This document shows positions 1 through 64,000 of a stretch of 64,000 nt of DNA, one piece after another (the first letter of the stretch is position 1; every line of letters starts with the position of its first letter). Position numbers and translations under genes: made by a program. Under the pieces are notes generated by a model. It did not search any database. It was not told the DNA's origin and saw only the letters and a program-made list of their open reading frames with translations. Source of the DNA: Afifellaceae bacterium (GTDB lineage: Bacteria > Pseudomonadota > Alphaproteobacteria > Rhizobiales > Afifellaceae). The stretch lies in contig JANQKG010000022.1 in NCBI GenBank assembly GCA_028281235.1, positions 62,001-126,000 of the forward strand, given 5' to 3'.

Positions 1-243
1 GCCCTGATCCCCGTGGTCACGACCATCGGTCTCCAAGTCGGTGTGTTGATGGCCGGCGCCATCCTGACGGAATCCATCTTCTCCTGGCCAGGGATCGGCA
101 AATGGATGGTCGATTCCGTTTTCCGGCGCGACTACACGGTCGTGCAAGGCGGCCTGGTACTGATCGCGACGCTCATCATGCTGGTCAATCTGGGGGTCGA
201 CCTCCTCTACGGATTGATCAACCCGCGCATCAGGCGCAACTGA
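1..243 (+). CDS. Peptide/oligopeptide ABC transporter permease (DppB/OppB type), 3' end only
   Basis: The reading frame is open from the first base and ends with TGA, leaving 80 C-terminal residues; the start lies outside the window. The visible part has the typical end of a DppB/OppB permease: a glycine-rich membrane helix, the conserved ESIFSWPGIGK stretch, the RDYTVVQG stretch, a last membrane helix and the short tail LINPRIR. It would form half of the inner-membrane channel for di- or oligopeptides or a related solute. A second permease gene begins 10 bases downstream, so they are clearly one operon. The substrate cannot be told from this fragment. Confidence 0.9.
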   Translation, partial: ALIPVVTTIGLQVGVLMAGAILTESIFSWPGIGKWMVDSVFRRDYTVVQGGLVLIATLIMLVNLGVDLLYGLINPRIRRN

Positions 244-253
244 GGCGGGACCG

Positions 254-1168
254 ATGTCCAGCGCAGACGATTTCAGCAACGGCCGCTCCGGACAATGGAG
301 CCCATGGCGCGCCATGCTCGCCGAGTTCTGGTACTACTTCTCCGAAAACAAAGGAGCAGTGGCAGGGCTCTTTGTCTTCATCGCATTGGTCGTAATTGCC
401 CTTCTTGCACCGTTTGTCGCTCCGCACGATCCGGTCATTCAAAATCGCGACGCGCTTCTATTGCCCCCCTTCTGGCAGGAAGGCGGCAGCACGACCTATC
501 TGCTTGGCACCGACCCGGTCGGCCGGGACATGCTTTCACGCCTGATCTATGGCGCGCGCTTCTCGCTGTTCATCGGCGTGGTCGTGGTCATCGGTGCCCT
601 GACCGTCGGCATCACGATCGGTCTGATCGCCGGCTATTTCCGCGGATGGATCGACATCGTGATAATGCGGGTCATGGATGTGATCCTCGCCTTTCCCTCG
701 CTGCTTCTCGCACTCGTCCTCGTCGCCGTGCTTGGGCCCGGCCTGATCAACGCCATGATCGCCATCGCGCTCGTCTATCAGCCGCATTTCGTTCGGCTGA
801 CGCGCGCCTCTGTCATGGCGGAGAAGACCAAGGATTATGTGGTGTCGTCGCGGGTGGTGGGCGCCGGGCCGCTGCGCCTCATGGTACGCACGATCCTGCC
901 CAACTGCCTTGCTCCACTCATCGTGCAGGCGACGCTGTCCTTCTCCTCCGCCATTCTCGACGCCGCAGCACTCGGCTTCCTCGGCATGGGCGCACAGCCG
1001 CCGACGCCGGAATGGGGCACCATGCTTGCCGAAGCGCGTGAGTTCATCCTGCGCGCCTGGTGGGTCGTGACCTTCCCGGGCCTGGCCATCCTCATCACGG
1101 TGCTGGCGATCAACCTGGTCGGCGACGGGCTGCGCGACGCGCTCGACCCGAAACTGAAGCGGAGCTGA
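254..1168 (+). CDS. Peptide/oligopeptide ABC transporter permease (DppC/OppC type)
   Basis: A 304-residue inner-membrane permease, the usual DppC/OppC length. It has an N-terminal cytoplasmic segment and first helix (OppC_N-like, FIALVVIALLAPFVAPHDP), the family motif LLGTDPVGRDMLSRLIYGAR, and five further hydrophobic helices. A cytoplasmic EAA-type loop around residues 200-225 (LMVRTILPNCLAPLIVQ) should contact the ATPases. It pairs with the truncated permease just upstream and is followed after 46 bases by the first ATPase. No periplasmic binding protein is visible here; it may lie upstream of the window. Substrate is inferred only at the level of peptides or similar solutes. Confidence 0.93.
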   Translation: MSSADDFSNGRSGQWSPWRAMLAEFWYYFSENKGAVAGLFVFIALVVIALLAPFVAPHDPVIQNRDALLLPPFWQEGGSTTYLLGTDPVGRDMLSRLIYGARFSLFIGVVVVIGALTVGITIGLIAGYFRGWIDIVIMRVMDVILAFPSLLLALVLVAVLGPGLINAMIAIALVYQPHFVRLTRASVMAEKTKDYVVSSRVVGAGPLRLMVRTILPNCLAPLIVQATLSFSSAILDAAALGFLGMGAQPPTPEWGTMLAEAREFILRAWWVVTFPGLAILITVLAINLVGDGLRDALDPKLKRS

Positions 1169-1214
1169 GGTGTGACAACGCTCAGCGGACCCAAAAGGCC
1201 GGAAGGAGCAGCTC

Positions 1215-2189
1215 ATGCCCCTTCTTGAAGTCCGCAAGCTCTCCGTCACCTTCGCCACCGCGGCCGGCCCGTTCACGGCGGTCGACGGCGTCGATTTCGA
1301 CGTCGATACCGGCGAAGTCCTGGCGATCGTTGGAGAATCGGGCTCCGGCAAGTCCGTCGCCATGCTCGCTGTGATGGGGCTCCTGCCAAGCGCCGCCACG
1401 GTGACGGCGGAACGGATGCGTTTTGGCCGCGAGGATCTCGCGACGCTTCCGCCCGCCCGCCGACGCCAGGTGATCGGACGCGATCTGGCCATGATCTTTC
1501 AGGAGCCGATCGCCAGCCTGAACCCCTGCTTCACGGTCGGCTTCCAGATCGGCGAGTCCCTGAGGACGCATCTCGGCATGGACCGCAGCGCTCGGCGCCA
1601 GCGCATTGTGGAGCTCTTGGATGAAGTCGGCATTCCCGAGCCGGAACGGCGGCTGTCCGCCTTCCCCCATCAGCTTTCCGGCGGCATGAGTCAGCGCGTG
1701 ATGATCGCCATGGCGCTTGCCTGTCGGCCGAAGCTGTTGATCGCCGATGAGCCGACCACCGCGCTCGATGTCACCATCCAGGCGCAGATCCTCGACCTGC
1801 TTCTTCGATTGCAGCGCGAGACCGGCATGGGCCTGGTGCTGATCACACATGACATGGGCGTGGTGGCGGAGACCGCGCAGCGCGTGGTCGTGCAATATGC
1901 CGGCCAGCAGGTAGAGCGACGCGACGTCCGCGGTCTCTTCAAGTGTCCGCACCATCCCTACACCACGGCTTTGCTCGCCGCGCTGCCCGATCGCGCCACC
2001 AACGATCGCCTGCCCGCCATTCCCGGCGTCGTCCCCGGCCAGGGCGATCAGCCCGACGGCTGCCTCTTCAATCCGCGCTGCGACCACGCCACTGATATGT
2101 GCCGCAAGGTCCCGCCGCCGAAGCAACCGGACGTGCTTGGCTCAGCCCTCTGCCACTATCCACGCAACGCCAGGAAGAACGCGGCATGA
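1215..2189 (+). CDS. Peptide ABC transporter ATP-binding protein (DppD/OppD type)
   Basis: A 324-residue ABC ATPase. Walker A GESGSGKS lies at residues 40-47, the ABC signature LSGGMSQ at 154-160, and Walker B ends in LLIADEPT. The switch histidine lies in LITHDMG. The C-terminal region carries the oligopeptide-transporter extension with a cysteine-containing GCLFNPRC motif that may bind an iron-sulfur cluster in relatives. The start at 1215 has a strong ribosome-binding site (GGAAGGAG). Its last codons overlap the start of the second ATPase (ATGA at 2186-2189), so the two subunits are likely translationally coupled and form a heterodimer. Confidence 0.95.
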
Positions 2190-3178
2190 GCCATGTCATC
2201 GATGCCACGGATCTGGCGCGCCATTACAGCGTCAGCCGTGGTGCCTTTCGTGAGCCGGCGACCGTCAAGGCGCTTGCGGACGCGACCTTCACGGTCAAAG
2301 CGGGAAAGACATTGGCCGTGGTGGGCGAATCCGGCTGCGGGAAGTCGACGCTGGCGCGGCTCATCACGATGATTGAGCCGGCATCGGCCGGAAAGTTGAT
2401 GATCGACGGCGTCGACGTGGCACGCGAGCCGGCGAAACTGAAGGACCTGCGCCGCACAGTGCAGATCGTCTTCCAGGACCCCTACGGCTCGCTCAATCCG
2501 CGTCAGAAGGTCGGATCGATCCTGGAGGAGCCGCTCATCATCAACACCAGCCTCAACGCCGCGGCGCGGCGCGCAAAGGCCCTCGACATGTTGCGCCGCG
2601 TCGGCCTTAGGCCAGAGCATTATGCGCGCTATCCGCACATGTTCTCCGGCGGCCAGCGTCAGCGGATCGCCGTGGCGCGCGCCTTGATGCTGGAGCCCAA
2701 GATCATCGTACTCGATGAGCCAGTATCGGCGCTCGACGTCTCCATCCAGGCGCAGATTTTGAATCTCCTGGCCGATCTCCAGGATGAGTTCGGCCTGACC
2801 TATCTCTTCATCAGCCACGATCTGTCCGTCGTGCGCTTCGTCGCCGACGACGTGATGGTGATGTATCTCGGCCGCCCGGTGGAGATCGCTCCAGTCGATG
2901 ACATCTTCCACCGGCCGCAACATCCCTATACGCGGGCGCTGCTGTCCGCCACGCCGATCGCTGACCCGGAGCGCCAGCGCACAAAGATCAAGCTGGAAGG
3001 CGAACTGCCCTCCCCCTTCGACCCGCCGGCCGGCTGCGCGTTCCACCCGCGCTGCCAATATGCCCGCGATATCTGCAGGGAAAAGCCGCCGGCACTCGTC
3101 GCGGCGGGCGCCACCCAGCATGCGTGCCACGGCGTCGCGGAAGGATGGGTGCCTGACGACGGCCCCAAGCCCGCCTGA
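2186..3178 (+). CDS. Peptide ABC transporter ATP-binding protein (DppF/OppF type)
   Basis: A 330-residue ABC ATPase starting at the ATG that overlaps the previous stop; a longer frame upstream lies inside dppD and is not needed. Walker A GESGCGKS is at residues 47-54. FSGGQRQRIAVARAL is the signature, IIVLDEPVSALD the Walker B/D-loop region and FISHDLS the switch region. The C-terminal PPAGCAFHPRCQYARDICR segment is the oligopeptide-transporter extension. The protein should pair with the DppD-type subunit to power the two permeases. The next gene begins 9 bases after the stop, so it is probably in the same transcript. Confidence 0.95.
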   Translation: MSHVIDATDLARHYSVSRGAFREPATVKALADATFTVKAGKTLAVVGESGCGKSTLARLITMIEPASAGKLMIDGVDVAREPAKLKDLRRTVQIVFQDPYGSLNPRQKVGSILEEPLIINTSLNAAARRAKALDMLRRVGLRPEHYARYPHMFSGGQRQRIAVARALMLEPKIIVLDEPVSALDVSIQAQILNLLADLQDEFGLTYLFISHDLSVVRFVADDVMVMYLGRPVEIAPVDDIFHRPQHPYTRALLSATPIADPERQRTKIKLEGELPSPFDPPAGCAFHPRCQYARDICREKPPALVAAGATQHACHGVAEGWVPDDGPKPA

Positions 3179-3186
3179 TCTCGCCG

Positions 3187-4131
3187 ATGACGCTGGCGTT
3201 CAACCGCGAATTCGACCCACGTCACGGCGAAGCCGTAGAGCTGATGCCTGGCGTGCGGCACGTCACCGCCGCCAATTCCGGCCCGTTCACGTTCGCCGGC
3301 ACCAACACCTTTCTCGTCGGCACATCCGAGCTTGCCCTCATCGATCCAGGGCCCGACGACCCCAACCATTTCGAGGCGCTGCGGCGGGCCATCGGGGGCG
3401 CCCGGGTCACGCATATCCTCGTCTCCCACACCCATCGCGATCATTCAGCGGGGACAGAGCGCCTGAAGGCCCTGACTGGCGCGCGCGTGCTCGCCGCCGG
3501 GCCGCATGCCTTTGCGCGTCCGCCGCATGAGGGCGAGGAAAGGCCGATAGAGGCCGCCGGCGACACCGACTTCACACCCGATGCAACGCTCGCCGACGGC
3601 GCCACCGTGGAGGTTTCCGGCGCCCGCCTTCAGGCGATCGCAACGCCCGGCCATACGGTCAATCACGTCGCGCTGGCACTGCTCGAAGAGGGCGTGCTGT
3701 TTTCAGGCGACCACGTCATGGGTTGGTCGACGACGATCGTCGCCCCGCCGGACGGCGCTATGACCGCCTATATGGCCTCGCTCGACCGCCTTCTTGCCCG
3801 GCCGGAGCGCCGCTATTTGCCGTCGCATGGCGGCGAGATCAGCGACGGCCCTCGTTATGTCGCAGCGCTCAAGGGGCACAGGACGGAGCGCGAGGCCGCC
3901 ATCCTCAACGCAATCCGGCGCGGCGACCGCACGATCCCGGAGATTGTCAGCGCGGTCTATCAGGGACTGGATTCGCGGCTTGCTCCCGCCGCTGCGCTGT
4001 CGACGCTCGCGCATCTGGAGGACCTGATAGCGCGCCGCATGGTGACGGCAGACAATCTTCCGATTCTGTCCGCCCGCTACCGCCCGAAGGAGGCGAGCCC
4101 CGACGACGATCTGGCGTCCGGGTCGAGCTGA
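3187..4131 (+). CDS. MBL-fold metallo-hydrolase (LACTB2-like)
   Basis: A 314-residue metallo-beta-lactamase-fold protein. The metal-binding HTHRDH motif is at residues 81-86, followed by the later ligands in ATPGHTVNHV and the SGDHVMGW stretch. The C-terminal third contains a helical winged-helix-like segment (RRGDRTIPEIVSAVYQGL) typical of the LACTB2 subgroup, which includes RNases and thioesterase-like hydrolases. The substrate is not predictable. It starts 9 bases after dppF, so it is probably cotranscribed with the transporter. Its last 55 bases overlap the 3' end of the convergent DUF1499 gene. Both reading frames look genuine, because each keeps its family pattern up to its stop. Confidence 0.88.
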   Translation: MTLAFNREFDPRHGEAVELMPGVRHVTAANSGPFTFAGTNTFLVGTSELALIDPGPDDPNHFEALRRAIGGARVTHILVSHTHRDHSAGTERLKALTGARVLAAGPHAFARPPHEGEERPIEAAGDTDFTPDATLADGATVEVSGARLQAIATPGHTVNHVALALLEEGVLFSGDHVMGWSTTIVAPPDGAMTAYMASLDRLLARPERRYLPSHGGEISDGPRYVAALKGHRTEREAAILNAIRRGDRTIPEIVSAVYQGLDSRLAPAAALSTLAHLEDLIARRMVTADNLPILSARYRPKEASPDDDLASGSS

Positions 4132-5021
4132 AGCGCGGCGTCGAGCCGGCCGAAGAACCACCTGATCCGCCGCGCATTCTGGCCGAGATCGTGTTGCCCG
4201 CTGCGTGACGCCGACCGCATGTCGACATCGGTGCTCTCAAAGGAGCCGCGCATGCGAATGACCACGTCGTCGGGAAAGCCGAAGACCAGCGTCGGGGCCG
4301 TCGCCTCGATGATCGCCTGACCGCCCACATTCGGCAGCGGCCGGTCACCGCTTGCCTCAGCACCCGGTGGCAAGGGCGTGCCGCGCGACTGCGTCATCAC
4401 GCTCTTGCGCGCCAGTGCGCGAAGAATCTCCTCCGTTTCGCCGGCCGGGGCGTCCTCCGATTCAGGACTGGCCTCAGGCATCACCGTCGGCCGCGAATCC
4501 CGCGTGATCGTCCAGCCGCGGCCTTCGATGATCTCGCGCGCGGCAGCGTAAACATCACCGAGCGGCATCGGATAGAAGCGCGTGATGATATCGGGATAGG
4601 CATCCTGCTGCTGCGCGAGGCTCTCGCCTGCCGGCGAACGTTGCTGGCTGGCCGCGGCGATGAATTCCGGTGGCTCGGCCAAATTCGTCGAGACGTCCGT
4701 AAGCCGCGGATAGGTGATCGCCGCCGCTGCAATGAGGCCGAGCAGGACATGCGTCGGCAGCGCATAGACGATGCCGGCAATCGCCGCGCCGCCGCCGGTG
4801 GCACCGTTCTTCCACACATCGGTGAGCGCATAGATGGCGACGCCCGGTGCTGCGAGCCCGAGCAAAAAGCCGACCGTCAGCACCGGCACAAGCGCTGCCG
4901 TGGGCACCAGCGACACGCGCGTGCCGATCGCCGCCAGGACCAGGACCGGCACCGCCAAACCGCCGCAAATCCGCGCCCAGTCTGCGGCTCGCGACCGGCG
5001 CAACACGTAAGATCGTCTCAT
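4077..5021 (-). CDS. DUF1499 domain membrane protein
   Basis: A 314-residue protein with three hydrophobic segments in the first about 105 residues (around VPVLVLAAIG, VPVLTVGFLLG and IVYALPTHVLLG). A soluble domain follows, matching the DUF1499 pattern: PPEF, YPDIITRFYPMPLGDVYAAAREIIEGRGW, then VFGFPDDVVIRMR and VDMRSASRSGQHDLGQNARRI. The function of DUF1499 is unknown. The gene follows the acyl-CoA ligase on the same strand with a 42-base gap, so they may be an operon. Its 3' end overlaps the end of the convergent MBL-fold gene by 55 bases. Confidence 0.8.
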   Translation of the reverse strand: MRRSYVLRRSRAADWARICGGLAVPVLVLAAIGTRVSLVPTAALVPVLTVGFLLGLAAPGVAIYALTDVWKNGATGGGAAIAGIVYALPTHVLLGLIAAAAITYPRLTDVSTNLAEPPEFIAAASQQRSPAGESLAQQQDAYPDIITRFYPMPLGDVYAAAREIIEGRGWTITRDSRPTVMPEASPESEDAPAGETEEILRALARKSVMTQSRGTPLPPGAEASGDRPLPNVGGQAIIEATAPTLVFGFPDDVVIRMRGSFESTDVDMRSASRSGQHDLGQNARRIRWFFGRLDAALQLDPDARSSSGLASFGR

Positions 5022-5063
5022 TGCCGGCTTCCCGAACTCGACGGCTGACAGATATCCGTAGCC

Positions 5064-6683
5064 TCAGCCGTCGGGCAAGCGATAGTCCCTGAACATTTCG
5101 CGCAGCGCCGTCTTTTGGATCTTGCCGGTCGCCGTGTGCGGGATCTCGTCCACGAACACCACATCGTCCGGCACCCACCACTTGGCGACCTGCGGCCGCA
5201 TGTAATCGAGCAGCGTTTCGCGCGTTGGCGCATCCTCCGATTTCGGCACCACGATGAGCAGCGGCCGCTCATCCCACTTCATGTGGTGGACGCCGATGAC
5301 CGCCGCCTCCGCCACGCCGGGATGGCCCATGGCGAGGTTCTCCAGCTCGATGGAGGATATCCACTCGCCGCCGGACTTGATGACATCCTTGGAGCGATCG
5401 GTGACGCGCATATAGCCATGCGCATCGATATGCGCGACGTCGCCGGTGTCGAAATAGCCATCCTCGTCGAGGACCTCCGCCTCGTTGCCGAAATAGGCGC
5501 GCGCGATCGCCGGCCCGCGCACCTTCAGCCGCCCGAACGTCTTGCCGTCCCGCGGCAGCTCGTTGCCGTCGTCGTCGGTGACCCTCATTTCAACGGTGAA
5601 CGGCGCATGGCCCTGCTTCTCCTGCACATCAAGTCGCGCGTCACCCATGAGGTCAACGAGCTCCGGCTTCAATGTGCAGATAGTGCCGATGGGACTCATC
5701 TCTGTCATGCCCCAGGCGTGCAGGACGGAGACATCGTAACGGCTCTCAAAGATTTCGATCATCGAGCGCGGACAGGCTGCGCCGCCAATCACGACGCGCT
5801 CAAGATGCGGCAATTCGTGGCCGGTCTCTTGAAGGTGCTGCAGAAGCATCATCCAGATCGTCGGCACGGCCGCGGTGATCGTCACTTGCTCCTGATCAAG
5901 CAGCTCATAAATCGACGCACCGTCCAGCTTGCTGCCGGGCATGACGAGCGAAGCGCCGACCAGCGGCGCGACATAGGCCAACGCCCAGCAATTGGCGTGG
6001 AACATCGGCACCACCGGCATCAGACGATCGCGGCTTGCCAAGCCCAGCATGTCCGGCATGTTGCCGGCCAGAGCATGCAGCACATTGGAGCGGTGCGAAT
6101 AGACGACGCCCTTGGGATTGCCCGTCGTGCCAGAGGTGTAGCACATGCCCGCGGCTGCGTTCTCGTCGACCGCGCACCAGGCGAAATCGTCATCGGCCGC
6201 CAGCCATTCCTCGTACGGCTCCGCATCAAGCGGCGTATCGGGCATATGCGCAGCGTCTGTCAGCACCACGATCCGTTGGACGCTCTTCAGTTGGTCGCGC
6301 AGCTTCTCCACCAGCGGCAGGAACGTCAGGTCGACGAAGAGCATGCGGTCGGCCGCGTCGTTGACGATCCACGCAAGCTGCTCCGGAAAGAGCCGCGGAT
6401 TGAGCGTATGATAGACGCCACCCGCGCCCATCAGCCCGTACCACACCTCCATGTGCCGCCACGTATTCCACGCCAGCGTTGCGCCGCGCTGGCCGATCCC
6501 GAAATTGTTTGCATGGAGCTTCTTGGCAACGCGACGCGCACGGGAATGGATGGCGCTGTAAGTCGTGCGATGGATCGGTCCTTCCACCGAGCGCGAGACC
6601 ACCTCTCGCCCACCGTGATGAAGCGCTGCATGATCAAGGATCTTATGACAGAGCAGCGGCCAGTCCTGCATGAGTCCGCGCAT
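5064..6683 (-). CDS. Acyl-CoA synthetase (AMP-binding; medium-chain/AlkK- or DmdB-like)
   Basis: A 539-residue member of the ANL superfamily, which activates a carboxylic acid to its CoA thioester through an acyl-adenylate. The P-loop-like AMP-binding motif is [13 protein letters not shown]. The [11 protein letters not shown] stretch and the C-terminal lysine region [14 protein letters not shown] are present. The overall pattern, beginning [16 protein letters not shown], resembles the AlkK/DmdB group (medium-chain fatty acid or methylthiopropionate ligases). The ATG at 6683 is chosen because GGAGAGGAA precedes it at good spacing; an upstream ATG at 6785 would add a non-family leader. Exact substrate is not predictable. 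Confidence 0.9.
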
Positions 6684-6973
6684 CGTGCGTTCCTCTCCGC
6701 GATATCCCGATTGCTTTTGTTCTTTGGATTGGATGCTGAGAGATTTCGCCGGGCCTGACCAGCCCTTTTGGCCACACTCACGCACGGTGATCGGCGCATT
6801 CTCGCCGCATTACGTAGCCGCGCAAGCGAGCATGCGCGCGCCGGGCCCCGGATTCCTGAGGGAACCGACGACATCGCCGACCCGCCGGCCCCGGTCATGC
6901 TTGCGGCGCAAGAAACCTTATTTGCACCAAAGTGTTGCCACTTGCGACGATAACCCTGATGGCTATGGCGATC

Positions 6974-7366
6974 ATGACCCACGACGGACCAAAGCCGACC
7001 AAGCCGCGACTGGTCAATGCCGACGGCGCCGATCTGCCCCGCGCGCAATTGAAGCTGGCGCTGGAGCTTGCCGACACGGCGGGCGGCGATCTGACCGACC
7101 GGATTGCCGAAGCTGCGGCAACGGTCGGGGCGGACCTCCTCTTCATGCTGCCGGCGCCCGACGGATCGGGGCCGTCCGCGATGGTTCATCTCGCCGACGA
7201 GAGCGGCGATCGTTTCTTGCAGGTTCAGCCGGCCGCCGAGGGCATGGCGGTGAGCGAGGGCGACGAAGTCAACCCGCACTTTCTCAGCCTCGCGCGTACG
7301 TCGGTGGTTGTGCTGAGAAAGATCGGCGACGACCCGGACGTGCGGGCGCTCGCCAAGGCGAACTAA
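6974..7366 (+). CDS. Hypothetical protein
   Basis: I do not recognise this gene. From ATG 6974 it would encode 130 residues, mostly acidic and soluble, with an N-terminal helix-rich half (ALELADTAGGDLTDRIAEAA) and a beta-rich second half (MVHLADESGDRFLQVQPA). ATGs at 6959 and 6965 are also possible; none has a clear ribosome-binding site, so the start is uncertain. It is transcribed away from the acyl-CoA ligase across a 290-base divergent gap and toward the minus-strand barrel gene. Codon use resembles its neighbours, which supports it being real. Confidence 0.6.
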   Translation: MTHDGPKPTKPRLVNADGADLPRAQLKLALELADTAGGDLTDRIAEAAATVGADLLFMLPAPDGSGPSAMVHLADESGDRFLQVQPAAEGMAVSEGDEVNPHFLSLARTSVVVLRKIGDDPDVRALAKAN

Positions 7367-7441
7367 CCTACCGAACCAAGCCTATGCAGCAGCGGGCGGC
7401 TTAACGCAGCAAGCCGCGCCGCAGCATGTCGATCAGATCGA

Positions 7442-8392
7442 TCAGTCGACGATGTCGTTCGTGTAGCCGGCGGCGCGCAGCGGCTCCAGCGGCAGATCGA
7501 GCGCCGGACCGCGGCGATAGAGGTCCTGGATATTGTCGCCGCCCAGCGCAAAGCTCACGCCGAATTTGACGATGTGCTCGAAAAGGTCCTCGTCAGTGGC
7601 GGTCGGGTCGGGCTTGTCGACGGCGACATAGTGGCCCTCATAGGCGGCGTGCCATGCGACCGGAAACGCCATGAGCTGCCGCTTGTATTTCAGCTCCCAG
7701 CCGGCGAAATCGATGTCGTCACGCGGCGTCACATTGTTCTCGCCGGCTCCGTAGATGAAATCGGCAACGACCATGGAATTGGGCGTCAGGAAATGCTGGG
7801 CCTGGGCTCTCGCAAACCACGCATCGACCAGCGTTTCGTTGTCGTTGGCCGAGCTGTCGAAATAGCCCGCTTGGCCATAGAGCGTCGTGTTGCCAAGGTA
7901 GACTTGGCCTTCGCCGCCGAACATCCAGCCTTGCTCGTCCTCCTCCTCCGGGCCGGTTCCCTCTCCGATGAACACATGGCCGTACCCGCCAAAGACGCCG
8001 ATCAGGTATGCGTTCGGGTCGCGGAAGCTGAGATGGCCGCCGCCCAGAACCTGCCCCTCATAGTCTTCCGTGTTGCCCGGGTAATCATTGTCGAAGTCGC
8101 CTTCCGCGACACCGTCGAGTTGCACGGAGAACCGATCGCCGAGCGGGATGTTGACCCTGATCTGACCGCCGACACGCCCGGTGTCGTTGGGATTGTCATT
8201 GCCGGTGGTGAGGTCAGGAACCATCCAGACATAGCCGCCCCAGACATCGGCAACGGCTGAGAAAAGCAGCCCCTGCGGTCCCGCCGGCTCCATCACGACG
8301 TCGCTTACTTCGCCCACTGGTAGATCGGCGGCGGCCGCAGCGCCTGAAGCAAACGCAGCACCGGCTGCAAGCAGCAACGATTTGCGGATCAT
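7442..8392 (-). CDS. Predicted outer-membrane beta-barrel or porin-like protein
   Basis: A 316-residue protein with a clear signal peptide (MIRKSLLLAAGAAFASGAAAA, cleavage before ADLP). The mature part is rich in glycine and aromatics and alternates short hydrophobic strands with acidic loops (GGHLSFRDPNAYLIGVFGGYG, VYLGNTTLYGQAGYF, MVVADFIYGAGE), as expected of an outer-membrane barrel. No named family was recognised. A GAGGGAG ribosome-binding site precedes the start. The gene stands alone between the convergent hypothetical gene and the lysE-like gene. Confidence 0.65.
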   Translation of the reverse strand: MIRKSLLLAAGAAFASGAAAAADLPVGEVSDVVMEPAGPQGLLFSAVADVWGGYVWMVPDLTTGNDNPNDTGRVGGQIRVNIPLGDRFSVQLDGVAEGDFDNDYPGNTEDYEGQVLGGGHLSFRDPNAYLIGVFGGYGHVFIGEGTGPEEEDEQGWMFGGEGQVYLGNTTLYGQAGYFDSSANDNETLVDAWFARAQAQHFLTPNSMVVADFIYGAGENNVTPRDDIDFAGWELKYKRQLMAFPVAWHAAYEGHYVAVDKPDPTATDEDLFEHIVKFGVSFALGGDNIQDLYRRGPALDLPLEPLRAAGYTNDIVD

Positions 8393-8575
8393 GTCGGATA
8401 CACTCCCTCGTCAGCTCTCCCAGTCTTCCTACATCCGCCAGGTCGTGGAATCACGCCTCAGCACGCACGAAACCAGGAAAAACGCTGGCATCTCCCGGAT
8501 TCACGGCTGCACTGTTGCTAGCCGGCAACATTTCTGGTGAGCTTGCACACGCGCAGGATGCACCGCTGAGGCAGC

Positions 8576-9187
8576 CTAAACCAGGCTCATCGCCAGACCT
8601 GCGGCGATCATCCACATCACGATCCCAATGCCAAAATCGAGCACTTGCCAAGCGCGCGGCTTGGTGAAGAACGGCGCCAGCAATCGCGCACCATAGCCGA
8701 GCGCAAAGAACCAGGTGAACGAGGCAAGCACCGCGCCGATACCATAGGCGAGACGCAGCTCGCCCGGATAGCGTCCCGACAGGCTCCCCAGAAGCAGTAC
8801 CGTGTCGAGATAGACATGCGGATTGAGGAACGTGAACGCCAGGCACGTTGCAATCGCCGCGCCCAGCCCGCGCGCATCGCCCTCCGCCTTCATCACAGCA
8901 GGGCGCATGGCGCGGCGAAAGGCGAGCAGGCCGTAGACGAACAGAAACAAAGCGCCGCCCCCGGTCACGACCAGAAGCGCCGTCGGCGATTGACGCACCA
9001 GCGTGCCGAGGCCGGCAACGCCTGCCGTAATCAGAAGCGCATCGGAGATGGAGCAGATGAGACAGACGGCAAAGACGAACTCGCCCTTCAGGCTCTGCCG
9101 AAGCACGAAGGCGTTTTGCGCGCCGAGCGCGATGATGAGACCGGCGCTGAGCAGAAATCCGTTGAGCCCGGCCGATAGCAAGCTCAT
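8576..9187 (-). CDS. LysE/ArgO family amino-acid exporter
   Basis: A 203-residue inner-membrane protein with about six hydrophobic segments. The LysE family start is recognisable: GFLLSAGLIIALGAQNAFVLRQSLKG, then the LNPHVYLDTVLLLGS stretch. Members export basic or other amino acids (LysE: lysine/arginine; ArgO: arginine). Its ATG overlaps the stop of the upstream aminotransferase gene (ATGA at 9184-9187), so the two are probably translated as a coupled pair. That suggests export of an amino acid linked to the aminotransferase, which is inference. No LysG-type regulator is next to it. Confidence 0.9.
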   Translation of the reverse strand: MSLLSAGLNGFLLSAGLIIALGAQNAFVLRQSLKGEFVFAVCLICSISDALLITAGVAGLGTLVRQSPTALLVVTGGGALFLFVYGLLAFRRAMRPAVMKAEGDARGLGAAIATCLAFTFLNPHVYLDTVLLLGSLSGRYPGELRLAYGIGAVLASFTWFFALGYGARLLAPFFTKPRAWQVLDFGIGIVMWMIAAGLAMSLV

Positions 9188-10335
9188 CTCAGCCAGTGCG
9201 CCAGCCGATCGATCCCCTCTGCGATATCGGCCTCCGTGCCGGCGAAGGAGAAGCGGACATAGCGATGTCCGCGCGCATGGTCGAAGTCGGGACCAGGCGT
9301 CGCCGCCACGCCTGCCTCGTTCAGCATGCGCTTGGAGAAATCGAGCGCATCATTCGTGAACCGCGCCACGGAAGCATAGACATAGAAGGCGCCATCCACC
9401 GGCAGGAACTCGTCGAAGCCGAGCCCCGGAAGACGCCCCAGCAGCAGAGCGCGGTTGCGCGCGTACCCCGCCTTGACGGCCTCAAGCTCCTCACTGGAGT
9501 CGAACGCCTTAATTGCGGCGCGCTGCGACAGTTCCGGCACGGAGATGTAGAGCGACTGAGACAGCCGCTCGAACGGCCGCATCAAATCCTCAGGCAGCAC
9601 CAGCCACCCAACCCGCCATCCCGTCATGCAGTAGTATTTGGAGAACGAGTTGATGATGATGGCACTGTCGGAGAAGCGCAGCGCCGTCTCCGCCTGACCG
9701 GCATAGGTCAGGCCGTGATAGATCTCGTCAGACAGGAAGCGGATGCCATTGGCATGGCAGAACGTTGCGATCCGTCCAAGCTCTCCGCCCTCCGTCATCG
9801 TGCCGGTCGGATTGGCCGGGCTCGCCACGAGCACGCCGGCGAGCGGCGACTGTTTATGCAGGTCCTCCAACTGCTCCGCGGCAATCGCCCAGCGGGTCTC
9901 CGGGCCCACCTCGATTTCCACCGCCTCCAGACTGAACGCCTTCAAGATGTTGCGGTAGGCAGGGTAGCCCGGCATCGCCAGGGCGATCCGATCTCCGGGA
10001 TTGAAGGCCCCAAGGAATGTGAGATTGAAGCCGCCCGACGAGCCGGTCGTCACCATCACCCGACCCGGCGATAGATCGATGTAGTAGACCTCTCGATAGT
10101 GCCGGGCGATGCGCTCCCTGAGCGCCCGTATGCCCAGCGCTTCGGTGTAGCCGAGCCGCCCATCGGCAAGCGCCTCAGCCGCTGCCGCCAGCACAGCCTT
10201 CGGCGCCGGCGCGCCCGGCTGGCCCACCTCCATGTGAACGATATGCCGTCCGGCGGCCTCCAATTCCGCCGCCGCTGCCATCACGTCCATGGCCAGAAAC
10301 GGCTCAACCGCGCTTCTTCGCGAAGCCTTCAACAT
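9184..10335 (-). CDS. Class I/II pyridoxal-phosphate aminotransferase
   Basis: A 383-residue fold-type I PLP enzyme. The predicted Schiff-base lysine is K233 in NSFSKYYCMTGWRVGW, with the downstream conserved Arg-containing motif and the family patterns MEVGQPGAPAP, YTEALG and ASPANPTGT. The C-terminal substrate-binding arginine lies near HRYVRFSFA. Relatives transfer amino groups between aspartate, alanine or aromatic amino acids and 2-oxo acids; the exact substrate is uncertain. It is the first gene of a two-gene unit with the LysE-type exporter and is divergent from the M48 protease gene (86 bases between starts). Confidence 0.9.
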   Translation of the reverse strand: MLKASRRSAVEPFLAMDVMAAAAELEAAGRHIVHMEVGQPGAPAPKAVLAAAAEALADGRLGYTEALGIRALRERIARHYREVYYIDLSPGRVMVTTGSSGGFNLTFLGAFNPGDRIALAMPGYPAYRNILKAFSLEAVEIEVGPETRWAIAAEQLEDLHKQSPLAGVLVASPANPTGTMTEGGELGRIATFCHANGIRFLSDEIYHGLTYAGQAETALRFSDSAIIINSFSKYYCMTGWRVGWLVLPEDLMRPFERLSQSLYISVPELSQRAAIKAFDSSEELEAVKAGYARNRALLLGRLPGLGFDEFLPVDGAFYVYASVARFTNDALDFSKRMLNEAGVAATPGPDFDHARGHRYVRFSFAGTEADIAEGIDRLAHWLR

Positions 10336-10421
10336 AACTTGCGTTTCTTTCGTTGCGTGCTTTGGTTAGGCAGGCCGGGAGGGTCAGATTTGCCGCATTT
10401 CAGCGCTCGTATAACAAAGCT

Positions 10422-11828
10422 ATGCCAAATCGCATGCTGCAGGTGAAGTCCAGCCTCGCCGCACTTCGCGCCGGCGCCTTGCCGCTCGTCTGCGCGGCCG
10501 CGATCGCGCTGCCACCAATTGCCGAAGCGCAGAACCGCCGCGCCCCGATCATCCGCGATGCTGAAATCGAGGTGCTACTGCGCGACTATGCGCAGCCAAT
10601 CTTCTCCGCCGCCGGCATCAGCTCAGGTGACGCGGAAATCGTTCTGGTGCTGAGCAAGGAATTCAACGCCTTCGTCGCCACCGGCCGCCGCATGGTGATC
10701 AACACCGGCGTGTTGCTTCAGGCCAAGACACCCAACGAGGTTATCGGCGTCCTGGCGCACGAGACCGGCCATCTGGCCGGCGGCCATTTGGAAGGCTTGC
10801 GCAACGAGGTGGCGCGCGCCCAGGCTATCGGCGCCGTCGTCAGTGCGCTCGGCGTCGCTGGCATGATGGCGGGTGCAGCCGCCGGGTCTTCGTCCGCCAC
10901 CCATTTGGGCGCCGCCGCCACATCGGCGGGACCGGGTGTGGGGCTGCGCACGCTGCTTACTTACCGCCGCGCGCAGGAGCTTGCCGCCGACCGTGCAGCC
11001 CTCACCTACCTCAACGCCTCCGGCCAATCCGCCAAGGGGATGGTGACGACATTTGAACGCTTCGCCGACCAGCAGATGTTCTCCGCGCGCTACGCCGACC
11101 CCTACGCGCAGTCGCATCCGATGGCGCGCCAACGCCTCAACCAGCTTGAGCAGGCGGCGCGCCAAAGCCCGCACTGGGACGCCGTCGACAGCCCACAGCT
11201 TCAGATCCGCCACGACATGATGCGCGCCAAGCTCTCCGGCTTCACCGAGAGCCCGCAGATGGTCGGACGGCGCTTCCCACGCTCCGATGACAGCCTGCCC
11301 GCTCAATACGCACGCGCTATCGTCGGCTACCGGACCGGCGGCATGCGCTCCGCTATCCGCGCCGTCGACGCGTTGATCGCGCGTGTACCGAACTATCCCT
11401 ATTTCCACGAGTTGAAGGGGCAGATTTTGTTGGAGTCCGGCCGCGCCGCCGACGCCGTTGCCCCGCTTCGCCAAGCTGTTGCGCTGGCGCCCAACGCCGG
11501 CCTCATTCGCATCATGCTTGGCCACGCCCTCCTGCAAACCGACAATGCCGGCCTGCTCGACGAAGCGATCGCGAACCTGATCGCCGGCCTCAACAAGGAG
11601 CCGCTCGCCTCTGTCGGGTACCGACACCTCGCGACCGCCTATCAGAAGCAGGGAAAGGTGGCGCAGGCGGAGCTCGCCAGCGCGGAGGGTTTGCTGATTG
11701 ACGGCGATATCGACAGCGCCAGGAACTTCGCCCAGCGTGCGCAGGCGAAGTTCAGTCGCGGTTCGCCGGGCTGGCTCAAAGCTGAGGACATCATCACGTA
11801 TGAATCGCTGGCCCGTGGGACGAACTGA
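10422..11828 (+). CDS. M48 family metalloprotease with C-terminal TPR region (BepA-like)
   Basis: A 468-residue exported zinc protease. A signal-like hydrophobic segment (LPLVCAAAIALPPIAEA) sits near the N-terminus. The catalytic motif HETGH is at residues 113-117, with the third-ligand region RAQELAADRAAL further on. The C-terminal half holds TPR-like helix pairs (PYFHELKGQILLESGR, LIRIMLGHALLQTDN, GYRHLATAYQKQGK). BepA homologues degrade or assist misassembled outer-membrane proteins, notably LptD. I chose ATG 10422; ATG 10434 is an equally possible start. The DsbA-like gene follows after 27 bases, consistent with a periplasmic quality-control unit. Confidence 0.9.
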   Translation: MPNRMLQVKSSLAALRAGALPLVCAAAIALPPIAEAQNRRAPIIRDAEIEVLLRDYAQPIFSAAGISSGDAEIVLVLSKEFNAFVATGRRMVINTGVLLQAKTPNEVIGVLAHETGHLAGGHLEGLRNEVARAQAIGAVVSALGVAGMMAGAAAGSSSATHLGAAATSAGPGVGLRTLLTYRRAQELAADRAALTYLNASGQSAKGMVTTFERFADQQMFSARYADPYAQSHPMARQRLNQLEQAARQSPHWDAVDSPQLQIRHDMMRAKLSGFTESPQMVGRRFPRSDDSLPAQYARAIVGYRTGGMRSAIRAVDALIARVPNYPYFHELKGQILLESGRAADAVAPLRQAVALAPNAGLIRIMLGHALLQTDNAGLLDEAIANLIAGLNKEPLASVGYRHLATAYQKQGKVAQAELASAEGLLIDGDIDSARNFAQRAQAKFSRGSPGWLKAEDIITYESLARGTN

Positions 11829-11855
11829 GCGGCGACGACACCGAAAGGAACGACC

Positions 11856-12611
11856 ATGCCCCAATTGATCCGCATTGCCGTGGCTTTGCTGGCTCTCCTC
11901 GTCGCAGCCCTTCCCGCCCGCGCGGAAATGACGGAGGCGGAGAAGGAGGAGATCGGCAAGGTGATTCGGGAATACCTCCTCACCAACCCCGAAGTGCTTG
12001 AGGAAGCGATCACGGTTCTCCGCCTGAAGCGCGAGCAGGAGGAGGCTTTGGCGCGCGCCAGCGCGATTGAGGATTACGGGGATCGGATCTTCGATTCTGA
12101 GCACCAGATCGTGCTGGGTAACCCTGACGGCGCCATCACGCTGGTGGAGTTCTTTGACTATAATTGCGGCTATTGCAGACGCGCTCTGTCGGACATGACC
12201 GCCCTTCTCCAAACCAACGACGACCTTCGCATCGTGCTGAAGGAATTCCCGATTCTGAGCGAAGGCTCCGTGGAGGCGGCGCGGATCGGCGTTGCGGTAT
12301 CGGAGCTGGCGCCGGAGCGTTATCTGGACTTCCACATTGAGGTCTTCACCCGCCCTGGCGAAGCGAATGCTGCCAAGGCGCTGGAGGTGGCGCGCGACCT
12401 GGGCCTCGATGCGGACGCGGTTGAAGCGGCAGCGTCCAAAAGCAGCATCACCGAGGGCATCACTGAGGTGCGGGAAATCGCCGATGCGCTGGGCATCAGC
12501 GGCACGCCGTCCTATGTCATCGGCAAGGAGATCATCCCCGGCGCCATCGGGTTCGACGGATTGCAGCAACGCGTGGCGGCGATGCGCGAATGTGGCCTCA
12601 CAGTGTGCTAG
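11856..12611 (+). CDS. DsbA-family thiol:disulfide oxidoreductase (Com1/ScsC-like)
   Basis: A 251-residue periplasmic protein with an N-terminal signal peptide (IRIAVALLALLVAALPARA). A helical segment starting MTEAEKEEIGKVIREYLLTNPEVLEEA follows; this N-terminal region is known in ScsC/Com1-type proteins, where it can drive oligomerisation. The thioredoxin-fold domain has the active site CGYC at residues 104-107 (FFDYNCGYCRRAL) and a cis-proline loop in GISGTPSYVIG. It may oxidise or isomerise disulfides. A GAAAGGAA ribosome-binding site precedes the ATG. The last base of its stop codon is the first base of a palindromic repeat. Confidence 0.92.
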   Translation: MPQLIRIAVALLALLVAALPARAEMTEAEKEEIGKVIREYLLTNPEVLEEAITVLRLKREQEEALARASAIEDYGDRIFDSEHQIVLGNPDGAITLVEFFDYNCGYCRRALSDMTALLQTNDDLRIVLKEFPILSEGSVEAARIGVAVSELAPERYLDFHIEVFTRPGEANAAKALEVARDLGLDADAVEAAASKSSITEGITEVREIADALGISGTPSYVIGKEIIPGAIGFDGLQQRVAAMRECGLTVC

Positions 12612-12712
12612 AGCATGATCCCGAAAAGTAAGTACCGGTCTTCGGATAAGATCATGCTCCACAAAAGAGATAGAGCCTCCACTCTGATTCAATCAGAATG
12701 GATAAGGCTCTA
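12611..12712. repeat. Two-module palindromic intergenic repeat (RIME-like)
   Basis: Two adjacent imperfect palindromes fill the gap between the dsbA-like and NDUFA12 genes. Module 1 has arms GAGCATGATC (12611-12620) and GATCATGCTC (12650-12659), with CCGAA/TTCGG pairing inside. Module 2 has outer arms TAGAGCCT (12671-12678) and AGGCTCTA (12705-12712) around an inner CTGATT-C-AATCAG hairpin (12684-12696). Similar GAGCATGATC...GATCATGCTC and AGAGCC...GGCTCT modules are familiar intergenic mosaic repeats in Rhizobiales. This is the only copy seen in the window. It could act as an RNA hairpin or a recombination site. Confidence 0.8.
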
Positions 12713-12755
12713 GGACGGACGACCGGCGAGAACAAAGGGCGAGACGAGAACGACG

Positions 12756-13139
12756 ATGAAGGAGTTTCTCCTGCAGGTCTTCACCTGGTGGAACGGGCAA
12801 ACGCTCGGCACGCGCTTTCATACGTGGCGCAACGGCCAGCTCGTCGGTGAGGACGAAAGCGGCAACCGGTACTATCGCGACAAAACCGGCAAGCGGCGCT
12901 GGGTCATTTACAACGGCGATGCGGAGGCCTCGCGCATCCCGCCGGGCTGGCATGGCTGGATGCACCACCGCACCGATACACCTCCCAGCGAAGAAAGCTA
13001 CGAGCAGCGTGACTGGGAGAAGCCGCATCAGCCGAACCTGACGGGCACGCCCGCCGCCTACCGGCCACCCGGCTCCATCCTGACGCCGGAGCGCCGCCCG
13101 GAGGTGACGGGCGACTACGAACCCTGGACGCCGAGCTAA
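12756..13139 (+). CDS. NDUFA12 (B17.2) homologue, complex I accessory/assembly protein
   Basis: A 127-residue protein matching the NDUFA12 family: FTWWNGQTLGTRFHTWRNG, then VGEDESGNRYYRDKTGKRRWVIYNG, then IPPGWHGWMHHRTDTPP. NDUFA12 is one of the supernumerary subunits of mitochondrial complex I that is also found in alphaproteobacteria, where it sits on the peripheral arm. The gene is far from the nuo operon (about 36 kb away), as is usual. It is followed after 21 bases by the DUF2155 gene, a common pairing in alphaproteobacteria. Confidence 0.94.
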   Translation: MKEFLLQVFTWWNGQTLGTRFHTWRNGQLVGEDESGNRYYRDKTGKRRWVIYNGDAEASRIPPGWHGWMHHRTDTPPSEESYEQRDWEKPHQPNLTGTPAAYRPPGSILTPERRPEVTGDYEPWTPS

Positions 13140-13160
13140 ATACGCGGCGAGTTTCTATTG

Positions 13161-13610
13161 ATGCGGCTATCTGGTGCGCTTGTTTTGACCATGCTTGCGG
13201 CGCTGCCGGCCTCGGCGGCGCCGATCAAGAATCCGGTCGCGGAATTCACCGGCCTCGACAAGATCACCGGCCGCACGATCACGTTTGACGTACTGATCGA
13301 TGAGACCGTGCAGTTCGGCGCCCTGCGCGTGACGCCGCGCACCTGTCACACGCGCCCGCCGACCGAGCCCGCGCAAACGACGGCGTTTGTGGAGGTGGAA
13401 GAGATCACGCTCACCAACGAGATCCAGCGCATCTTCACCGGCTGGATGTTTGCTGCGAGCCCCGGCCTGCATGCAGTGGAGCATCCCGTCTATGATGTCT
13501 GGCTGGTCGACTGCAAGATCGAGATGGGCGAGCCGGAGACGCCGCAGGCGGAACCAGCGACGGACGGGACACCCACGCTGCCCGATCTTGACGGGCCGAC
13601 GCAGAACTAG
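13161..13610 (+). CDS. DUF2155 domain protein, exported
   Basis: A 149-residue protein starting at ATG 13161 (a TTG three bases earlier is also in frame). It has a signal peptide (LVLTMLAALPASA) and one DUF2155 domain with the hallmark stretches FDVLIDETVQFGALRVTPRTC, IFTGWMFAASPGLHAVEHPVYDVW and LVDC. The two cysteines in CHTRPP and LVDCK might form a disulfide. The function is unknown. The tail is acidic and proline-rich. The gene is paired with NDUFA12 and ends only 3 bases before the convergent aat gene. Confidence 0.9.
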   Translation: MRLSGALVLTMLAALPASAAPIKNPVAEFTGLDKITGRTITFDVLIDETVQFGALRVTPRTCHTRPPTEPAQTTAFVEVEEITLTNEIQRIFTGWMFAASPGLHAVEHPVYDVWLVDCKIEMGEPETPQAEPATDGTPTLPDLDGPTQN

Positions 13611-13613
13611 AGA

Positions 13614-14288
13614 TCAGCCCAACGCCGCCAACGCTTCCGCGCCGGACAGTGAGACGGCAGACTGAGCGCTGCCAAACACACCCTCCCCCTCCAGCGCTTC
13701 GTCGAGCATGCGAACGTACTCGTCGCGTGGCACTTCCGCCGCGCCGAACTGCGCCAAATGCGCGGTCAGAAATTGCGCGTCGAGAAGCCTGAATCCGCCG
13801 CGCTTCAGGCGCGCCACAAGATGCACCAGCGCCACTTTGGAGGCGTCGCGCTCCTCGGAGAACATGCTCTCGCCGAAGAACGCCGCGCCAAGCGTCACGC
13901 CGTAAAGCCCACCGACCAGCCGCCCGTCTCGCCAAGCCTCCACGGTGTGGACATGGCCGGTGCGGAAAAGCGCACCGTATAATCTGCGGATCGGCTCGTT
14001 GATCCAGGTCTCCTGGCGCCCGCTGCGCGGTGCTGCACAGCCGGCGATGACGCCCTCAAAGTCGGTGTCGACGCGAACCTCGAACACATCGGAACGCACC
14101 GTGCGCGCCAGCCGGCGCGGCAGATGGAACTGGTCCATCGGCAGCACGCCGCGCATTGTCGGCTCCACCCAATAAAGCGTGGGGTCATCGGCGGAATCGG
14201 CCATCGGAAAGATGCCGCAGGCATAAGCGCGCAGAAGAAGCGAAGGTGTGACGATGTCCTGGTCGCGGTCGCGAAAGGCGCGCGACAT
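13614..14288 (-). CDS. aat: Leucyl/phenylalanyl-tRNA--protein transferase
   Basis: A 224-residue enzyme of the N-degron pathway. It transfers Leu or Phe from aminoacyl-tRNA to proteins with N-terminal Lys or Arg, marking them for ClpS/ClpAP. Family motifs are [60 protein letters not shown] and [21 protein letters not shown]. Length is normal. It lies 4 bases downstream of accC on the same strand, so it ends the aroQ-accB-accC-aat transcription unit. Confidence 0.95.
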
Positions 14289-14292
14289 CCGC

Positions 14293-15648
14293 CTAGCTCG
14301 CCGGCGCGGCGCGCTCCGCTAAGAACTGCTCCAGCCACCTGATGTCGTAAGCGCCGTCGGCGACGGCCGGCTCGCCGACAAGGTCCTGGAAAAGCGGGAT
14401 CGTCGTCTGCACGCCATCCACCACATATTCGTCGAGCGCCCGCTTCAGCCGCATGAGGCACTCTACCCGGTCGCGCCCATGCACGATGAGCTTGCCGATC
14501 AGGCTGTCGTAATAAGGCGGCACAGTATAACCCTGGTAAACCGCGGAATCGACGCGAACGCCAAGCCCGCCCGGAGGGTGGTAATAGGTGATCTGGCCCG
14601 GCGACGGCGCGAAGGTCTGCGCGTTCTCCGCATTGATACGGCATTCAATGGCGTGGCCGCTGAAGGTGACCTGATCCTGGCGCAGCGCCAAAGGCGCACC
14701 GGCCGCAACGCGCAGCTGCTCCACGACAATATCGATGCCGGTGATCGCCTCCGTGACGGGATGCTCCACCTGAACCCGCGTGTTCATCTCGATGAAATAG
14801 AACTCGCCATTCTCGTAGAGGAACTCCACCGTGCCCGCGCCCGAATAGCCCATATCCGCGACCGCCTTGGCCGCAACGTTGCCGATATGAACGCGCTCAG
14901 ATGCATTGAGCCCCGGTGACGGCGCCTCCTCCCAGACTTTTTGATGTCGCCGTTGCAGCGAGCAGTCCCGCTCGCCGAGATGCACGGCCGCACCCTTTCC
15001 GTCGCCCAGAACCTGAATCTCAATGTGGCGTGGATGGCCGAGATATTTCTCCAGATAGACGGCATCGTCGCCGAAGGCCTTCAGCGCTTCCGACTTGGCC
15101 GTCGACAAAGCGCGCGACAGATCGTCAGGGCCATCCGCGACCTTCATGCCGCGCCCCCCGCCCCCGGCGGCGGCCTTGATCAGCACCGGGTAGCCGATCT
15201 CCTTGGCGAGCGCGGCAGTCGCCTCATCATCTTCCACGCCTTCGGACGAGCCGGGCACGATAGGGATGCCGAGCTTCGCTGCCGTCTCCTTGGCGCGGAT
15301 CTTGTCGCCCATCACACGGATGTGGTCGCCGGAGGGGCCGATGAAGGTGATGTCGTGGGCCTCCAGGATATCGGCGAACCGCGCATTCTCCGACAGGAAC
15401 CCGTAACCGGGATGTACGGCCTCAGCGCCGGTGATCTCACAGGCGGAAACGATGCTTGGGATGTTGAGATAGCTTTCCGTGGCGGGCGGCGGGCCGATGC
15501 ACACGCTTTCGTCCGCCAGCCGCACATGCATGGCGTCGGCATCAGCCGTAGAGTGCACAGCGACCGTTTGAATGCCGAGTTCCTTGCAAGCCCGCAGCAC
15601 TCGGAGCGCGATCTCGCCACGATTGGCGATCAGGACCTTGGAGAACAT
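14293..15648 (-). CDS. accC: Acetyl-CoA carboxylase, biotin carboxylase subunit
   Basis: A 451-residue ATP-grasp enzyme that carboxylates biotin on AccB using bicarbonate and ATP, the first half-reaction of malonyl-CoA synthesis. The N-terminal fold [25 protein letters not shown] is typical. The glycine-rich ATP loop [11 protein letters not shown], the [12 protein letters not shown] stretch and the [14 protein letters not shown] stretch with catalytic residues are intact. The C-terminal biotin-carboxylase domain is present. It follows accB with a 2-base gap. The separate birA-type ligase at 47.9 kb would biotinylate the partner AccB. Confidence 0.97.
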
Positions 15649-15650
15649 CG

Positions 15651-16136
15651 CTACTCGATGATCATCAGCGGTTCGCCGAACTCAATCGGCTGGCCGTCGC
15701 CGACCAGAATCTCTACCACCCGCCCGGCATGCGGTGCGGTGACCTCGTTCATGTGCTTCATGGCTTCCACGATGAGGATCGTCTGACCGGCGCTGACCTG
15801 ATCCCCGACATCCACGAATGGCTGGGCATCCGGGCCGGACGCGCGATACACGGTCCCCACCATCGGCGACGGGACGGCGCCCGGATGACGGGCGGGATCG
15901 GCAAGCGAGGCCGCCTGGCTGGACGTCTCGGCCTCAACCGGCGCCGCGGGTGCGGCAGGCGCCGGGCTCTGCGGCGCAGCATAGGTCACATGAGCTGCCG
16001 CCGGCGGCGCGGCGCGCGAGACGCGGACGCGGAAATCGTCCTGCTCAACCTCGATTTCCGTCAGCTCCGTTTCCCTGAGCAGGGTCGCCAGGTCGCGGAT
16101 CAGTTCCTTGTCGATGCCGTGTTTCTTGTCGGCCAT
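15651..16136 (-). CDS. accB: Acetyl-CoA carboxylase, biotin carboxyl carrier protein
   Basis: A 161-residue protein. The N-terminal part ([32 protein letters not shown]) is the AccB-specific helix-strand region. An Ala/Pro-rich flexible linker of about 45 residues follows. The C-terminal biotinyl domain (from [12 protein letters not shown]) carries the biotin lysine at K127 in [10 protein letters not shown]. The usual motif is EAMKM; here a histidine follows the lysine. I start at ATG 16136, not at the longer frame, because the family pattern begins there. It lies 2 bases downstream of aroQ. Confidence 0.95.
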
Positions 16137-16138
16137 GC

Positions 16139-16594
16139 TTACGTCCGTTTGCCCGCCTGCGATGCCGTGGCGGCGATTGCGTCGATTGCCAGAAGATAGG
16201 ATTGCGCGCCGAAGCCGCAAATGACCCCCTTGGCGACCGCCGACAACGTGGAGTGGTGACGGAAGGCTTCACGCGCGAAGACGTTGGAAATGTGAACCTC
16301 CACCACCGGGGATTCGATCAGGCTGATCGCATCGCGGATGGCGATGGATGTGTGCGTATAGGCCGCGGCGTTCAATACCACCCCCGCCGAATCGGACGCC
16401 TCGTGCAACCACTCCACGAGCTCGCCCTCACGGCTTGTCTGGCGAAACACGACCTCAAAGCCCTGCCCCGCGGCATGCGCGCGCGCCTGCGCCTCAATAT
16501 CGGCCAGCGTCACAGTGCCGTAGACATCCGGCTCACGATTCCCGAGCCGATCGAGGTTGGGCCCGTTCAGAATGTGGATTGTGGAAGACGCCAT
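16139..16594 (-). CDS. aroQ: Type II 3-dehydroquinate dehydratase
   Basis: A 151-residue enzyme of the shikimate pathway converting 3-dehydroquinate to 3-dehydroshikimate. Type II motifs are present: HILNGPNLDRLGNREPDVYG with the catalytic tyrosine at its end, FRQTSREGELVEWLHEA, and NAAAYTHTSIAIRDAI with the catalytic histidine region. The VEVHISNVFAREAFRHHS segment binds substrate. It is the first gene of the aroQ-accB-accC-aat unit, an arrangement common in Rhizobiales. A sigma-70-like promoter lies about 50 bases upstream. Confidence 0.96.
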   Translation of the reverse strand: MASSTIHILNGPNLDRLGNREPDVYGTVTLADIEAQARAHAAGQGFEVVFRQTSREGELVEWLHEASDSAGVVLNAAAYTHTSIAIRDAISLIESPVVEVHISNVFAREAFRHHSTLSAVAKGVICGFGAQSYLLAIDAIAATASQAGKRT

Positions 16595-16642
16595 CGGCCG
16601 ATCGTTTGCCCTTAATCCGGCCTTCGGCGGCCCGTCGCCCGC

Positions 16643-16670
16643 CTTATAGGGGGTTTGGCGAGTGGCGCAA
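16643..16670 (-). promoter_or_regulatory. Putative sigma-70-type promoter of the aroQ-accBC-aat unit
   Basis: Read on the minus strand there is a -35-like TTGCGC (16665-16670), a 16-base spacer and a -10-like TATAAG (16643-16648), about 50 bases upstream of the aroQ start. It is the best match in the gap, but is based on pattern alone. Confidence 0.4.
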
Positions 16671-16987
16671 TGCGACCGTCACGCGCCTGAAAAAAAAGTC
16701 GTGCATGATTGATCGAGACTATCTTCCGCGGGAGGTGAGTCGCACCATGCGCGCCAGCCAGACAGGCCTGTTTTCCCCGCTTTCCCCTTTGCCTATCCCG
16801 CAAACGACGCCATCGCCCTCCCGATCACCCGTCCGGATTGTCAAGTCTTGACCATCTCTCCGGCTCGCCTTTAGCGTCGCCCTCGGTCGCTGAGAGTCGC
16901 ACTGACGCCAGCGAGCGTTCTCCAGAGTTCTCGGGTCTTGATTGCCTGTCGGAAGCCTCAGACGGGAGGGGAGAAATTGTGCGTAGA

Positions 16988-17020
16988 TTAACAATATGTG
17001 GTGGACTAACGCGTTGTTAA
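16988..17020. promoter_or_regulatory. Inverted repeat upstream of nrdJ
   Basis: TTAACAA (16988-16994) and TTGTTAA (17014-17020) form a perfect 7-base inverted repeat with a 19-base spacer, about 150 bases before the nrdJ start and in an AT-richer patch. It could be an operator for a dimeric regulator. The first half continues into ATATGTGG, which faintly recalls an NrdR box, but the full NrdR consensus is not present. Confidence 0.3.
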
Positions 17021-17170
17021 CCCCTACATGTTGAAGTTTGTGACCGTGGGCGGACGGTCCGGAATCGGGGTCAGAAACCTTCTTTTAGATGGCACCGGAC
17101 ACGCAACGTGGCGGTGCTAGGATGGCCGGGTCGCCGCCCGGCTGAACGTAGGATAATGGAGCGGGGCAGA

Positions 17171-20100
17171 ATGCGCATTGAGCGGCACAATACGAAGGAC
17201 GGCCAGTCGCCTTACGAAGCGATCGCGTTTCGCACGGCGACGAGCGAGATCCGCAATCCCGACGGGTCGGTCGTCTTCCGCCTGGACAACATCCAGGTGC
17301 CCGCTGCCTTTAGTCAGGTGGCGACCGACGTGCTGGCGCAGAAATATTTCCGCAAGGCCGGCGTCCCCGCACGGCTGAAGAAGATTGAAGAGAATTCGGT
17401 CCCCTCGTGGCTGTGGCGCTCCGTGGCCGACGAAGAGGCGCTCGCCGCGCTTGCCGAGGAAGAACGCTACGGCTCAGAGACCGACGCGCGCCAAGTCTTC
17501 GACCGGCTCGCCGGCACCTGGACCTATTGGGGCTGGAAGGCCGGCTACTTCACCTCCGAGGACGATGCGCGGGCCTTCTTCGACGAGCTTTGCCACATGC
17601 TCGCCACGCAGACCGCGGCGCCCAATTCCCCGCAATGGTTCAACACCGGGCTCTTCTGGGCCTACGGCATCGACGGGCCGAGCCAGGGCCATTTCTACGT
17701 CGATCACTGGACCAAGGAGCTGGTGAAGTCTGAGACGGCCTACGAGCATCCGCAGCCGCATGCCTGCTTCATCCAGTCCGTGTCGGACGATCTCGTCAAC
17801 GAAGGCGGGATCATGGACCTTTGGACGCGCGAGGCGCGGCTGTTCAAATATGGCTCCGGCACGGGCTCCAATTTCTCGCGCCTGCGCGGCGAAGGCGAGC
17901 GGCTGTCCGGCGGCGGCAAGTCGTCGGGCCTGATGAGCTTCCTCAGAATCGGCGACCGCGCCGCCGGCGCCATCAAGTCCGGCGGCACGACGCGCCGCGC
18001 CGCCAAGATGGTCGTGGTCGATATCGATCACCCCGACATTGAGGACTACATCAACTGGAAGGTGAAGGAGGAGCAGAAAGTCGCTGCTCTCGTCGCCGGA
18101 TCAAAGGCTTGCGCCAAGCACCTGAATCTCATCATGAAGGCCTGCATCAATTGCGAAGGCCCCGGCGACGATTGCTTCAACGCCAACAAGAACCCGGCGC
18201 TGAAGCGTGAGATTCGTGCGGCGAAAAAGGCCAACGTGCCGGAAAACTATATCCAGCGCGTCATCCAGTTCGCGCGTCAGGGCTACGCGCATATCGAGTT
18301 CCCGATCTTCGATCTCGACTGGGATTCTGAGGCCTACCTCACCGTCTCCGGCCAGAACTCCAACAATTCGGTGCGCGTCACTGACGAGTTCCTCGAAGCG
18401 GTTGAGAACGGCGACCAGTGGGACCTGCATTTCCGCATCACCGGCGAGGTGTCCAAGACCCTGCCGGCGCGCGAATTGTGGGAGCATGTCGGCTTCGCCG
18501 CATGGGCCTCCGCCGATCCCGGCATCCAGTATCACTCGACCATCAATGACTGGCACACCTGCTCCGCCGACGGCGAGATCCGCGCCTCCAATCCGTGCTC
18601 GGAATACATGTTCCTCGACGACACGGCGTGTAATCTCGCCTCGCTGAACCTTCTGCGCTTCCGCGATGCCTCAGGAGAGACGGCGCGCTTCGACACGGAA
18701 CGCTTCGAGCACGCCGTGCGGCTGTGGACCATCGTCCTGGAAATCTCCGTGCTGATGGCGCAGTTCCCCTCCAAGGAGATCGCACGCCTCTCCTTCGACT
18801 ACCGCACGCTCGGCCTCGGCTACGCCAATATCGGCGGGCTGTTGATGACTTCCGGCATTCCGTACGATTCGCCGGAAGGCCGCGCCATCTGCGGTGCCAT
18901 CACGTCCATCATGACGGGCGTTGCCTACGCCACGTCGGCGGAGATGGCCGGCGAACTCGGCGCCTTCCCCGCTTATGAGCGCAACAAGGACTCCATGCTG
19001 CGGGTGATCCGCAACCATGCGCGCGCCGCCCATGGCCACGCCGACGGCTACGAAGCGCTTCGCACCAACCCCGTGCCGCTCGACCATGAAGCGCTAGGAG
19101 CCCTTGGCAAGGACGGCGCCAATCTTGGCGCGCGCGCCAAGTCGGCCTGGGTCAAGGCGGTAAACCTTGGCGAAGAGCACGGCTACCGCAACGCCCAGTC
19201 AACGGTGATCGCGCCGACCGGCACGATCGGCCTGGTCATGGATTGCGACACGACGGGGATTGAGCCGGACTTCGCACTGGTGAAGTTCAAGAAGCTCGCC
19301 GGCGGCGGCTATTTCAAGATCATCAACCGCGCCGTGCCGGAGGCGCTCGCCTCGCTCGGCTATTCCATGTCGGAGGCGGCGGAGATGATCTCCTACGCCG
19401 TCGGCCGCGGCACGCTGAAGGACACGCCGCTTGAGGACGGCAAGGGCATCAATCATGAGACGCTGAAGGAGAAGGGCTTCACCGAGGAGAAGCTCGAGGA
19501 GCTTGAGAAGGGCCTCGCCTCGGTCTTCGACATCAAGTTCGCCTTCAACAAATGGTCGCTCGGCGAAGACTTCTGCCGCGACGTCCTGAAGCTCGACGAG
19601 GAGCAGCTTGCCGACCCGCAGCTCGACATCCTTTCCGCACTCGGCTTCTCCAAGAAGGAGATCGACGCGGCGAACATCCATTGCTGCGGCGCCATGACGC
19701 TTGAAGGCGCGCCGCATCTGAAGGACGAGCACCTGCCGGTCTTCGACTGCGCCAATCCGTGCGGACGGCTCGGCACGCGCTATCTCTCCGTCGATTCGCA
19801 CATCCACATGATGGCCGCCGCACAGCCCTTCATCTCCGGCGCCATCTCCAAGACCATCAACATGCCGGGCACCGCCACGGTGGAGGAGTGCAAGGCCGCC
19901 TACATGCTCTCCTGGAAGCTGGGGCTGAAGGCCAATGCGCTTTACCGCGACGGCTCAAAGCTTTCGCAGCCGCTGTCCGCCGCCCTCATCGCCGACGAGG
20001 AGGAGGATGAGGAAGAAGCACTGGAGACGTTGATCCAGCAGACCGCGCCGCAGCGCGCCGCGATTGCCGCAGAGCGCATCGTGGAGCGGATCGTGGAACG

Positions 20101-20986
20101 CGAGGTGCGCGGACGCGAAAAACTCCCCGGCCGCCGCAAGGGCTACACCCAGAAGGCCATCGTCGGCGGCCACAAGGTCTATCTCAGGACCGGCGAATAT
20201 GACGACGGCCGCCTCGGCGAGATCTTCATCGACATGCACAAGGAAGGCGCGGCCTTCCGCGCCATGATGAACAACTTTGCGATCGGCGTGTCGCTCGGCC
20301 TGCAATATGGCGTGCCGCTTGAGGAATATGTCGAGGCCTTCACCTTCACCCGCTTTGAGCCGGCCGGCATGGTGATGGGCAACGAGGCGATCAAGAACGC
20401 CACGTCCATCCTCGACTATATCTTCCGCGAGCTGGCGATCTCCTATCTCGCGCGCCACGATCTGGCGCATGTGCAGCCCGACGACGTGACGTCGACCACG
20501 ATCGGCCGCGGCGTGGAGGCGGAAAAGCCGCTGCACGATCCGCCCGTGTCAAACGGCTTCGTGCGCGGGCAGGCCGGCCGCTTCCGCCTTCTGGAGAACG
20601 ACACAGGCGGCAGCGGGACCGCCGAGGGCGGCAAGAGCGGCCCCGCCAAGGCGATGCAATCCGGCCTGGTGGCGGCGATCTCGCCGGCTGCCGGCAGCGC
20701 AGGCGGATCGAACACCGGCGGCGCCACGGCGCTGAAGCAGAGCCCTGAGCCGGAGGCAGACCAGGAGCCGGCCGGCTACGCCGCCAACGCGCCGCAAGTC
20801 GAAGCGCAGCCCGACGCAACGCCGCGCCCCGCCTCAAAGGAAGAAAGCAAGGCACAGATGGCGGCGGAAGCGCGCATGAAGGGCTACGAAGGCGAAGCCT
20901 GCGGCGAATGCGGGAATTTTACGATGGTCAGGAACGGCACATGCTTGAAGTGCGACACGTGTGGGGCAACCAGCGGGTGTTCGTAG
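17171..20986 (+). CDS. nrdJ: Vitamin B12-dependent (class II) ribonucleoside-diphosphate reductase
   Basis: A 1271-residue single-chain reductase making deoxyribonucleotides with adenosylcobalamin instead of a tyrosyl radical. The start at 17171 gives the family N-terminus ([18 protein letters not shown]) and has GGAGCGGG upstream; earlier ATGs would add a leader. Seen motifs are PHACFIQSV with a redox cysteine, NPCSEYMFL with the predicted thiyl-radical cysteine C476, and [11 protein letters not shown]. The last 25 residues hold a cysteine-rich tail ([17 protein letters not shown]), which should re-reduce the active site or bind zinc. An Ala/Pro-rich linker precedes the tail. No class I reductase is visible in this window. 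Confidence 0.96.
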
Positions 20987-20990
20987 GCTC

Positions 20991-21380
20991 GTGGCGATAA
21001 AGACTGCACTCAACTCATTCGGACTCCGCTGCAGAGAGTATCGGAGCGCCGCAGGTCTGACAGTGGCTGATCTTTCGCGCCAACTCAACATGCGGCCGTC
21101 AGAAATCGCTCGACTCGAAGTCAGCGAATCACCTATCGATCCTAAGTACGTCAAGCAGTTTTGTAAGGTAATCCAGCTCGGATTACTCCAGCAACAGGAG
21201 CTTTACAAACTTGCTGCGCGCCCGCGACATGTAGAAACGCTACCAGGTCTCAATAGGAGGCAGAGCTTATTCATGGGCCGCCAGCTTGCCAAGCTACGCA
21301 GCTTTACACCGGCGCAGATAAGGGGGCTACGCATTTTACTTGAGAAAGGCCTCTCAAATGCAGAGAGCAGATTATCTTGA
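20991..21380 (+). CDS. XRE-type helix-turn-helix protein paired with an ImmA-like protease
   Basis: A 129-residue protein from GTG 20991; a longer frame would overlap nrdJ. Residues of about 8-45 form an XRE-like helix-turn-helix (LRCREYRSAAGLTVADLSRQLNMRPSEIARLE). A second helical part of unknown fold follows (LYKLAARPRHVETL, FTPAQIRGLRILLEKGL). Base composition is clearly less GC-rich than nrdJ, suggesting acquisition. Its 3' end overlaps the ImmA-like gene by 23 bases, so the two form a coupled pair. By analogy with ImmR/ImmA and related pairs it is probably a repressor or antitoxin whose activity the protease controls. Confidence 0.75.
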   Translation: MAIKTALNSFGLRCREYRSAAGLTVADLSRQLNMRPSEIARLEVSESPIDPKYVKQFCKVIQLGLLQQQELYKLAARPRHVETLPGLNRRQSLFMGRQLAKLRSFTPAQIRGLRILLEKGLSNAESRLS

Positions 21381-21963
21381 TCACAGTCGAAGCTCTGATG
21401 AACTCGAGAAGCTAGGCCTGGCGTGGCGTGGCCATGCAAACATAGGCCGCGGCATGAGCATTAACGTTGTTCCGTTTCTTGAAAACGAAGTTCCAAAGCT
21501 CCTACCGCACTTTGCACTAATCCCGCGATCAGAAGCCGAACTTCCACGAAACGTCGCCCTTACCAGCTATGATCCAACTCGCATTGAAGTGCGCGAAAAC
21601 GTCTACCTAGCAGCAGCGCAAGAACATCCTAAGGCTTCCTTCCAGCTTTGGCACGAGTTCTCTCATGCTGTTCTTCACGACTGCCAACCCAAATCTCTTC
21701 TTGACGGAGTTCAAGAGCGAATACTCCTAACCAACTCAACCGACATGAGTGTTGAAGAGCAAGCAGACGCCCTTTCCATGTATATTACGGTCCCGCGTCA
21801 TTCGGCGGAATCTATCAGGAACCTCTCTGAAATAATGTACGTCTGCAAAGTCCCCTACGCTGTCGCCGAGCGAGCGGTCAGAACTTATGGCATCCGGCAG
21901 AAGCGGAAGCTCCATCCTCACGAAATACAGCACCTTCTCACGAGAGAGGAAGAGCCTTACTGA
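21358..21963 (+). CDS. ImmA/IrrE family metallo-endopeptidase (COG2856/DUF955)
   Basis: A 201-residue protein starting at ATG 21358, with GAGAAAGG upstream lying inside the preceding gene. The zinc-protease motif HEFSH is at residues 99-103 in FQLWHEFSHAVLHD. The downstream EEQADALSMYITVPR stretch matches the family region with the third ligand. Known relatives (ImmA, IrrE/PprI) cleave an XRE-type repressor in response to damage or other signals. Here the partner is presumably the overlapping helix-turn-helix protein. The gene is low in GC for this genome and no phage integrase is near. Confidence 0.85.
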   Translation: MQRADYLDHSRSSDELEKLGLAWRGHANIGRGMSINVVPFLENEVPKLLPHFALIPRSEAELPRNVALTSYDPTRIEVRENVYLAAAQEHPKASFQLWHEFSHAVLHDCQPKSLLDGVQERILLTNSTDMSVEEQADALSMYITVPRHSAESIRNLSEIMYVCKVPYAVAERAVRTYGIRQKRKLHPHEIQHLLTREEEPY

Positions 21964-22026
21964 CTGATCGCTGGCATGGCCGCATGCCCTTCTGGGGCCC
22001 ATCACCCTGCATGAAAGGGCCTAACC

Positions 22027-22314
22027 CTACTCCGCGGCCTCGACGGCCAAAGCTGGCGCTACCATCACAAGGACAGCGTCGGCGCTATCCTCCACAAACT
22101 CGGCATCGCGCCTAAGCTGCTCGTAGTCGCGCGGCTCCGGAATGGCCTCCCCGTCGGCCCTCATGGCCGCAAAATGTCCGGCAAGTGCCTCCGCAGCGTT
22201 TTCGACTGCTTCTTCAAGCGTATCACCCGCCGAAATGCAACCGGGCACGTCAGGAAAGCTGACGCCGTAGCTCGTCCCTTCGTCCTTATGTACAAGTGCG
22301 ATGTAACCAGCCAT
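22027..22314 (-). CDS. hicB: HicB-family antitoxin
   Basis: A 95-residue protein with the HicB RNase-H-like partial fold. GYIALVHKDEGTSYGVSFPDVPGCISAGDTLEEAVENAAEAL is the family signature. The C-terminal part is not an obvious helix-turn-helix or ribbon-helix-helix, so DNA binding is uncertain. ATG 22314 is chosen; a GTG at 22323 would overlap the hicA stop. The protein is expected to block the HicA mRNA interferase. It follows hicA closely on the same strand. Confidence 0.92.
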   Translation of the reverse strand: MAGYIALVHKDEGTSYGVSFPDVPGCISAGDTLEEAVENAAEALAGHFAAMRADGEAIPEPRDYEQLRRDAEFVEDSADAVLVMVAPALAVEAAE

Positions 22315-22319
22315 CGTGC

Positions 22320-22517
22320 TCACCGTCGCTCCGGCAACTGCGCCTGACGATAGATCGACCGCACCGTCTTAGGGTGCAAGTCCCGCTTCGGGTGCGGAAC
22401 CGTCACCTTACCCGGTTTTCGCGGATGCTTGAAATGGTGATGGCTGCCGCTGGTTGCCACCTGCACCCAGCCGTCCGCCTTAAGGTCACGGATGATTTCA
22501 CGCGAATCCCTGCCCAA
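22320..22517 (-). CDS. hicA: HicA-family mRNA interferase toxin
   Basis: A 65-residue double-stranded-RNA-binding-like protein: SREIIRDLKADGWVQVATSGSHHHFKHP with the catalytic histidine in GSHHHF, then GKVTVPHPKRDLHPKTVRSIYRQAQL. The likely start is TTG 22517, 4 bases after the lpxB stop. A good GAAGGAGG ribosome-binding site for it lies within the last arginine codons of lpxB. HicA toxins cleave mRNA when not bound by HicB. The position suggests the pair inserted immediately behind lpxB and may be co-transcribed with the lipid A genes. Confidence 0.9.
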   Translation of the reverse strand: MGRDSREIIRDLKADGWVQVATSGSHHHFKHPRKPGKVTVPHPKRDLHPKTVRSIYRQAQLPERR

Positions 22518-22521
22518 TGCT

Positions 22522-23697
22522 CTACCGCCTCCTTCGCCCCCACCCCTTCTCTGCCGCTTCGAGCACAATCTCCGCGGCCATGTCGCTTGGGCGCGCGTCA
22601 TCGGGAAGCCGCATGACGTCGACGAGCCGTTCCAGCGCGTCGGCCTGCTTCTGCCGCGCGGGCGTGTCGGAGAGGAGCGCCAGCGTCTCGCGTGCCAGCA
22701 CGTCGGGCGGGCCGTCATCATCCAGGAATTCCGGCATGGCGTTTTCGCCAAGCACGAGATTGGCAAGCACGATCGACGGAATGTCGATGATGTATTTCAG
22801 AAGCCGCGCGACGCGATCGATCCGGTAGGCAATGACGCTCGGCACGCCGGCAAGGCCAAGTTCCAGCGACACCGTGCCGGCCGCGGCCAGGGCTGCATGC
22901 GCGCGGCGGAAGGCGGCAAACTTCTCCGCCTCGCCGAGCACAATCTCCGGCCGCTGCGGCCAGCCCGCAGACGCGGCCTCAATCTCCTCCGCCAGATGCG
23001 GTACGGCCGGCAGTAGTACCTCCACGTCGGGCCGCGCCGCAGCAATCTGTCCAACCGCCTCGCCGAACGGCGCCATCAGCCGCGAAATCTCCGTGCGCCG
23101 GCTGCCGGGCAGAACAAGCAGCGTCGGCTTCTCGCCAACCGGCGGGCGCTCGCCCGGTGCGGGGCGCAGCACGTCGAGTCGCTCAATCAGCGGATGACCG
23201 ACATAGGTGCAGGGCGGACCGCCAAGCCGCCGATGCGCCTCCGGCTCAAACGGGAAAAGCGCCAGCACATGGTCCACGTAGCGCGTCATCTTGCGCGCGC
23301 GATAGGCACGCCACGCCCATACGGTCGGCGACACGTAATTGACGATCGGCAGCTCCGGGCGCTTGCGCGCCACACGCCGCGCCACCGCATGCGTCAGTTC
23401 CGGGCTGTCGATGATGACGAGCACGTCGGGCTCCGCTTCAAGCACGGCATCGACGAGCCGATAGACGCGGGCGATGATACGCGGCAGATGGCTCACCACC
23501 GCCGCAAGCCCCATCACCGCGACATCGCCAAGCGGCACAACGCTCTCCATGCCGCGCGCCTTCATGCGCTCACCGGCCAGCCCCATGAAGGTCGCGTCCG
23601 GCCGCGCACGCTTCAGCGCGTCAAGCAGGCCCGCCCCGAGCTGGTCGCCGGATTCCTCGCCGACCACCAGCGCAAAGCGGAGCGGGCGCTTGGTCAT
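22522..23697 (-). CDS. lpxB: Lipid-A-disaccharide synthase
   Basis: A 391-residue GT19 glycosyltransferase. It joins UDP-2,3-diacylglucosamine and 2,3-diacylglucosamine-1-phosphate to the lipid A disaccharide at the inner membrane. Motifs include VVGEESGDQLGAGLLDAL, FMGLAGERMKARGMESV, YVSPTVWAWRAYRARKM and LLVLPGSRRTEISRL, with the GTVSLELGLAGVP donor region near residue 300. It starts 5 bases after the lpxI stop. In many Rhizobiales gltA comes next; here hicAB is found instead. Confidence 0.96.
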   Translation of the reverse strand: MTKRPLRFALVVGEESGDQLGAGLLDALKRARPDATFMGLAGERMKARGMESVVPLGDVAVMGLAAVVSHLPRIIARVYRLVDAVLEAEPDVLVIIDSPELTHAVARRVARKRPELPIVNYVSPTVWAWRAYRARKMTRYVDHVLALFPFEPEAHRRLGGPPCTYVGHPLIERLDVLRPAPGERPPVGEKPTLLVLPGSRRTEISRLMAPFGEAVGQIAAARPDVEVLLPAVPHLAEEIEAASAGWPQRPEIVLGEAEKFAAFRRAHAALAAAGTVSLELGLAGVPSVIAYRIDRVARLLKYIIDIPSIVLANLVLGENAMPEFLDDDGPPDVLARETLALLSDTPARQKQADALERLVDVMRLPDDARPSDMAAEIVLEAAEKGWGRRRR

Positions 23698-23701
23698 CGA
23701 T

Positions 23702-24553
23702 CTATTGCGGCCGCTTCAGGCCGAGGAGGAAAAGACCGGCGGCGCGGAACGCTTCGATCGTTTCCTCGCGCCCGGCGAGCATGGTGTGCTCCGCCTCCGC
23801 CGCAACGCCCGCAAGTCCGGCGCGCGCCGCGGCCGCAGCCGTCTCCGCGCCGATGGTCGGCGTATCGTGCCGCCCGTCCTGCTGCGGTTTCAGGCATTTG
23901 ACAAGCACACCGCCCGCCTTGCCGATCCGCCCGGCCGCGCGATAGGCGGCGACACGCTCAAGCAGCGCGTCTGTGCCGGCGACATCCTCCAGCGCCACCA
24001 CACGGCCACCGACGGCCACCGCACCTTGCGCGATGTCGAGGCTGCCGATCAGACGCGCCGCCTTGGTGGCGGCGTCAATGTCGGCGGCCGCGCCGTCGGG
24101 CACGCGCCCGACCTGACAGCCCTCCGGCAAGGCGAGATCCGGCGCGACCTCAAGCGGACCAACCAAAGTGATGCCGTTATCGGCAAAGATCTGCGCCAAG
24201 CCCTCAAGCAAACTGTGGTCGCCGCTGCTCAAGAGCTTCACGACCTTCGGGAGATGCTTGAGCCCGCCCAGATCGGGGCGAATCTGCGTAAGGTTCGGCC
24301 GCGCCGAAATCGTGCCGACAAAAATCGCCTGGCAGCATCCTGCCTCGTTCGCGAGCTTGAGCAATCGCCCCAGCTCGCCCCAGCGCACCTCATGCACAAT
24401 CGTGCTGCCGAAGCCGGCCGTATCCGCCTCTCCGGCGATGGCGAACACGATCGGCGCCCGGCCGCCCCGCTCCACCGCTTCGGCAACGAGCCGCGGCATC
24501 CGCCCGCCGCCTGCAACAATGGCTATCGGTCTTGCGCTGTCGCCTGCGGCCAT
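23702..24553 (-). CDS. lpxI: UDP-2,3-diacylglucosamine pyrophosphatase LpxI
   Basis: A 283-residue protein of the LpxI family (formerly DUF1009), which alphaproteobacteria use instead of LpxH to cleave UDP-2,3-diacylglucosamine to the 1-phosphate and UMP. The N-terminal domain PIAIVAGGGRMPRLVAEA and the C-terminal catalytic domain with KAARLIGSLDIAQGAVAVGGRVVALEDVAGTDALL and TIGAETAAAAARAGL are clear. The upstream open frame runs through lpxA in another phase; ATG 24553 is the family start. It lies between lpxA and lpxB, the usual order. Confidence 0.94.
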   Translation of the reverse strand: MAAGDSARPIAIVAGGGRMPRLVAEAVERGGRAPIVFAIAGEADTAGFGSTIVHEVRWGELGRLLKLANEAGCCQAIFVGTISARPNLTQIRPDLGGLKHLPKVVKLLSSGDHSLLEGLAQIFADNGITLVGPLEVAPDLALPEGCQVGRVPDGAAADIDAATKAARLIGSLDIAQGAVAVGGRVVALEDVAGTDALLERVAAYRAAGRIGKAGGVLVKCLKPQQDGRHDTPTIGAETAAAAARAGLAGVAAEAEHTMLAGREETIEAFRAAGLFLLGLKRPQ

Positions 24554-24564
24554 TTTGGGTTCGA

Positions 24565-25368
24565 TCAAGCGTCGGCGGCGCGCGCCCGCGGCGTGCAGAT
24601 CGACCTGTCGCCGCCTTCGCGGATGAACGTGACGATCTTGCGCACGTTCTCGTCGTCGGCGAACTCCTCCTCCACGTCGGCGAGCCGCTCCTTCAGCGTG
24701 CCGTCCGGCCCGAAGAGGGTGCGATAGGCGCGCCGCAATTGATGGATCGCCTCGCGTGAGAAGCCGCGTCGCGTCAGCCCGACAATGTTGAGCCCGCCGA
24801 GCGACGCGCGGTTTCCAAGTGCTGAGCCGAACGGGATGATGTCGTTCTCCACGCCCGACATGCCGCCCACAAAGCCACTTTCGCCGATACGCACGAATTG
24901 GTGCACGGCGGAGAGACCGCCGAGGATCGCGTAATCGCCGATGTCGCAATGGCCGCCCAGCGTTGCGTGATTGACGAGAATGACGTGATCGCCGATCCGG
25001 CAATCATGCGCGACATGGCTTCCCACCAGAAGCAGGCAATTGTCGCCGATGCGCGTTACAAGACCGCCACCATCGGTGCCGGGATTGACGGTCACATGCT
25101 CACGGATCGTGCAATTGCGGCCGATCTCCAGTCGGCTCTCCTCTCCGCGATACTTCTTGTCCTGCGGCGGCAGGCCAATGCTGGCAAAGGGAAAGATCTC
25201 CGAACCATCGCCGATCGTCGTGTTCCCGCCCACCGCGACGTGGCTGTGCAGCGTCACGTCTTCGCCGAGCCTGACGCCCGCGGCGACAACGCAATAAGGT
25301 CCGACGGAAGCCGTGTCGGCCAGCGCCGCCCCGTCCTCCACGATGGCTGTCGGATGGATGTTCGCCAA
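24565..25368 (-). CDS. lpxA: Acyl-ACP--UDP-N-acetylglucosamine O-acyltransferase
   Basis: A 267-residue left-handed beta-helix acyltransferase for the first step of lipid A synthesis. Hexapeptide repeats run through residues of about 5-190 (IHPTAIVEDGAALAD onwards). The catalytic histidine region is HDCRIGDHVILVNHATLGGHC, followed by a C-terminal helical bundle (LRRAYRTLFGPDGTLKERLADV). The start codon is TTG, one base after the fabZ stop, so translation is probably coupled to fabZ. Confidence 0.96.
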   Translation of the reverse strand: MANIHPTAIVEDGAALADTASVGPYCVVAAGVRLGEDVTLHSHVAVGGNTTIGDGSEIFPFASIGLPPQDKKYRGEESRLEIGRNCTIREHVTVNPGTDGGGLVTRIGDNCLLLVGSHVAHDCRIGDHVILVNHATLGGHCDIGDYAILGGLSAVHQFVRIGESGFVGGMSGVENDIIPFGSALGNRASLGGLNIVGLTRRGFSREAIHQLRRAYRTLFGPDGTLKERLADVEEEFADDENVRKIVTFIREGGDRSICTPRARAADA

Positions 25369-25369
25369 G

Positions 25370-25828
25370 TCAGGCTTCCACCAGCATGGCGCTCACTTCC
25401 GCCTCGGCGACCTTGGCTCCGCTGACCCAGGCGACGGCCGCGAACTTCCAGATATTGGAGCGGCGTCGAATCTTGCGCACATGGTACTCCACCGTGTCGC
25501 CGGGAATGACGGGCTTGCGGAACTTCGCGTTGTCGACCGTCATGAAGTAGACGAGCTTCGGGCGCTGAGCGCCTTGCGCGATGACGCAAAGCGCGCCTGC
25601 CGTCTGCGCCATGCCCTCAATCAGGAGCACACCCGGCATCACCGGCTGACTGGGAAAATGACCCTGGAAATGCGGTTCGTTGAACGTGACGTTCTTCAGG
25701 CCGACGCACGATTCGTCGCCGTCGATATCGCGGATGCGGTCGACCATCAGGAATGGATAGCGGTGTGGCAACGCCTCCATGATCCTGTGGATGTCGGCCC
25801 CCTCCAGGGTCCTCGTCTCCTGATCCAT
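25370..25828 (-). CDS. fabZ: 3-hydroxyacyl-ACP dehydratase
   Basis: A 152-residue hot-dog-fold dehydratase of type II fatty acid synthesis, with the catalytic His in [12 protein letters not shown] (H22) and Glu in [20 protein letters not shown]. It supplies unsaturated intermediates and influences the acyl-ACP pool used by LpxA and LpxD, which flank it. ATG 25828 gives the family start; an in-frame GTG at 25852 would add eight residues. Confidence 0.95.
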
Positions 25829-25868
25829 CGCCAACCTCTGCGGCTTTGTCACGGCCGCATCGTCTTCC

Positions 25869-26903
25869 TCAATCCTTACCTTGCCGTTTTGCCAGTCTAC
25901 GCATGATAGTGATTTCACGAAACCACTCCGCGACCGGACGTGCCGGCGTGCCGCCCCAGCGCACGCCGGGCGGCACATCGCCGTGTACCGTGCTTGACCC
26001 GGCGATCTGTGCCCCATCGCCGATATGGACATGCCCGTTGATGGCCGTGTGCCCGCCGATCGCGACAAAGTCGCCAAGCGTCACGGAGCCGGCGACACCG
26101 ACCAGCGAAACGAGCACGCAATGGCGTCCAATATTGCCGTTGTGACCGATCTGGACGCCGCCACCGATCTTCGTGCCCTCCCCGATGACCGTATCTCGGT
26201 TCGAGCCGCGCTCCACCACGGAGTTGGAGCCAATCTCCACGTCGTCCTGAATGATCACACGTCCGATCTGCGCGACCTTCCTGTGCCCGGTCGGACCCAT
26301 GGCAAAGCCGAAGCCGTCCTGGCCGAGACTGACGCCCGGATGAATGATGACGCGATCGCCGATCAGCGCGAATTGTATGCAGGCATTTGCGCCAATGGAG
26401 CAGTCGCGGCCGATCGCCACCGCTGGCCCGATGACCGCACCGGCGGAGATGATTGTGCCGCGGCCGATCTCCGCGCGCGCGCCGACAATTGCGCCCGGCT
26501 CCACCCTGACGCCGTCCTCCAGCACCGCATCGGGATGGATGATACCGGTCTGTTCTGAAGCGCCGAAGAAGCCCGCTGGTCGCATCACCGACGGATAGGC
26601 TGCGCGCATGTAGGAGCTGTAGGCCTGATACGGCTCAGCCGTCTTAAGCACCGCGACGTGTTCAGGCACGCGCGCCGCATAGCGCTCCTGGCACAGGCAG
26701 GCGGCCGCGCGCGTATCGGCAAGGTGCTTCACATATTTCGGATTGTCGAGGAAGCTGATCTCGCCCTCCCCCGCGGCCTCCAGGGGCGCTGCACCGACGA
26801 TCAGCGTATCGGAATCGCCGCGCAGGAGTTCGGCCCCGACAAGCTCCGCCACCTCGCCGACGCGCATGGGAGTCGGAGCCGGGATGAAGCGGGTATCACG
26901 CAT
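25869..26903 (-). CDS. lpxD: UDP-3-O-acylglucosamine N-acyltransferase
   Basis: A 344-residue enzyme adding the second acyl chain in lipid A synthesis. An N-terminal uridine-binding domain ([31 protein letters not shown]) is followed by a long hexapeptide beta-helix ([27 protein letters not shown] onwards) and a short C-terminal helix. The conserved catalytic His region is [17 protein letters not shown]. It lies between bamA and fabZ, the normal order; no skp/ompH gene intervenes. Confidence 0.95.
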
Positions 26904-26954
26904 AACAGCAAGGACCGGTGCGGGGGCCGACCATCGCCGGCCGCCGTCACGATA

Positions 26955-29288
26955 TCAGAAGCGCGTTCCCCCGCCGAACCGGAAGACCTGCTCTCTGTCC
27001 TCCGGCTGCGATGTCAGGACATGGGCGAAGTCGGCCCGCAGCGGACCCAAGGGCGACGCCCAAAGGATCGAGCCACCGACGGAGGAACGGATCGAGGAGG
27101 AATCGAGCGGCGTGCCAGCCGCAACCGCCGCGTCCGTGTCGAACAGCGTGCCGGCATCGGCGAAGACGGCGCCCTTCAGCCCGATCTCGGATGGGAAGAC
27201 CGGAAGCGGGAACTGCACTTCCGCCGTGCCCGCGGCAAAGATGTTGCCGCCTAGGGCGTCGCCGGTACCCGGGTCACGCGGGCCGAAGCCGGAAGCCTCA
27301 AAGCCACGGACCGTCTCGCCCCCCTTAAGGAACGCATCAAGCAAACGAACCGACTGGCCGAGGCCCACGATGTGACCGCCTTTGACATTGACCAGGCCGA
27401 TGATGTCGCGGTCGGCGACCAGCTCACGATAATAGGAGGCGCTGCCCGTGGTGCGCAGGAACGCCACGTCGCCGCCCAAGCCAGCCACTTCCTGGGTGAA
27501 CTTAGCGTAGATGCCGTCGCGCGGATCGCGGAAGCTGTCCAGCGTGTCGTAGATCAGCGTGTAGAAGACGGAGGACACCAGGGTCTCGCCCGCCGCCGAG
27601 CAGATCGCCAGGGACACGTCGTCGGCGCCGCCGTCGCAGTCGGAGGCGTCGAGCTGAATGTCCTGCAGTTCGATTCTGTAGCCGGTCTGCACCGAGAAGT
27701 TTTCGGTGATCGGGAGCCCAAATGTTATGCCGCCGCCGGTCGTCTCGTAATCGTATGAGCGGAAGTTCGATTCCTGATACTCGCGACGAAAGACGTTGAA
27801 CCCTGCAGAGATACGCCGTCCCAGGAAATAGGGATCGGTGAAAGCGAACTCATAGGTCCTGGCATTGCTGCCGGCGCCGACCCCGACTTTCAGGCGATAT
27901 CCGCGGCCAAGGAAGTTCTTCTCCGTCAGCGAGATGTCGCCGAGCACACCGTCGGACGTTGAGTAGCCCACGCCAAAGGAAAGCTCACCGGTCGGCTCTT
28001 CGGTCACCTCAACGATGACATCGACGCGGTCTTCCGTTGCGCCGGGCTGCGTGTAGATACGAACATCGGCGAAGAAGCCAAGCCGCCTCAGTCGCCGCTC
28101 GGCTCTATCGATAAGGACGCGATTGTAGGCATCGCCTTCGGCGATATCGAACTCGCGGCGAATGACGTAGTCGCGTGTCCGCGTGTTGCCGCGGATCTCG
28201 ATACGGCCGACATATGTGCGCCTGCCTTCATCGACGATGTAATCCACGGCGATGGTCTGGGTGTCGTAGTCGCGCGCCAGACGCGGCCGCACCTGCACGA
28301 ACGGATAGCCGTTCGCCGCGAGGTATAAAGTGATCTCCTCCAGCGACTGCTCCACCTCAGTGGCTGAGAAGATGCGGCCCTCGCGGGTCAGGACCTGCCG
28401 CTGCAATACGGCGGGGTCGACGCCGGGGATGGTCGTATCGACGGCGATCGGACCATAGCGATAGCGTGGCCCCTCGCTCATGGTGAACGCGATGAAGAAG
28501 GCGTTCCGTTCGCGATCGAGATCGGCGACCGCTGAAATCATCTGAAAATCGGCGAAACCACGGTCGAGGTGATACTGCCTCAGCTTCTCCTCATCGGCGG
28601 CCAGCCGATCCGGATCGTAACTATCGCCACTGCGCAAGAAGCTCAAAATGCCGGAGCGCCGTGTAGCGATCACATTACGCAGCCGGCCGTCGCCGAAGGT
28701 CTGATTGCCGATGAAGGTGATGCCCGAGACGCGGGTCTTCGGCCCTTCGGTGAACACGAACACCAGGTTCACCTGATTGTTGGGAAGCTCGATGACCTGC
28801 GGCGTCACCGAAGCCTGGAACCGTCCGGTGCGGCGATAGACCTCCAGGAGCCGGGCGACATCCGTCTGGACCTTGGCGCGCGTGAAGACCGTCCGTGGCT
28901 GTGATTGGATCGCAGAGGAGAGCTGATCGTCCTTGAACTTCCGGTTCCCCTCGAAGCCGACTTCCTTGATCACCGGGTTTTCCGCCACGATGACGTAGAG
29001 TGTGCCGCCGCGTGTATCGAGCCGGACATCAGCGAAAAGCCCGGTATCGAACAGCGCTTTGAGCGATTCGTCCTCGTCGCGACGGGAATATTCCACACCC
29101 GGACGGATGACGAGATAGGCGCGGATTGTGTCAGCGTCGACGCGCTGATTGCCCTCCACCACGATTCGGCTGACGACAGCGGCCTCCGCTTGGGATGGAA
29201 GCACGGGTGCGGAAAGAACAAGGACCGCAATCAGCAGCGATACGAAACGCAGAGCCTGGCGGGCCCGCCGGATCGAGAATTGTTTCAT
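26955..29288 (-). CDS. bamA: Outer membrane protein assembly factor BamA
   Basis: A 777-residue outer-membrane insertase. It has a signal peptide (VSLLIAVLVLSAPVLPSQAEA), five POTRA domains over residues of about 30-430, and a C-terminal 16-strand barrel. The barrel hallmarks VKGGHIVGL, VRGFEASGFGPRDPG, the LGGNIFAAG stretch and the terminal aromatic residue in FRFGGGTRF are visible. The C-terminal phenylalanine is the BamA self-recognition signal. A 191-base gap separates it from rseP upstream, so it may have its own promoter. Confidence 0.96.
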   Translation of the reverse strand: MKQFSIRRARQALRFVSLLIAVLVLSAPVLPSQAEAAVVSRIVVEGNQRVDADTIRAYLVIRPGVEYSRRDEDESLKALFDTGLFADVRLDTRGGTLYVIVAENPVIKEVGFEGNRKFKDDQLSSAIQSQPRTVFTRAKVQTDVARLLEVYRRTGRFQASVTPQVIELPNNQVNLVFVFTEGPKTRVSGITFIGNQTFGDGRLRNVIATRRSGILSFLRSGDSYDPDRLAADEEKLRQYHLDRGFADFQMISAVADLDRERNAFFIAFTMSEGPRYRYGPIAVDTTIPGVDPAVLQRQVLTREGRIFSATEVEQSLEEITLYLAANGYPFVQVRPRLARDYDTQTIAVDYIVDEGRRTYVGRIEIRGNTRTRDYVIRREFDIAEGDAYNRVLIDRAERRLRRLGFFADVRIYTQPGATEDRVDVIVEVTEEPTGELSFGVGYSTSDGVLGDISLTEKNFLGRGYRLKVGVGAGSNARTYEFAFTDPYFLGRRISAGFNVFRREYQESNFRSYDYETTGGGITFGLPITENFSVQTGYRIELQDIQLDASDCDGGADDVSLAICSAAGETLVSSVFYTLIYDTLDSFRDPRDGIYAKFTQEVAGLGGDVAFLRTTGSASYYRELVADRDIIGLVNVKGGHIVGLGQSVRLLDAFLKGGETVRGFEASGFGPRDPGTGDALGGNIFAAGTAEVQFPLPVFPSEIGLKGAVFADAGTLFDTDAAVAAGTPLDSSSIRSSVGGSILWASPLGPLRADFAHVLTSQPEDREQVFRFGGGTRF

Positions 29289-29479
29289 TGTCCGTTTTTG
29301 TCCGGTTTATCAGGCACACGAAAGGTCTACAGGATACCGCCCACTGCCGGCCCCCCGCTAAGCTATTGCAGGGTTTGGCCGCGCTTTCAATCTTGTAGCC
29401 TCGTTGCGCACCCGCTTTTTTACAGTCGAGTTGCCTTTGCGCAACGTCCGCTAACCGGCTCAGATAAAATAAGAATCAG

Positions 29480-30598
29480 CTAGAGGTTGGCGATGTCGTT
29501 CACAGTCACGAAGATGAACAACATAAGCACCAGCGCAAAGCCGATCCGAAAACCCAAATCCTGCACGCGCTGACTCAATGGCCGGCCGCGAACAGCCTCG
29601 ATAATATAGAACAGAAGGTGACCGCCATCGAGCATCGGAACCGGGAAGAGGTTGAACAACCCGATAGAGACGGAAAGCACGGCCATGAGGTAAACCAGGC
29701 CGGGTATTCCGCCATTGCTCGCTACCGTTCCGGAGACCTGACCGATGCGAATCGGGCCGCTCAGCTGCTCCGCGCTTTCCCGCCCGCTCACAAGCCGCCC
29801 GATATAGGTCATCGTCCGGTCAACGATGTGCCAGGTCTCTCGCATGCCCTGGACCACCGCCTGCACCGGCGGGTCGCGCTCAATGCTGAACTCGCCCGAC
29901 GTGATGCCGAGCACGCCGATTCGATGCGTGCCGCCCAGCCGATCCGGCTGCTCGCGCCGTTCCGGAATGGCGGTGAGCGTCACCTCCTCGCCGTTGCGGT
30001 CAACGACGATCGTCAGCGTCTCACCCGCGGAGAGCATGATCAGGCTCTGCAGCTCGGTGAATGAGGGGATGTTTCTGCCGTCGACGGAGAGAATCCGATC
30101 GCCAGGCTGAAAGCCCGCTTTGTCCGCGGCACTCCCCTCCACCACCGACACAGCGACCGGCAAGACGTTCGGGCGGCCGACGACGGTGAAGACGACTGCG
30201 AAGATCAGCACGGCGAGGAGGAAATTGGCAGCCGGGCCTGCCGCGACCACGGCGAAGCGCTGCCATAACGGCGCGAAATGGAACAATCCGTTGCGCTGCG
30301 ACGGTGGCGTCGCCGCCAAGGCCTCCGCATCGGGAATGCTGGCGGCGTTCTCGTCGCCCTCAAAGCGCACATAGCCGCCAAGCGGAATGAGCGACAGCTT
30401 CCACCGCGTGCCCCGTCGGTCCGTGAAGCCGGATATCTCTCGCCCGAAACCGATGGAAAAAGCCGCCACACGGATGCCGCACCAGCGCGCCACGAGGAAA
30501 TGCCCCATTTCGTGCACGAATACGACCACAGTCAGCACGATCAGCGCCGGTACGACATAGACCAGCAAGACCATCGGCAACTGCGCAGCGAATTCCAT
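29480..30598 (-). CDS. rseP: RIP metalloprotease RseP
   Basis: A 372-residue inner-membrane site-2-type protease. The zinc motif HEMGH is at residues 29-33 inside the first helix. One PDZ domain is visible around residues 125-205 (SAADKAGFQPGDRILSVDGRNIPSF). The C-terminal LFNLFPVPMLDGGHL motif supplies the third ligand (Asp). RseP cleaves anti-sigma factors and signal-peptide remnants. It sits between dxr and bamA, the usual envelope-stress neighbourhood. Confidence 0.95.
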   Translation of the reverse strand: MEFAAQLPMVLLVYVVPALIVLTVVVFVHEMGHFLVARWCGIRVAAFSIGFGREISGFTDRRGTRWKLSLIPLGGYVRFEGDENAASIPDAEALAATPPSQRNGLFHFAPLWQRFAVVAAGPAANFLLAVLIFAVVFTVVGRPNVLPVAVSVVEGSAADKAGFQPGDRILSVDGRNIPSFTELQSLIMLSAGETLTIVVDRNGEEVTLTAIPERREQPDRLGGTHRIGVLGITSGEFSIERDPPVQAVVQGMRETWHIVDRTMTYIGRLVSGRESAEQLSGPIRIGQVSGTVASNGGIPGLVYLMAVLSVSIGLFNLFPVPMLDGGHLLFYIIEAVRGRPLSQRVQDLGFRIGFALVLMLFIFVTVNDIANL

Positions 30599-30610
30599 TC
30601 TTGTCTCCGC

Positions 30611-31789
30611 TCAGGCGACCGCACGTCGTCGCTTGAGATCGGCTTGAGCCAGGCGTCGCGCAACGGCGTCGAGCGCGAGTGCCTCATCGATGGAGGCGGG
30701 CGTCGCCAGCAATCCCTCAGAATCGGCCGCCGTCAAGGCGATCTCTACAATTTGAGGGATTGCGGTAAAAGCAACTTTACCCGCGAGAAACGCCTCCACG
30801 GCCACTTCGTTGGCCGCGTTCAGCACGGTCGCGGCGCCACCGCCCTTGCGAAGCGCCGACATGGCCAGCCCAAGTGCGGGAAAGCGCTCAAGATCCGGCG
30901 GCTCGAAGGTGAGCTGCGCCACTTCCGCCAGATCAAGCGACGAAACCGGCTCACGCACACGATCCGGCCAGTGCAGACAATAGCCGATCGGACGACGCAT
31001 ATCCGCCGGCCCGAGCTCTGCGTGGATTGACCCGTCGCGGAAGGTTATGAGCGCATGCACCACAGATTGGGGATGGACGATGACGTCCAGGCTGTCTGGC
31101 GCAAGCGAAAAAAGATGATGCGCCTCAATGAGTTCCAGCCCTTTGTTCATAAGGGTGGCAGAATCGACGGAAATCTTGGCGCCCATCGACCAGGTCGGAT
31201 GGGCGACCGCCTGCTGCGGCGTCGCCTGCGCGATCCTGTCTACCGACCAGGTGCGGAACGGGCCGCCCGAAGCGGTCAGCGTATAGGTGCGGATATCCGC
31301 CGCTTCGCGCTTGTCGAGCAGCTGATAAAGGGCGTTGTGCTCCGAATCGACGGGGAGCACCTGCACCTTGTGCTGCCGCGCCAGCGACATGAAGGCGCTT
31401 CCTGCACAGATCAGGCACTCCTTGTTGGCCAGCGCAATGTCGCTGCCGGAGCGAATGGCGGCCGCCGTTGCCCGCAGACCCGCCGCCCCGACGATCGCCG
31501 AAAGCACCAAGTCGACCGGCTCGGCCGCGGCCTCCTCCATGGCCTCAGCCCCGGCGCCGGCATCGATGCCGCTGCCGGCGAGCCCTTCGCGGAGATCGCC
31601 GAGGCCTGCCTCGTCCGCCACCACCGCACGCCGCGCGCCGAGCGAGCGGGCCACCTCGGCGAGCTTGGCCCCATTGGACCGGGCGGTGACGACGTGCACG
31701 TCGAACAAATCCGGCGCCGCTGCAATAACGTCAGCGGCGCTTGTGCCGATGGAGCCGGTGGCGCCCAGAAGCGTGACACGGCGGCTCAT
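30611..31789 (-). CDS. dxr: 1-deoxy-D-xylulose-5-phosphate reductoisomerase
   Basis: A 392-residue NADPH-dependent enzyme, the committed step of the MEP isoprenoid pathway. The nucleotide-binding GATGSIG lies at residues 9-15. VDSEHNALYQLL, LTASGGPFRTW and the substrate loop TWSMGAKISVDSATLMNKGLE are intact. The product feeds undecaprenyl diphosphate made by the UppS encoded upstream. Its ATG overlaps the cdsA stop (ATGA at 31786-31789), so translation is coupled. Confidence 0.97.
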   Translation of the reverse strand: MSRRVTLLGATGSIGTSAADVIAAAPDLFDVHVVTARSNGAKLAEVARSLGARRAVVADEAGLGDLREGLAGSGIDAGAGAEAMEEAAAEPVDLVLSAIVGAAGLRATAAAIRSGSDIALANKECLICAGSAFMSLARQHKVQVLPVDSEHNALYQLLDKREAADIRTYTLTASGGPFRTWSVDRIAQATPQQAVAHPTWSMGAKISVDSATLMNKGLELIEAHHLFSLAPDSLDVIVHPQSVVHALITFRDGSIHAELGPADMRRPIGYCLHWPDRVREPVSSLDLAEVAQLTFEPPDLERFPALGLAMSALRKGGGAATVLNAANEVAVEAFLAGKVAFTAIPQIVEIALTAADSEGLLATPASIDEALALDAVARRLAQADLKRRRAVA

Positions 31790-32643
31790 TGCGCCACGCC
31801 TGCTGTGCCGCCCGCACCCGGCATCACCAGGATATCACCGCCGAGCCCGAGAAGCGCAATGAGCAAAGCCAAGGCAGCGGCGGCAAACAGCCCGTCGACC
31901 CGGTCAAGCACGCCGCCATGGCCGGGGATCAGTTGACCGGAATCCTTCACGCCAAACCGCCGCTTCACTGCCGATTCCAAAAGATCGCCCGCCTGCGAAG
32001 CGATGGAGAGCGGCACCGCCAGTACAAGACCGGCGCGCGCATTGCCCATCGTCAGCCCCGCCGTGGCGCCGCCGGCCGCAACGGCTGCCGCAAACCCGCT
32101 CAACGCACCCGACCATGTCTTCTTCGGCGAGACCGCCGGCCACAATTTCGGCCCGCCAATCCCGCGCCCGCCGAAATAGGCGGCAATGTCGGTCGCCCAG
32201 ACGACGAGCAGAATAAACAGGATCGCCGCCCAGCCGAACGGCTCCGCCTGCCTCAGCACGATCAGACCGGCGCAGGGCACGGCCGTGTAGATCAGGCCGA
32301 GCCCCATCCAACGAAACGCGCGGTCGCCGGCGCCGGCCGCGAGCGCCAACCCCGCTACAGCGGCGATCAGCGCAACGGCGAGCGCGCCGTTTCCGATTTC
32401 AAGCAACAGCAAGCCGACGACCAGGCAGCCGCCGCCCAGGCCCCTCGCCCAAGTCGGGGCGCGCGCTCCCGATATCGCGGTCCATTCCAGATAGGCGAGC
32501 AGCCCAACCAGGGCGACAAGCGCGGCGAAAAGGATGCCGCCGAGAAGCTCCGCCGCCAACGCGGCAGCGCCGAGCGCCACGCCGGAGATGATACGCGTGC
32601 GCAACTCGCTTCGGCGACTTGGCGCCTGCGCCTCAGACGCCAA
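31786..32643 (-). CDS. cdsA: Phosphatidate cytidylyltransferase
   Basis: A roughly 285-residue multi-pass membrane enzyme making CDP-diacylglycerol from phosphatidate and CTP. The catalytic C-terminal signature KDSGQLIPGHGGVLDRVD and the upstream SPKKTWSGALSG are clear. No ATG fits. The most likely start is TTG 32643, which overlaps the end of uppS and has GGAGG five bases before it. The remaining open frame upstream lies inside uppS. Confidence 0.9.
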   Translation of the reverse strand: MASEAQAPSRRSELRTRIISGVALGAAALAAELLGGILFAALVALVGLLAYLEWTAISGARAPTWARGLGGGCLVVGLLLLEIGNGALAVALIAAVAGLALAAGAGDRAFRWMGLGLIYTAVPCAGLIVLRQAEPFGWAAILFILLVVWATDIAAYFGGRGIGGPKLWPAVSPKKTWSGALSGFAAAVAAGGATAGLTMGNARAGLVLAVPLSIASQAGDLLESAVKRRFGVKDSGQLIPGHGGVLDRVDGLFAAAALALLIALLGLGGDILVMPGAGGTAGVAQ

Positions 32644-33427
32644 CCACGCCTCCGTAGCGGCGCTCCCGCGACGCAAACTCGCTGAGCGCCTGCTCAAAAG
32701 CGTCGTCGTCAAAGTCCGGCCACAGCACATCGAGGAAGATCAGCTCCGCATAGGCCGCCTGCCAGAGCAGGAAGTTGCTGATCCGCTGTTCGCCGGAGGT
32801 GCGGATGATCAGGTCCGGATCGGGTATCCCAAGCGTGTCGAGCGCCCGCTCAAAGACCGCCTGGTCGATGTCGTCGGGCGCCAGACGGCCCTCTGCCACG
32901 CTTGCTGCAAGCAGCCGCGCGGCGCGCACGATCTCGTCGCGGGCGCCGTAATTGAACGCCACAATGAGCTGCAGGCCCTGATTGGCGCGCGTCAGCGTCT
33001 CAGCCTCCGTGATGAGGTCGCAAATGTCGGCCGGCAGCCCCTGTCGCCCGCCGATGACGCGAACGCGCACACCGGTCCGGTGAAGCTCGGCAAGGTCGTT
33101 GCGGATGAAGTGCCTGACGAGGTTGAAGAGCCCTTCGATCTCGTCGGTCGGCCGCGACCAGTTCTCAAGCGAGAAGCTGAAGAGCGTCAGGTAGCCGAGA
33201 CCGCGCCGCGTCGCAAAAGAGACCGCGCGCCGCAGTGCATCCACCCCGCGGCGATGCCCCTCCCCGCGCGGCATGCCGTGCGCATGCGCCCAGCGGCCGT
33301 TGCCGTCCATGATGATCCCCACATGCCGCGGCAAGGGCTCAAACGACGCATGCGCATGCACCCGCTCCGGCTCGGGCGCGGGCTGGGCGTCGGCGGCGAG
33401 GGACGAAGCGCGGCGCGGCAGACCCAT
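32633..33427 (-). CDS. uppS: Isoprenyl (undecaprenyl) diphosphate synthase
   Basis: A 264-residue cis-prenyltransferase making the lipid carrier for peptidoglycan and O-antigen. The catalytic aspartate is D41 in HVGIIMDGNGRWA. RRAVSFATRRGLGYLTLFSFSLENWSRP and the dimer-interface motif DLIIRTSGEQRISNFLLWQ are present. An N-terminal leader of about 30 residues precedes the family core. The gene abuts frr with no intergenic base. Confidence 0.96.
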   Translation of the reverse strand: MGLPRRASSLAADAQPAPEPERVHAHASFEPLPRHVGIIMDGNGRWAHAHGMPRGEGHRRGVDALRRAVSFATRRGLGYLTLFSFSLENWSRPTDEIEGLFNLVRHFIRNDLAELHRTGVRVRVIGGRQGLPADICDLITEAETLTRANQGLQLIVAFNYGARDEIVRAARLLAASVAEGRLAPDDIDQAVFERALDTLGIPDPDLIIRTSGEQRISNFLLWQAAYAELIFLDVLWPDFDDDAFEQALSEFASRERRYGGVVGV

Positions 33428-33988
33428 TCAGACCTGCATGATCTCGTGCTCCTTGGTCGCGAGCACGTCGTCGATTTCTTTGACCATGTCGTCCGTCAGC
33501 TTCTGGAGTTGGTCCGATTCAGCACGTGTATCGTCGATGCTGTGGTGCCCGTCCTTCTCCAGCTTCTTCAACGTATCCATACCGTCCTTTCGTACATGCC
33601 GCACGGCGATACGGGCCTGTTCAGCGTATTTGTGGGCAACTTTGACCATTTCCTGGCGACGCTCGGCGTTCAGCTCGGGAATCGGGATACGCAAAAGCGT
33701 CCCTTCCATGATCGGATTGAGGCCGAGATTGGCGTCGCGTATGGCGCGATCCACAGCTCCGGCGAGTGCCTTGTCCCAGACCTGAACCGACAGCATGCGC
33801 GGCTCCGGCACGCTGATTGTGGCAACCTGGTTTATGGGCATCTGCGTCCCATATGCGTCAACCGTTACCGGGTCGAGAAGGCTGGGAGAAGCGCGGCCTG
33901 TGCGCAGGCCGCCAAACTCCGTTTTCAGGACGGATACCGCACCTTGCATGCGTCGTGTGAAATCTTTGAAATCGAGCCCGTCTTCCAT
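33428..33988 (-). CDS. frr: Ribosome recycling factor
   Basis: A 186-residue protein that, with EF-G, splits post-termination ribosomes. The three-helix-bundle and beta domain pattern is typical: [50 protein letters not shown], and [38 protein letters not shown]. It lies between pyrH and uppS, the common order. Confidence 0.97.
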
Positions 33989-34027
33989 GGCGTTTCTTCC
34001 CGTCTCGTTGGCTGGTGGGCCCGGCGC

Positions 34028-34750
34028 TCAGCCTGCCGAAACAAGGGTGCCAACCGCTTCCCCCGCGACAATCCGCGCCAGAGCCCCCGGCTCATGCACG
34101 TTAAAGACGATTATCGGCAGTCCGTTGTCGCGGGCAAGGGCAAAGGCGGCCGTATCCATGACCGCCAGGCCCTTGGCGATGGCTTCTTGGAAGGTGACGT
34201 GCTCGAAACGGACTGCTTCCGGGTCCTTCTGCGGGTCGGCTGAATAGACGCCGTCGACCTGCGTGCCCTTCAAAAGAGCGTCGCATTCCAGCTCCAGCGC
34301 GCGCAGCGCCGCCCCGCTATCGGTGGTGAAGAACGGGTTCCCCGTGCCCCCGGCAAGCACCACGATTACCTTGCGGCTCATATGCCAGGAGGCGCGGCGA
34401 TGGACATAGGTCTCGCAGATGGACGGCATTTCGATCGCCGAGAGCGCCCGCGCCTCCAGGCCTTCGCGCGCCAGCGCCGCCTCCAAAGCTAGCGCGTTCA
34501 TGACCGTCGCCAGCATGCCCATATGGTCGCCGGTGACTCGGTCGCCGCCCTTGGCGGAAATCGCCATGCCGCGAAACAGATTGCCGCCGCCGATGACCAG
34601 GGCGACCTCGGTGCCGGTGCGCGCCACCTCGGCGATTTCGCCGGCAAAGCGCGCCACAATCTTGTCGTCGATGCCGAAGGCTTGGTCGCCCATCAAAGCC
34701 TCGCCCGACAGCTTGAGCAGGATTCTCTTGGGCTTCGGCCTCGGCGGCAT
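34028..34750 (-). CDS. pyrH: UMP kinase
   Basis: A 240-residue amino-acid-kinase-family enzyme phosphorylating UMP to UDP. RILLKLSGEALMGD, VIGGGNLFRG and GTGNPFFTTDSGAALRALE are diagnostic. ATG 34750 is the family start; an ATG at 34813 lies inside the hairpin between tsf and pyrH and is unlikely. An intrinsic terminator sits between tsf and this gene, so pyrH may be expressed by read-through or from its own promoter. Confidence 0.96.
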   Translation of the reverse strand: MPPRPKPKRILLKLSGEALMGDQAFGIDDKIVARFAGEIAEVARTGTEVALVIGGGNLFRGMAISAKGGDRVTGDHMGMLATVMNALALEAALAREGLEARALSAIEMPSICETYVHRRASWHMSRKVIVVLAGGTGNPFFTTDSGAALRALELECDALLKGTQVDGVYSADPQKDPEAVRFEHVTFQEAIAKGLAVMDTAAFALARDNGLPIIVFNVHEPGALARIVAGEAVGTLVSAG

Positions 34751-34792
34751 CTTCGACCTCACAGCCACCGCGGAAAGCGGCGCGCCGTCGGC

Positions 34793-34830
34793 ATAAAACA
34801 AGGGCGCCGACAAGTCACCTCGGCGCCCTT
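34793..34830 (-). terminator. Intrinsic terminator/attenuator between tsf and pyrH
   Basis: Arms AAGGGCGCCGA (34800-34810) and TCGGCGCCCTT (34820-34830) pair perfectly over 11 bases around a 9-base loop. Read on the minus strand the hairpin is followed by TGTTTTAT, a U-rich run. It ends the rpsB-tsf transcript 27 bases past the tsf stop and precedes pyrH by 50 bases. Confidence 0.85.
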
Positions 34831-34857
34831 GAAATCCCCAACCGGTCGGGTTCGGCT

Positions 34858-35745
34858 TCAGTCATCAGCCGGCTTTTCGATCCCCTCACCGAGGCGGAAA
34901 GCCACGAATTCCGTTACCGTGACGGGCGCGCCGACATCCTTGGCGGAATCCTTGAGCACCGCCTCCACACTGCGCTCCGTATCCATGATGAAGGCTTGCT
35001 TCAGAAGCACCGATTCCTCGTAGAACTTGCGCATCCGCCCATCCACCATCTTCTCAATGATGTTATCCGGCTTGCCTGATTCGCGCGCCTGCTCGGCAAA
35101 GACGGCGCGCTCGCGCTTCACCGTCTCAGCGTCGATACCGTCGGCGTCGACGGCAAGCGGGCTCGCCGCCGCGATATGCATGGCGATCTGCCGCCCGAGC
35201 GCAGAGAGCTTTTCCTTGTCGCCCGACGAACTCAGCCCGACGATCACGCCGATCTTGCCGAGCCCCGGCGACACCGCGGCGTGGACATAGCTCGCCACGA
35301 CGCCGTCATCGACCGAAAGCTTGGCGGCGCGGCGCAGGTTCATGTTCTCGCCGATCGTGGCGACGGCGTCGGTGACGGCAGCCTCCACACTGGAGCCGCC
35401 TTCAATCCCCGCCTTGAGGACTGATTCCGTCGCGCCGTCGGTCGTGAGCGCCGCATCTGCGACGCGTCGGACCAGGGCCTGGAATTGATCGTTCCGCGAG
35501 ACGAAGTCGGTCTCCGAGTTCAGCTCCACCATGGCCGCGCTGCCGCCCGATCCGGCGATTGCGATCAATCCTTCGGCCGCGACGCGGCCCGCTTTCTTAG
35601 CTGCCTTGGCAAGACCTTTGGCACGCAGCCAATCGACGGCGCCCTCCATGTCGCCGTCGGTCTCCTTCAGCGCCGTCTTGCAATCCATCATGCCGACGCC
35701 GGTCTTCTCACGCAGCTCCTTCACCATCTGCGCTGTGATGGCCAT
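34858..35745 (-). CDS. tsf: Translation elongation factor Ts
   Basis: A 295-residue nucleotide-exchange factor for EF-Tu. The N-terminal UBA-like domain ([24 protein letters not shown]), the TDFVSRND core motif and the [11 protein letters not shown] region are present. ATG 35745 has a GAAAGGA ribosome-binding site; the longer frame upstream is out of family. It follows rpsB after 40 bases and is closed by the terminator at 34.8 kb. Confidence 0.97.
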
Positions 35746-35785
35746 CAGGCTGTTCCTTTCAACTCGTCTAGCTTCGATAAACTGT

Positions 35786-36661
35786 TCAAGTGGCCCCGCC
35801 GGTCGCAGCCGCGTCCGGTTCGGCAGCCTTTTCGGTGGTAGCAGCGGCTTCCGGTTCGGCCGCCGCGCCTGCCTCAGCCGTGGGTTCGGGCTCGGCCGCA
35901 CCCTTCTCGGCGGCGAGTGTCTCCTCGGCCGGCGTCTCCTCCGCCTCGCCGACGTCGACGCCCCGATCGGATTGACCGCGCGAGATACCGTCAATCGCCG
36001 CGCGCGCCACCAGATCGCAGAAGAGCGCCACGGACCGCCCGGCGTCGTCATTGCCGGGGACGGGATAGGTGATACCTTGCGGATCGCAATTGGTGTCGAC
36101 GACGGCCGCCACCGGGATGTTCAGCCGCCGCGCCTCGGCAATGGCGATCGATTCCTTGTTCGTGTCGATCACGAAAAGCAGATCGGGCACGCCGCCCATG
36201 TCGCGGATGCCGCCGAGCGAGCGCACCAGCTTCTCGCGCTCGCGCGTCAGCGACAACAGCTCCTTCTTGGTCAGACCCTGCACGCCTTCGTCGAGCATCT
36301 CGTCGAGCTTCTTCAGCCGATCGATGGAATGCGAGATCGTCTTCCAGTTGGTGAGCGTGCCGCCCAGCCAGCGGGAGTTCACGTAATATTGGGCGCAGCG
36401 GCGCGCCGCGTCGGCAATGGCGTCGGACGCCTGCCGCTTCGTGCCGACGAAGAGCACCCGCCCGCCCTGGGCGACCGTATCGCTGACCTGCTGCAAGGCG
36501 CGGAAGAGCATCGGCACGGTCTGCGCCAGGTCGATGATGTGAATGTTGTTGCGGGCGCCGTAGATATACGGGCCCATCTTCGGGTTCCAGCGGTGGGTCT
36601 GGTGCCCAAAATGCACGCCAGCCTCAAGCAGCTGGCGCATCGAAAAATCGGGAAGCGCCAT
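35786..36661 (-). CDS. rpsB: 30S ribosomal protein S2
   Basis: A 291-residue S2 protein. Family motifs are [49 protein letters not shown] and [12 protein letters not shown]. Residues after about 240 form an Ala/Glu-rich low-complexity tail of some 50 residues, an extension often seen in Rhizobiales S2 and absent from E. coli. It starts the rpsB-tsf unit. ATG 36661 is used rather than the TTG just before it. Confidence 0.97.
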
Positions 36662-36841
36662 CAAAAGTTCTCCGGTTCGTCCTCGGCGGGATTTGACGCT
36701 TTGCCCATAAGGACAGCGCCACCGGAAAGCCGGTCAAAGCTTCATGCCCGCCTGTGAGATGGCGCGGATATAGGGGAGATGCCGGCCTTTTGCAATGCAG
36801 CAGGGGCGGCGGGTTTCGAAGCGGATCGGCATGGCACCTCA

Positions 36842-37173
36842 CCTCTCCCCTTAGGGGAGAGGACGACTCCGTGCCAAGCTGCAACTTCGCGAATCTGGCA
36901 CGGCCCACACCTCCCCTTGCGGCCCCTTGCCGGGAAGTGCGATCGACCTCTGGTCTGTCATCCCGGCTTGGCCGCCAGGCCAAGGCCGGGACCCATGAAC
37001 ACCCACGCGGGCCGCGGTGGTTATAGGTCCCGCATAGCCTCGCGTGGCTCGGCTTGCGGGATGACAAACGAGAGGATGTGCAGGCGATCCCGCTCACCCC
37101 CACCCGGACTTTCATCGCTCACTGCGTTCGCCGAAAGTCCGACCTCCCCTCAAGGAGGAGGTGTGGGCCGTGC
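36842..37173. repeat. Complex palindromic intergenic repeat between rpsB and dnaE
   Basis: The 528-base gap between rpsB and dnaE has no gene but is packed with inverted repeats. CCTCTCCCC-TTA-GGGGAGAGG lies at 36842-36862. Outer arms GCACGGCCCACACCTCC(C)CTTG (36898-36919) and its inverted match (37151-37173) enclose about 230 bases. Within them are TGTCATCCCG (36956-36965) with CGGGATGACA (37057-37066), and CGGACTTTC (37105-37113) with GAAAGTCCG (37133-37141). The middle carries GGGACCCATGAACAC (36988-37002), which recurs inverted at 52158-52172. It looks like nested miniature mobile or structural RNA repeats. Confidence 0.8.
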
Positions 37174-37189
37174 AGCGCCGCGTCGGCCG

Positions 37190-40651
<3,462 letters not shown>

Positions 40652-40753
40652 ATCGCCGACGCCTTCTCTCGCCTCGGCTCAGAGACTGGCGCGCGGGGCC
40701 ATCCGCCGTCCAGCCCGCACCGGCTTATCCACCGGAAAACGCGATGTCGGGCG

Positions 40754-41155
40754 TTACGGCAGCGCCGCGGTCGCTTCGATCTCGATCAGAAAATCGGGCA
40801 GCGCCAGCCCCTGCACGCCGATCCAGGTGTTGGGAGCCGGCGTGACGTCGCCCCAGAACTCGCCGAGCGCCATCCCGACCGGTTCAAGCTTCTCCGGCGT
40901 GTGGTTCACGACATAGGTGCGCAGCCGGATCAGATGCTGCGGGCCCAGGCCCTGATCGGCCAGAACCGCCTTGAGATTGGCCAGACATTGCCGCGCCTGT
41001 GCGCCCAAATCGTCGCCGCCGACCAGTTGGCAATCCTTGTCCCATGCCACCTGCCCGGCAAGATGCAGAAGCCGCCCTGGCTCCGACACCGCTGCGTGAG
41101 AGAAGCCCCATTGAACGGCGTTATAAAGCGTGTCGGGATTGATGCGGTCAGTCAT
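40754..41155 (-). CDS. RidA family protein (YjgF/YER057c/UK114)
   Basis: A 133-residue RidA-superfamily protein. The pattern YNAVQWGFSHAAVSEPGRLLHLAGQVAWDKD, CLANLKAVLADQGLGPQHLIRLRTYVVN and PAPNTWIGVQGLALPDFLIEIEATA is characteristic. True RidA hydrolyses reactive enamines and imines; the catalytic arginine expected near the end of the fold is not in its usual context here, so this may belong to another subgroup. It stands between lolD and dnaE with gaps of 67 and 102 bases. Confidence 0.88.
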   Translation of the reverse strand: MTDRINPDTLYNAVQWGFSHAAVSEPGRLLHLAGQVAWDKDCQLVGGDDLGAQARQCLANLKAVLADQGLGPQHLIRLRTYVVNHTPEKLEPVGMALGEFWGDVTPAPNTWIGVQGLALPDFLIEIEATAALP

Positions 41156-41222
41156 GGAAGCCTCGCTTTCAAAGACGGGACGTCGCGTCGCTTAACTCTG
41201 CACTTTGCAACAATCGGCTCCG

Positions 41223-41981
41223 CTACTCCACAATCACCGGCATGATCGCGCCGTCCTCGATCGTAACCGTGCGGTCCATTTCCGCGGCCAGCGCATAATT
41301 GTGCGTCGCAATCAACGCCGCGAGGCCCGACTCCCGCACCAGAACCTTCAGCGCGTCGAACACATGGCTCGCCGTTGTGGGATCGAGGTTGCCCGTGGGT
41401 TCATCAGCAAGAAGCACCTTCGGCGCATTGGCCACGGCGCGCGCGATCGCCACGCGCTGCTGCTCGCCACCGGAAAGCTCCGCCGGGCGATGCGTCGCGC
41501 GCGTCTCGATGCGCAGATAGGTCAGCACCTCGCGCGCGCGGCGTGTCGCTTCAGAGCGGCTCAGGCCGGCGATCATCTGCGGCAGCACCACGTTCTCCAA
41601 TGCAGAGAATTCCGGCAGCAGATGGTGGAACTGATAGACGAAGCCGATATGCCGCCTCCGGAGCGCGGTGCGCTGCTCGTCGCCGAGCTTGGAGGCGGCG
41701 CGCCCATCCACCAGCACTTCGCCGCCATCGGGCTTCTCAAGCAGGCCGGCGACATGAAGGAGCGTCGACTTCCCCGCCCCCGACGGCGCGACCAGCGCCA
41801 CCATCTCGCCTTCGGCCACCGACAAGCTGGCGTGCCGCAGGACCTCCAGCGGCCCCCTGCCCGCCGGATAGACGCGCGCGACATCCTCCAGGGCAAGCGC
41901 TGTCTTGCGCGCCTCCGCCTTCAGCGATCCGGCCGGTGCCGCATCAACGGGAGCCTCTTCCGCGATTTGTCCGTCGCTCAT
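41223..41981 (-). CDS. lolD: Lipoprotein-releasing ABC transporter ATPase
   Basis: A 252-residue MacB/LolD-type ATPase powering release of lipoproteins from the inner membrane. The Walker A region is APSGAGKST (an Ala-Pro start instead of the common G-x-S-G), the signature [16 protein letters not shown] and the Walker [16 protein letters not shown] 41981 overlaps the lolC stop (ATGA), so the subunits are coupled. Confidence 0.94.
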
Positions 41982-43261
41982 TCGTACCGCAATGCCTCGA
42001 CCGGATCGAGCCGCGCTGCCCGCCACGCCGGATAAAGCGTCGCGAGATAAGACAAGCCGAGCGCCATGGCGACGATGGCGCCGGTCTCCATCGGGTCCAT
42101 CTGGGCCGGCAGCGTCGACAGGAAATAAAGCTCAGGCGAAAAAATCTCCGTGCGCGTCACCCACGAGGTGAAGGCACGCAGCGATTCAATGTTGGCGCAG
42201 ATGACCCAGCCGATCGCCAGACCCGCCAGCGTGCCGACCGTGCCGATCGAGGCGCCGGTGAGGAAGAAGACCCGCATGACCGCGCCCTTGGTGGCACCCA
42301 TGGTGCGCAGGATGGCGATGTCGCGGCCCTTATCCTTCACCAGCATGATCAGGCCGGAGATGATGTTGAGCGCCGCCACCAGCACGATCAGCGTGAGGAT
42401 CGTGAACATCACGTTCCGCTCCACCTGCAGGGCATTGAAGAAGGTCACGTTGCGCATGCGCCAATCGGTGGAGAAGACCTGCCGTCCGGCTGCCTCCTCA
42501 ATGGGCTCGCGCATCGCCCCGACCTGGTCGGGGTCTTCGATATAGACTTCGATCGCCTGCGCTTTCTCGGGGCTATTGAAGTAGAGCTGCGCCTCCACCA
42601 GCGGCATGAAGATGTAGGTGGAATCGTATTCCGCCATGCCGATCTCGAAGATGGCGGCGACCGGATAGGTCTTGACCCGCGGCGCGGTGCCAAGCGGCGT
42701 GATCGCCCCGCGCGGACTGATCAAGGTCAGCTTGTCGCCGACCAGAAGACCGAGCGATTGCGCCAGGCGCGTGCCGATGGCCACGCCGCCGGAATTGTCG
42801 AAATCAAGAAGCCCGCCGCCGTCATCCACGGAGCCGGCAACCTTCTCCATGCTCAACAGGTCGGGCCCGCGCACGCCGCGCACCAGTACGCCGGAACTGC
42901 CGGTGCTTGGCCCCGACGCCAGCGCCTGGCCTTCGATGATCGGCAAGGCCAGGGTCACGCCGGGGACGTCTCCGATGCGCTTCGCCACGTCATCGTAGTC
43001 GGTGAGGTCGCTGCCGATCGGCTGCACGATGACATGGCCATTGATGCCAAGGATTTTGTCGAGCAACTCGGCGCGAAATCCGTTCATCACCGCCATCACC
43101 ACGACCAACGTCGCCACGCCAAGCAGGATGCCGAGGAAGGAGAACACCGCGATAACCGAGATGAAGGCCTCTTTGCGGCGCGGACGTAAGTAACGCAGCG
43201 CCAGCATCCACTCAAACGCCGCAAATGGCGGCGTCGCCCGGATTGCGTCGGCGCGCGCCAT
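41978..43261 (-). CDS. lolC: Lipoprotein-releasing ABC transporter permease (LolC/LolE type)
   Basis: A 427-residue FtsX/MacB-fold membrane protein. It has four predicted helices: one near the N-terminus ([31 protein letters not shown]) and three in the C-terminal third ([24 protein letters not shown] and following). A large periplasmic domain lies between. Only one LolC/E-type permease gene is seen here, so a homodimer with LolD is likely. Its start overlaps the proS stop by one base. Confidence 0.94.
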
Positions 43262-44586
43262 TACCCGGCCTCCGCTGTCAGGCGATTGACGGCCGCGTCG
43301 AAGGAAAGCGTCTCGCGCTCGCCTGTTGCGCGCCTCTTGACCTCCACTTCACCCGACGCCACGCCGCGCGGGCCTACAATGAGCTGCCACGGCAGGCCGA
43401 TCAGATCCATGGACGCAAACTTTGCCCCCGCCCGCGCATCCAGATCGTCGTGAAGCACCGAGAGACCGGCCGCCTCCAGCCGCTGGCTAAGCGACGCGGC
43501 CACCTCGTCGGTCTTGGCGTCACCCGGCTTCAGGTTGATCAGCCCGACGGAAAAGGGCGCTACCCCCTCCGGCCAGATGATGCCGTTATCGTCATGGCTC
43601 GCCTCGATGATTGCCGCGGCGAGGCGTGAGATGCCCACGCCGTAGGAGCCCATATGGACCGGGTGCTCCGTGCCATCGGGACCGGCGACCGCAGCGCCCA
43701 TAGGCTCTGAATATTTTGTGCCGAAATAGAAGATATGGCCGACCTCAATACCGCGCGCAGTGATGCGCCGCTCCTCCGGCAACGCCTCGAAAGCGCCGGG
43801 ATCATGCATCTCATCGGTGGCGGCATAGGAACCGGTCCATTCGTCGACGATTGGGGTCAGGTCGGCACGGAAGTCGGTGTCCGCCCCCGGCACTTCCAGC
43901 TCCAATAGGGAATTGTCGCAATAGACGGCGCTTTCGCCGGTCTCCGCCAAGATCACGAACTCATGGCTGAGATCGCCGCCGATCGGACCGGATTCCGCGC
44001 GCATGGGAATCGCCTTCAGGCCCATGCGAGCGAATGTCCTCAGATAGGCGACGAACATGCGGTTATAGGCGTGCCGCGCGCCTTCGTAGTCGAGGTCGAA
44101 GGAATAGGCATCCTTCATCAGGAACTCGCGTCCGCGCATCACGCCGAAGCGTGGCCGTATCTCGTCGCGGAACTTCCATTGTATATGGTAAAGGTTGAGC
44201 GGCAACTCCCGGTAGCTGCGCACGTAACCACGGAAGATGTCGGTGATCATCTCCTCGTTGGTCGGGCCGAACAGCATGGAGCGGTCATGCCGGTCCTGAA
44301 TGCGCAGCATTTCCGGGCCGTAATCGTTGAGCCGCCCCGACTCCACCCAAAGGTCCGCCGACTGGATCGTCGGCATGAGGACCTCCAACGCGCCGGCCCG
44401 GTTTTGTTCTTCTCGGACGATCTGCTCGATGCGCTTGAGAACGCGATAGCCGAGCGGCAGCCAGGAATAGATGCCTGCCGCCTGCTGCCTGATCATTCCG
44501 GCCCTGAGCATCAGCCGGTGGGATACGATCTCCGCCTCTTTCGGGGTCTCCTTGAGGATCGGCAGGAAATAGCGGGAAAGCAGCAT
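43261..44586 (-). CDS. proS: Prolyl-tRNA synthetase (short, YbaK-less type)
   Basis: A 441-residue class II synthetase of the bacterial short form lacking the editing insertion. Motifs are [85 protein letters not shown] (motif 2) and [20 protein letters not shown] (motif 3). ATG 44586 matches the family start, but ATG 44619, 11 codons earlier, has the better ribosome-binding site (GGAG) and could be real. It precedes lolC and overlaps it by one base. Confidence 0.96.
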
Positions 44587-44668
44587 AGTCGGTGAATCAT
44601 CCGGGTTTTCGCGCGACATGACCGTATCGCTCCGGGCTTGGCAAGGGCGCCATCCCGGCGGTCTCATT

Positions 44669-44917
44669 TCACACCTGAAGAGTTGCGCCACATTCGGGCA
44701 AGATGCCAACTTTTTCAGCAGCTTCTTTGAAGAGGGAGTGACAGGTCGAATCCGATGAGTTATGGTCCCCGGCAATCAAAAGGGTGCCTCGGCACCGACT
44801 TGCTCGCGGTCCAAGTCTTGGGAGGACTTCGTCAAGCAGCGCCTTGATCGCTGGATGATGAACGGCTAATCGCGAAGTTCTGAGCAAGGCGCCGCCTTGC
44901 TCTTTTTTCTTGGACAA
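44669..44917 (-). CDS. Doubtful small ORF in low-GC patch
   Basis: An 82-residue frame starting with TTG and lying between DUF1467 and proS. I do not recognise it. It has a lysine/glutamate start, helix-like [18 protein letters not shown] and a central [10 protein letters not shown]. Third codon positions are much less GC-rich than in the neighbours, so it is either recently acquired, decayed or not coding. Its first codons run through the orphan plus-strand terminator hairpin. I keep it only because the 337-base gap is otherwise unexplained. Confidence 0.2.
44882..44908 (+). terminator. Orphan plus-strand intrinsic terminator
   Basis: A perfect 9-base stem GAGCAAGGC (44882-44890)/GCCTTGCTC (44894-44902) with a 3-base loop is followed directly by TTTTTT (44903-44908) on the plus strand. 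All neighbouring genes are on the minus strand, so it has no obvious protein-coding client. It could end a small RNA or stop antisense transcription into DUF1467. Confidence 0.75.
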
Positions 44918-44956
44918 TCGGAAATCACCGGCCAGAAATCGCGGACGCCAGCGGCG

Positions 44957-45208
44957 TCAGATCATCAGGTCTTCCAGCGTCAATTCATACACACCAAAGT
45001 AGAGATAGACGCCGATAAAGATGATCGCCGCGAGCACTGTCGTGGCCAGCGCCTTCTTGAGAAGCAGCGGGCGGACCGGCGCGCCGGGATCGGTCCCCGG
45101 CTCTACCGCACCGTCCTCGTGCTGGCCGCGGACCCGCCACGGCAAAACCGCGAACAGGCACAGCCACCACAGGACAAAGTAGATCGCCACCGCACTGATC
45201 AGGCTCAC
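44957..45208 (-). CDS. DUF1467 family membrane protein
   Basis: An 83-residue protein with two membrane helices (AVAIYFVLWWLCLFAVLPW and ALATTVLAAIIFIGVYLYF) joined by an acidic loop, the DUF1467 pattern. The function is unknown; the gene is conserved next to mce and proS in alphaproteobacteria. It begins with GTG 45208, overlapping the mce stop by four bases (GTGA). Confidence 0.9.
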   Translation of the reverse strand: MSLISAVAIYFVLWWLCLFAVLPWRVRGQHEDGAVEPGTDPGAPVRPLLLKKALATTVLAAIIFIGVYLYFGVYELTLEDLMI

Positions 45209-45615
45209 GCCGGCACCTCCTCAAGCTCAATCAGCGTGCCGCAGAAATCCTTCGGGTGCAGGAACACGACCGGATGGCCATGCGCGCCGATCTTCGGCTC
45301 GCCATCGCCAAGCACCCGCGCGCCGTCTTTGACGAGCCGGTCGCGCGCCGCCCGGATATCTTCGACCTCGCAGCAGATATGATGGATGCCGCCATCGGGC
45401 TGGCGCGCCAGGAAGCCGGCGATCGGCGAATCCGCACCGAGCGGCTCCAGAAGCTCAATGCGCGTGTTGGGTAAGTCGACGAACACGACCGTGACGCCAT
45501 GCTCCGGCAAGGCCTGCGGCGCAGAGACGTCTGCACCAAGCGTCTCGCGATAGAGCCGCATTGCCGCTGCGAGATCCGGCACGGCAATCGCAACATGGTT
45601 CAGTCGTCCGAGCAT
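45205..45615 (-). CDS. mce: Methylmalonyl-CoA epimerase
   Basis: A 136-residue VOC-fold enzyme interconverting (S)- and (R)-methylmalonyl-CoA in propionate metabolism. MLGRLNHVAIAVPDLAAAMRLYRETLG carries the first metal-binding His. GIHHICCEVEDI and HPKDFCGTLIELEE carry the others. The reaction is linked to a B12-dependent mutase, which fits the B12 use implied by nrdJ. The stop overlaps the DUF1467 start. Confidence 0.95.
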   Translation of the reverse strand: MLGRLNHVAIAVPDLAAAMRLYRETLGADVSAPQALPEHGVTVVFVDLPNTRIELLEPLGADSPIAGFLARQPDGGIHHICCEVEDIRAARDRLVKDGARVLGDGEPKIGAHGHPVVFLHPKDFCGTLIELEEVPA

Positions 45616-45663
45616 CGTCTGAGATTACCTGAGCGGAGCCGCGCTTGCATCGCGACAAGATTG

Positions 45664-46155
45664 CTATTCACCCGGCTCGATCACATGCGGATGATCGAAG
45701 ATCGTGGCATCGACGTGCCCGCCCTCCCTGCTCATCGCATGCTCGCGATAGGTCCGATAGCCGGGCGGCACGATTGTGCCGCGTTGCGCGGAATCCAGAA
45801 AGATATGCCGTGTGTTCCCCGGCGAGCGCTCAAACCAGTTCGGGTCGTCGAATGTGCCGCCGAACACGCCGATAAATTCAGGAAAGCGCTCAAACGTCAG
45901 GCAGATCTTGGTGCCGCATGTGGCGCAGAAATGCACCTTGACGATCTTGCCGCTGCCTTCAGAGCGGTGCTCGTATGTGGTGGCTTCGCCGGCGGTCAGC
46001 TTGAAATCCGCCCTGTTGAAGATCGGCTCAACGAAATAGGCGGTGCCTGTCCCGCGCTGGCAAAAGCGGCAATGGCAGACTGTCACACGCGCCGGAGGCG
46101 CGGTAACCGCATAGCGGAGCCCGCCGCAAAGGCATCCCCCCTCCTGAGCGATCAT
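45664..46155 (-). CDS. GFA family zinc protein (first copy)
   Basis: A 163-residue member of the Gfa (glutathione-dependent formaldehyde-activating-like) family. Zinc-binding cysteines appear as GGCLCGGLRY, CHCRFCQRGTG and CATCGTKIC, followed by an FPEFIGVFGGTFDDP beta stretch. Most members have no known substrate and the family name should not be read as proof of formaldehyde activity. It lies between rnj and mce, where I would not normally expect it. A distant paralogue occurs inside the nuo operon at 56.2 kb. Confidence 0.88.
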   Translation of the reverse strand: MIAQEGGCLCGGLRYAVTAPPARVTVCHCRFCQRGTGTAYFVEPIFNRADFKLTAGEATTYEHRSEGSGKIVKVHFCATCGTKICLTFERFPEFIGVFGGTFDDPNWFERSPGNTRHIFLDSAQRGTIVPPGYRTYREHAMSREGGHVDATIFDHPHVIEPGE

Positions 46156-46204
46156 CTAAAGGCTCTCCATCGCGCCAAGGCGCCCCGGCAGCACCCGGCC
46201 GGCG

Positions 46205-47881
46205 TCAATCGCTGACATGCGTAACATGCACGACGGTCTGGGTCTTCTTCCCCCAGGCGGCGTCGATCTCGCCGCGCACCGCGCGCCGAACGGCCCGGCG
46301 CACTTCATCGGCGTCGCGCCGTCGGCGCTTGGGAAGCCCGTCGAGCGCATCGTCCACCGCATCCTCCGCGATGGCGCTGAGCATCTCGCCCTCCCCGTCG
46401 CTCTCCGGTAGCCCCAAAAGCGCCACCTTGGGGTCCTCCAGCACGTCGCCGCTGTCTGAAAGCACAATCGACACGCTGACAATTCCCGCAAAGCCAAGAC
46501 GCCGACGATCGGCAACGCCGCTTGACTCGTGCGACACAAGCAGCCGTCCGTCGCGGTAAAGGCGTCCGTGCCGGACCGTATCGATGATCTCCGCCGGTCC
46601 CGGCGCCAGCCGCACCAGATGGCCGTTGCGTGCTTCCACGACGCGCGGAATGCCGGATGACCGCGCGACCTTTGCCTGCTCATGCAGATGCAACGCCTCG
46701 CCATGCACCGGCACGACCACCTCCGGCTTGATCCAGTCATAAAGCTGGCGCAGCTCATCGCGGCGCGGATGACCGGATGTATGCACCAGGCCATCGCGGT
46801 CGGTGACGATCTCCGCCCCCAGATCGACCAGCGCGTTGATGATGGTGTTCACCGCGCGCTCGTTGCCCGGGATGGTCCGGCACGAGAAGATCACACGGTC
46901 GCCCGGCGCCAGCTTGACGGCGCGATGGTCGCCCGACGCGATGCGTGACAACGCCGCGCGCGGCTCGCCCTGGCTGCCGGTCATCAGCGCCACGACCTTG
47001 TTGCGCTGCAAATTGGCGAAGGCGTCCTGGTCGAGGAATTCCGGCAGGCCGTCGAGATAGCCGAGCTCGCGCGCGACATCGAGCGCACGATGCAGAGCGC
47101 GGCCGATCACCACGACATCGCGTCCGGCGCGATGGGCAGCGGCAGCGACCGCCTTCAGGCGCGCCACGTTGGAGGCGAAGGTGGTGACAGCGACACGCTC
47201 CGGCGCTTCGGCAATCAGCCGCTCCAGCGTCACCGCCACCTCGCCTTCACTGGGGCTGACGCCATCACGGATGGCGTTGGTGGAATCGGAGACGAGCGCC
47301 AGTACCCCCTCCTCCCCCAGCGCCGCCAGGCGATCGTCGTCAGTGGCGAGGCCAATGCCCGGCGCGGGATCGAGCTTCCAGTCCCCGGTATGAAGCACCG
47401 TTCCCGCCGGCGTGCGGATGGCGAGCGCGTTGGGCTCAGGGATGGAATGGGACACGGGGATGTATTCAATCTCGAACGGTCCGGCGCTCACCGTCTCGCG
47501 CTGCTTGACGATCTGCACCGGCACTTTCGGCGCGCTCGGCTCACCTGCCTGCTTCGCCTCCATCAGCGCAGCAGCAAACGGCGTCATAAAGACCGGCGCC
47601 TCAAGTTTGGGCCAGAAATCGAAGAGCGCGCCGTAATGATCCTCATGCGCATGCGTAATAGCGATGCCGTGCAGCCTATCCTTTCGCTCCAGCAAGAAAT
47701 CGATGTCGGGCAGCACGGCATCGACGCCCGGCAGATATTCCTCGTGGCCGAAGGCAACACCCATATCCACCGCAAGCCAGGATCGGTTGCGCCCGCTTCC
47801 GTAGCCGTAGAGCGCCAGGTTCATGCCGATCTCGGCGACACCGCCGAGCGCGACGAAGACGAGATCATCACGCCCCGCCAT
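46205..47881 (-). CDS. rnj: Ribonuclease J
   Basis: A 558-residue beta-CASP metallo-beta-lactamase RNase with 5'-3' exonuclease and endonuclease activity. The metal motif HAHEDH is at residues 77-82. HTGDWKLDP, the beta-CASP region (ALVSDSTNAIRDG) and a C-terminal HTSGHPRRDELRQLYDWIKP motif are visible. It is the usual neighbour of birA and mce. Its ATG overlaps the birA stop by one base. The type III pantothenate kinase gene often found between birA and rnj is absent. Confidence 0.95.
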   Translation of the reverse strand: MAGRDDLVFVALGGVAEIGMNLALYGYGSGRNRSWLAVDMGVAFGHEEYLPGVDAVLPDIDFLLERKDRLHGIAITHAHEDHYGALFDFWPKLEAPVFMTPFAAALMEAKQAGEPSAPKVPVQIVKQRETVSAGPFEIEYIPVSHSIPEPNALAIRTPAGTVLHTGDWKLDPAPGIGLATDDDRLAALGEEGVLALVSDSTNAIRDGVSPSEGEVAVTLERLIAEAPERVAVTTFASNVARLKAVAAAAHRAGRDVVVIGRALHRALDVARELGYLDGLPEFLDQDAFANLQRNKVVALMTGSQGEPRAALSRIASGDHRAVKLAPGDRVIFSCRTIPGNERAVNTIINALVDLGAEIVTDRDGLVHTSGHPRRDELRQLYDWIKPEVVVPVHGEALHLHEQAKVARSSGIPRVVEARNGHLVRLAPGPAEIIDTVRHGRLYRDGRLLVSHESSGVADRRRLGFAGIVSVSIVLSDSGDVLEDPKVALLGLPESDGEGEMLSAIAEDAVDDALDGLPKRRRRDADEVRRAVRRAVRGEIDAAWGKKTQTVVHVTHVSD

Positions 47882-48666
47882 CAGCGCCCCGCTGTAGCTG
47901 CATTGCCGAAATAGACATCGCCGGCGCTGATGGAGCGAGCCGCGCCGCCGGGCTCGCGCACAACAAGCCGGCCCTCCGCGTCGATGGTCTCAAACGTGCC
48001 ACGAAACTCCTGCTCGCCCATGCGCACGGCGATCGGCGCGCCAAGACCTGCAGCACGGTCGAGCCAGCGGTTGCGGATGGCGGCAAAGCCGCCATTTCCG
48101 TCCCACAAGGCCTGCTGCTCGACCCATGCGTTGGTGAGAGCCTCAAAAAGTGTTTCCGCCGTAACGTCCGCGCCGGCGGCAGCTAGAGCAGTGGCCGGAA
48201 AAGCAAGCCCCTCCGGCGCGTGGCGGACATTGACGCCGATGCCGATGACCACCTTTGCCGCGGCATCCGGCGCGCTCACCGCCTCCAACAGAATGCCGGC
48301 GACTTTGGCGCCGTTGAGGAGCACGTCGTTCGGCCATTTGAGCGCGACGTCCTGCACCGCCGCCGGAGCAACGTTGCCGATGGCGCTTTCCAGCGCCAAC
48401 CCGGCGGCGAAACCCAACGTCGCCGTCGGCACCCTCTGGTGGCTCACCGGCATGAGGAGGCTCGCGAACAGATTGCAGCGCAGCGCCTGCCAGGGCCGTC
48501 CGCGACGCCCGTGCCCGTGACTTTGCTCATATGCGACCACCCAGAGCCGGCCGGGATCACCGGCCTTGGCCTGCTCCATGGCCCAGGTGCTTGTGGAACC
48601 GACCACATCGAACGTGGCGAGCCGATAGCCGGCCGCAACGGCCTTGGAGCCGAGCGCAAACGCCAT
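47881..48666 (-). CDS. birA: Biotin--[acetyl-CoA-carboxylase] ligase
   Basis: A 261-residue biotin protein ligase that attaches biotin to AccB. GSTSTWAMEQAKAGDPG, the biotinyl-AMP loop HGHGRRGRPWQALR and the LKWPNDVLLNGAKVAGILLE motif are intact. It has no N-terminal DNA-binding domain, so it should not act as the biotin-operon repressor. It sits 3 bases after nuoN, at the end of the nuo operon, a typical Rhizobiales position. Confidence 0.95.
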   Translation of the reverse strand: MAFALGSKAVAAGYRLATFDVVGSTSTWAMEQAKAGDPGRLWVVAYEQSHGHGRRGRPWQALRCNLFASLLMPVSHQRVPTATLGFAAGLALESAIGNVAPAAVQDVALKWPNDVLLNGAKVAGILLEAVSAPDAAAKVVIGIGVNVRHAPEGLAFPATALAAAGADVTAETLFEALTNAWVEQQALWDGNGGFAAIRNRWLDRAAGLGAPIAVRMGEQEFRGTFETIDAEGRLVVREPGGAARSISAGDVYFGNAATAGR

Positions 48667-48669
48667 GGC

Positions 48670-50097
48670 TTAGAAGAGACTCGCCGCCGCCGCGCCTGCG
48701 GCGTCGACCAGCGGTGCGGCGATTACCGCGAAGACAATAACCAGCACGCCTGAGACACCCAGCACGGCCCGAAGCTCCACCGGCACCGGCTCAAAGCTGT
48801 CCGCCGGCTCGTCGAAATACATGATCTTGACGATGCGCAGATAATAATAGGCGCCCACAACGCTAGTGACGACGCCGATGACGGCGAGCAAATAAAGGCC
48901 GGATTGGATGGCGGCGAGAAAGACGTAATATTTCGCGAAGAATCCGGCGAGCGGCGGGATGCCGGCAAGCGAGAAGAGGATCGCCGCGAGCAGGAGCGCA
49001 ATGCCCGGCTTCGTGCGCGCCAGCCCGGACAGCGCGCTGATCTCCTCCACCATCTCGCCGTCGCGGCGCATGGCGAGAATACAGGCGAAGGCGCCCAGAT
49101 TCATCACCAGATAGATGACCACGTAGACGATGACGCCCTGCACGCCCTGCTGGCTGCCCGCCGCCAATCCGACCAGCGCGAAGCCCATATGGCCGATGGA
49201 GGAATAGGCCATCAGCCGCTTGATGTTCTCCTGGCCGATGGCCGCGAAGGAGCCGAGCGCCATGGACGCAATGGCGATGAACACCACGATCTGCTGCCAG
49301 TCCGGCGTGATCGGCGCAAAGGCGTCGACCACCACGCGGATGAAGAGCGCCATCGCCGCAAGCTTGGGCGCGGAGGCAAAGAACGCCGTCACCGGCGTCG
49401 GCGCGCCTTCGTAGACGTCGGGCGTCCACATATGGAACGGCACGGCGGAAATCTTGAAGGCGAGGCCGGCAAGCACAAAGACCAGCCCGACGACCAGGCC
49501 CACGGACCGGCCGTCGGCAAGCGCCTCCGCGATCTGCGCAAATCCTGTGTGGCCGGTGAAGCCGTAGACCAGCGACGCACCGTAAAGCAGCATGCCCGAC
49601 GATAAGGCGCCGAGGACGAAATATTTGAGGCCTGCCTCCGACGAGCGGGCGTTATCGCGATGGATGGCGGCAACGACGTAGAGCGCCAGCGATTGCAGCT
49701 CCAGCCCGAGATAGAGCGTGATGAGATCGTTGGCGGAGATCATCACCATCATGCCGAGCGTGGCGAGCACCACCAGGATGGGGAACTCAAAGCGCTCGAA
49801 GCGCTCGTTCCTGGCGAAGCGCATCGTCATCAGGATCGCCACCGCCGAGCCGATCAACACGGCGATCTTCATGAAGCGCGCGAAGCCATCGACCATGAAC
49901 GCGCCGTTGAGCACGGCCCCGGCATTCTCGGTTCCGGCAACGGCGATGCTTGCGACCGCGATGACTGCAATGGCCATCCAATTGACGCTGCGCGACGCAC
50001 GTTCAGAGGAATAGACGCCGACCATCAAAAGAGCCATGGCGCCAATCGCCATGATCAGCTCCGGCACGATGGCGTGGAGTTCAGGCATCGCCGACAT
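48670..50097 (-). CDS. nuoN: NADH-quinone oxidoreductase subunit N
   Basis: A 475-residue antiporter-like membrane subunit of complex I with 14 predicted helices. [66 protein letters not shown] and [20 protein letters not shown] contain the conserved Glu and Lys of the proton path. I start at ATG 50097; ATG 50112 is also in frame. It follows nuoM after a repeat-filled gap of 276 bases. Confidence 0.96.
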
Positions 50098-50105
50098 CAC
50101 GCCGC

Positions 50106-50345
50106 CTCTCATCTGTCATCCTGGAGGGCGCGCGAGCGCCGGTCCGGGACCAATGAACGCCGTGAGCAAAGGTGGGCAGGATTGCGGAAACATCGCGCGC
50201 GCCCCAACCCTCCCCTTGAGGGAGGGTCGAAAGCGGCAAAGCCGCTTTCGGGGAGGGGTGAGCGGTGGAGCCGCAGCCTGAAATCGCCTCCCCCCTCCCG
50301 GCGTTCGCGTCCCGCGAACGCCGACCTCCCCTCCAGGGGGAGGTT
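50106..50345. repeat. Palindromic intergenic repeat between nuoM and nuoN
   Basis: The gap holds several perfect palindromes. CGAAAGCGGC-AAA-GCCGCTTTCG lies at 50228-50250, GGCGTTCGCG-TCC-CGCGAACGCC at 50300-50322, and the CT/GA-rich pair ACCTCCCCT/AGGGGGAGGT at 50324-50344. Near 50117 a degenerate copy of the TGTCATCC element appears, with GGGACCAATGAAC nearby, related to the elements at 37.0, 52.1 and 55.4 kb. The block separates two genes that are normally adjacent. Confidence 0.75.
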
Positions 50346-50373
50346 AACGTGCGTGCCGTCATCGCCGCCAACC

Positions 50374-51885
50374 TCATTTCGTCACCTGCGCGGTTTCCGC
50401 ACCGCCGGCGATCGCGGCCTGGTAATTGGTAATGAGCTGATCCACCGAGGCCGCCGTAACGTCCATGATCGGCGCCGGGTAGACGCCGAAGAAGATCGTC
50501 AGCGCGACGAGCGGCACCAGGATGACCTTCTCCCGTAGGCTCAGATCGAGAATGCCGGTGAGGTTCGGCTTCTCCAGCGTGCCGAAGATGACGCGGCGAT
50601 AGAGCCACAGCGCGTAGCCGGCGGAAAGCACGACACCGGTCGTCGCAAGCAGCGCCACCCAGGTGTTCACCTGGAACGCCCCGACAAGCGTCAAAAATTC
50701 GCCCACAAACCCGGACGTGCCCGGCAGCCCGACATTGGCCATCGTGAAGACCATGAAGGCGAACGCATACCAAGGCATGCGGTTCACCAGCCCGCCATAA
50801 TCGGCGATCTGGCGCGTGTGCATGCGGTCGTAGATGACGCCGACGCACAGGAACAGCGCGCCCGACACGATGCCGTGCGAGAGCATCTGAAAGATACCGC
50901 CCTGCACACCCTGCGCCGTCATGGTGAAGATGCCCATCGTCACGAAGCCCATATGAGCGACGGAGGAATAGGCGATCAGCTTCTTCACGTCCTCCTGCAT
51001 CAGCGCCACCAGCGACGTGTAGATGATGGCAATGACGGACAGCGCGTAGATGAGCGGCGCAAGGTCGGCGCTCGCCAGCGGGAACATCGGCAGCGAGAAA
51101 CGCAGAAAACCGTAGCCGCCCATCTTCAGAAGGATCGCCGCCAGCACGACGGAGCCGGCGGTCGGCGCCTCCACATGCGCATCGGGAAGCCACGTATGCA
51201 CTGGCCACATCGGCATCTTCACCGCGAAGGAGGCGAGGAAGGCCAGCCACAGCCAGGTCTGCATTTCCGGCGGGAACGGATGGTTCAACAGATCCGGAAT
51301 GGAGGTGGTGCCCGCCTCCCAATACATCGCCATCATGGCCAAGAGCATCAGCACGGAGCCGAGCAGCGTGTAGAGGAAGAACTTGAAGGCGGCGTAGACG
51401 CGCCGCGCGCCGCCCCACACGCCGATGATCAGGAACATCGGAATGAGGCCGGCCTCGAAGAACACGTAGAAGAGAATGAGATCGAGCGCCGTGAAGACGC
51501 CGATCATCAGCGTCTCCAGGACCAGGAACGCGACCATGTATTCCTTCAGCCGCGTCTGCACCACCTTCCAGCTCGCCAGCACGCAGAACGGCATGAGGAA
51601 CGTCGTCAGGATCACGAACAGCATGGAGATGCCGTCCACCCCCATGCGGTAGCTCATGAAGCCGCCGGTCCACGCAGCCTCCTCCACGAACTGAAAGCCC
51701 GGATTTGAGGTATCGAAGTTCCACCAGATCAGCAGCGACACCAGAAAGGTGAGCGTGGTCACGCCGAGCGAGACGTTGAGGATGTTGCGGCGTGTCGCCT
51801 CTCCGTCGCCGCGCAGGAAGAACAGGATGATCGCCGCGCCGACCAGCGGCAGATAGGTGACGGCGGAGAGGATGGGCCAGCTCAT
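50374..51885 (-). CDS. nuoM: NADH-quinone oxidoreductase subunit M
   Basis: A 503-residue antiporter-like membrane subunit. The proton-path motifs [69 protein letters not shown] and [16 protein letters not shown] are present. The ATG at 51885 begins the family N-terminus [16 protein letters not shown]; the longer frame enters the repeat region and is not coding. A repeat-containing gap of 345 bases separates it from nuoL. Confidence 0.96.
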
Positions 51886-51905
51886 CGCGGCATGGCCTCC
51901 TTGCA

Positions 51906-52009
51906 TGTCGTCATTGCCGGGCTTGACCCGGCAATCCATTCCATCACCGTTGCACCAGACGCTGACGGGAGCGGAATGGATGCCCGGATCAAGTCCGGGC
52001 ATGACGACA
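51906..52009. repeat. 104-base palindromic repeat between nuoL and nuoM
   Basis: TGTCGTCAT (51906-51914) pairs with ATGACGACA (52001-52009). Inside are the arms GCCGGGCTTGACCCGGC and GCCCGGATCAAGTCCGGGC, and AATCCATTCC paired with GGAATGGAT. The whole unit can fold into a cruciform-like RNA hairpin. It is of the GTCATTGCCGGGCTTGACCCGGCAAT type that is frequent between genes in Rhizobiales genomes. Confidence 0.85.
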
Positions 52010-52066
52010 GTGGTTTTCCTGATCGCCCGTCGAATCCCGCTGAAGCTGGTGCAAACTTCTCCTTTA

Positions 52067-52204
52067 TCACCCCGGAAGCGGCGCGAAGCGGCGCTGTCCG
52101 GGGCCCATACACACCCAAAGCTCGCTGATCAGACACGGAGCCCAGCCAGAGGGAAACGTGTTCATGGGTCCCGGTCTCGGCCTTCGGCCGAACCGGGATG
52201 ACAA
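52067..52204. repeat. Second palindromic repeat between nuoL and nuoM
   Basis: TCACCCCGG (52067-52075) pairs imperfectly with CCGGGATGACA near 52193-52203. The inner arms include GTGTTCATGGGTCCC (52158-52172), which is the exact reverse complement of a 15-base stretch in the rpsB-dnaE repeat, and GTCTCGGCCTTCGGCCGAAC. It is a member of the dispersed TCATCCCGG family. Confidence 0.8.
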
Positions 52205-52230
52205 CCGCTAGGGTGTTTCGTTTCGCCATC

Positions 52231-54291
52231 TCAGCCCCCGAACATGATCCAGGTGACCAACAGCGCGATGCCCAAAAGCATGGCGAAGGCGTAATGATAG
52301 AGATAGCCGGTCTGCAGGCGGATGACGTTGCGGGTTACGTCGATCACGCGCGCCGACACGCCGTTCGGCCCAAACCCGTCGATCAGCCAGCCGTCGCCGC
52401 GCTTCCACAGGAAGCGGCCGAGCCACATGGAAGGCCGCACGAAGATCGCATCGAACAGCTCATCAAAGTACCACTTGTTGAGCAGGAAGCGGTAGAGCAC
52501 CCGCTGCTCCTCCGCCAGCCGTGCCGGTATCTCGAGCCTGCGGATGTAGAACTGGTAGGCCACGAGGAATCCGATCACCATTGCCAGTGTCGGCAGCACC
52601 TTGATCCAGAAAATTGTGTGGTGCATCTCCTCAAGCAGGTGCTTGTCGACGATGAGCGATTCCTTCCAGAAGGGCACCACGCTGTCGCCGATGAACGGGC
52701 CGTAGAAGATCAACCCGGCAAGCACGGCGCCCGCGGCAAGCACATAAAGCGGCACCAGCATGACCTGCGGGCTTTCATGCGCATGCTCCATCACGTCCTT
52801 CGGCGCGCGCGCATTCCCGTGGAAGGTCATGAAGACAAGCCGCCACGAATAGAACGAGGTAAAGGCGGCGGAGAGCACCAGAAGCAGAAAGGCGAAGAAG
52901 GCGACGCCAGTATGCGCCGCATGCGCCGATTCCACGATGGCGTCCTTGGAGAAATACCCCGCCATCAGCGGAAAACCGGTCAGCGACAATGTGCCGACCA
53001 GCATCATCGCATAGGTGACCGGGATGATGCGGTAGAGCCCGCCCATCTTGCGCATGTCCTGCTCGTCCGACACCGCGTGGATCACCGACCCGGAACCGAG
53101 GAAGAGCAGCGCCTTAAAGAAGGCATGCGTGAAGAGATGGAAGATCGCCACAGGATAGGCGCCGACGCCGAGCGCCACGAACATGTAGCCGAGTTGTGAG
53201 CAGGTCGAATAGGCGACGACGCGCTTAATGTCGTTCTGCACCAATCCCACGGTCGCCGCGAAGAACGCCGTGATGGCGCCGACGATGATCACCGCGGAAA
53301 GCGCCACCTCCGACAGTTCGAAGATCGGCGAAAGCCGCGCCACCATGAAGACGCCCGCCGTCACCATGGTGGCGGCATGAATGAGCGCGGAGACCGGCGT
53401 CGGGCCCTCCATGGCATCAGGCAGCCAGGTATGCAGTGGCACCTGCGCCGACTTGCCCATCGCGCCCATGAAAAGAAGCAGGCAGATGATGGTGATCGCC
53501 GCCTGTCCGTCATAGGACTGGCCGAACATCTCAAGTGCGACGGCCTCGCCTTGAGCCACCGCCTCCGCATTGGCGAAGATCGTGCCGAGATCGACGGAGG
53601 AGAACAGCCAGAAGACTCCGAAAATGCCGAGCGCGAAGCCGAAATCGCCGACGCGGTTGACGATGAACGCCTTGATCGCCGCTGCGTTGGCGGATGGCCG
53701 CTTGTACCAGAAGCCGATGAGGAGATAGGAGGCGAGCCCCACGCCCTCCCAGCCGAAGAACATCTGGACGAGATTGTCCGACGTCACCAGCATCAGCATC
53801 GCAAACGTGAAGAACGACAGATAGGCGAAGAAGCGCGGCTTGTGCGGATCGTGCGCCATGTAGCCGATGGAATAGATGTGGACGAGCGCTGATACGGTGT
53901 TCACCACCACCAGCATCACCACCGTCAGCGTGTCGATGCGGAACGCCCAGTTGGCGACCATCGCGCCGGACTCAATGAAGGTCAGAACCGGGACTGTGAA
54001 GGCCTCGCCGTCGCCATAGGCCACGCTGAAGAACGCCACCCACGATAAAAGCGCGGAGACGACAAGCAGCCCGGATGTGATCAGCTCTGCCGCGCGCGAA
54101 CCCTGCGCCGCGGGATGATGCCCGTCCCCATGCGTGTCGTCGTGATGCGGGTCACCGCCGCCGCCATGTCCGTGCGCGCCATGCCCGGCATCGGGCTCGC
54201 TGCCGGGATGCCGGATGCCAGCGCCAATGAGCGAGATGATTCCCGCGATGATGGCGCCGAGCAGCGGCAGAAAGACGATCGCCGAATACAA
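52231..54291 (-). CDS. nuoL: NADH-quinone oxidoreductase subunit L
   Basis: A 686-residue distal antiporter-like subunit with the long lateral helix region at its C-terminus. Motifs include [32 protein letters not shown] and [33 protein letters not shown]. Residues 28-59 carry an inserted histidine-rich loop with nine histidines ([18 protein letters not shown]). The start is TTG 54291, as a stop lies three codons upstream; AAAGG precedes it. It follows nuoK after 6 bases. Confidence 0.96.
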
Positions 54292-54297
54292 TTCGAA

Positions 54298-54606
54298 TCA
54301 GCCTTTCATCATGTTGACGTCCTCAACCGCGATCGTGCCGCGGTTGCGGTAGAACGTAACGAGGATGGCAAGCCCGATCGCCGCCTCCGCGGCTGCGACG
54401 GTCAGCACCAGAAGCGCGAAGATCTGGCCGGTGAGATCGCCGAGGAAGGAGGAGAAGGCGACGAGGTTGATGTTCACCGCCAAGAGGATCAGCTCAACCG
54501 ACATCAGGATGATGATGACGTTCTTCCGGTTGAGGAAGATGCCGAAGACCCCGAGCGTGAAGAGGATCGCACCGACGGTCAGATAATGGCCGAGACCGAT
54601 CGTCAT
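54298..54606 (-). CDS. nuoK: NADH-quinone oxidoreductase subunit K
   Basis: A 102-residue subunit with three membrane helices, the standard length. The conserved glutamates in the second and third helices are seen in [22 protein letters not shown] and [19 protein letters not shown]. Its ATG overlaps the nuoJ stop (ATGA). Confidence 0.97.
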
Positions 54607-55223
54607 CCAGAAAGCCCCCGCCCGCTTTCCACATCCACGACCTCAACGGCCGTTGCCGGGTCCCGCGCGACCTGCGCGGCGATGCTCTGGCGCTTCACGC
54701 CCTCCTTGTGGCGCAGCGTCAGCACGATGGCGCCGATCATCGCCACCAGAAGAACGAGCCCGGCCATCTGGAAGAAGAAGATGTAGCGCGTGTAGAGGAG
54801 CGCGCCGATCGCGGCGACGTTCGACACCTCCTCCACCGGCGGCGTGGGCGCAGCACCCGTCGCCACACTCTCCGGCGCGACGATCGTGCCGAAAAGCACC
54901 AGCACCAGCTCGATCAGAAGGATGATGCCGACCAGCGCGCCGACCGGCAGATATTGCAGAAATCCCTCCCGCAATTCGGCGAAATCGACGTCGAGCATCA
55001 TCACGACGAACAGGAAGAGCACTGCCACCGCGCCGACATAGACGACGACCAGGATCATCGCCAAAAACTCCGCGCCGAGCAGGATGAAGAGCCCGGCCGC
55101 ATTGATGAAAGCCAGGATCAGGAAAAGCACTGAATGAACAGGATTGCGCGCCGCGATCACCATGAAGGCCGCGCCGACGCAGACAAAGGAGAACAGATAG
55201 AAGAAAAGCGGCTGCAGGATCAT
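54603..55223 (-). CDS. nuoJ: NADH-quinone oxidoreductase subunit J
   Basis: A 206-residue subunit with five predicted helices. The pi-bulge helix region [32 protein letters not shown] is conserved. The C-terminal tail beyond the last helix is hydrophilic. It overlaps nuoK by four bases. A repeat-filled gap of 511 bases separates it from nuoI upstream. Confidence 0.96.
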
Positions 55224-55338
55224 CGACTCGTCCGGCGGGGGGCCGAGGTTGATGGCCTGGCCACCGCCCTCTTAACGGAGCGTGCGCCGAGCGTCCATGC
55301 CGCGCGCGGCTCCGACGGCCGAGCACAACGCGAAATGC

Positions 55339-55695
55339 TGTCATCCCGGAAGTGGGAGCCCGAAGGGATCACGCTGTCCGGGATCCATGAACATTGTCGC
55401 ATGCCATTGGCCACCCTAGGCAGCCGGAACCTAGAAGGGCGGTGTCCATGGGTCCCGGTCTTGCCGCTGGCGCGGCAAACCGGGATGACACCAGGGATGG
55501 CAAGGTGCTGGATCGACCCTCTCCCCCTTGTGGGGAGAGGGTAGCCGGGCCGGAGCGACTTGTCCGCCGAAGCCCGAAGGGCGAAGGCGGAAGCGAGGGA
55601 CCGGCTGGGTGAGGGGTTTTTAAGTTTGAGGCTTGAACAGAACCCCTCCCCCGGCCGCTTCGCGGCCACCCCCTCCCCACAAGGGGGAGGGGGTG
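55339..55695. repeat. Complex palindromic repeats between nuoI and nuoJ
   Basis: The 511-base gap (55224-55734) contains no gene. TGTCATCCCGG (55339-55349) pairs with CCGGGATGACA (55480-55490), enclosing ATCCATGAACA and TCCATGGGTCCCGG modules seen at the other sites. Next, ACCCTCTCCCC (55516-55526) and GGGGAGAGGGT (55532-55542) form a perfect 11-base hairpin. A further CACCCCCTCCCC/GGGGGAGGGGGTG palindrome lies near 55667-55695. The stretch 55224-55338 shows nothing recognisable. Confidence 0.8.
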
Positions 55696-55734
55696 AGCAC
55701 GCGCTGAACCTCGGCATCTCCATTGCCGCACTTC

Positions 55735-56226
55735 CTACCGATATTGCGCGTCAAGCGTCATGTTCTGGGCGATCTCGCGCTCCCAGCGGTCGCCGTTCTC
55801 CAGAAGCTTGTGCTTGTCATAGTAGAGTTCCTCGCGCGTCTCCGCGGCGAACTCGAAATTCGGACCCTCCACGATCGCATCGACCGGGCACGCCTCCTGG
55901 CAGAACCCGCAATAGATGCACTTCACCATGTCGATGTCGTAGCGCACCGTGCGCCGTGTCCCGTCATTGCGCCGCGGGCCGGCTTCGATGGTGATCGCCT
56001 GCGCCGGGCAGATCGCCTCGCAGAGCTTGCAGGCGATGCAGCGCTCCTCGCCATTGGGATAGCGCCTCAGCGCATGCTCGCCGCGAAAGCGCGGGCTGAC
56101 CGGCCCCTTTTCAAACGGATAGTTCACCGTCGCCTTGGGTTTGAAGAAATATTTCATGGACAGCCACGTGGCAGCCGCGAACTCCCTCAGGAGCAGTGCA
56201 TTAGCGGCTTGTGTGATCGCGCCCAT
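55735..56226 (-). CDS. nuoI: NADH-quinone oxidoreductase subunit I
   Basis: A 163-residue peripheral-arm subunit carrying clusters N6a and N6b. Cysteines at 63, 66, 69, 73 ([12 protein letters not shown]) and 103, 106, 109, 113 ([12 protein letters not shown]) form two ferredoxin motifs. The N-terminal amphipathic helix contacts NuoH. The gene directly upstream is not nuoH but a GFA-family gene, ending 2 bases before this ATG. Confidence 0.97.
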
Positions 56227-56228
56227 TT

Positions 56229-56696
56229 CTATGCCCTTCCTGAGGCGGCAGTGCCGCGTTCCTCACCGTGATCAGCAAGCCTGGAGCGCGACGAACGCGC
56301 GAACCGCTCCGCGCTGTCCTCTATGTGCAGCCACGGCAGGCGCTGCGAATCGTAGCTATGAATCTGCGGCACAAGCTCACTCGCTTGATCGAGCAAGCCG
56401 ACCGGAACGTAGACCTGGCCCGGCAGATAGTCGAATCGTGAAGCCAGCGGTGATCCGCAGGACGCACAGAACGACCGCGACACGCCGGAATTCGCTGACA
56501 CGTTACGCCCTTCGTCCGGCGCAAACGTCACCGCTGCTTCATCAAACGCGGCGAATGCGCTCACCGGAGCGCCGGTGACCCGGCGGCAATCAACGCAATG
56601 GCAATAGGCGACGGCCTGTGGCGCGCGTGTCGCAGTCAAAGTGACCGCGCCGCAATAGCAGCGCCCGGTGATCGGCAAACTGACGGCCGCGTTCAT
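56229..56696 (-). CDS. GFA family zinc protein inside the nuo operon (second copy)
   Basis: A 155-residue protein with the Gfa cysteine pattern: [24 protein letters not shown] and [14 protein letters not shown], then [15 protein letters not shown] 56696 gives a family-like N-terminus; the frame is open further upstream but is less convincing. It lies between a 70-residue membrane protein gene and nuoI with only 2 bases to nuoI, so it is surely cotranscribed with complex I. A zinc-binding role is likely; any role in complex I or cofactor handling would be speculation. Confidence 0.85.
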
Positions 56697-56763
56697 CGCG
56701 CCGGCTCCATCATCGTCAGCCCTGTCGTCACAGCACAGAAGCGTATCGCCCGGACAGCCATGG

Positions 56764-56976
56764 CTATATGCCCTCATCACCCGCCAGGATCGACCCGACG
56801 ATGACGCCGATCACCGGGAACAGGATCAGCTGCGCCTTGCGCGCCAGGTCGAGGACGTGCGGCCCCCGCCCTCTTTCGCCGCGCTTCTCGGCACGCGCAA
56901 TCAAAGCGCCGAAGATGAAATATTCCACGACCGCAAAGGCGAGCCCCACCAAGCCACCGATGAGCGCCAGAGACAT
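56764..56976 (-). CDS. Small two-helix membrane protein in the nuo operon
   Basis: A 70-residue protein with two hydrophobic helices (LALIGGLVGLAFAVVEYFIFGALI and AQLILFPVIGVIVGSILAG) joined by a basic loop (EKRGERGRGPH). I do not recognise a named family. It starts 4 bases after the nuoH stop, which argues for a co-regulated membrane protein. It may be a complex I-associated or assembly factor, but nothing in the sequence shows this. Confidence 0.75.
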   Translation of the reverse strand: MSLALIGGLVGLAFAVVEYFIFGALIARAEKRGERGRGPHVLDLARKAQLILFPVIGVIVGSILAGDEGI

Positions 56977-56980
56977 CGCC

Positions 56981-58042
56981 CTAGCCCGCCGCCGGAACGC
57001 CGCCCCAGCCCGTGAGCTGCAGCACGAACGCCACAATAACGATGGCGGCCAGCGAGATCGGCAGAAACACCTTCCAGCCGAGCCGCATGAGCTGGTCATA
57101 GCGGTAACGCGGCACGAACGCCTTCACCAAGGCGAACATGAAGAAGACGGCGCACACCTTGAGCACGAACCACACCACACCCGGCACCCAGGTGAACGGT
57201 GCGAAATCGAAAGGCGGCAGCCAGCCGCCCAGGAAGAGGATCGTGGTGAGCGCGCAGATCAGCGTGATCGCGACATACTCACCCAGCATGAACATCATGT
57301 ACGGGGTCGACGCGTACTCGACCATGAAGCCCGCCACGAGCTCCGATTCCGCCTCCGGCAGATCGAAGGGCGGCCGGTTGGTCTCCGCCAGCCCGGAGAT
57401 GAAGAAAATGACGAAGAGCGGGAAGAGCGCCAGCCAATGCCAGTCAAGGAAGCTGTTGGGCAGGCCCATCATGGTGCCAAGACCCACGGTCTGCGACATG
57501 ACGATGTCGGTCATGTTGAGCGAGCCCACCGCCAGAAGCACGGCGATGATGACGAAGCCGATGGAGACCTCGTAGGAGACCATCTGCGCGGCGGAGCGCA
57601 GCGCGCCGAGAAAGGCGTATTTGGAGTTCGACGCCCAGCCGCCCATGATCACGCCGTAGACTTCCAGCGAGGCGATGGCGAAGACGTAGAGAATCCCGAC
57701 ATTGATGTCGGCGATCACCCACCCGGCATTGACCGGGATGACGGCCCATGCCGAAAGCGCCAGAAGCACGGAGACAAGCGGCGCCAGAAGAAAGATCGTC
57801 TTGTTGGCCGGCGCCGGGATCACCGGTTCTTTCAGGAAGAATTTGAGAAGATCGGCAAAGGATTGAAACAGGCCCCACGGACCGACGACATTGGGCCCGC
57901 GCCGCAACTGCACCGCCGCCCAGATCTTGCGGTCGGCATAAAGCAGATAAGCGATAAGGAGCAGCAGCGCGGCCATCAGCACCGCGCTCTGAACGACGAT
58001 CAGAGCCCCGGGCAGAACGTAGTCGCTGAAAAAGGCGTTCAT
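56981..58042 (-). CDS. nuoH: NADH-quinone oxidoreductase subunit H
   Basis: A 353-residue membrane subunit with eight predicted helices forming the quinone-site roof. The conserved charged loops [37 protein letters not shown] and [31 protein letters not shown], and [17 protein letters not shown], are intact. It follows nuoG after 20 bases. Confidence 0.97.
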
Positions 58043-58062
58043 CGGCTTGCTCGTCGCTCCGC

Positions 58063-60168
58063 TTATTCGGCTGCCTCAGCCGCCGGGCCGAGATGCATGG
58101 CGGAGCATTCGGCCAAAGTGGCCGACGCCCGTGCGATCGGATTGGTCAGATAGAAATCCTTGATCGGACTAGCGAATGGCGGACCGGCAATGGCCCCGCC
58201 AATGGCCGCGACACGACCGAAATCCGCCCGTTCCGCCGGCTTGATCGTGTCGATCTCGGCAAGATGCGGATGCGCCTCGTAGAGCTCTGCGCGGAGCGCC
58301 GCAAGGCTGTCGAACGGTAGCGTCCGGCCAAGCGCACCCGACAGCGCTCGGAGGATAGACCAATCCTCACGCGCCTCGCCCGGCGGGAAGGCAGCGCGGT
58401 TGCCCAGCTGCACGCGGCCCTCGGTGTTCACCCAGGTCGCCGATTTCTCCGTATAGGCCGCGCCCGGCAGGATCACGTCGGCGCGATGCGCACCGGCATC
58501 GCCATGCGTGCCGATATAGACGACGAACGGACCCCCGAGGGAGGCTTGAGGCGGCATCGCGATTTCATCGGTGCCAAGCAGGAAGAGCACGTCAAGCCCG
58601 CTATCGGCGGCGACCATCTCGTGCGCAGTCTTGCCGCCGTCAGCCGGCACGAAGCCGATGTCGAGACCCCCGACCCGTGCGGCGGCACTATGCAGGACCG
58701 AAAGGCCGGTCCAGTCGTCGCTCATCGCGCCGACATCGGCGGCAAGCCGCGCCGCAGCGGACAAAACGGCAGCGCCATTGTCACCCACAAGCGCCCCCTG
58801 CCCTACGATGATCAGCGGCCGCTCCGCCGCGCTCAGCGCTTGATAAAAGTCCCCTTCGCCGGCGAGAAGATGCGACAGCGATTCCGGACCGGCACCGAGA
58901 TAGTCGTAATCATAAGTGAGATCGGCCGGCTCACCGATGACGCCGATCGGCGGCTGGGCGGCACGCCAGCACTTGCGGATGCGCGCGTTCAAAACCGGCG
59001 CTTCCTTGCGCGGATTGGAACCGACGATCAGGATCGCATCGGCCGATTCAATGCCGGCGACACTGGCATTGAAAATGTAGCTGCCGCGCCCCAGCGCCGG
59101 ATCGAGTGCCGCGCCGTCCTGCCGGCAGTCCATGTTCAAAGAGCCGAGGCTCTCCAACAGGCGCTTCAGCGCAAACATCTCCTCAACGCCGGCAAGGTCG
59201 CCGGCAATCGCTCCGACCTTGTCGCCGCTCGTTGCGCCAACCCGGTCCGCAATCGCCGCAAAAGCTTCCGGCCAGGACACGGCTTGCAGCCTGCCGTCGA
59301 CCCGCAGATACGGCCGATCGAGGCGCTGCGCGCGCAAGCCGTCGACGCAATGGCGCGTCTTGTCGGAAATCCATTCCTCGTTCACGTCTTCATTGAGCCG
59401 CGGCAGGATGCGCATTACCTCCTTGCCGCGTGCATCGACCCGGATGTTGGCGCCGAGCGCGTCCATCACGTCGATGGATTCCGTCTTGTCGAGCTCCCAG
59501 GGCCGCGCCTTGAAGGAATAAGGCTTCGACGTCAGCGCGCCGACCGGGCAGAGATCGACGACATTGGCCTGGAGCTCAGAGACCATCGCGTGCTCCAGAT
59601 AGGTCGTGATCTCCATGTCCTCGCCGCGGCCCGTGGCCCCGAGCTCCGGCACACCGGCGACTTCGGTGGCGAAGCGGATGCACCGCGTGCAATGGATGCA
59701 GCGGTTCATGAAGGTCTTCACCAGCGGACCGATATGCTTGTCCTCCACGGCGCGCTTGTTCTCGTGATAACGCGACGTGTCGACGCCATAGGCCATGGCC
59801 TGGTCCTGCAGATCGCACTCGCCGCCCTGGTCGCAGATCGGGCAATCCAGCGGGTGGTTGATGAGCAGGAACTCCATCACACCCTCGCGCGCCTTCTTGG
59901 TCAGCGCGGAGCGTGTGAGCACCTCCGGCGGCTCGCCGTTGGGGCCGGGGCGGCAGTCGCTCACGCCCCACGCACATGACGCCACCGGCTTCGGCGCACC
60001 CTTCAACTCCACCAGGCACATGCGGCAATTGCCGGCGATGGACAGCCGCTCGTGGAAGCAGAAGCGCGGGATCTCCGCGCCCGCCTCCTCACACGCCTGC
60101 AGCAGCGTGTAGGACGGCGGGACTTCGATTTCCCGGCCGTCAACGATCAGCTTGCGAAGGTCGCTCAT
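58063..60168 (-). CDS. nuoG: NADH-quinone oxidoreductase subunit G
   Basis: A 701-residue peripheral-arm subunit. The N-terminal [2Fe-2S] domain has [18 protein letters not shown]. The next part has [17 protein letters not shown] and [16 protein letters not shown] for the 4Fe-4S clusters. The molybdopterin-oxidoreductase-like domain ([24 protein letters not shown] onward) has lost its cofactor, as usual. The extra binding site for cluster N7 typical of E. coli is not evident. A 27-base gap separates it from the unusual hypothetical upstream. Confidence 0.96.
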
Positions 60169-60195
60169 ATCGCTTCCATCATCATGCTGTCCCGC

Positions 60196-60633
60196 TCACG
60201 CGAAGATCACCTGACCCGACGTGGCGCGGGCGATCAGCGCCAGTTCCTTGGCCGTGAACGTGCCGCTGTTGCTGATCCGCAGATGCGCCTCGTCCTGCAT
60301 GCTTTGCGCCAGCGAAACAAGCTCAACCGCCTCGTATCGCGATCCGTCCAGCTCAAGGCTGGCGCCCTGCCGTGCAATCTCTGCCAGATCATCTGCCGGC
60401 AGGTCGTCAAGCGGCGAGCCGAACTGCGCATCGGACGCCTCCACCGGCACGGGCGCAGGCGGCTCCGGCAGCCGCAGATCGCTCGCCCCCTCCGTAGGTT
60501 CGGCCGCCACTTCCGTCACCATCGTCGACAGGATCGAACGCGCACGCGTCTCCAAGAGCGGCGCGCCGGGCCGCACCTTCTTAGCTCTTTGCGTACGCAC
60601 CAGCGGCTGCCGCTTGCCTTTGGTCTTGGGCAT
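60196..60633 (-). CDS. Hypothetical three-repeat protein between nuoF and nuoG
   Basis: A 145-residue protein I do not recognise. Residues 1-45 are basic (MPKTKGKRQPLVRTQRAKKVR). Residues 46-75 are Pro/Ala/Glu-rich. Residues 81-145 hold three similar units of about 20-26 residues (81-100, 101-126 and 127-145), each starting x-x-E/D-L-x-x-I/L-A and ending in a short beta stretch (ASLELDG, AHLRISN, GQVIF). ATG 60633 has an AAGGGA site; ATG 60687 is also possible. A canonical nuo operon has no gene here, yet the gaps of 27 and 57 bases show co-transcription. Confidence 0.75.
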   Translation of the reverse strand: MPKTKGKRQPLVRTQRAKKVRPGAPLLETRARSILSTMVTEVAAEPTEGASDLRLPEPPAPVPVEASDAQFGSPLDDLPADDLAEIARQGASLELDGSRYEAVELVSLAQSMQDEAHLRISNSGTFTAKELALIARATSGQVIFA

Positions 60634-60690
60634 ATCAAATCCCTTCGCATTCCCGCCTTGGCGTGAAAACTCCCGGCGGCTCAGCATCGA

Positions 60691-61995
60691 TCACTCCGCC
60701 GCCTGCATGATCGCGCCGCCGGTCTTCTGCGCCGCTGCATAATCGTCGATGCGACGCTCGATCTCTGGGCGGAAATGGCGGATCAGCCCCTGTATAGGCC
60801 AGGCCGCCGCATCGCCGAGCGCGCAGATCGTGTGACCCTCGACTTGGTAGGTCACCTCAAGCAGCATGTCGATCTCGCGCTTCTCCGCCTCGCCCCGCGC
60901 CATGCGCTCCAAGACGCGCCACATCCAGCCGGTCCCCTCGCGGCACGGCGTGCACTGGCCGCAGCTCTCATGCTTGTAGAAATAGGCGATGCGGGCAATG
61001 GCGCGCACGATATCGGTGGACTTGTCCATCACGACGACGGCCGCCGTGCCGAGACCGGACTTCAAGTCGCGCAGCGTATCGAAATCCATCGGCAGGTCGT
61101 CGCAGACGCTCGCCGGCAGGCAAGGCACTGACGACCCACCGGGGATGACGGCCATGAGATTGTCCCAGCCACCCCGCACGCCGCCGCAATGCTTGTCGAT
61201 CAGCTCGCGCAGCGGAATGCCCATCTCCTCTTCCACCGTGCACGGCGCGTTCACGTGCCCTGAGACGCAGAAGAGCTTGGTGCCGGTGTTGTTGGGCTTG
61301 CCGAGACCGGCGAACCAGTTCCCACCGCGCCGCAAGATCTCCGGCGCCACCGCAATCGATTCCACATTGTTGACCGTGGTGGGGCAGCCATAGAGGCCCA
61401 TATTGGCGGGGAATGGCGGCTTCAGCCGCGGCATGCCCTTCTTGCCTTCCAGGCTCTCCAAAAGCGCGGTCTCCTCGCCGCAAATATAGGCGCCGGCGCC
61501 GTGCGCGATGACGATGTCGAAATCCCAGCCGTGGACATTGTTCTCGCCGATGAGGCGCGCCTCGTAGCACTCGTCGACCGCCGCCTGCAGCGCTTCGCGC
61601 TCGCGGATGAACTCGCCGCGAATGTAGATGTAGGCCGTGTGCGCCCCCATCGCGAAGGAGGCGATCAGGCAGCCCTCGATCAGAAGATGCGGATCGTGCC
61701 GCATGATCTCCCGGTCCTTGCAGGTGCCGGGCTCCGATTCATCGGCATTGACGACCAGATAATGCGGCCGCTCGCCGATCTCCTTGGGCATGAACGACCA
61801 TTTGAGGCCGGTCGGGAAGCCGGCCCCGCCTCTTCCCCTAAGCCCGGATGCTTTCACCTCTTCGATGATCGCGTCGCGGCCGCGCTCCAGCATCGCCTTG
61901 GTGCCGTCCCAAGCGCCACGCGAACGCGCGCCCTTCAGCATCGGGTCGTGCAGCCCGTAGAGATTGAGGAAGATACGGTCTTTGTCGGAAAGCAT
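60691..61995 (-). CDS. nuoF: NADH-quinone oxidoreductase subunit F
   Basis: A 434-residue subunit holding FMN and the NADH site. [13 protein letters not shown] (51-63) binds NADH and [13 protein letters not shown] with C345, C348 and C351 supplies three ligands of the 4Fe-4S cluster, and a later cysteine in [13 protein letters not shown] supplies the fourth. It follows nuoE after 9 bases. Confidence 0.97.
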
Positions 61996-62004
61996 GCCGC
62001 GCCC

Positions 62005-62928
62005 CTATTTGCCTGACGTCTCGGCGGCGAATCTGCGCGCCTGACCGAGCCAGTCGTCGCGGTCGATCCGGCCTTTGAACTTAAGACGGTTGTCCACCCA
62101 GGCGATGTTCTGAGGCGTCCACGCCGCGATCTGCGCGAAAGTGTAGATGCCCATGGCGTTCAACAGGCTCTCCAGATTCGGGCCGACGCCGGAAATCCGT
62201 TGCAGATCGTCGGCGCCTTCTTCCGGCGCAGCCGCGAGAAGCTCAGGCTCCGCTTCCGCCACGCTCGCGGCCTCTGCTTCGGCGGGCTCGGCCGACGCCG
62301 CCATCGGTTTGGCAGCGGCGTCGGAATAGTCGATCTCCGTTAGGGAGGTCAGCCCGTTGATCGGCACAGAGTGGCGGCGCCCGTTCTGCGGACCCGGAAT
62401 CGGCATCTCGCCGCGATCGAATGCATCGAGCACCGCCTCAAAGCTCTCCGGCGTGAGGTCCTCGTAGGTGTCCTTGAACACCTGCACCATCGGCGCGTTC
62501 ACGCAGGCGCCGAGGCACTCCACCTCCTCCCACGAAAACGCCCCGTCAGCGGAGCGATGATGCGGCTCGGCGTGAATCCGCCGGCGGCAGACTTGGATGA
62601 TGTCGCCGGCGCCGCGCAGCATGCACGGCGTCGTCCCGCAGACCTGCACATGCGCCTTAGCGCCGACCGGCTCCAGATGGAACATCGTGTAGAAGGTGGC
62701 GACCTCCAGGACGCGGATTGTCGGCATGGACAGCATCTCCGCCACCTGCTCGATCGCCGGCTTGGTGATCCAGCCCTCCTGCTCCTGCGCCCGCCACAAA
62801 AGCGCAATCACCGCCGAGGCCTGCCGGCCTTCGGGAAATTTGGCGATTTCCCGCTCCGCCCAGGCGTGATTATCCGGGCTGAAAGCGAAGCTCTCCGGCT
62901 GCGTTTCGGCGAGACGACGGACGGCCAT
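62005..62928 (-). CDS. nuoE: NADH-quinone oxidoreductase subunit E with C-terminal HhH-like extension
   Basis: A 307-residue subunit, much longer than the E. coli protein (166). Residues of about 15-165 are the thioredoxin-like [2Fe-2S] domain, with cluster ligands in CGTTPCMLRGA and CLGACVNAPM. An Ala/Glu-rich linker follows. Residues 240-307 form a helix-hairpin-helix-like domain (LQRISGVGPNLESLLNAMGI, then DWLGQARRFAAE). This extension is known in Rhizobiales NuoE, but its role is unclear. Confidence 0.95.
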   Translation of the reverse strand: MAVRRLAETQPESFAFSPDNHAWAEREIAKFPEGRQASAVIALLWRAQEQEGWITKPAIEQVAEMLSMPTIRVLEVATFYTMFHLEPVGAKAHVQVCGTTPCMLRGAGDIIQVCRRRIHAEPHHRSADGAFSWEEVECLGACVNAPMVQVFKDTYEDLTPESFEAVLDAFDRGEMPIPGPQNGRRHSVPINGLTSLTEIDYSDAAAKPMAASAEPAEAEAASVAEAEPELLAAAPEEGADDLQRISGVGPNLESLLNAMGIYTFAQIAAWTPQNIAWVDNRLKFKGRIDRDDWLGQARRFAAETSGK

Positions 62929-63085
62929 AAAAATGCGATTCCGCTCAGGTCGTGAGGCTGCGGCGGTTCTAGCATTTGGGGCGCGAAAGGCCAGTGCTGC
63001 AGCGCGACAAAATGGGCCGCAATGAACCTACTTGTGGCCAATTCCCGCGGCGAACGGCGGGCGGAGGCGAACGGCCGTGAGCCGC

Positions 63086-64000
63086 CTACCGATCCACCTC
63101 CCCAAACACGATGTCGATGGAGCCGAGCACGGCCGACACATCCGCCAGCATGTGGCCGCGGCACAGAAAATCCATGGCCTGGAGATGGGCGAAGCCCGGC
63201 GCGCGGATCTTGCAGCGATAGGGGCGGTTCGACCCGTCGGAGACGAGATAGACGCCGAACTCGCCTTTCGGCGCCTCCACCGCCGCATAGACCTCCCCCT
63301 CCGGCACGTGCACGCCTTCGGTGTAGAGCTTGAAGTGATGGATCAGCGCCTCCATGGAGCGCTTCATCTCATCACGCTTGGGCGGCACCACCTTCTGGTC
63401 GACCACGGAGACCGGCCCGGCGCCCTCCGCCGAAGCGAGCTTCTCCACGCATTGTTTCATGATGCGCGTCGCCTGGCGCATCTCAATCATGCGGATGAGA
63501 TAGCGGTCGTAGCAATCGCCGTTCTTGCCGACGGGGATGTCGAATTCCATCTCGTCATAGCATTCGTAGGGCTGCGCCCGTCGCAAGTCCCACGCCGCGC
63601 CCGAGCCGCGCACCAAGACGCCCGAAAATCCCCACTTCCACGCATCCTCAAGCTCGACGATGCCGATATCGACATTGCGCTGCTTGAAGATGCGGTTGTC
63701 GGTCAGGAGCCCTTCCAGATCGTCACAGACCTTGAGGAACGGATCGCAGAACGCGCCGATGTCGTCGACCAGTTCCGGCGGCAGGTCCTGATGCACGCCG
63801 CCTGGACGGAAATACGCAGCATGCATGCGGCTGCCCGACGCGCGCTCGTAGAAGACCATCAGCTTCTCGCGCTCCTCAAAGCCCCAGAGCGGCGGCGTCA
63901 GCGCGCCAACATCCATGGCCTGCGTCGTCACGTTGAGGAGATGCGACAGAAGCCGCCCAATCTCCGAATAGAGCACGCGGACGAGCTGCCCGCGCTTCGG
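63086..64000 (-). CDS. nuoD: NADH-quinone oxidoreductase subunit D, C-terminal part (start beyond window)
   Basis: The minus-strand frame is open to the end of the window and ends with TAG at 63086, giving 304 residues of the 49-kDa subunit. [61 protein letters not shown]-like [13 protein letters not shown] and the C-terminal [35 protein letters not shown] are typical. It helps form the quinone pocket. The gap to nuoE (62929-63085) holds no gene or clear signal. Confidence 0.97.

Follow-up and report, generated by a model that had tools for sequence, protein, structure and literature searches.

The nearest precedent for the protein described here is CI-PIMT, a soluble, Paracoccus-specific subunit on the hydrophilic arm of complex I which was demonstrated by structure and mass spectrometry (PMC11522691). 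CI-PIMT would serve as a precedent for a soluble protein that one lineage has added to this arm of its complex I, although no sequence link joins the two proteins and ours is tied to complex I by gene position alone. The nearest family by sequence is PHROG 27431, a phage protein family of 75 profile positions; a literature search under the family name returned nothing. Compared with this family, our protein differs in its 75-residue tail, its heterogeneous repeats and its chromosomal location among nuo genes. A third comparison is provided by a helix-hairpin-helix protein that occupies the same intergenic gap in relatives and has a similar basic, Pro- and Ala-rich N-terminal part, but ends in a helix-hairpin-helix domain where ours has three repeats.

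The gene lies in a 64,000-nucleotide stretch of an Afifellaceae genome (hereafter the window). A sequence-only reading had proposed a 145-residue protein between nuoF and nuoG, and we confirmed the open reading frame on the minus strand, the strand shared by both neighbours, which were identified with Pfam and NCBIfam profiles (Table 1). Its stop codon precedes nuoG by 27 nt. Two starts are available. The inner ATG at 60633 yields 145 residues and has AAGGGA upstream, while the outer ATG at 60687 yields 163 residues, lies 3 nt beyond the nuoF stop and, by direct reading, follows a GGAG six nt upstream, inside the end of nuoF. Both starts are also open in the genus relative G001, and the extension carries three changes in 54 nt between the two genomes. 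The start is ambiguous between the 145- and 163-codon forms.

Table 1. Coordinates of the three-repeat gene, its neighbours and its protein segments in the window
Feature	Coordinates	Strand	Basis or remark
Three-repeat gene	60196..60633	-	145 codons plus stop; open reading frame, G001 orthologue, dN/dS
Candidate 18-codon upstream extension (163-aa form)	60634..60687	-	Frame open in both genus members
nuoF, upstream neighbour	60691..61995	-	TIGR01959, 644 bits; PF01512
nuoG, downstream neighbour	58063..60168	-	TIGR01973, 719 bits
Residues 1-75, basic N-terminus and Pro-rich stretch	60409..60633	-	Composition; without confident predicted structure
Residues 80-145, three-unit helix-strand domain, PHROG 27431	60199..60396	-	Profile matches; pLDDT
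Repeat core 1, DLAEIA (residue 82)	60373..60390	-	
Repeat core 2, ELVSLA (residue 104)	60307..60324	-	
Repeat core 3, ELALIA (residue 130)	60229..60246	-	

A protein search of 61 genomes matched the window's own genome and G001 only, the latter being the sole other member of the genus sampled; its copy is 88% identical and sits in the same place between nuoF and nuoG. The same copy of the gene is also present in JANQRH010000009.1, from an Afifellaceae metagenome-assembled genome, and a consensus-like probe found no second copy in the window's own genome. Across 143 codons, the window and G001 genes differ at 15, 6 and 44 first, second and third codon positions, respectively, with dN of 0.063 and dS of 0.587 (dN/dS about 0.11). 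These values show the gene to be a real coding gene under purifying selection, and together with the family match reported below they go against the non-coding outcome (no homologues, poor codon conservation) that had been allowed for. Selection is looser than on the adjacent genes, as judged from the dN and dS values of nuoF (0.012 and 0.368) and of the first 489 codons of nuoG (0.024 and 0.352). Elsewhere in the bacterial family, the protein was not found in the nine other members sampled (two of 11 have the gene, both in one genus).

The protein had been described as having a basic N-terminus, a Pro-rich linker and three repeats with an E/D-L-x-x-I/L-A core, and each feature is borne out: residues 1-35 contain 11 K/R against one D/E, residues 46-75 contain seven Pro, and three hits to the core motif arise in only two of 100,000 shuffled versions of the protein. 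In the window, the protein repeats are not backed by a tandem repeat in the DNA. Residues 1-75 have no significant family match in Pfam or NCBIfam, and no N-terminal homologue was found. In a structural model built from an alignment of four sequences, residues 81-145 form a helix followed by a strand three times over with block-mean pLDDT of 86-92, against 45-55 for residues 1-70, and a model of the stand-alone relative L083 has the same three units (mean pLDDT 94). The C-terminal domain is thus predicted to consist of three helix-strand units, which answers the call for a fold prediction. Foldseek at E<=0.001 returned no match in the PDB for either model and none in BFVD for the window model, and the best VIA-align scores for the two models (Z of 5.0 and 5.8) are spread over unrelated alpha/beta proteins; none of these fold searches gave a match hinting at function. 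A phmmer search against PDB chains gave one hit (E 0.7, the unrelated 'Protein 6.7') and no relation to a solved complex I subunit. A row of units of about 22-26 residues recalls leucine-rich repeat and other alpha/beta repeat folds, although the best fold scores are scattered and lack a family signature. Leucine-rich repeat proteins were tied with unrelated alpha/beta proteins, both LegL7 (Z 4.2, 82 aligned residues, rmsd 3.9) and FBXL17 (Z 4.0, 72 aligned residues, rmsd 3.3). The models therefore give a leucine-rich repeat fold no standout signal, yet would allow it.

The sequence-only reading had suggested an HMM search with the repeat unit, and homologues of the C-terminal domain were found. 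The phrog_27431 profile matches the window protein with E of 7.8e-5, aligning residues 80-145 with positions 7-75 of 75, and the G001 copy with E of 0.0013. In a set of 5560 sequences, a profile built from stand-alone proteins only, eight in number, scores the window protein at 58 bits (E 1.6e-16) and the best decoy at 12 bits. Residues 80-145 are shown by these profile matches to belong to the PHROG 27431 three-repeat family; Pfam and NCBIfam hold no match for the protein. Stand-alone relatives occur in a faecal phage record (L041), on a Roseomonas plasmid 51 nt downstream of an integrase gene (L042), on a Vitreoscilla plasmid (L043), on two viral contigs (L044 and L083) and in the genomes G784, G644, G789, G095 (two copies) and G879; L041, L042 and L043 match the PHROG profile as well. 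The closest relative of the window domain is L115, from G095, with 48% identity over 64 residues. All 11 other non-orthologous members found are stand-alone proteins of about 70-80 residues, compared with 145 or 163 for the window protein, which we regard as a variant, with an added tail and a lasting place in a respiratory operon, rather than a typical member.

The family is rare and hard to detect. We found it in four of 398 genomes of the phylum and four of 224 of the order, samples that overlap and in which a first look scored part of the candidates per genome, so that copies can be missed. Within two carrier families, a further profile (A4) recovered one of 198 and one of 46 genomes, each the seed genome only, and in 372 class genomes it recovered the window only. 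Among 101 relatives, phrog_27431 likewise returned the window only, G001 not being recovered at E<=0.001; at E<=0.01 it picked out 14 of 385 class genomes, and the 13 besides the window were read, judged to be chance matches and dropped. With the window domain as query, tblastn at E<=1 detected nothing in phages or plasmids, and L041, L042 and L043 needed a consensus-like probe for detection. Scans of viral contigs with A2, A3 and L041 confirmed no relative, and those with L043, L044 and the G784 protein yielded L044, the same contig again (L052) and L083. Because the domain family is scattered and occurs in phages and plasmids, and because the protein was not found in the nine other family members sampled, we consider that it is not an ancestral part of complex I.

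We then compared the nuoF-nuoG junction among relatives. In the 11 family members sampled, the gap contains the three-repeat gene in two, an intact helix-hairpin-helix gene in four, a shortened or degraded remnant of it in three and no recognised gene in two; an HMM of the helix-hairpin-helix domain finds no match in the gaps of the window and G001 and matches seven of the other nine. The gene looks decayed in L003, L004 and L007, which share one genus label (weak, short HMM matches with E of 3e-9 to 3e-8, against 1e-38 or better for intact copies). At the threshold used, nuoF was found in 43 of 46 genomes of the order, and we examined the best-scoring 28 loci from other families, 23 of which had nuoG within reach. 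Among these best-scoring loci, 15 of 23 have a gap shorter than 150 nt without a helix-hairpin-helix gene, two have that gene and six have longer gaps without it. The earlier statement that canonical operons have no gene here is consequently correct for most of these loci and fails for the eight with larger, ORF-containing gaps. The longer gaps hold pentapeptide-like proteins and short coiled-coil-like ORFs, as read by eye, and some of their proteins are presumably DUF3291-like and VOC-like. The junction is therefore permissive and also takes unrelated genes. One pentapeptide-like protein lies in the G004 gap (L012:3507-3881), with similar-looking ones in the L088 and L104 gaps, and may be a separate gene that recurs in this gap.

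Several other features of the nuo genes were recorded. Two further non-core genes lie between nuoH and nuoI on the minus strand (56229-56780 and 56764-57099), encoding a GFA-family protein (PF04828, E 2.1e-25) and a 111-residue membrane-like protein; G001 retains the two at 66% and about 83-99% identity. A 32-nt inverted repeat at 55516-55694, 91% complementary and with copies 115 nt apart, lies between nuoJ and nuoI. NuoE (62005-62928, minus strand) has a C-terminal extension with a weak, below-cut-off helix-hairpin-helix match, and a domain of this kind follows unrelated proteins in several NCBIfam models. The window's genome has a second nuoF-like gene (L018, G000 contig C41:31950-33098; E 1.3e-119, below the family cut-off), and 10 of the 11 family genomes have more than one match.

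A second occurrence of the three-repeat family at this junction was found in G879, from another family of the same order. Here, a 76-residue stand-alone protein is the only notable ORF between nuoF and nuoG. It shares 33% identity with the window domain across 67 residues and scores 36 bits against a profile from which it was excluded; the profile that found it was built from the window protein, that is, from sequence and not from position. Its ATG overlaps the nuoF stop (ATGA), and a 13-nt direct repeat (GAGGCTGCTGAAT) stands at the start of the gene and again just before nuoG, a pattern reached by none of 1000 shuffles. Two genomes with the same genus label, G052 and G091, have an empty junction in which nuoF runs directly into nuoG. 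The G879 gene reads as a precise insertion that would have kept the ribosome-binding context of nuoG. Of 10 sites compared for flanking direct repeats, this is the one with a significant result; the window has 5 nt (915 of 1000 shuffles) and G001 has 7 nt (129 of 1000 shuffles), neither of them significant. The position of homologues, proposed as a check, thus divides: 10 of 12 non-orthologous loci lie away from nuo genes and two lie at the nuoF-nuoG junction. Two of 12 at one junction would be very unlikely were location random among about 4000 genes (an assumed round figure), although the permissive slot and the order-weighted sampling weaken this argument.

We tentatively favour, as a possibility still short of probable, that the window gene is a nuo-operon gene derived from a mobile three-repeat module, which entered the nuoF-nuoG junction and was kept as an adaptor, assembly or regulatory subunit of the NADH module (NuoE/F/G). 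The small mobile module would have entered first and then been retained, its C-terminal 66 residues forming a compact repeat of three helix-strand units whose exposed helix faces may bind a partner, with the basic, Pro-rich tail acting as a tether. The gene would be co-transcribed with the nuo operon, and the most likely partner would be the NADH module, since the protein is made between NuoF and NuoG; its role would be that of a lineage-specific adaptor, assembly or regulatory subunit. The G879 member at the same junction and the purifying selection on the window copy make recruitment beside complex I plausible. The selection on a repeated surface in the family (described below), the confident prediction of three units and the CI-PIMT precedent also count in its favour. 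Against it stand the failure to find the protein in the nine other family members, the 10 of 12 loci away from nuo, the low repeat homogeneity of the window protein (0.28), and the fact that neither a fold match hinting at function nor an N-terminal homologue was found. Position alone is weak evidence, since relatives carry unrelated genes at the same junction.

The gene may about as likely be a mere passenger, and the earlier alternatives of a complex I accessory or assembly protein and an unrelated insertion accordingly meet mixed evidence: the family is mobile and scattered, yet a second case sits at the junction and selection is purifying. As a passenger, it would be one of the small mobile genes that settle in an expressed junction tolerant of coupled insertions, its product serving the element or the cell in some way unrelated to complex I. 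The phage and plasmid records of its domain relatives, their very sporadic occurrence in the phylum and the carrier families, the unrelated ORFs (helix-hairpin-helix, pentapeptide-like, coiled-coil-like and others) at the same junction, and the direct repeat of G879 beside the empty junctions of its two genus-label mates all fit such an origin. Less readily accommodated are the purifying selection in the window genus, the occurrence of one rare family twice at one junction and the N-terminal tail, which is missing from the stand-alone relatives.

Another explanation, which we consider unlikely, is that an older helix-hairpin-helix protein of this slot had its C-terminal domain replaced by the three-repeat module, the window's LETRARSIL being a trace of a VEALARPIL-type segment. 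Intact helix-hairpin-helix genes in four of the 11 family gaps and shortened remnants in three make such a precursor available. Against a score matrix of four sequences, only 87 of 20,000 shuffles do better than the window segment, whose score is unmatched among the 559 window ORFs. However, when this segment is modelled as an HMM, the window protein scores 1.2 bits where shuffles reach up to 9.7, the membrane-like N-terminal segment of the slot protein is absent from the window protein, and a resemblance over 16 residues proves little. The N-terminal link, suggestive by score matrix, failed the HMM test and was kept as a rival explanation only.

A role in phage conflict is possible in principle but decidedly unlikely: three-repeat proteins would act in conflicts between phage and host as small adaptors or decoys, the window copy being one that became fixed in a well-expressed operon. 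Stand-alone members do occur in phage and viral contigs, and in G644 the three-repeat gene (L050:4697-4909) is followed downstream by a strong match to KwaB (E 1.2e-107). PADLOC, however, had no match for the window protein or L083, and of the neighbourhoods of the G784 and G644 loci it showed a defence gene in one of the two. In L050 (4697-7049), another frame, presumably KwaA-like, lies between the stand-alone three-repeat gene and the KwaB match. Lastly, that the frame is open merely by chance in G+C-rich DNA, a view which the confinement to one genus and the many long chance ORFs on both strands of the window might support, is a negligible prospect given the dN/dS, the concentration of changes at third codon positions and the significant match to an independent protein family.

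The repeats of one protein resemble each other far more than they resemble those of other members. At six non-core helix positions, repeats of the same protein agree at an identity of 0.59, against 0.13 for repeats of different proteins, a difference reached by none of 20,000 permutations; this comparison covers 11 non-orthologous proteins and leaves out G001 as an orthologue and L083 as close to L049. With eight proteins, the values are 0.64 and 0.11. Near-threefold motifs within single proteins include KTTGDLVRIA, SREDLRFIA and ISVTSLKQIA. Codons were compared at nine motif positions, those of the core among them and with Met and Trp omitted, across eight stand-alone proteins, a set without the window protein. 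Of 175 residue pairs that are identical, 93 are encoded by different codons; only L044 shows the opposite tendency, with 19 same and six different codons. Because so many identical pairs differ in codon, the likeness does not reflect recent duplication. Repeats that are alike in protein sequence while their codons differ point to selection on the repeated surface, and for most family members we infer selection for three equal binding faces or a threefold surface. Non-core identity is low in the window protein (0.28), L115 (0.17), L117 (0.22) and L051 (0.17), and ranges from 0.44 to 1.0 in the seven others, so that the window copy may have left the homogeneous mode or belong to an asymmetric subgroup.

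A broader and rather unlikely proposal is that the family is a mobile, threefold-symmetric reader module, which would present the same face three times to three equivalent target sites, with the face re-specified in each protein. The NADH module would be a recurrent target, reached via the translationally coupled nuoF-nuoG junction, and the window genus would have turned the module into a tethered, asymmetric complex I subunit. Threefold target recognition is a testable prediction for PHROG 27431, a family without known function, and the likeness of repeats at the protein level despite codon divergence matters independently of any link to complex I. If that link is real, the locus would illustrate the route by which a mobile mini-protein turns into an accessory subunit of respiration, its intermediates visible in the empty junction, the insertion with its direct repeat and the conserved, extended gene.
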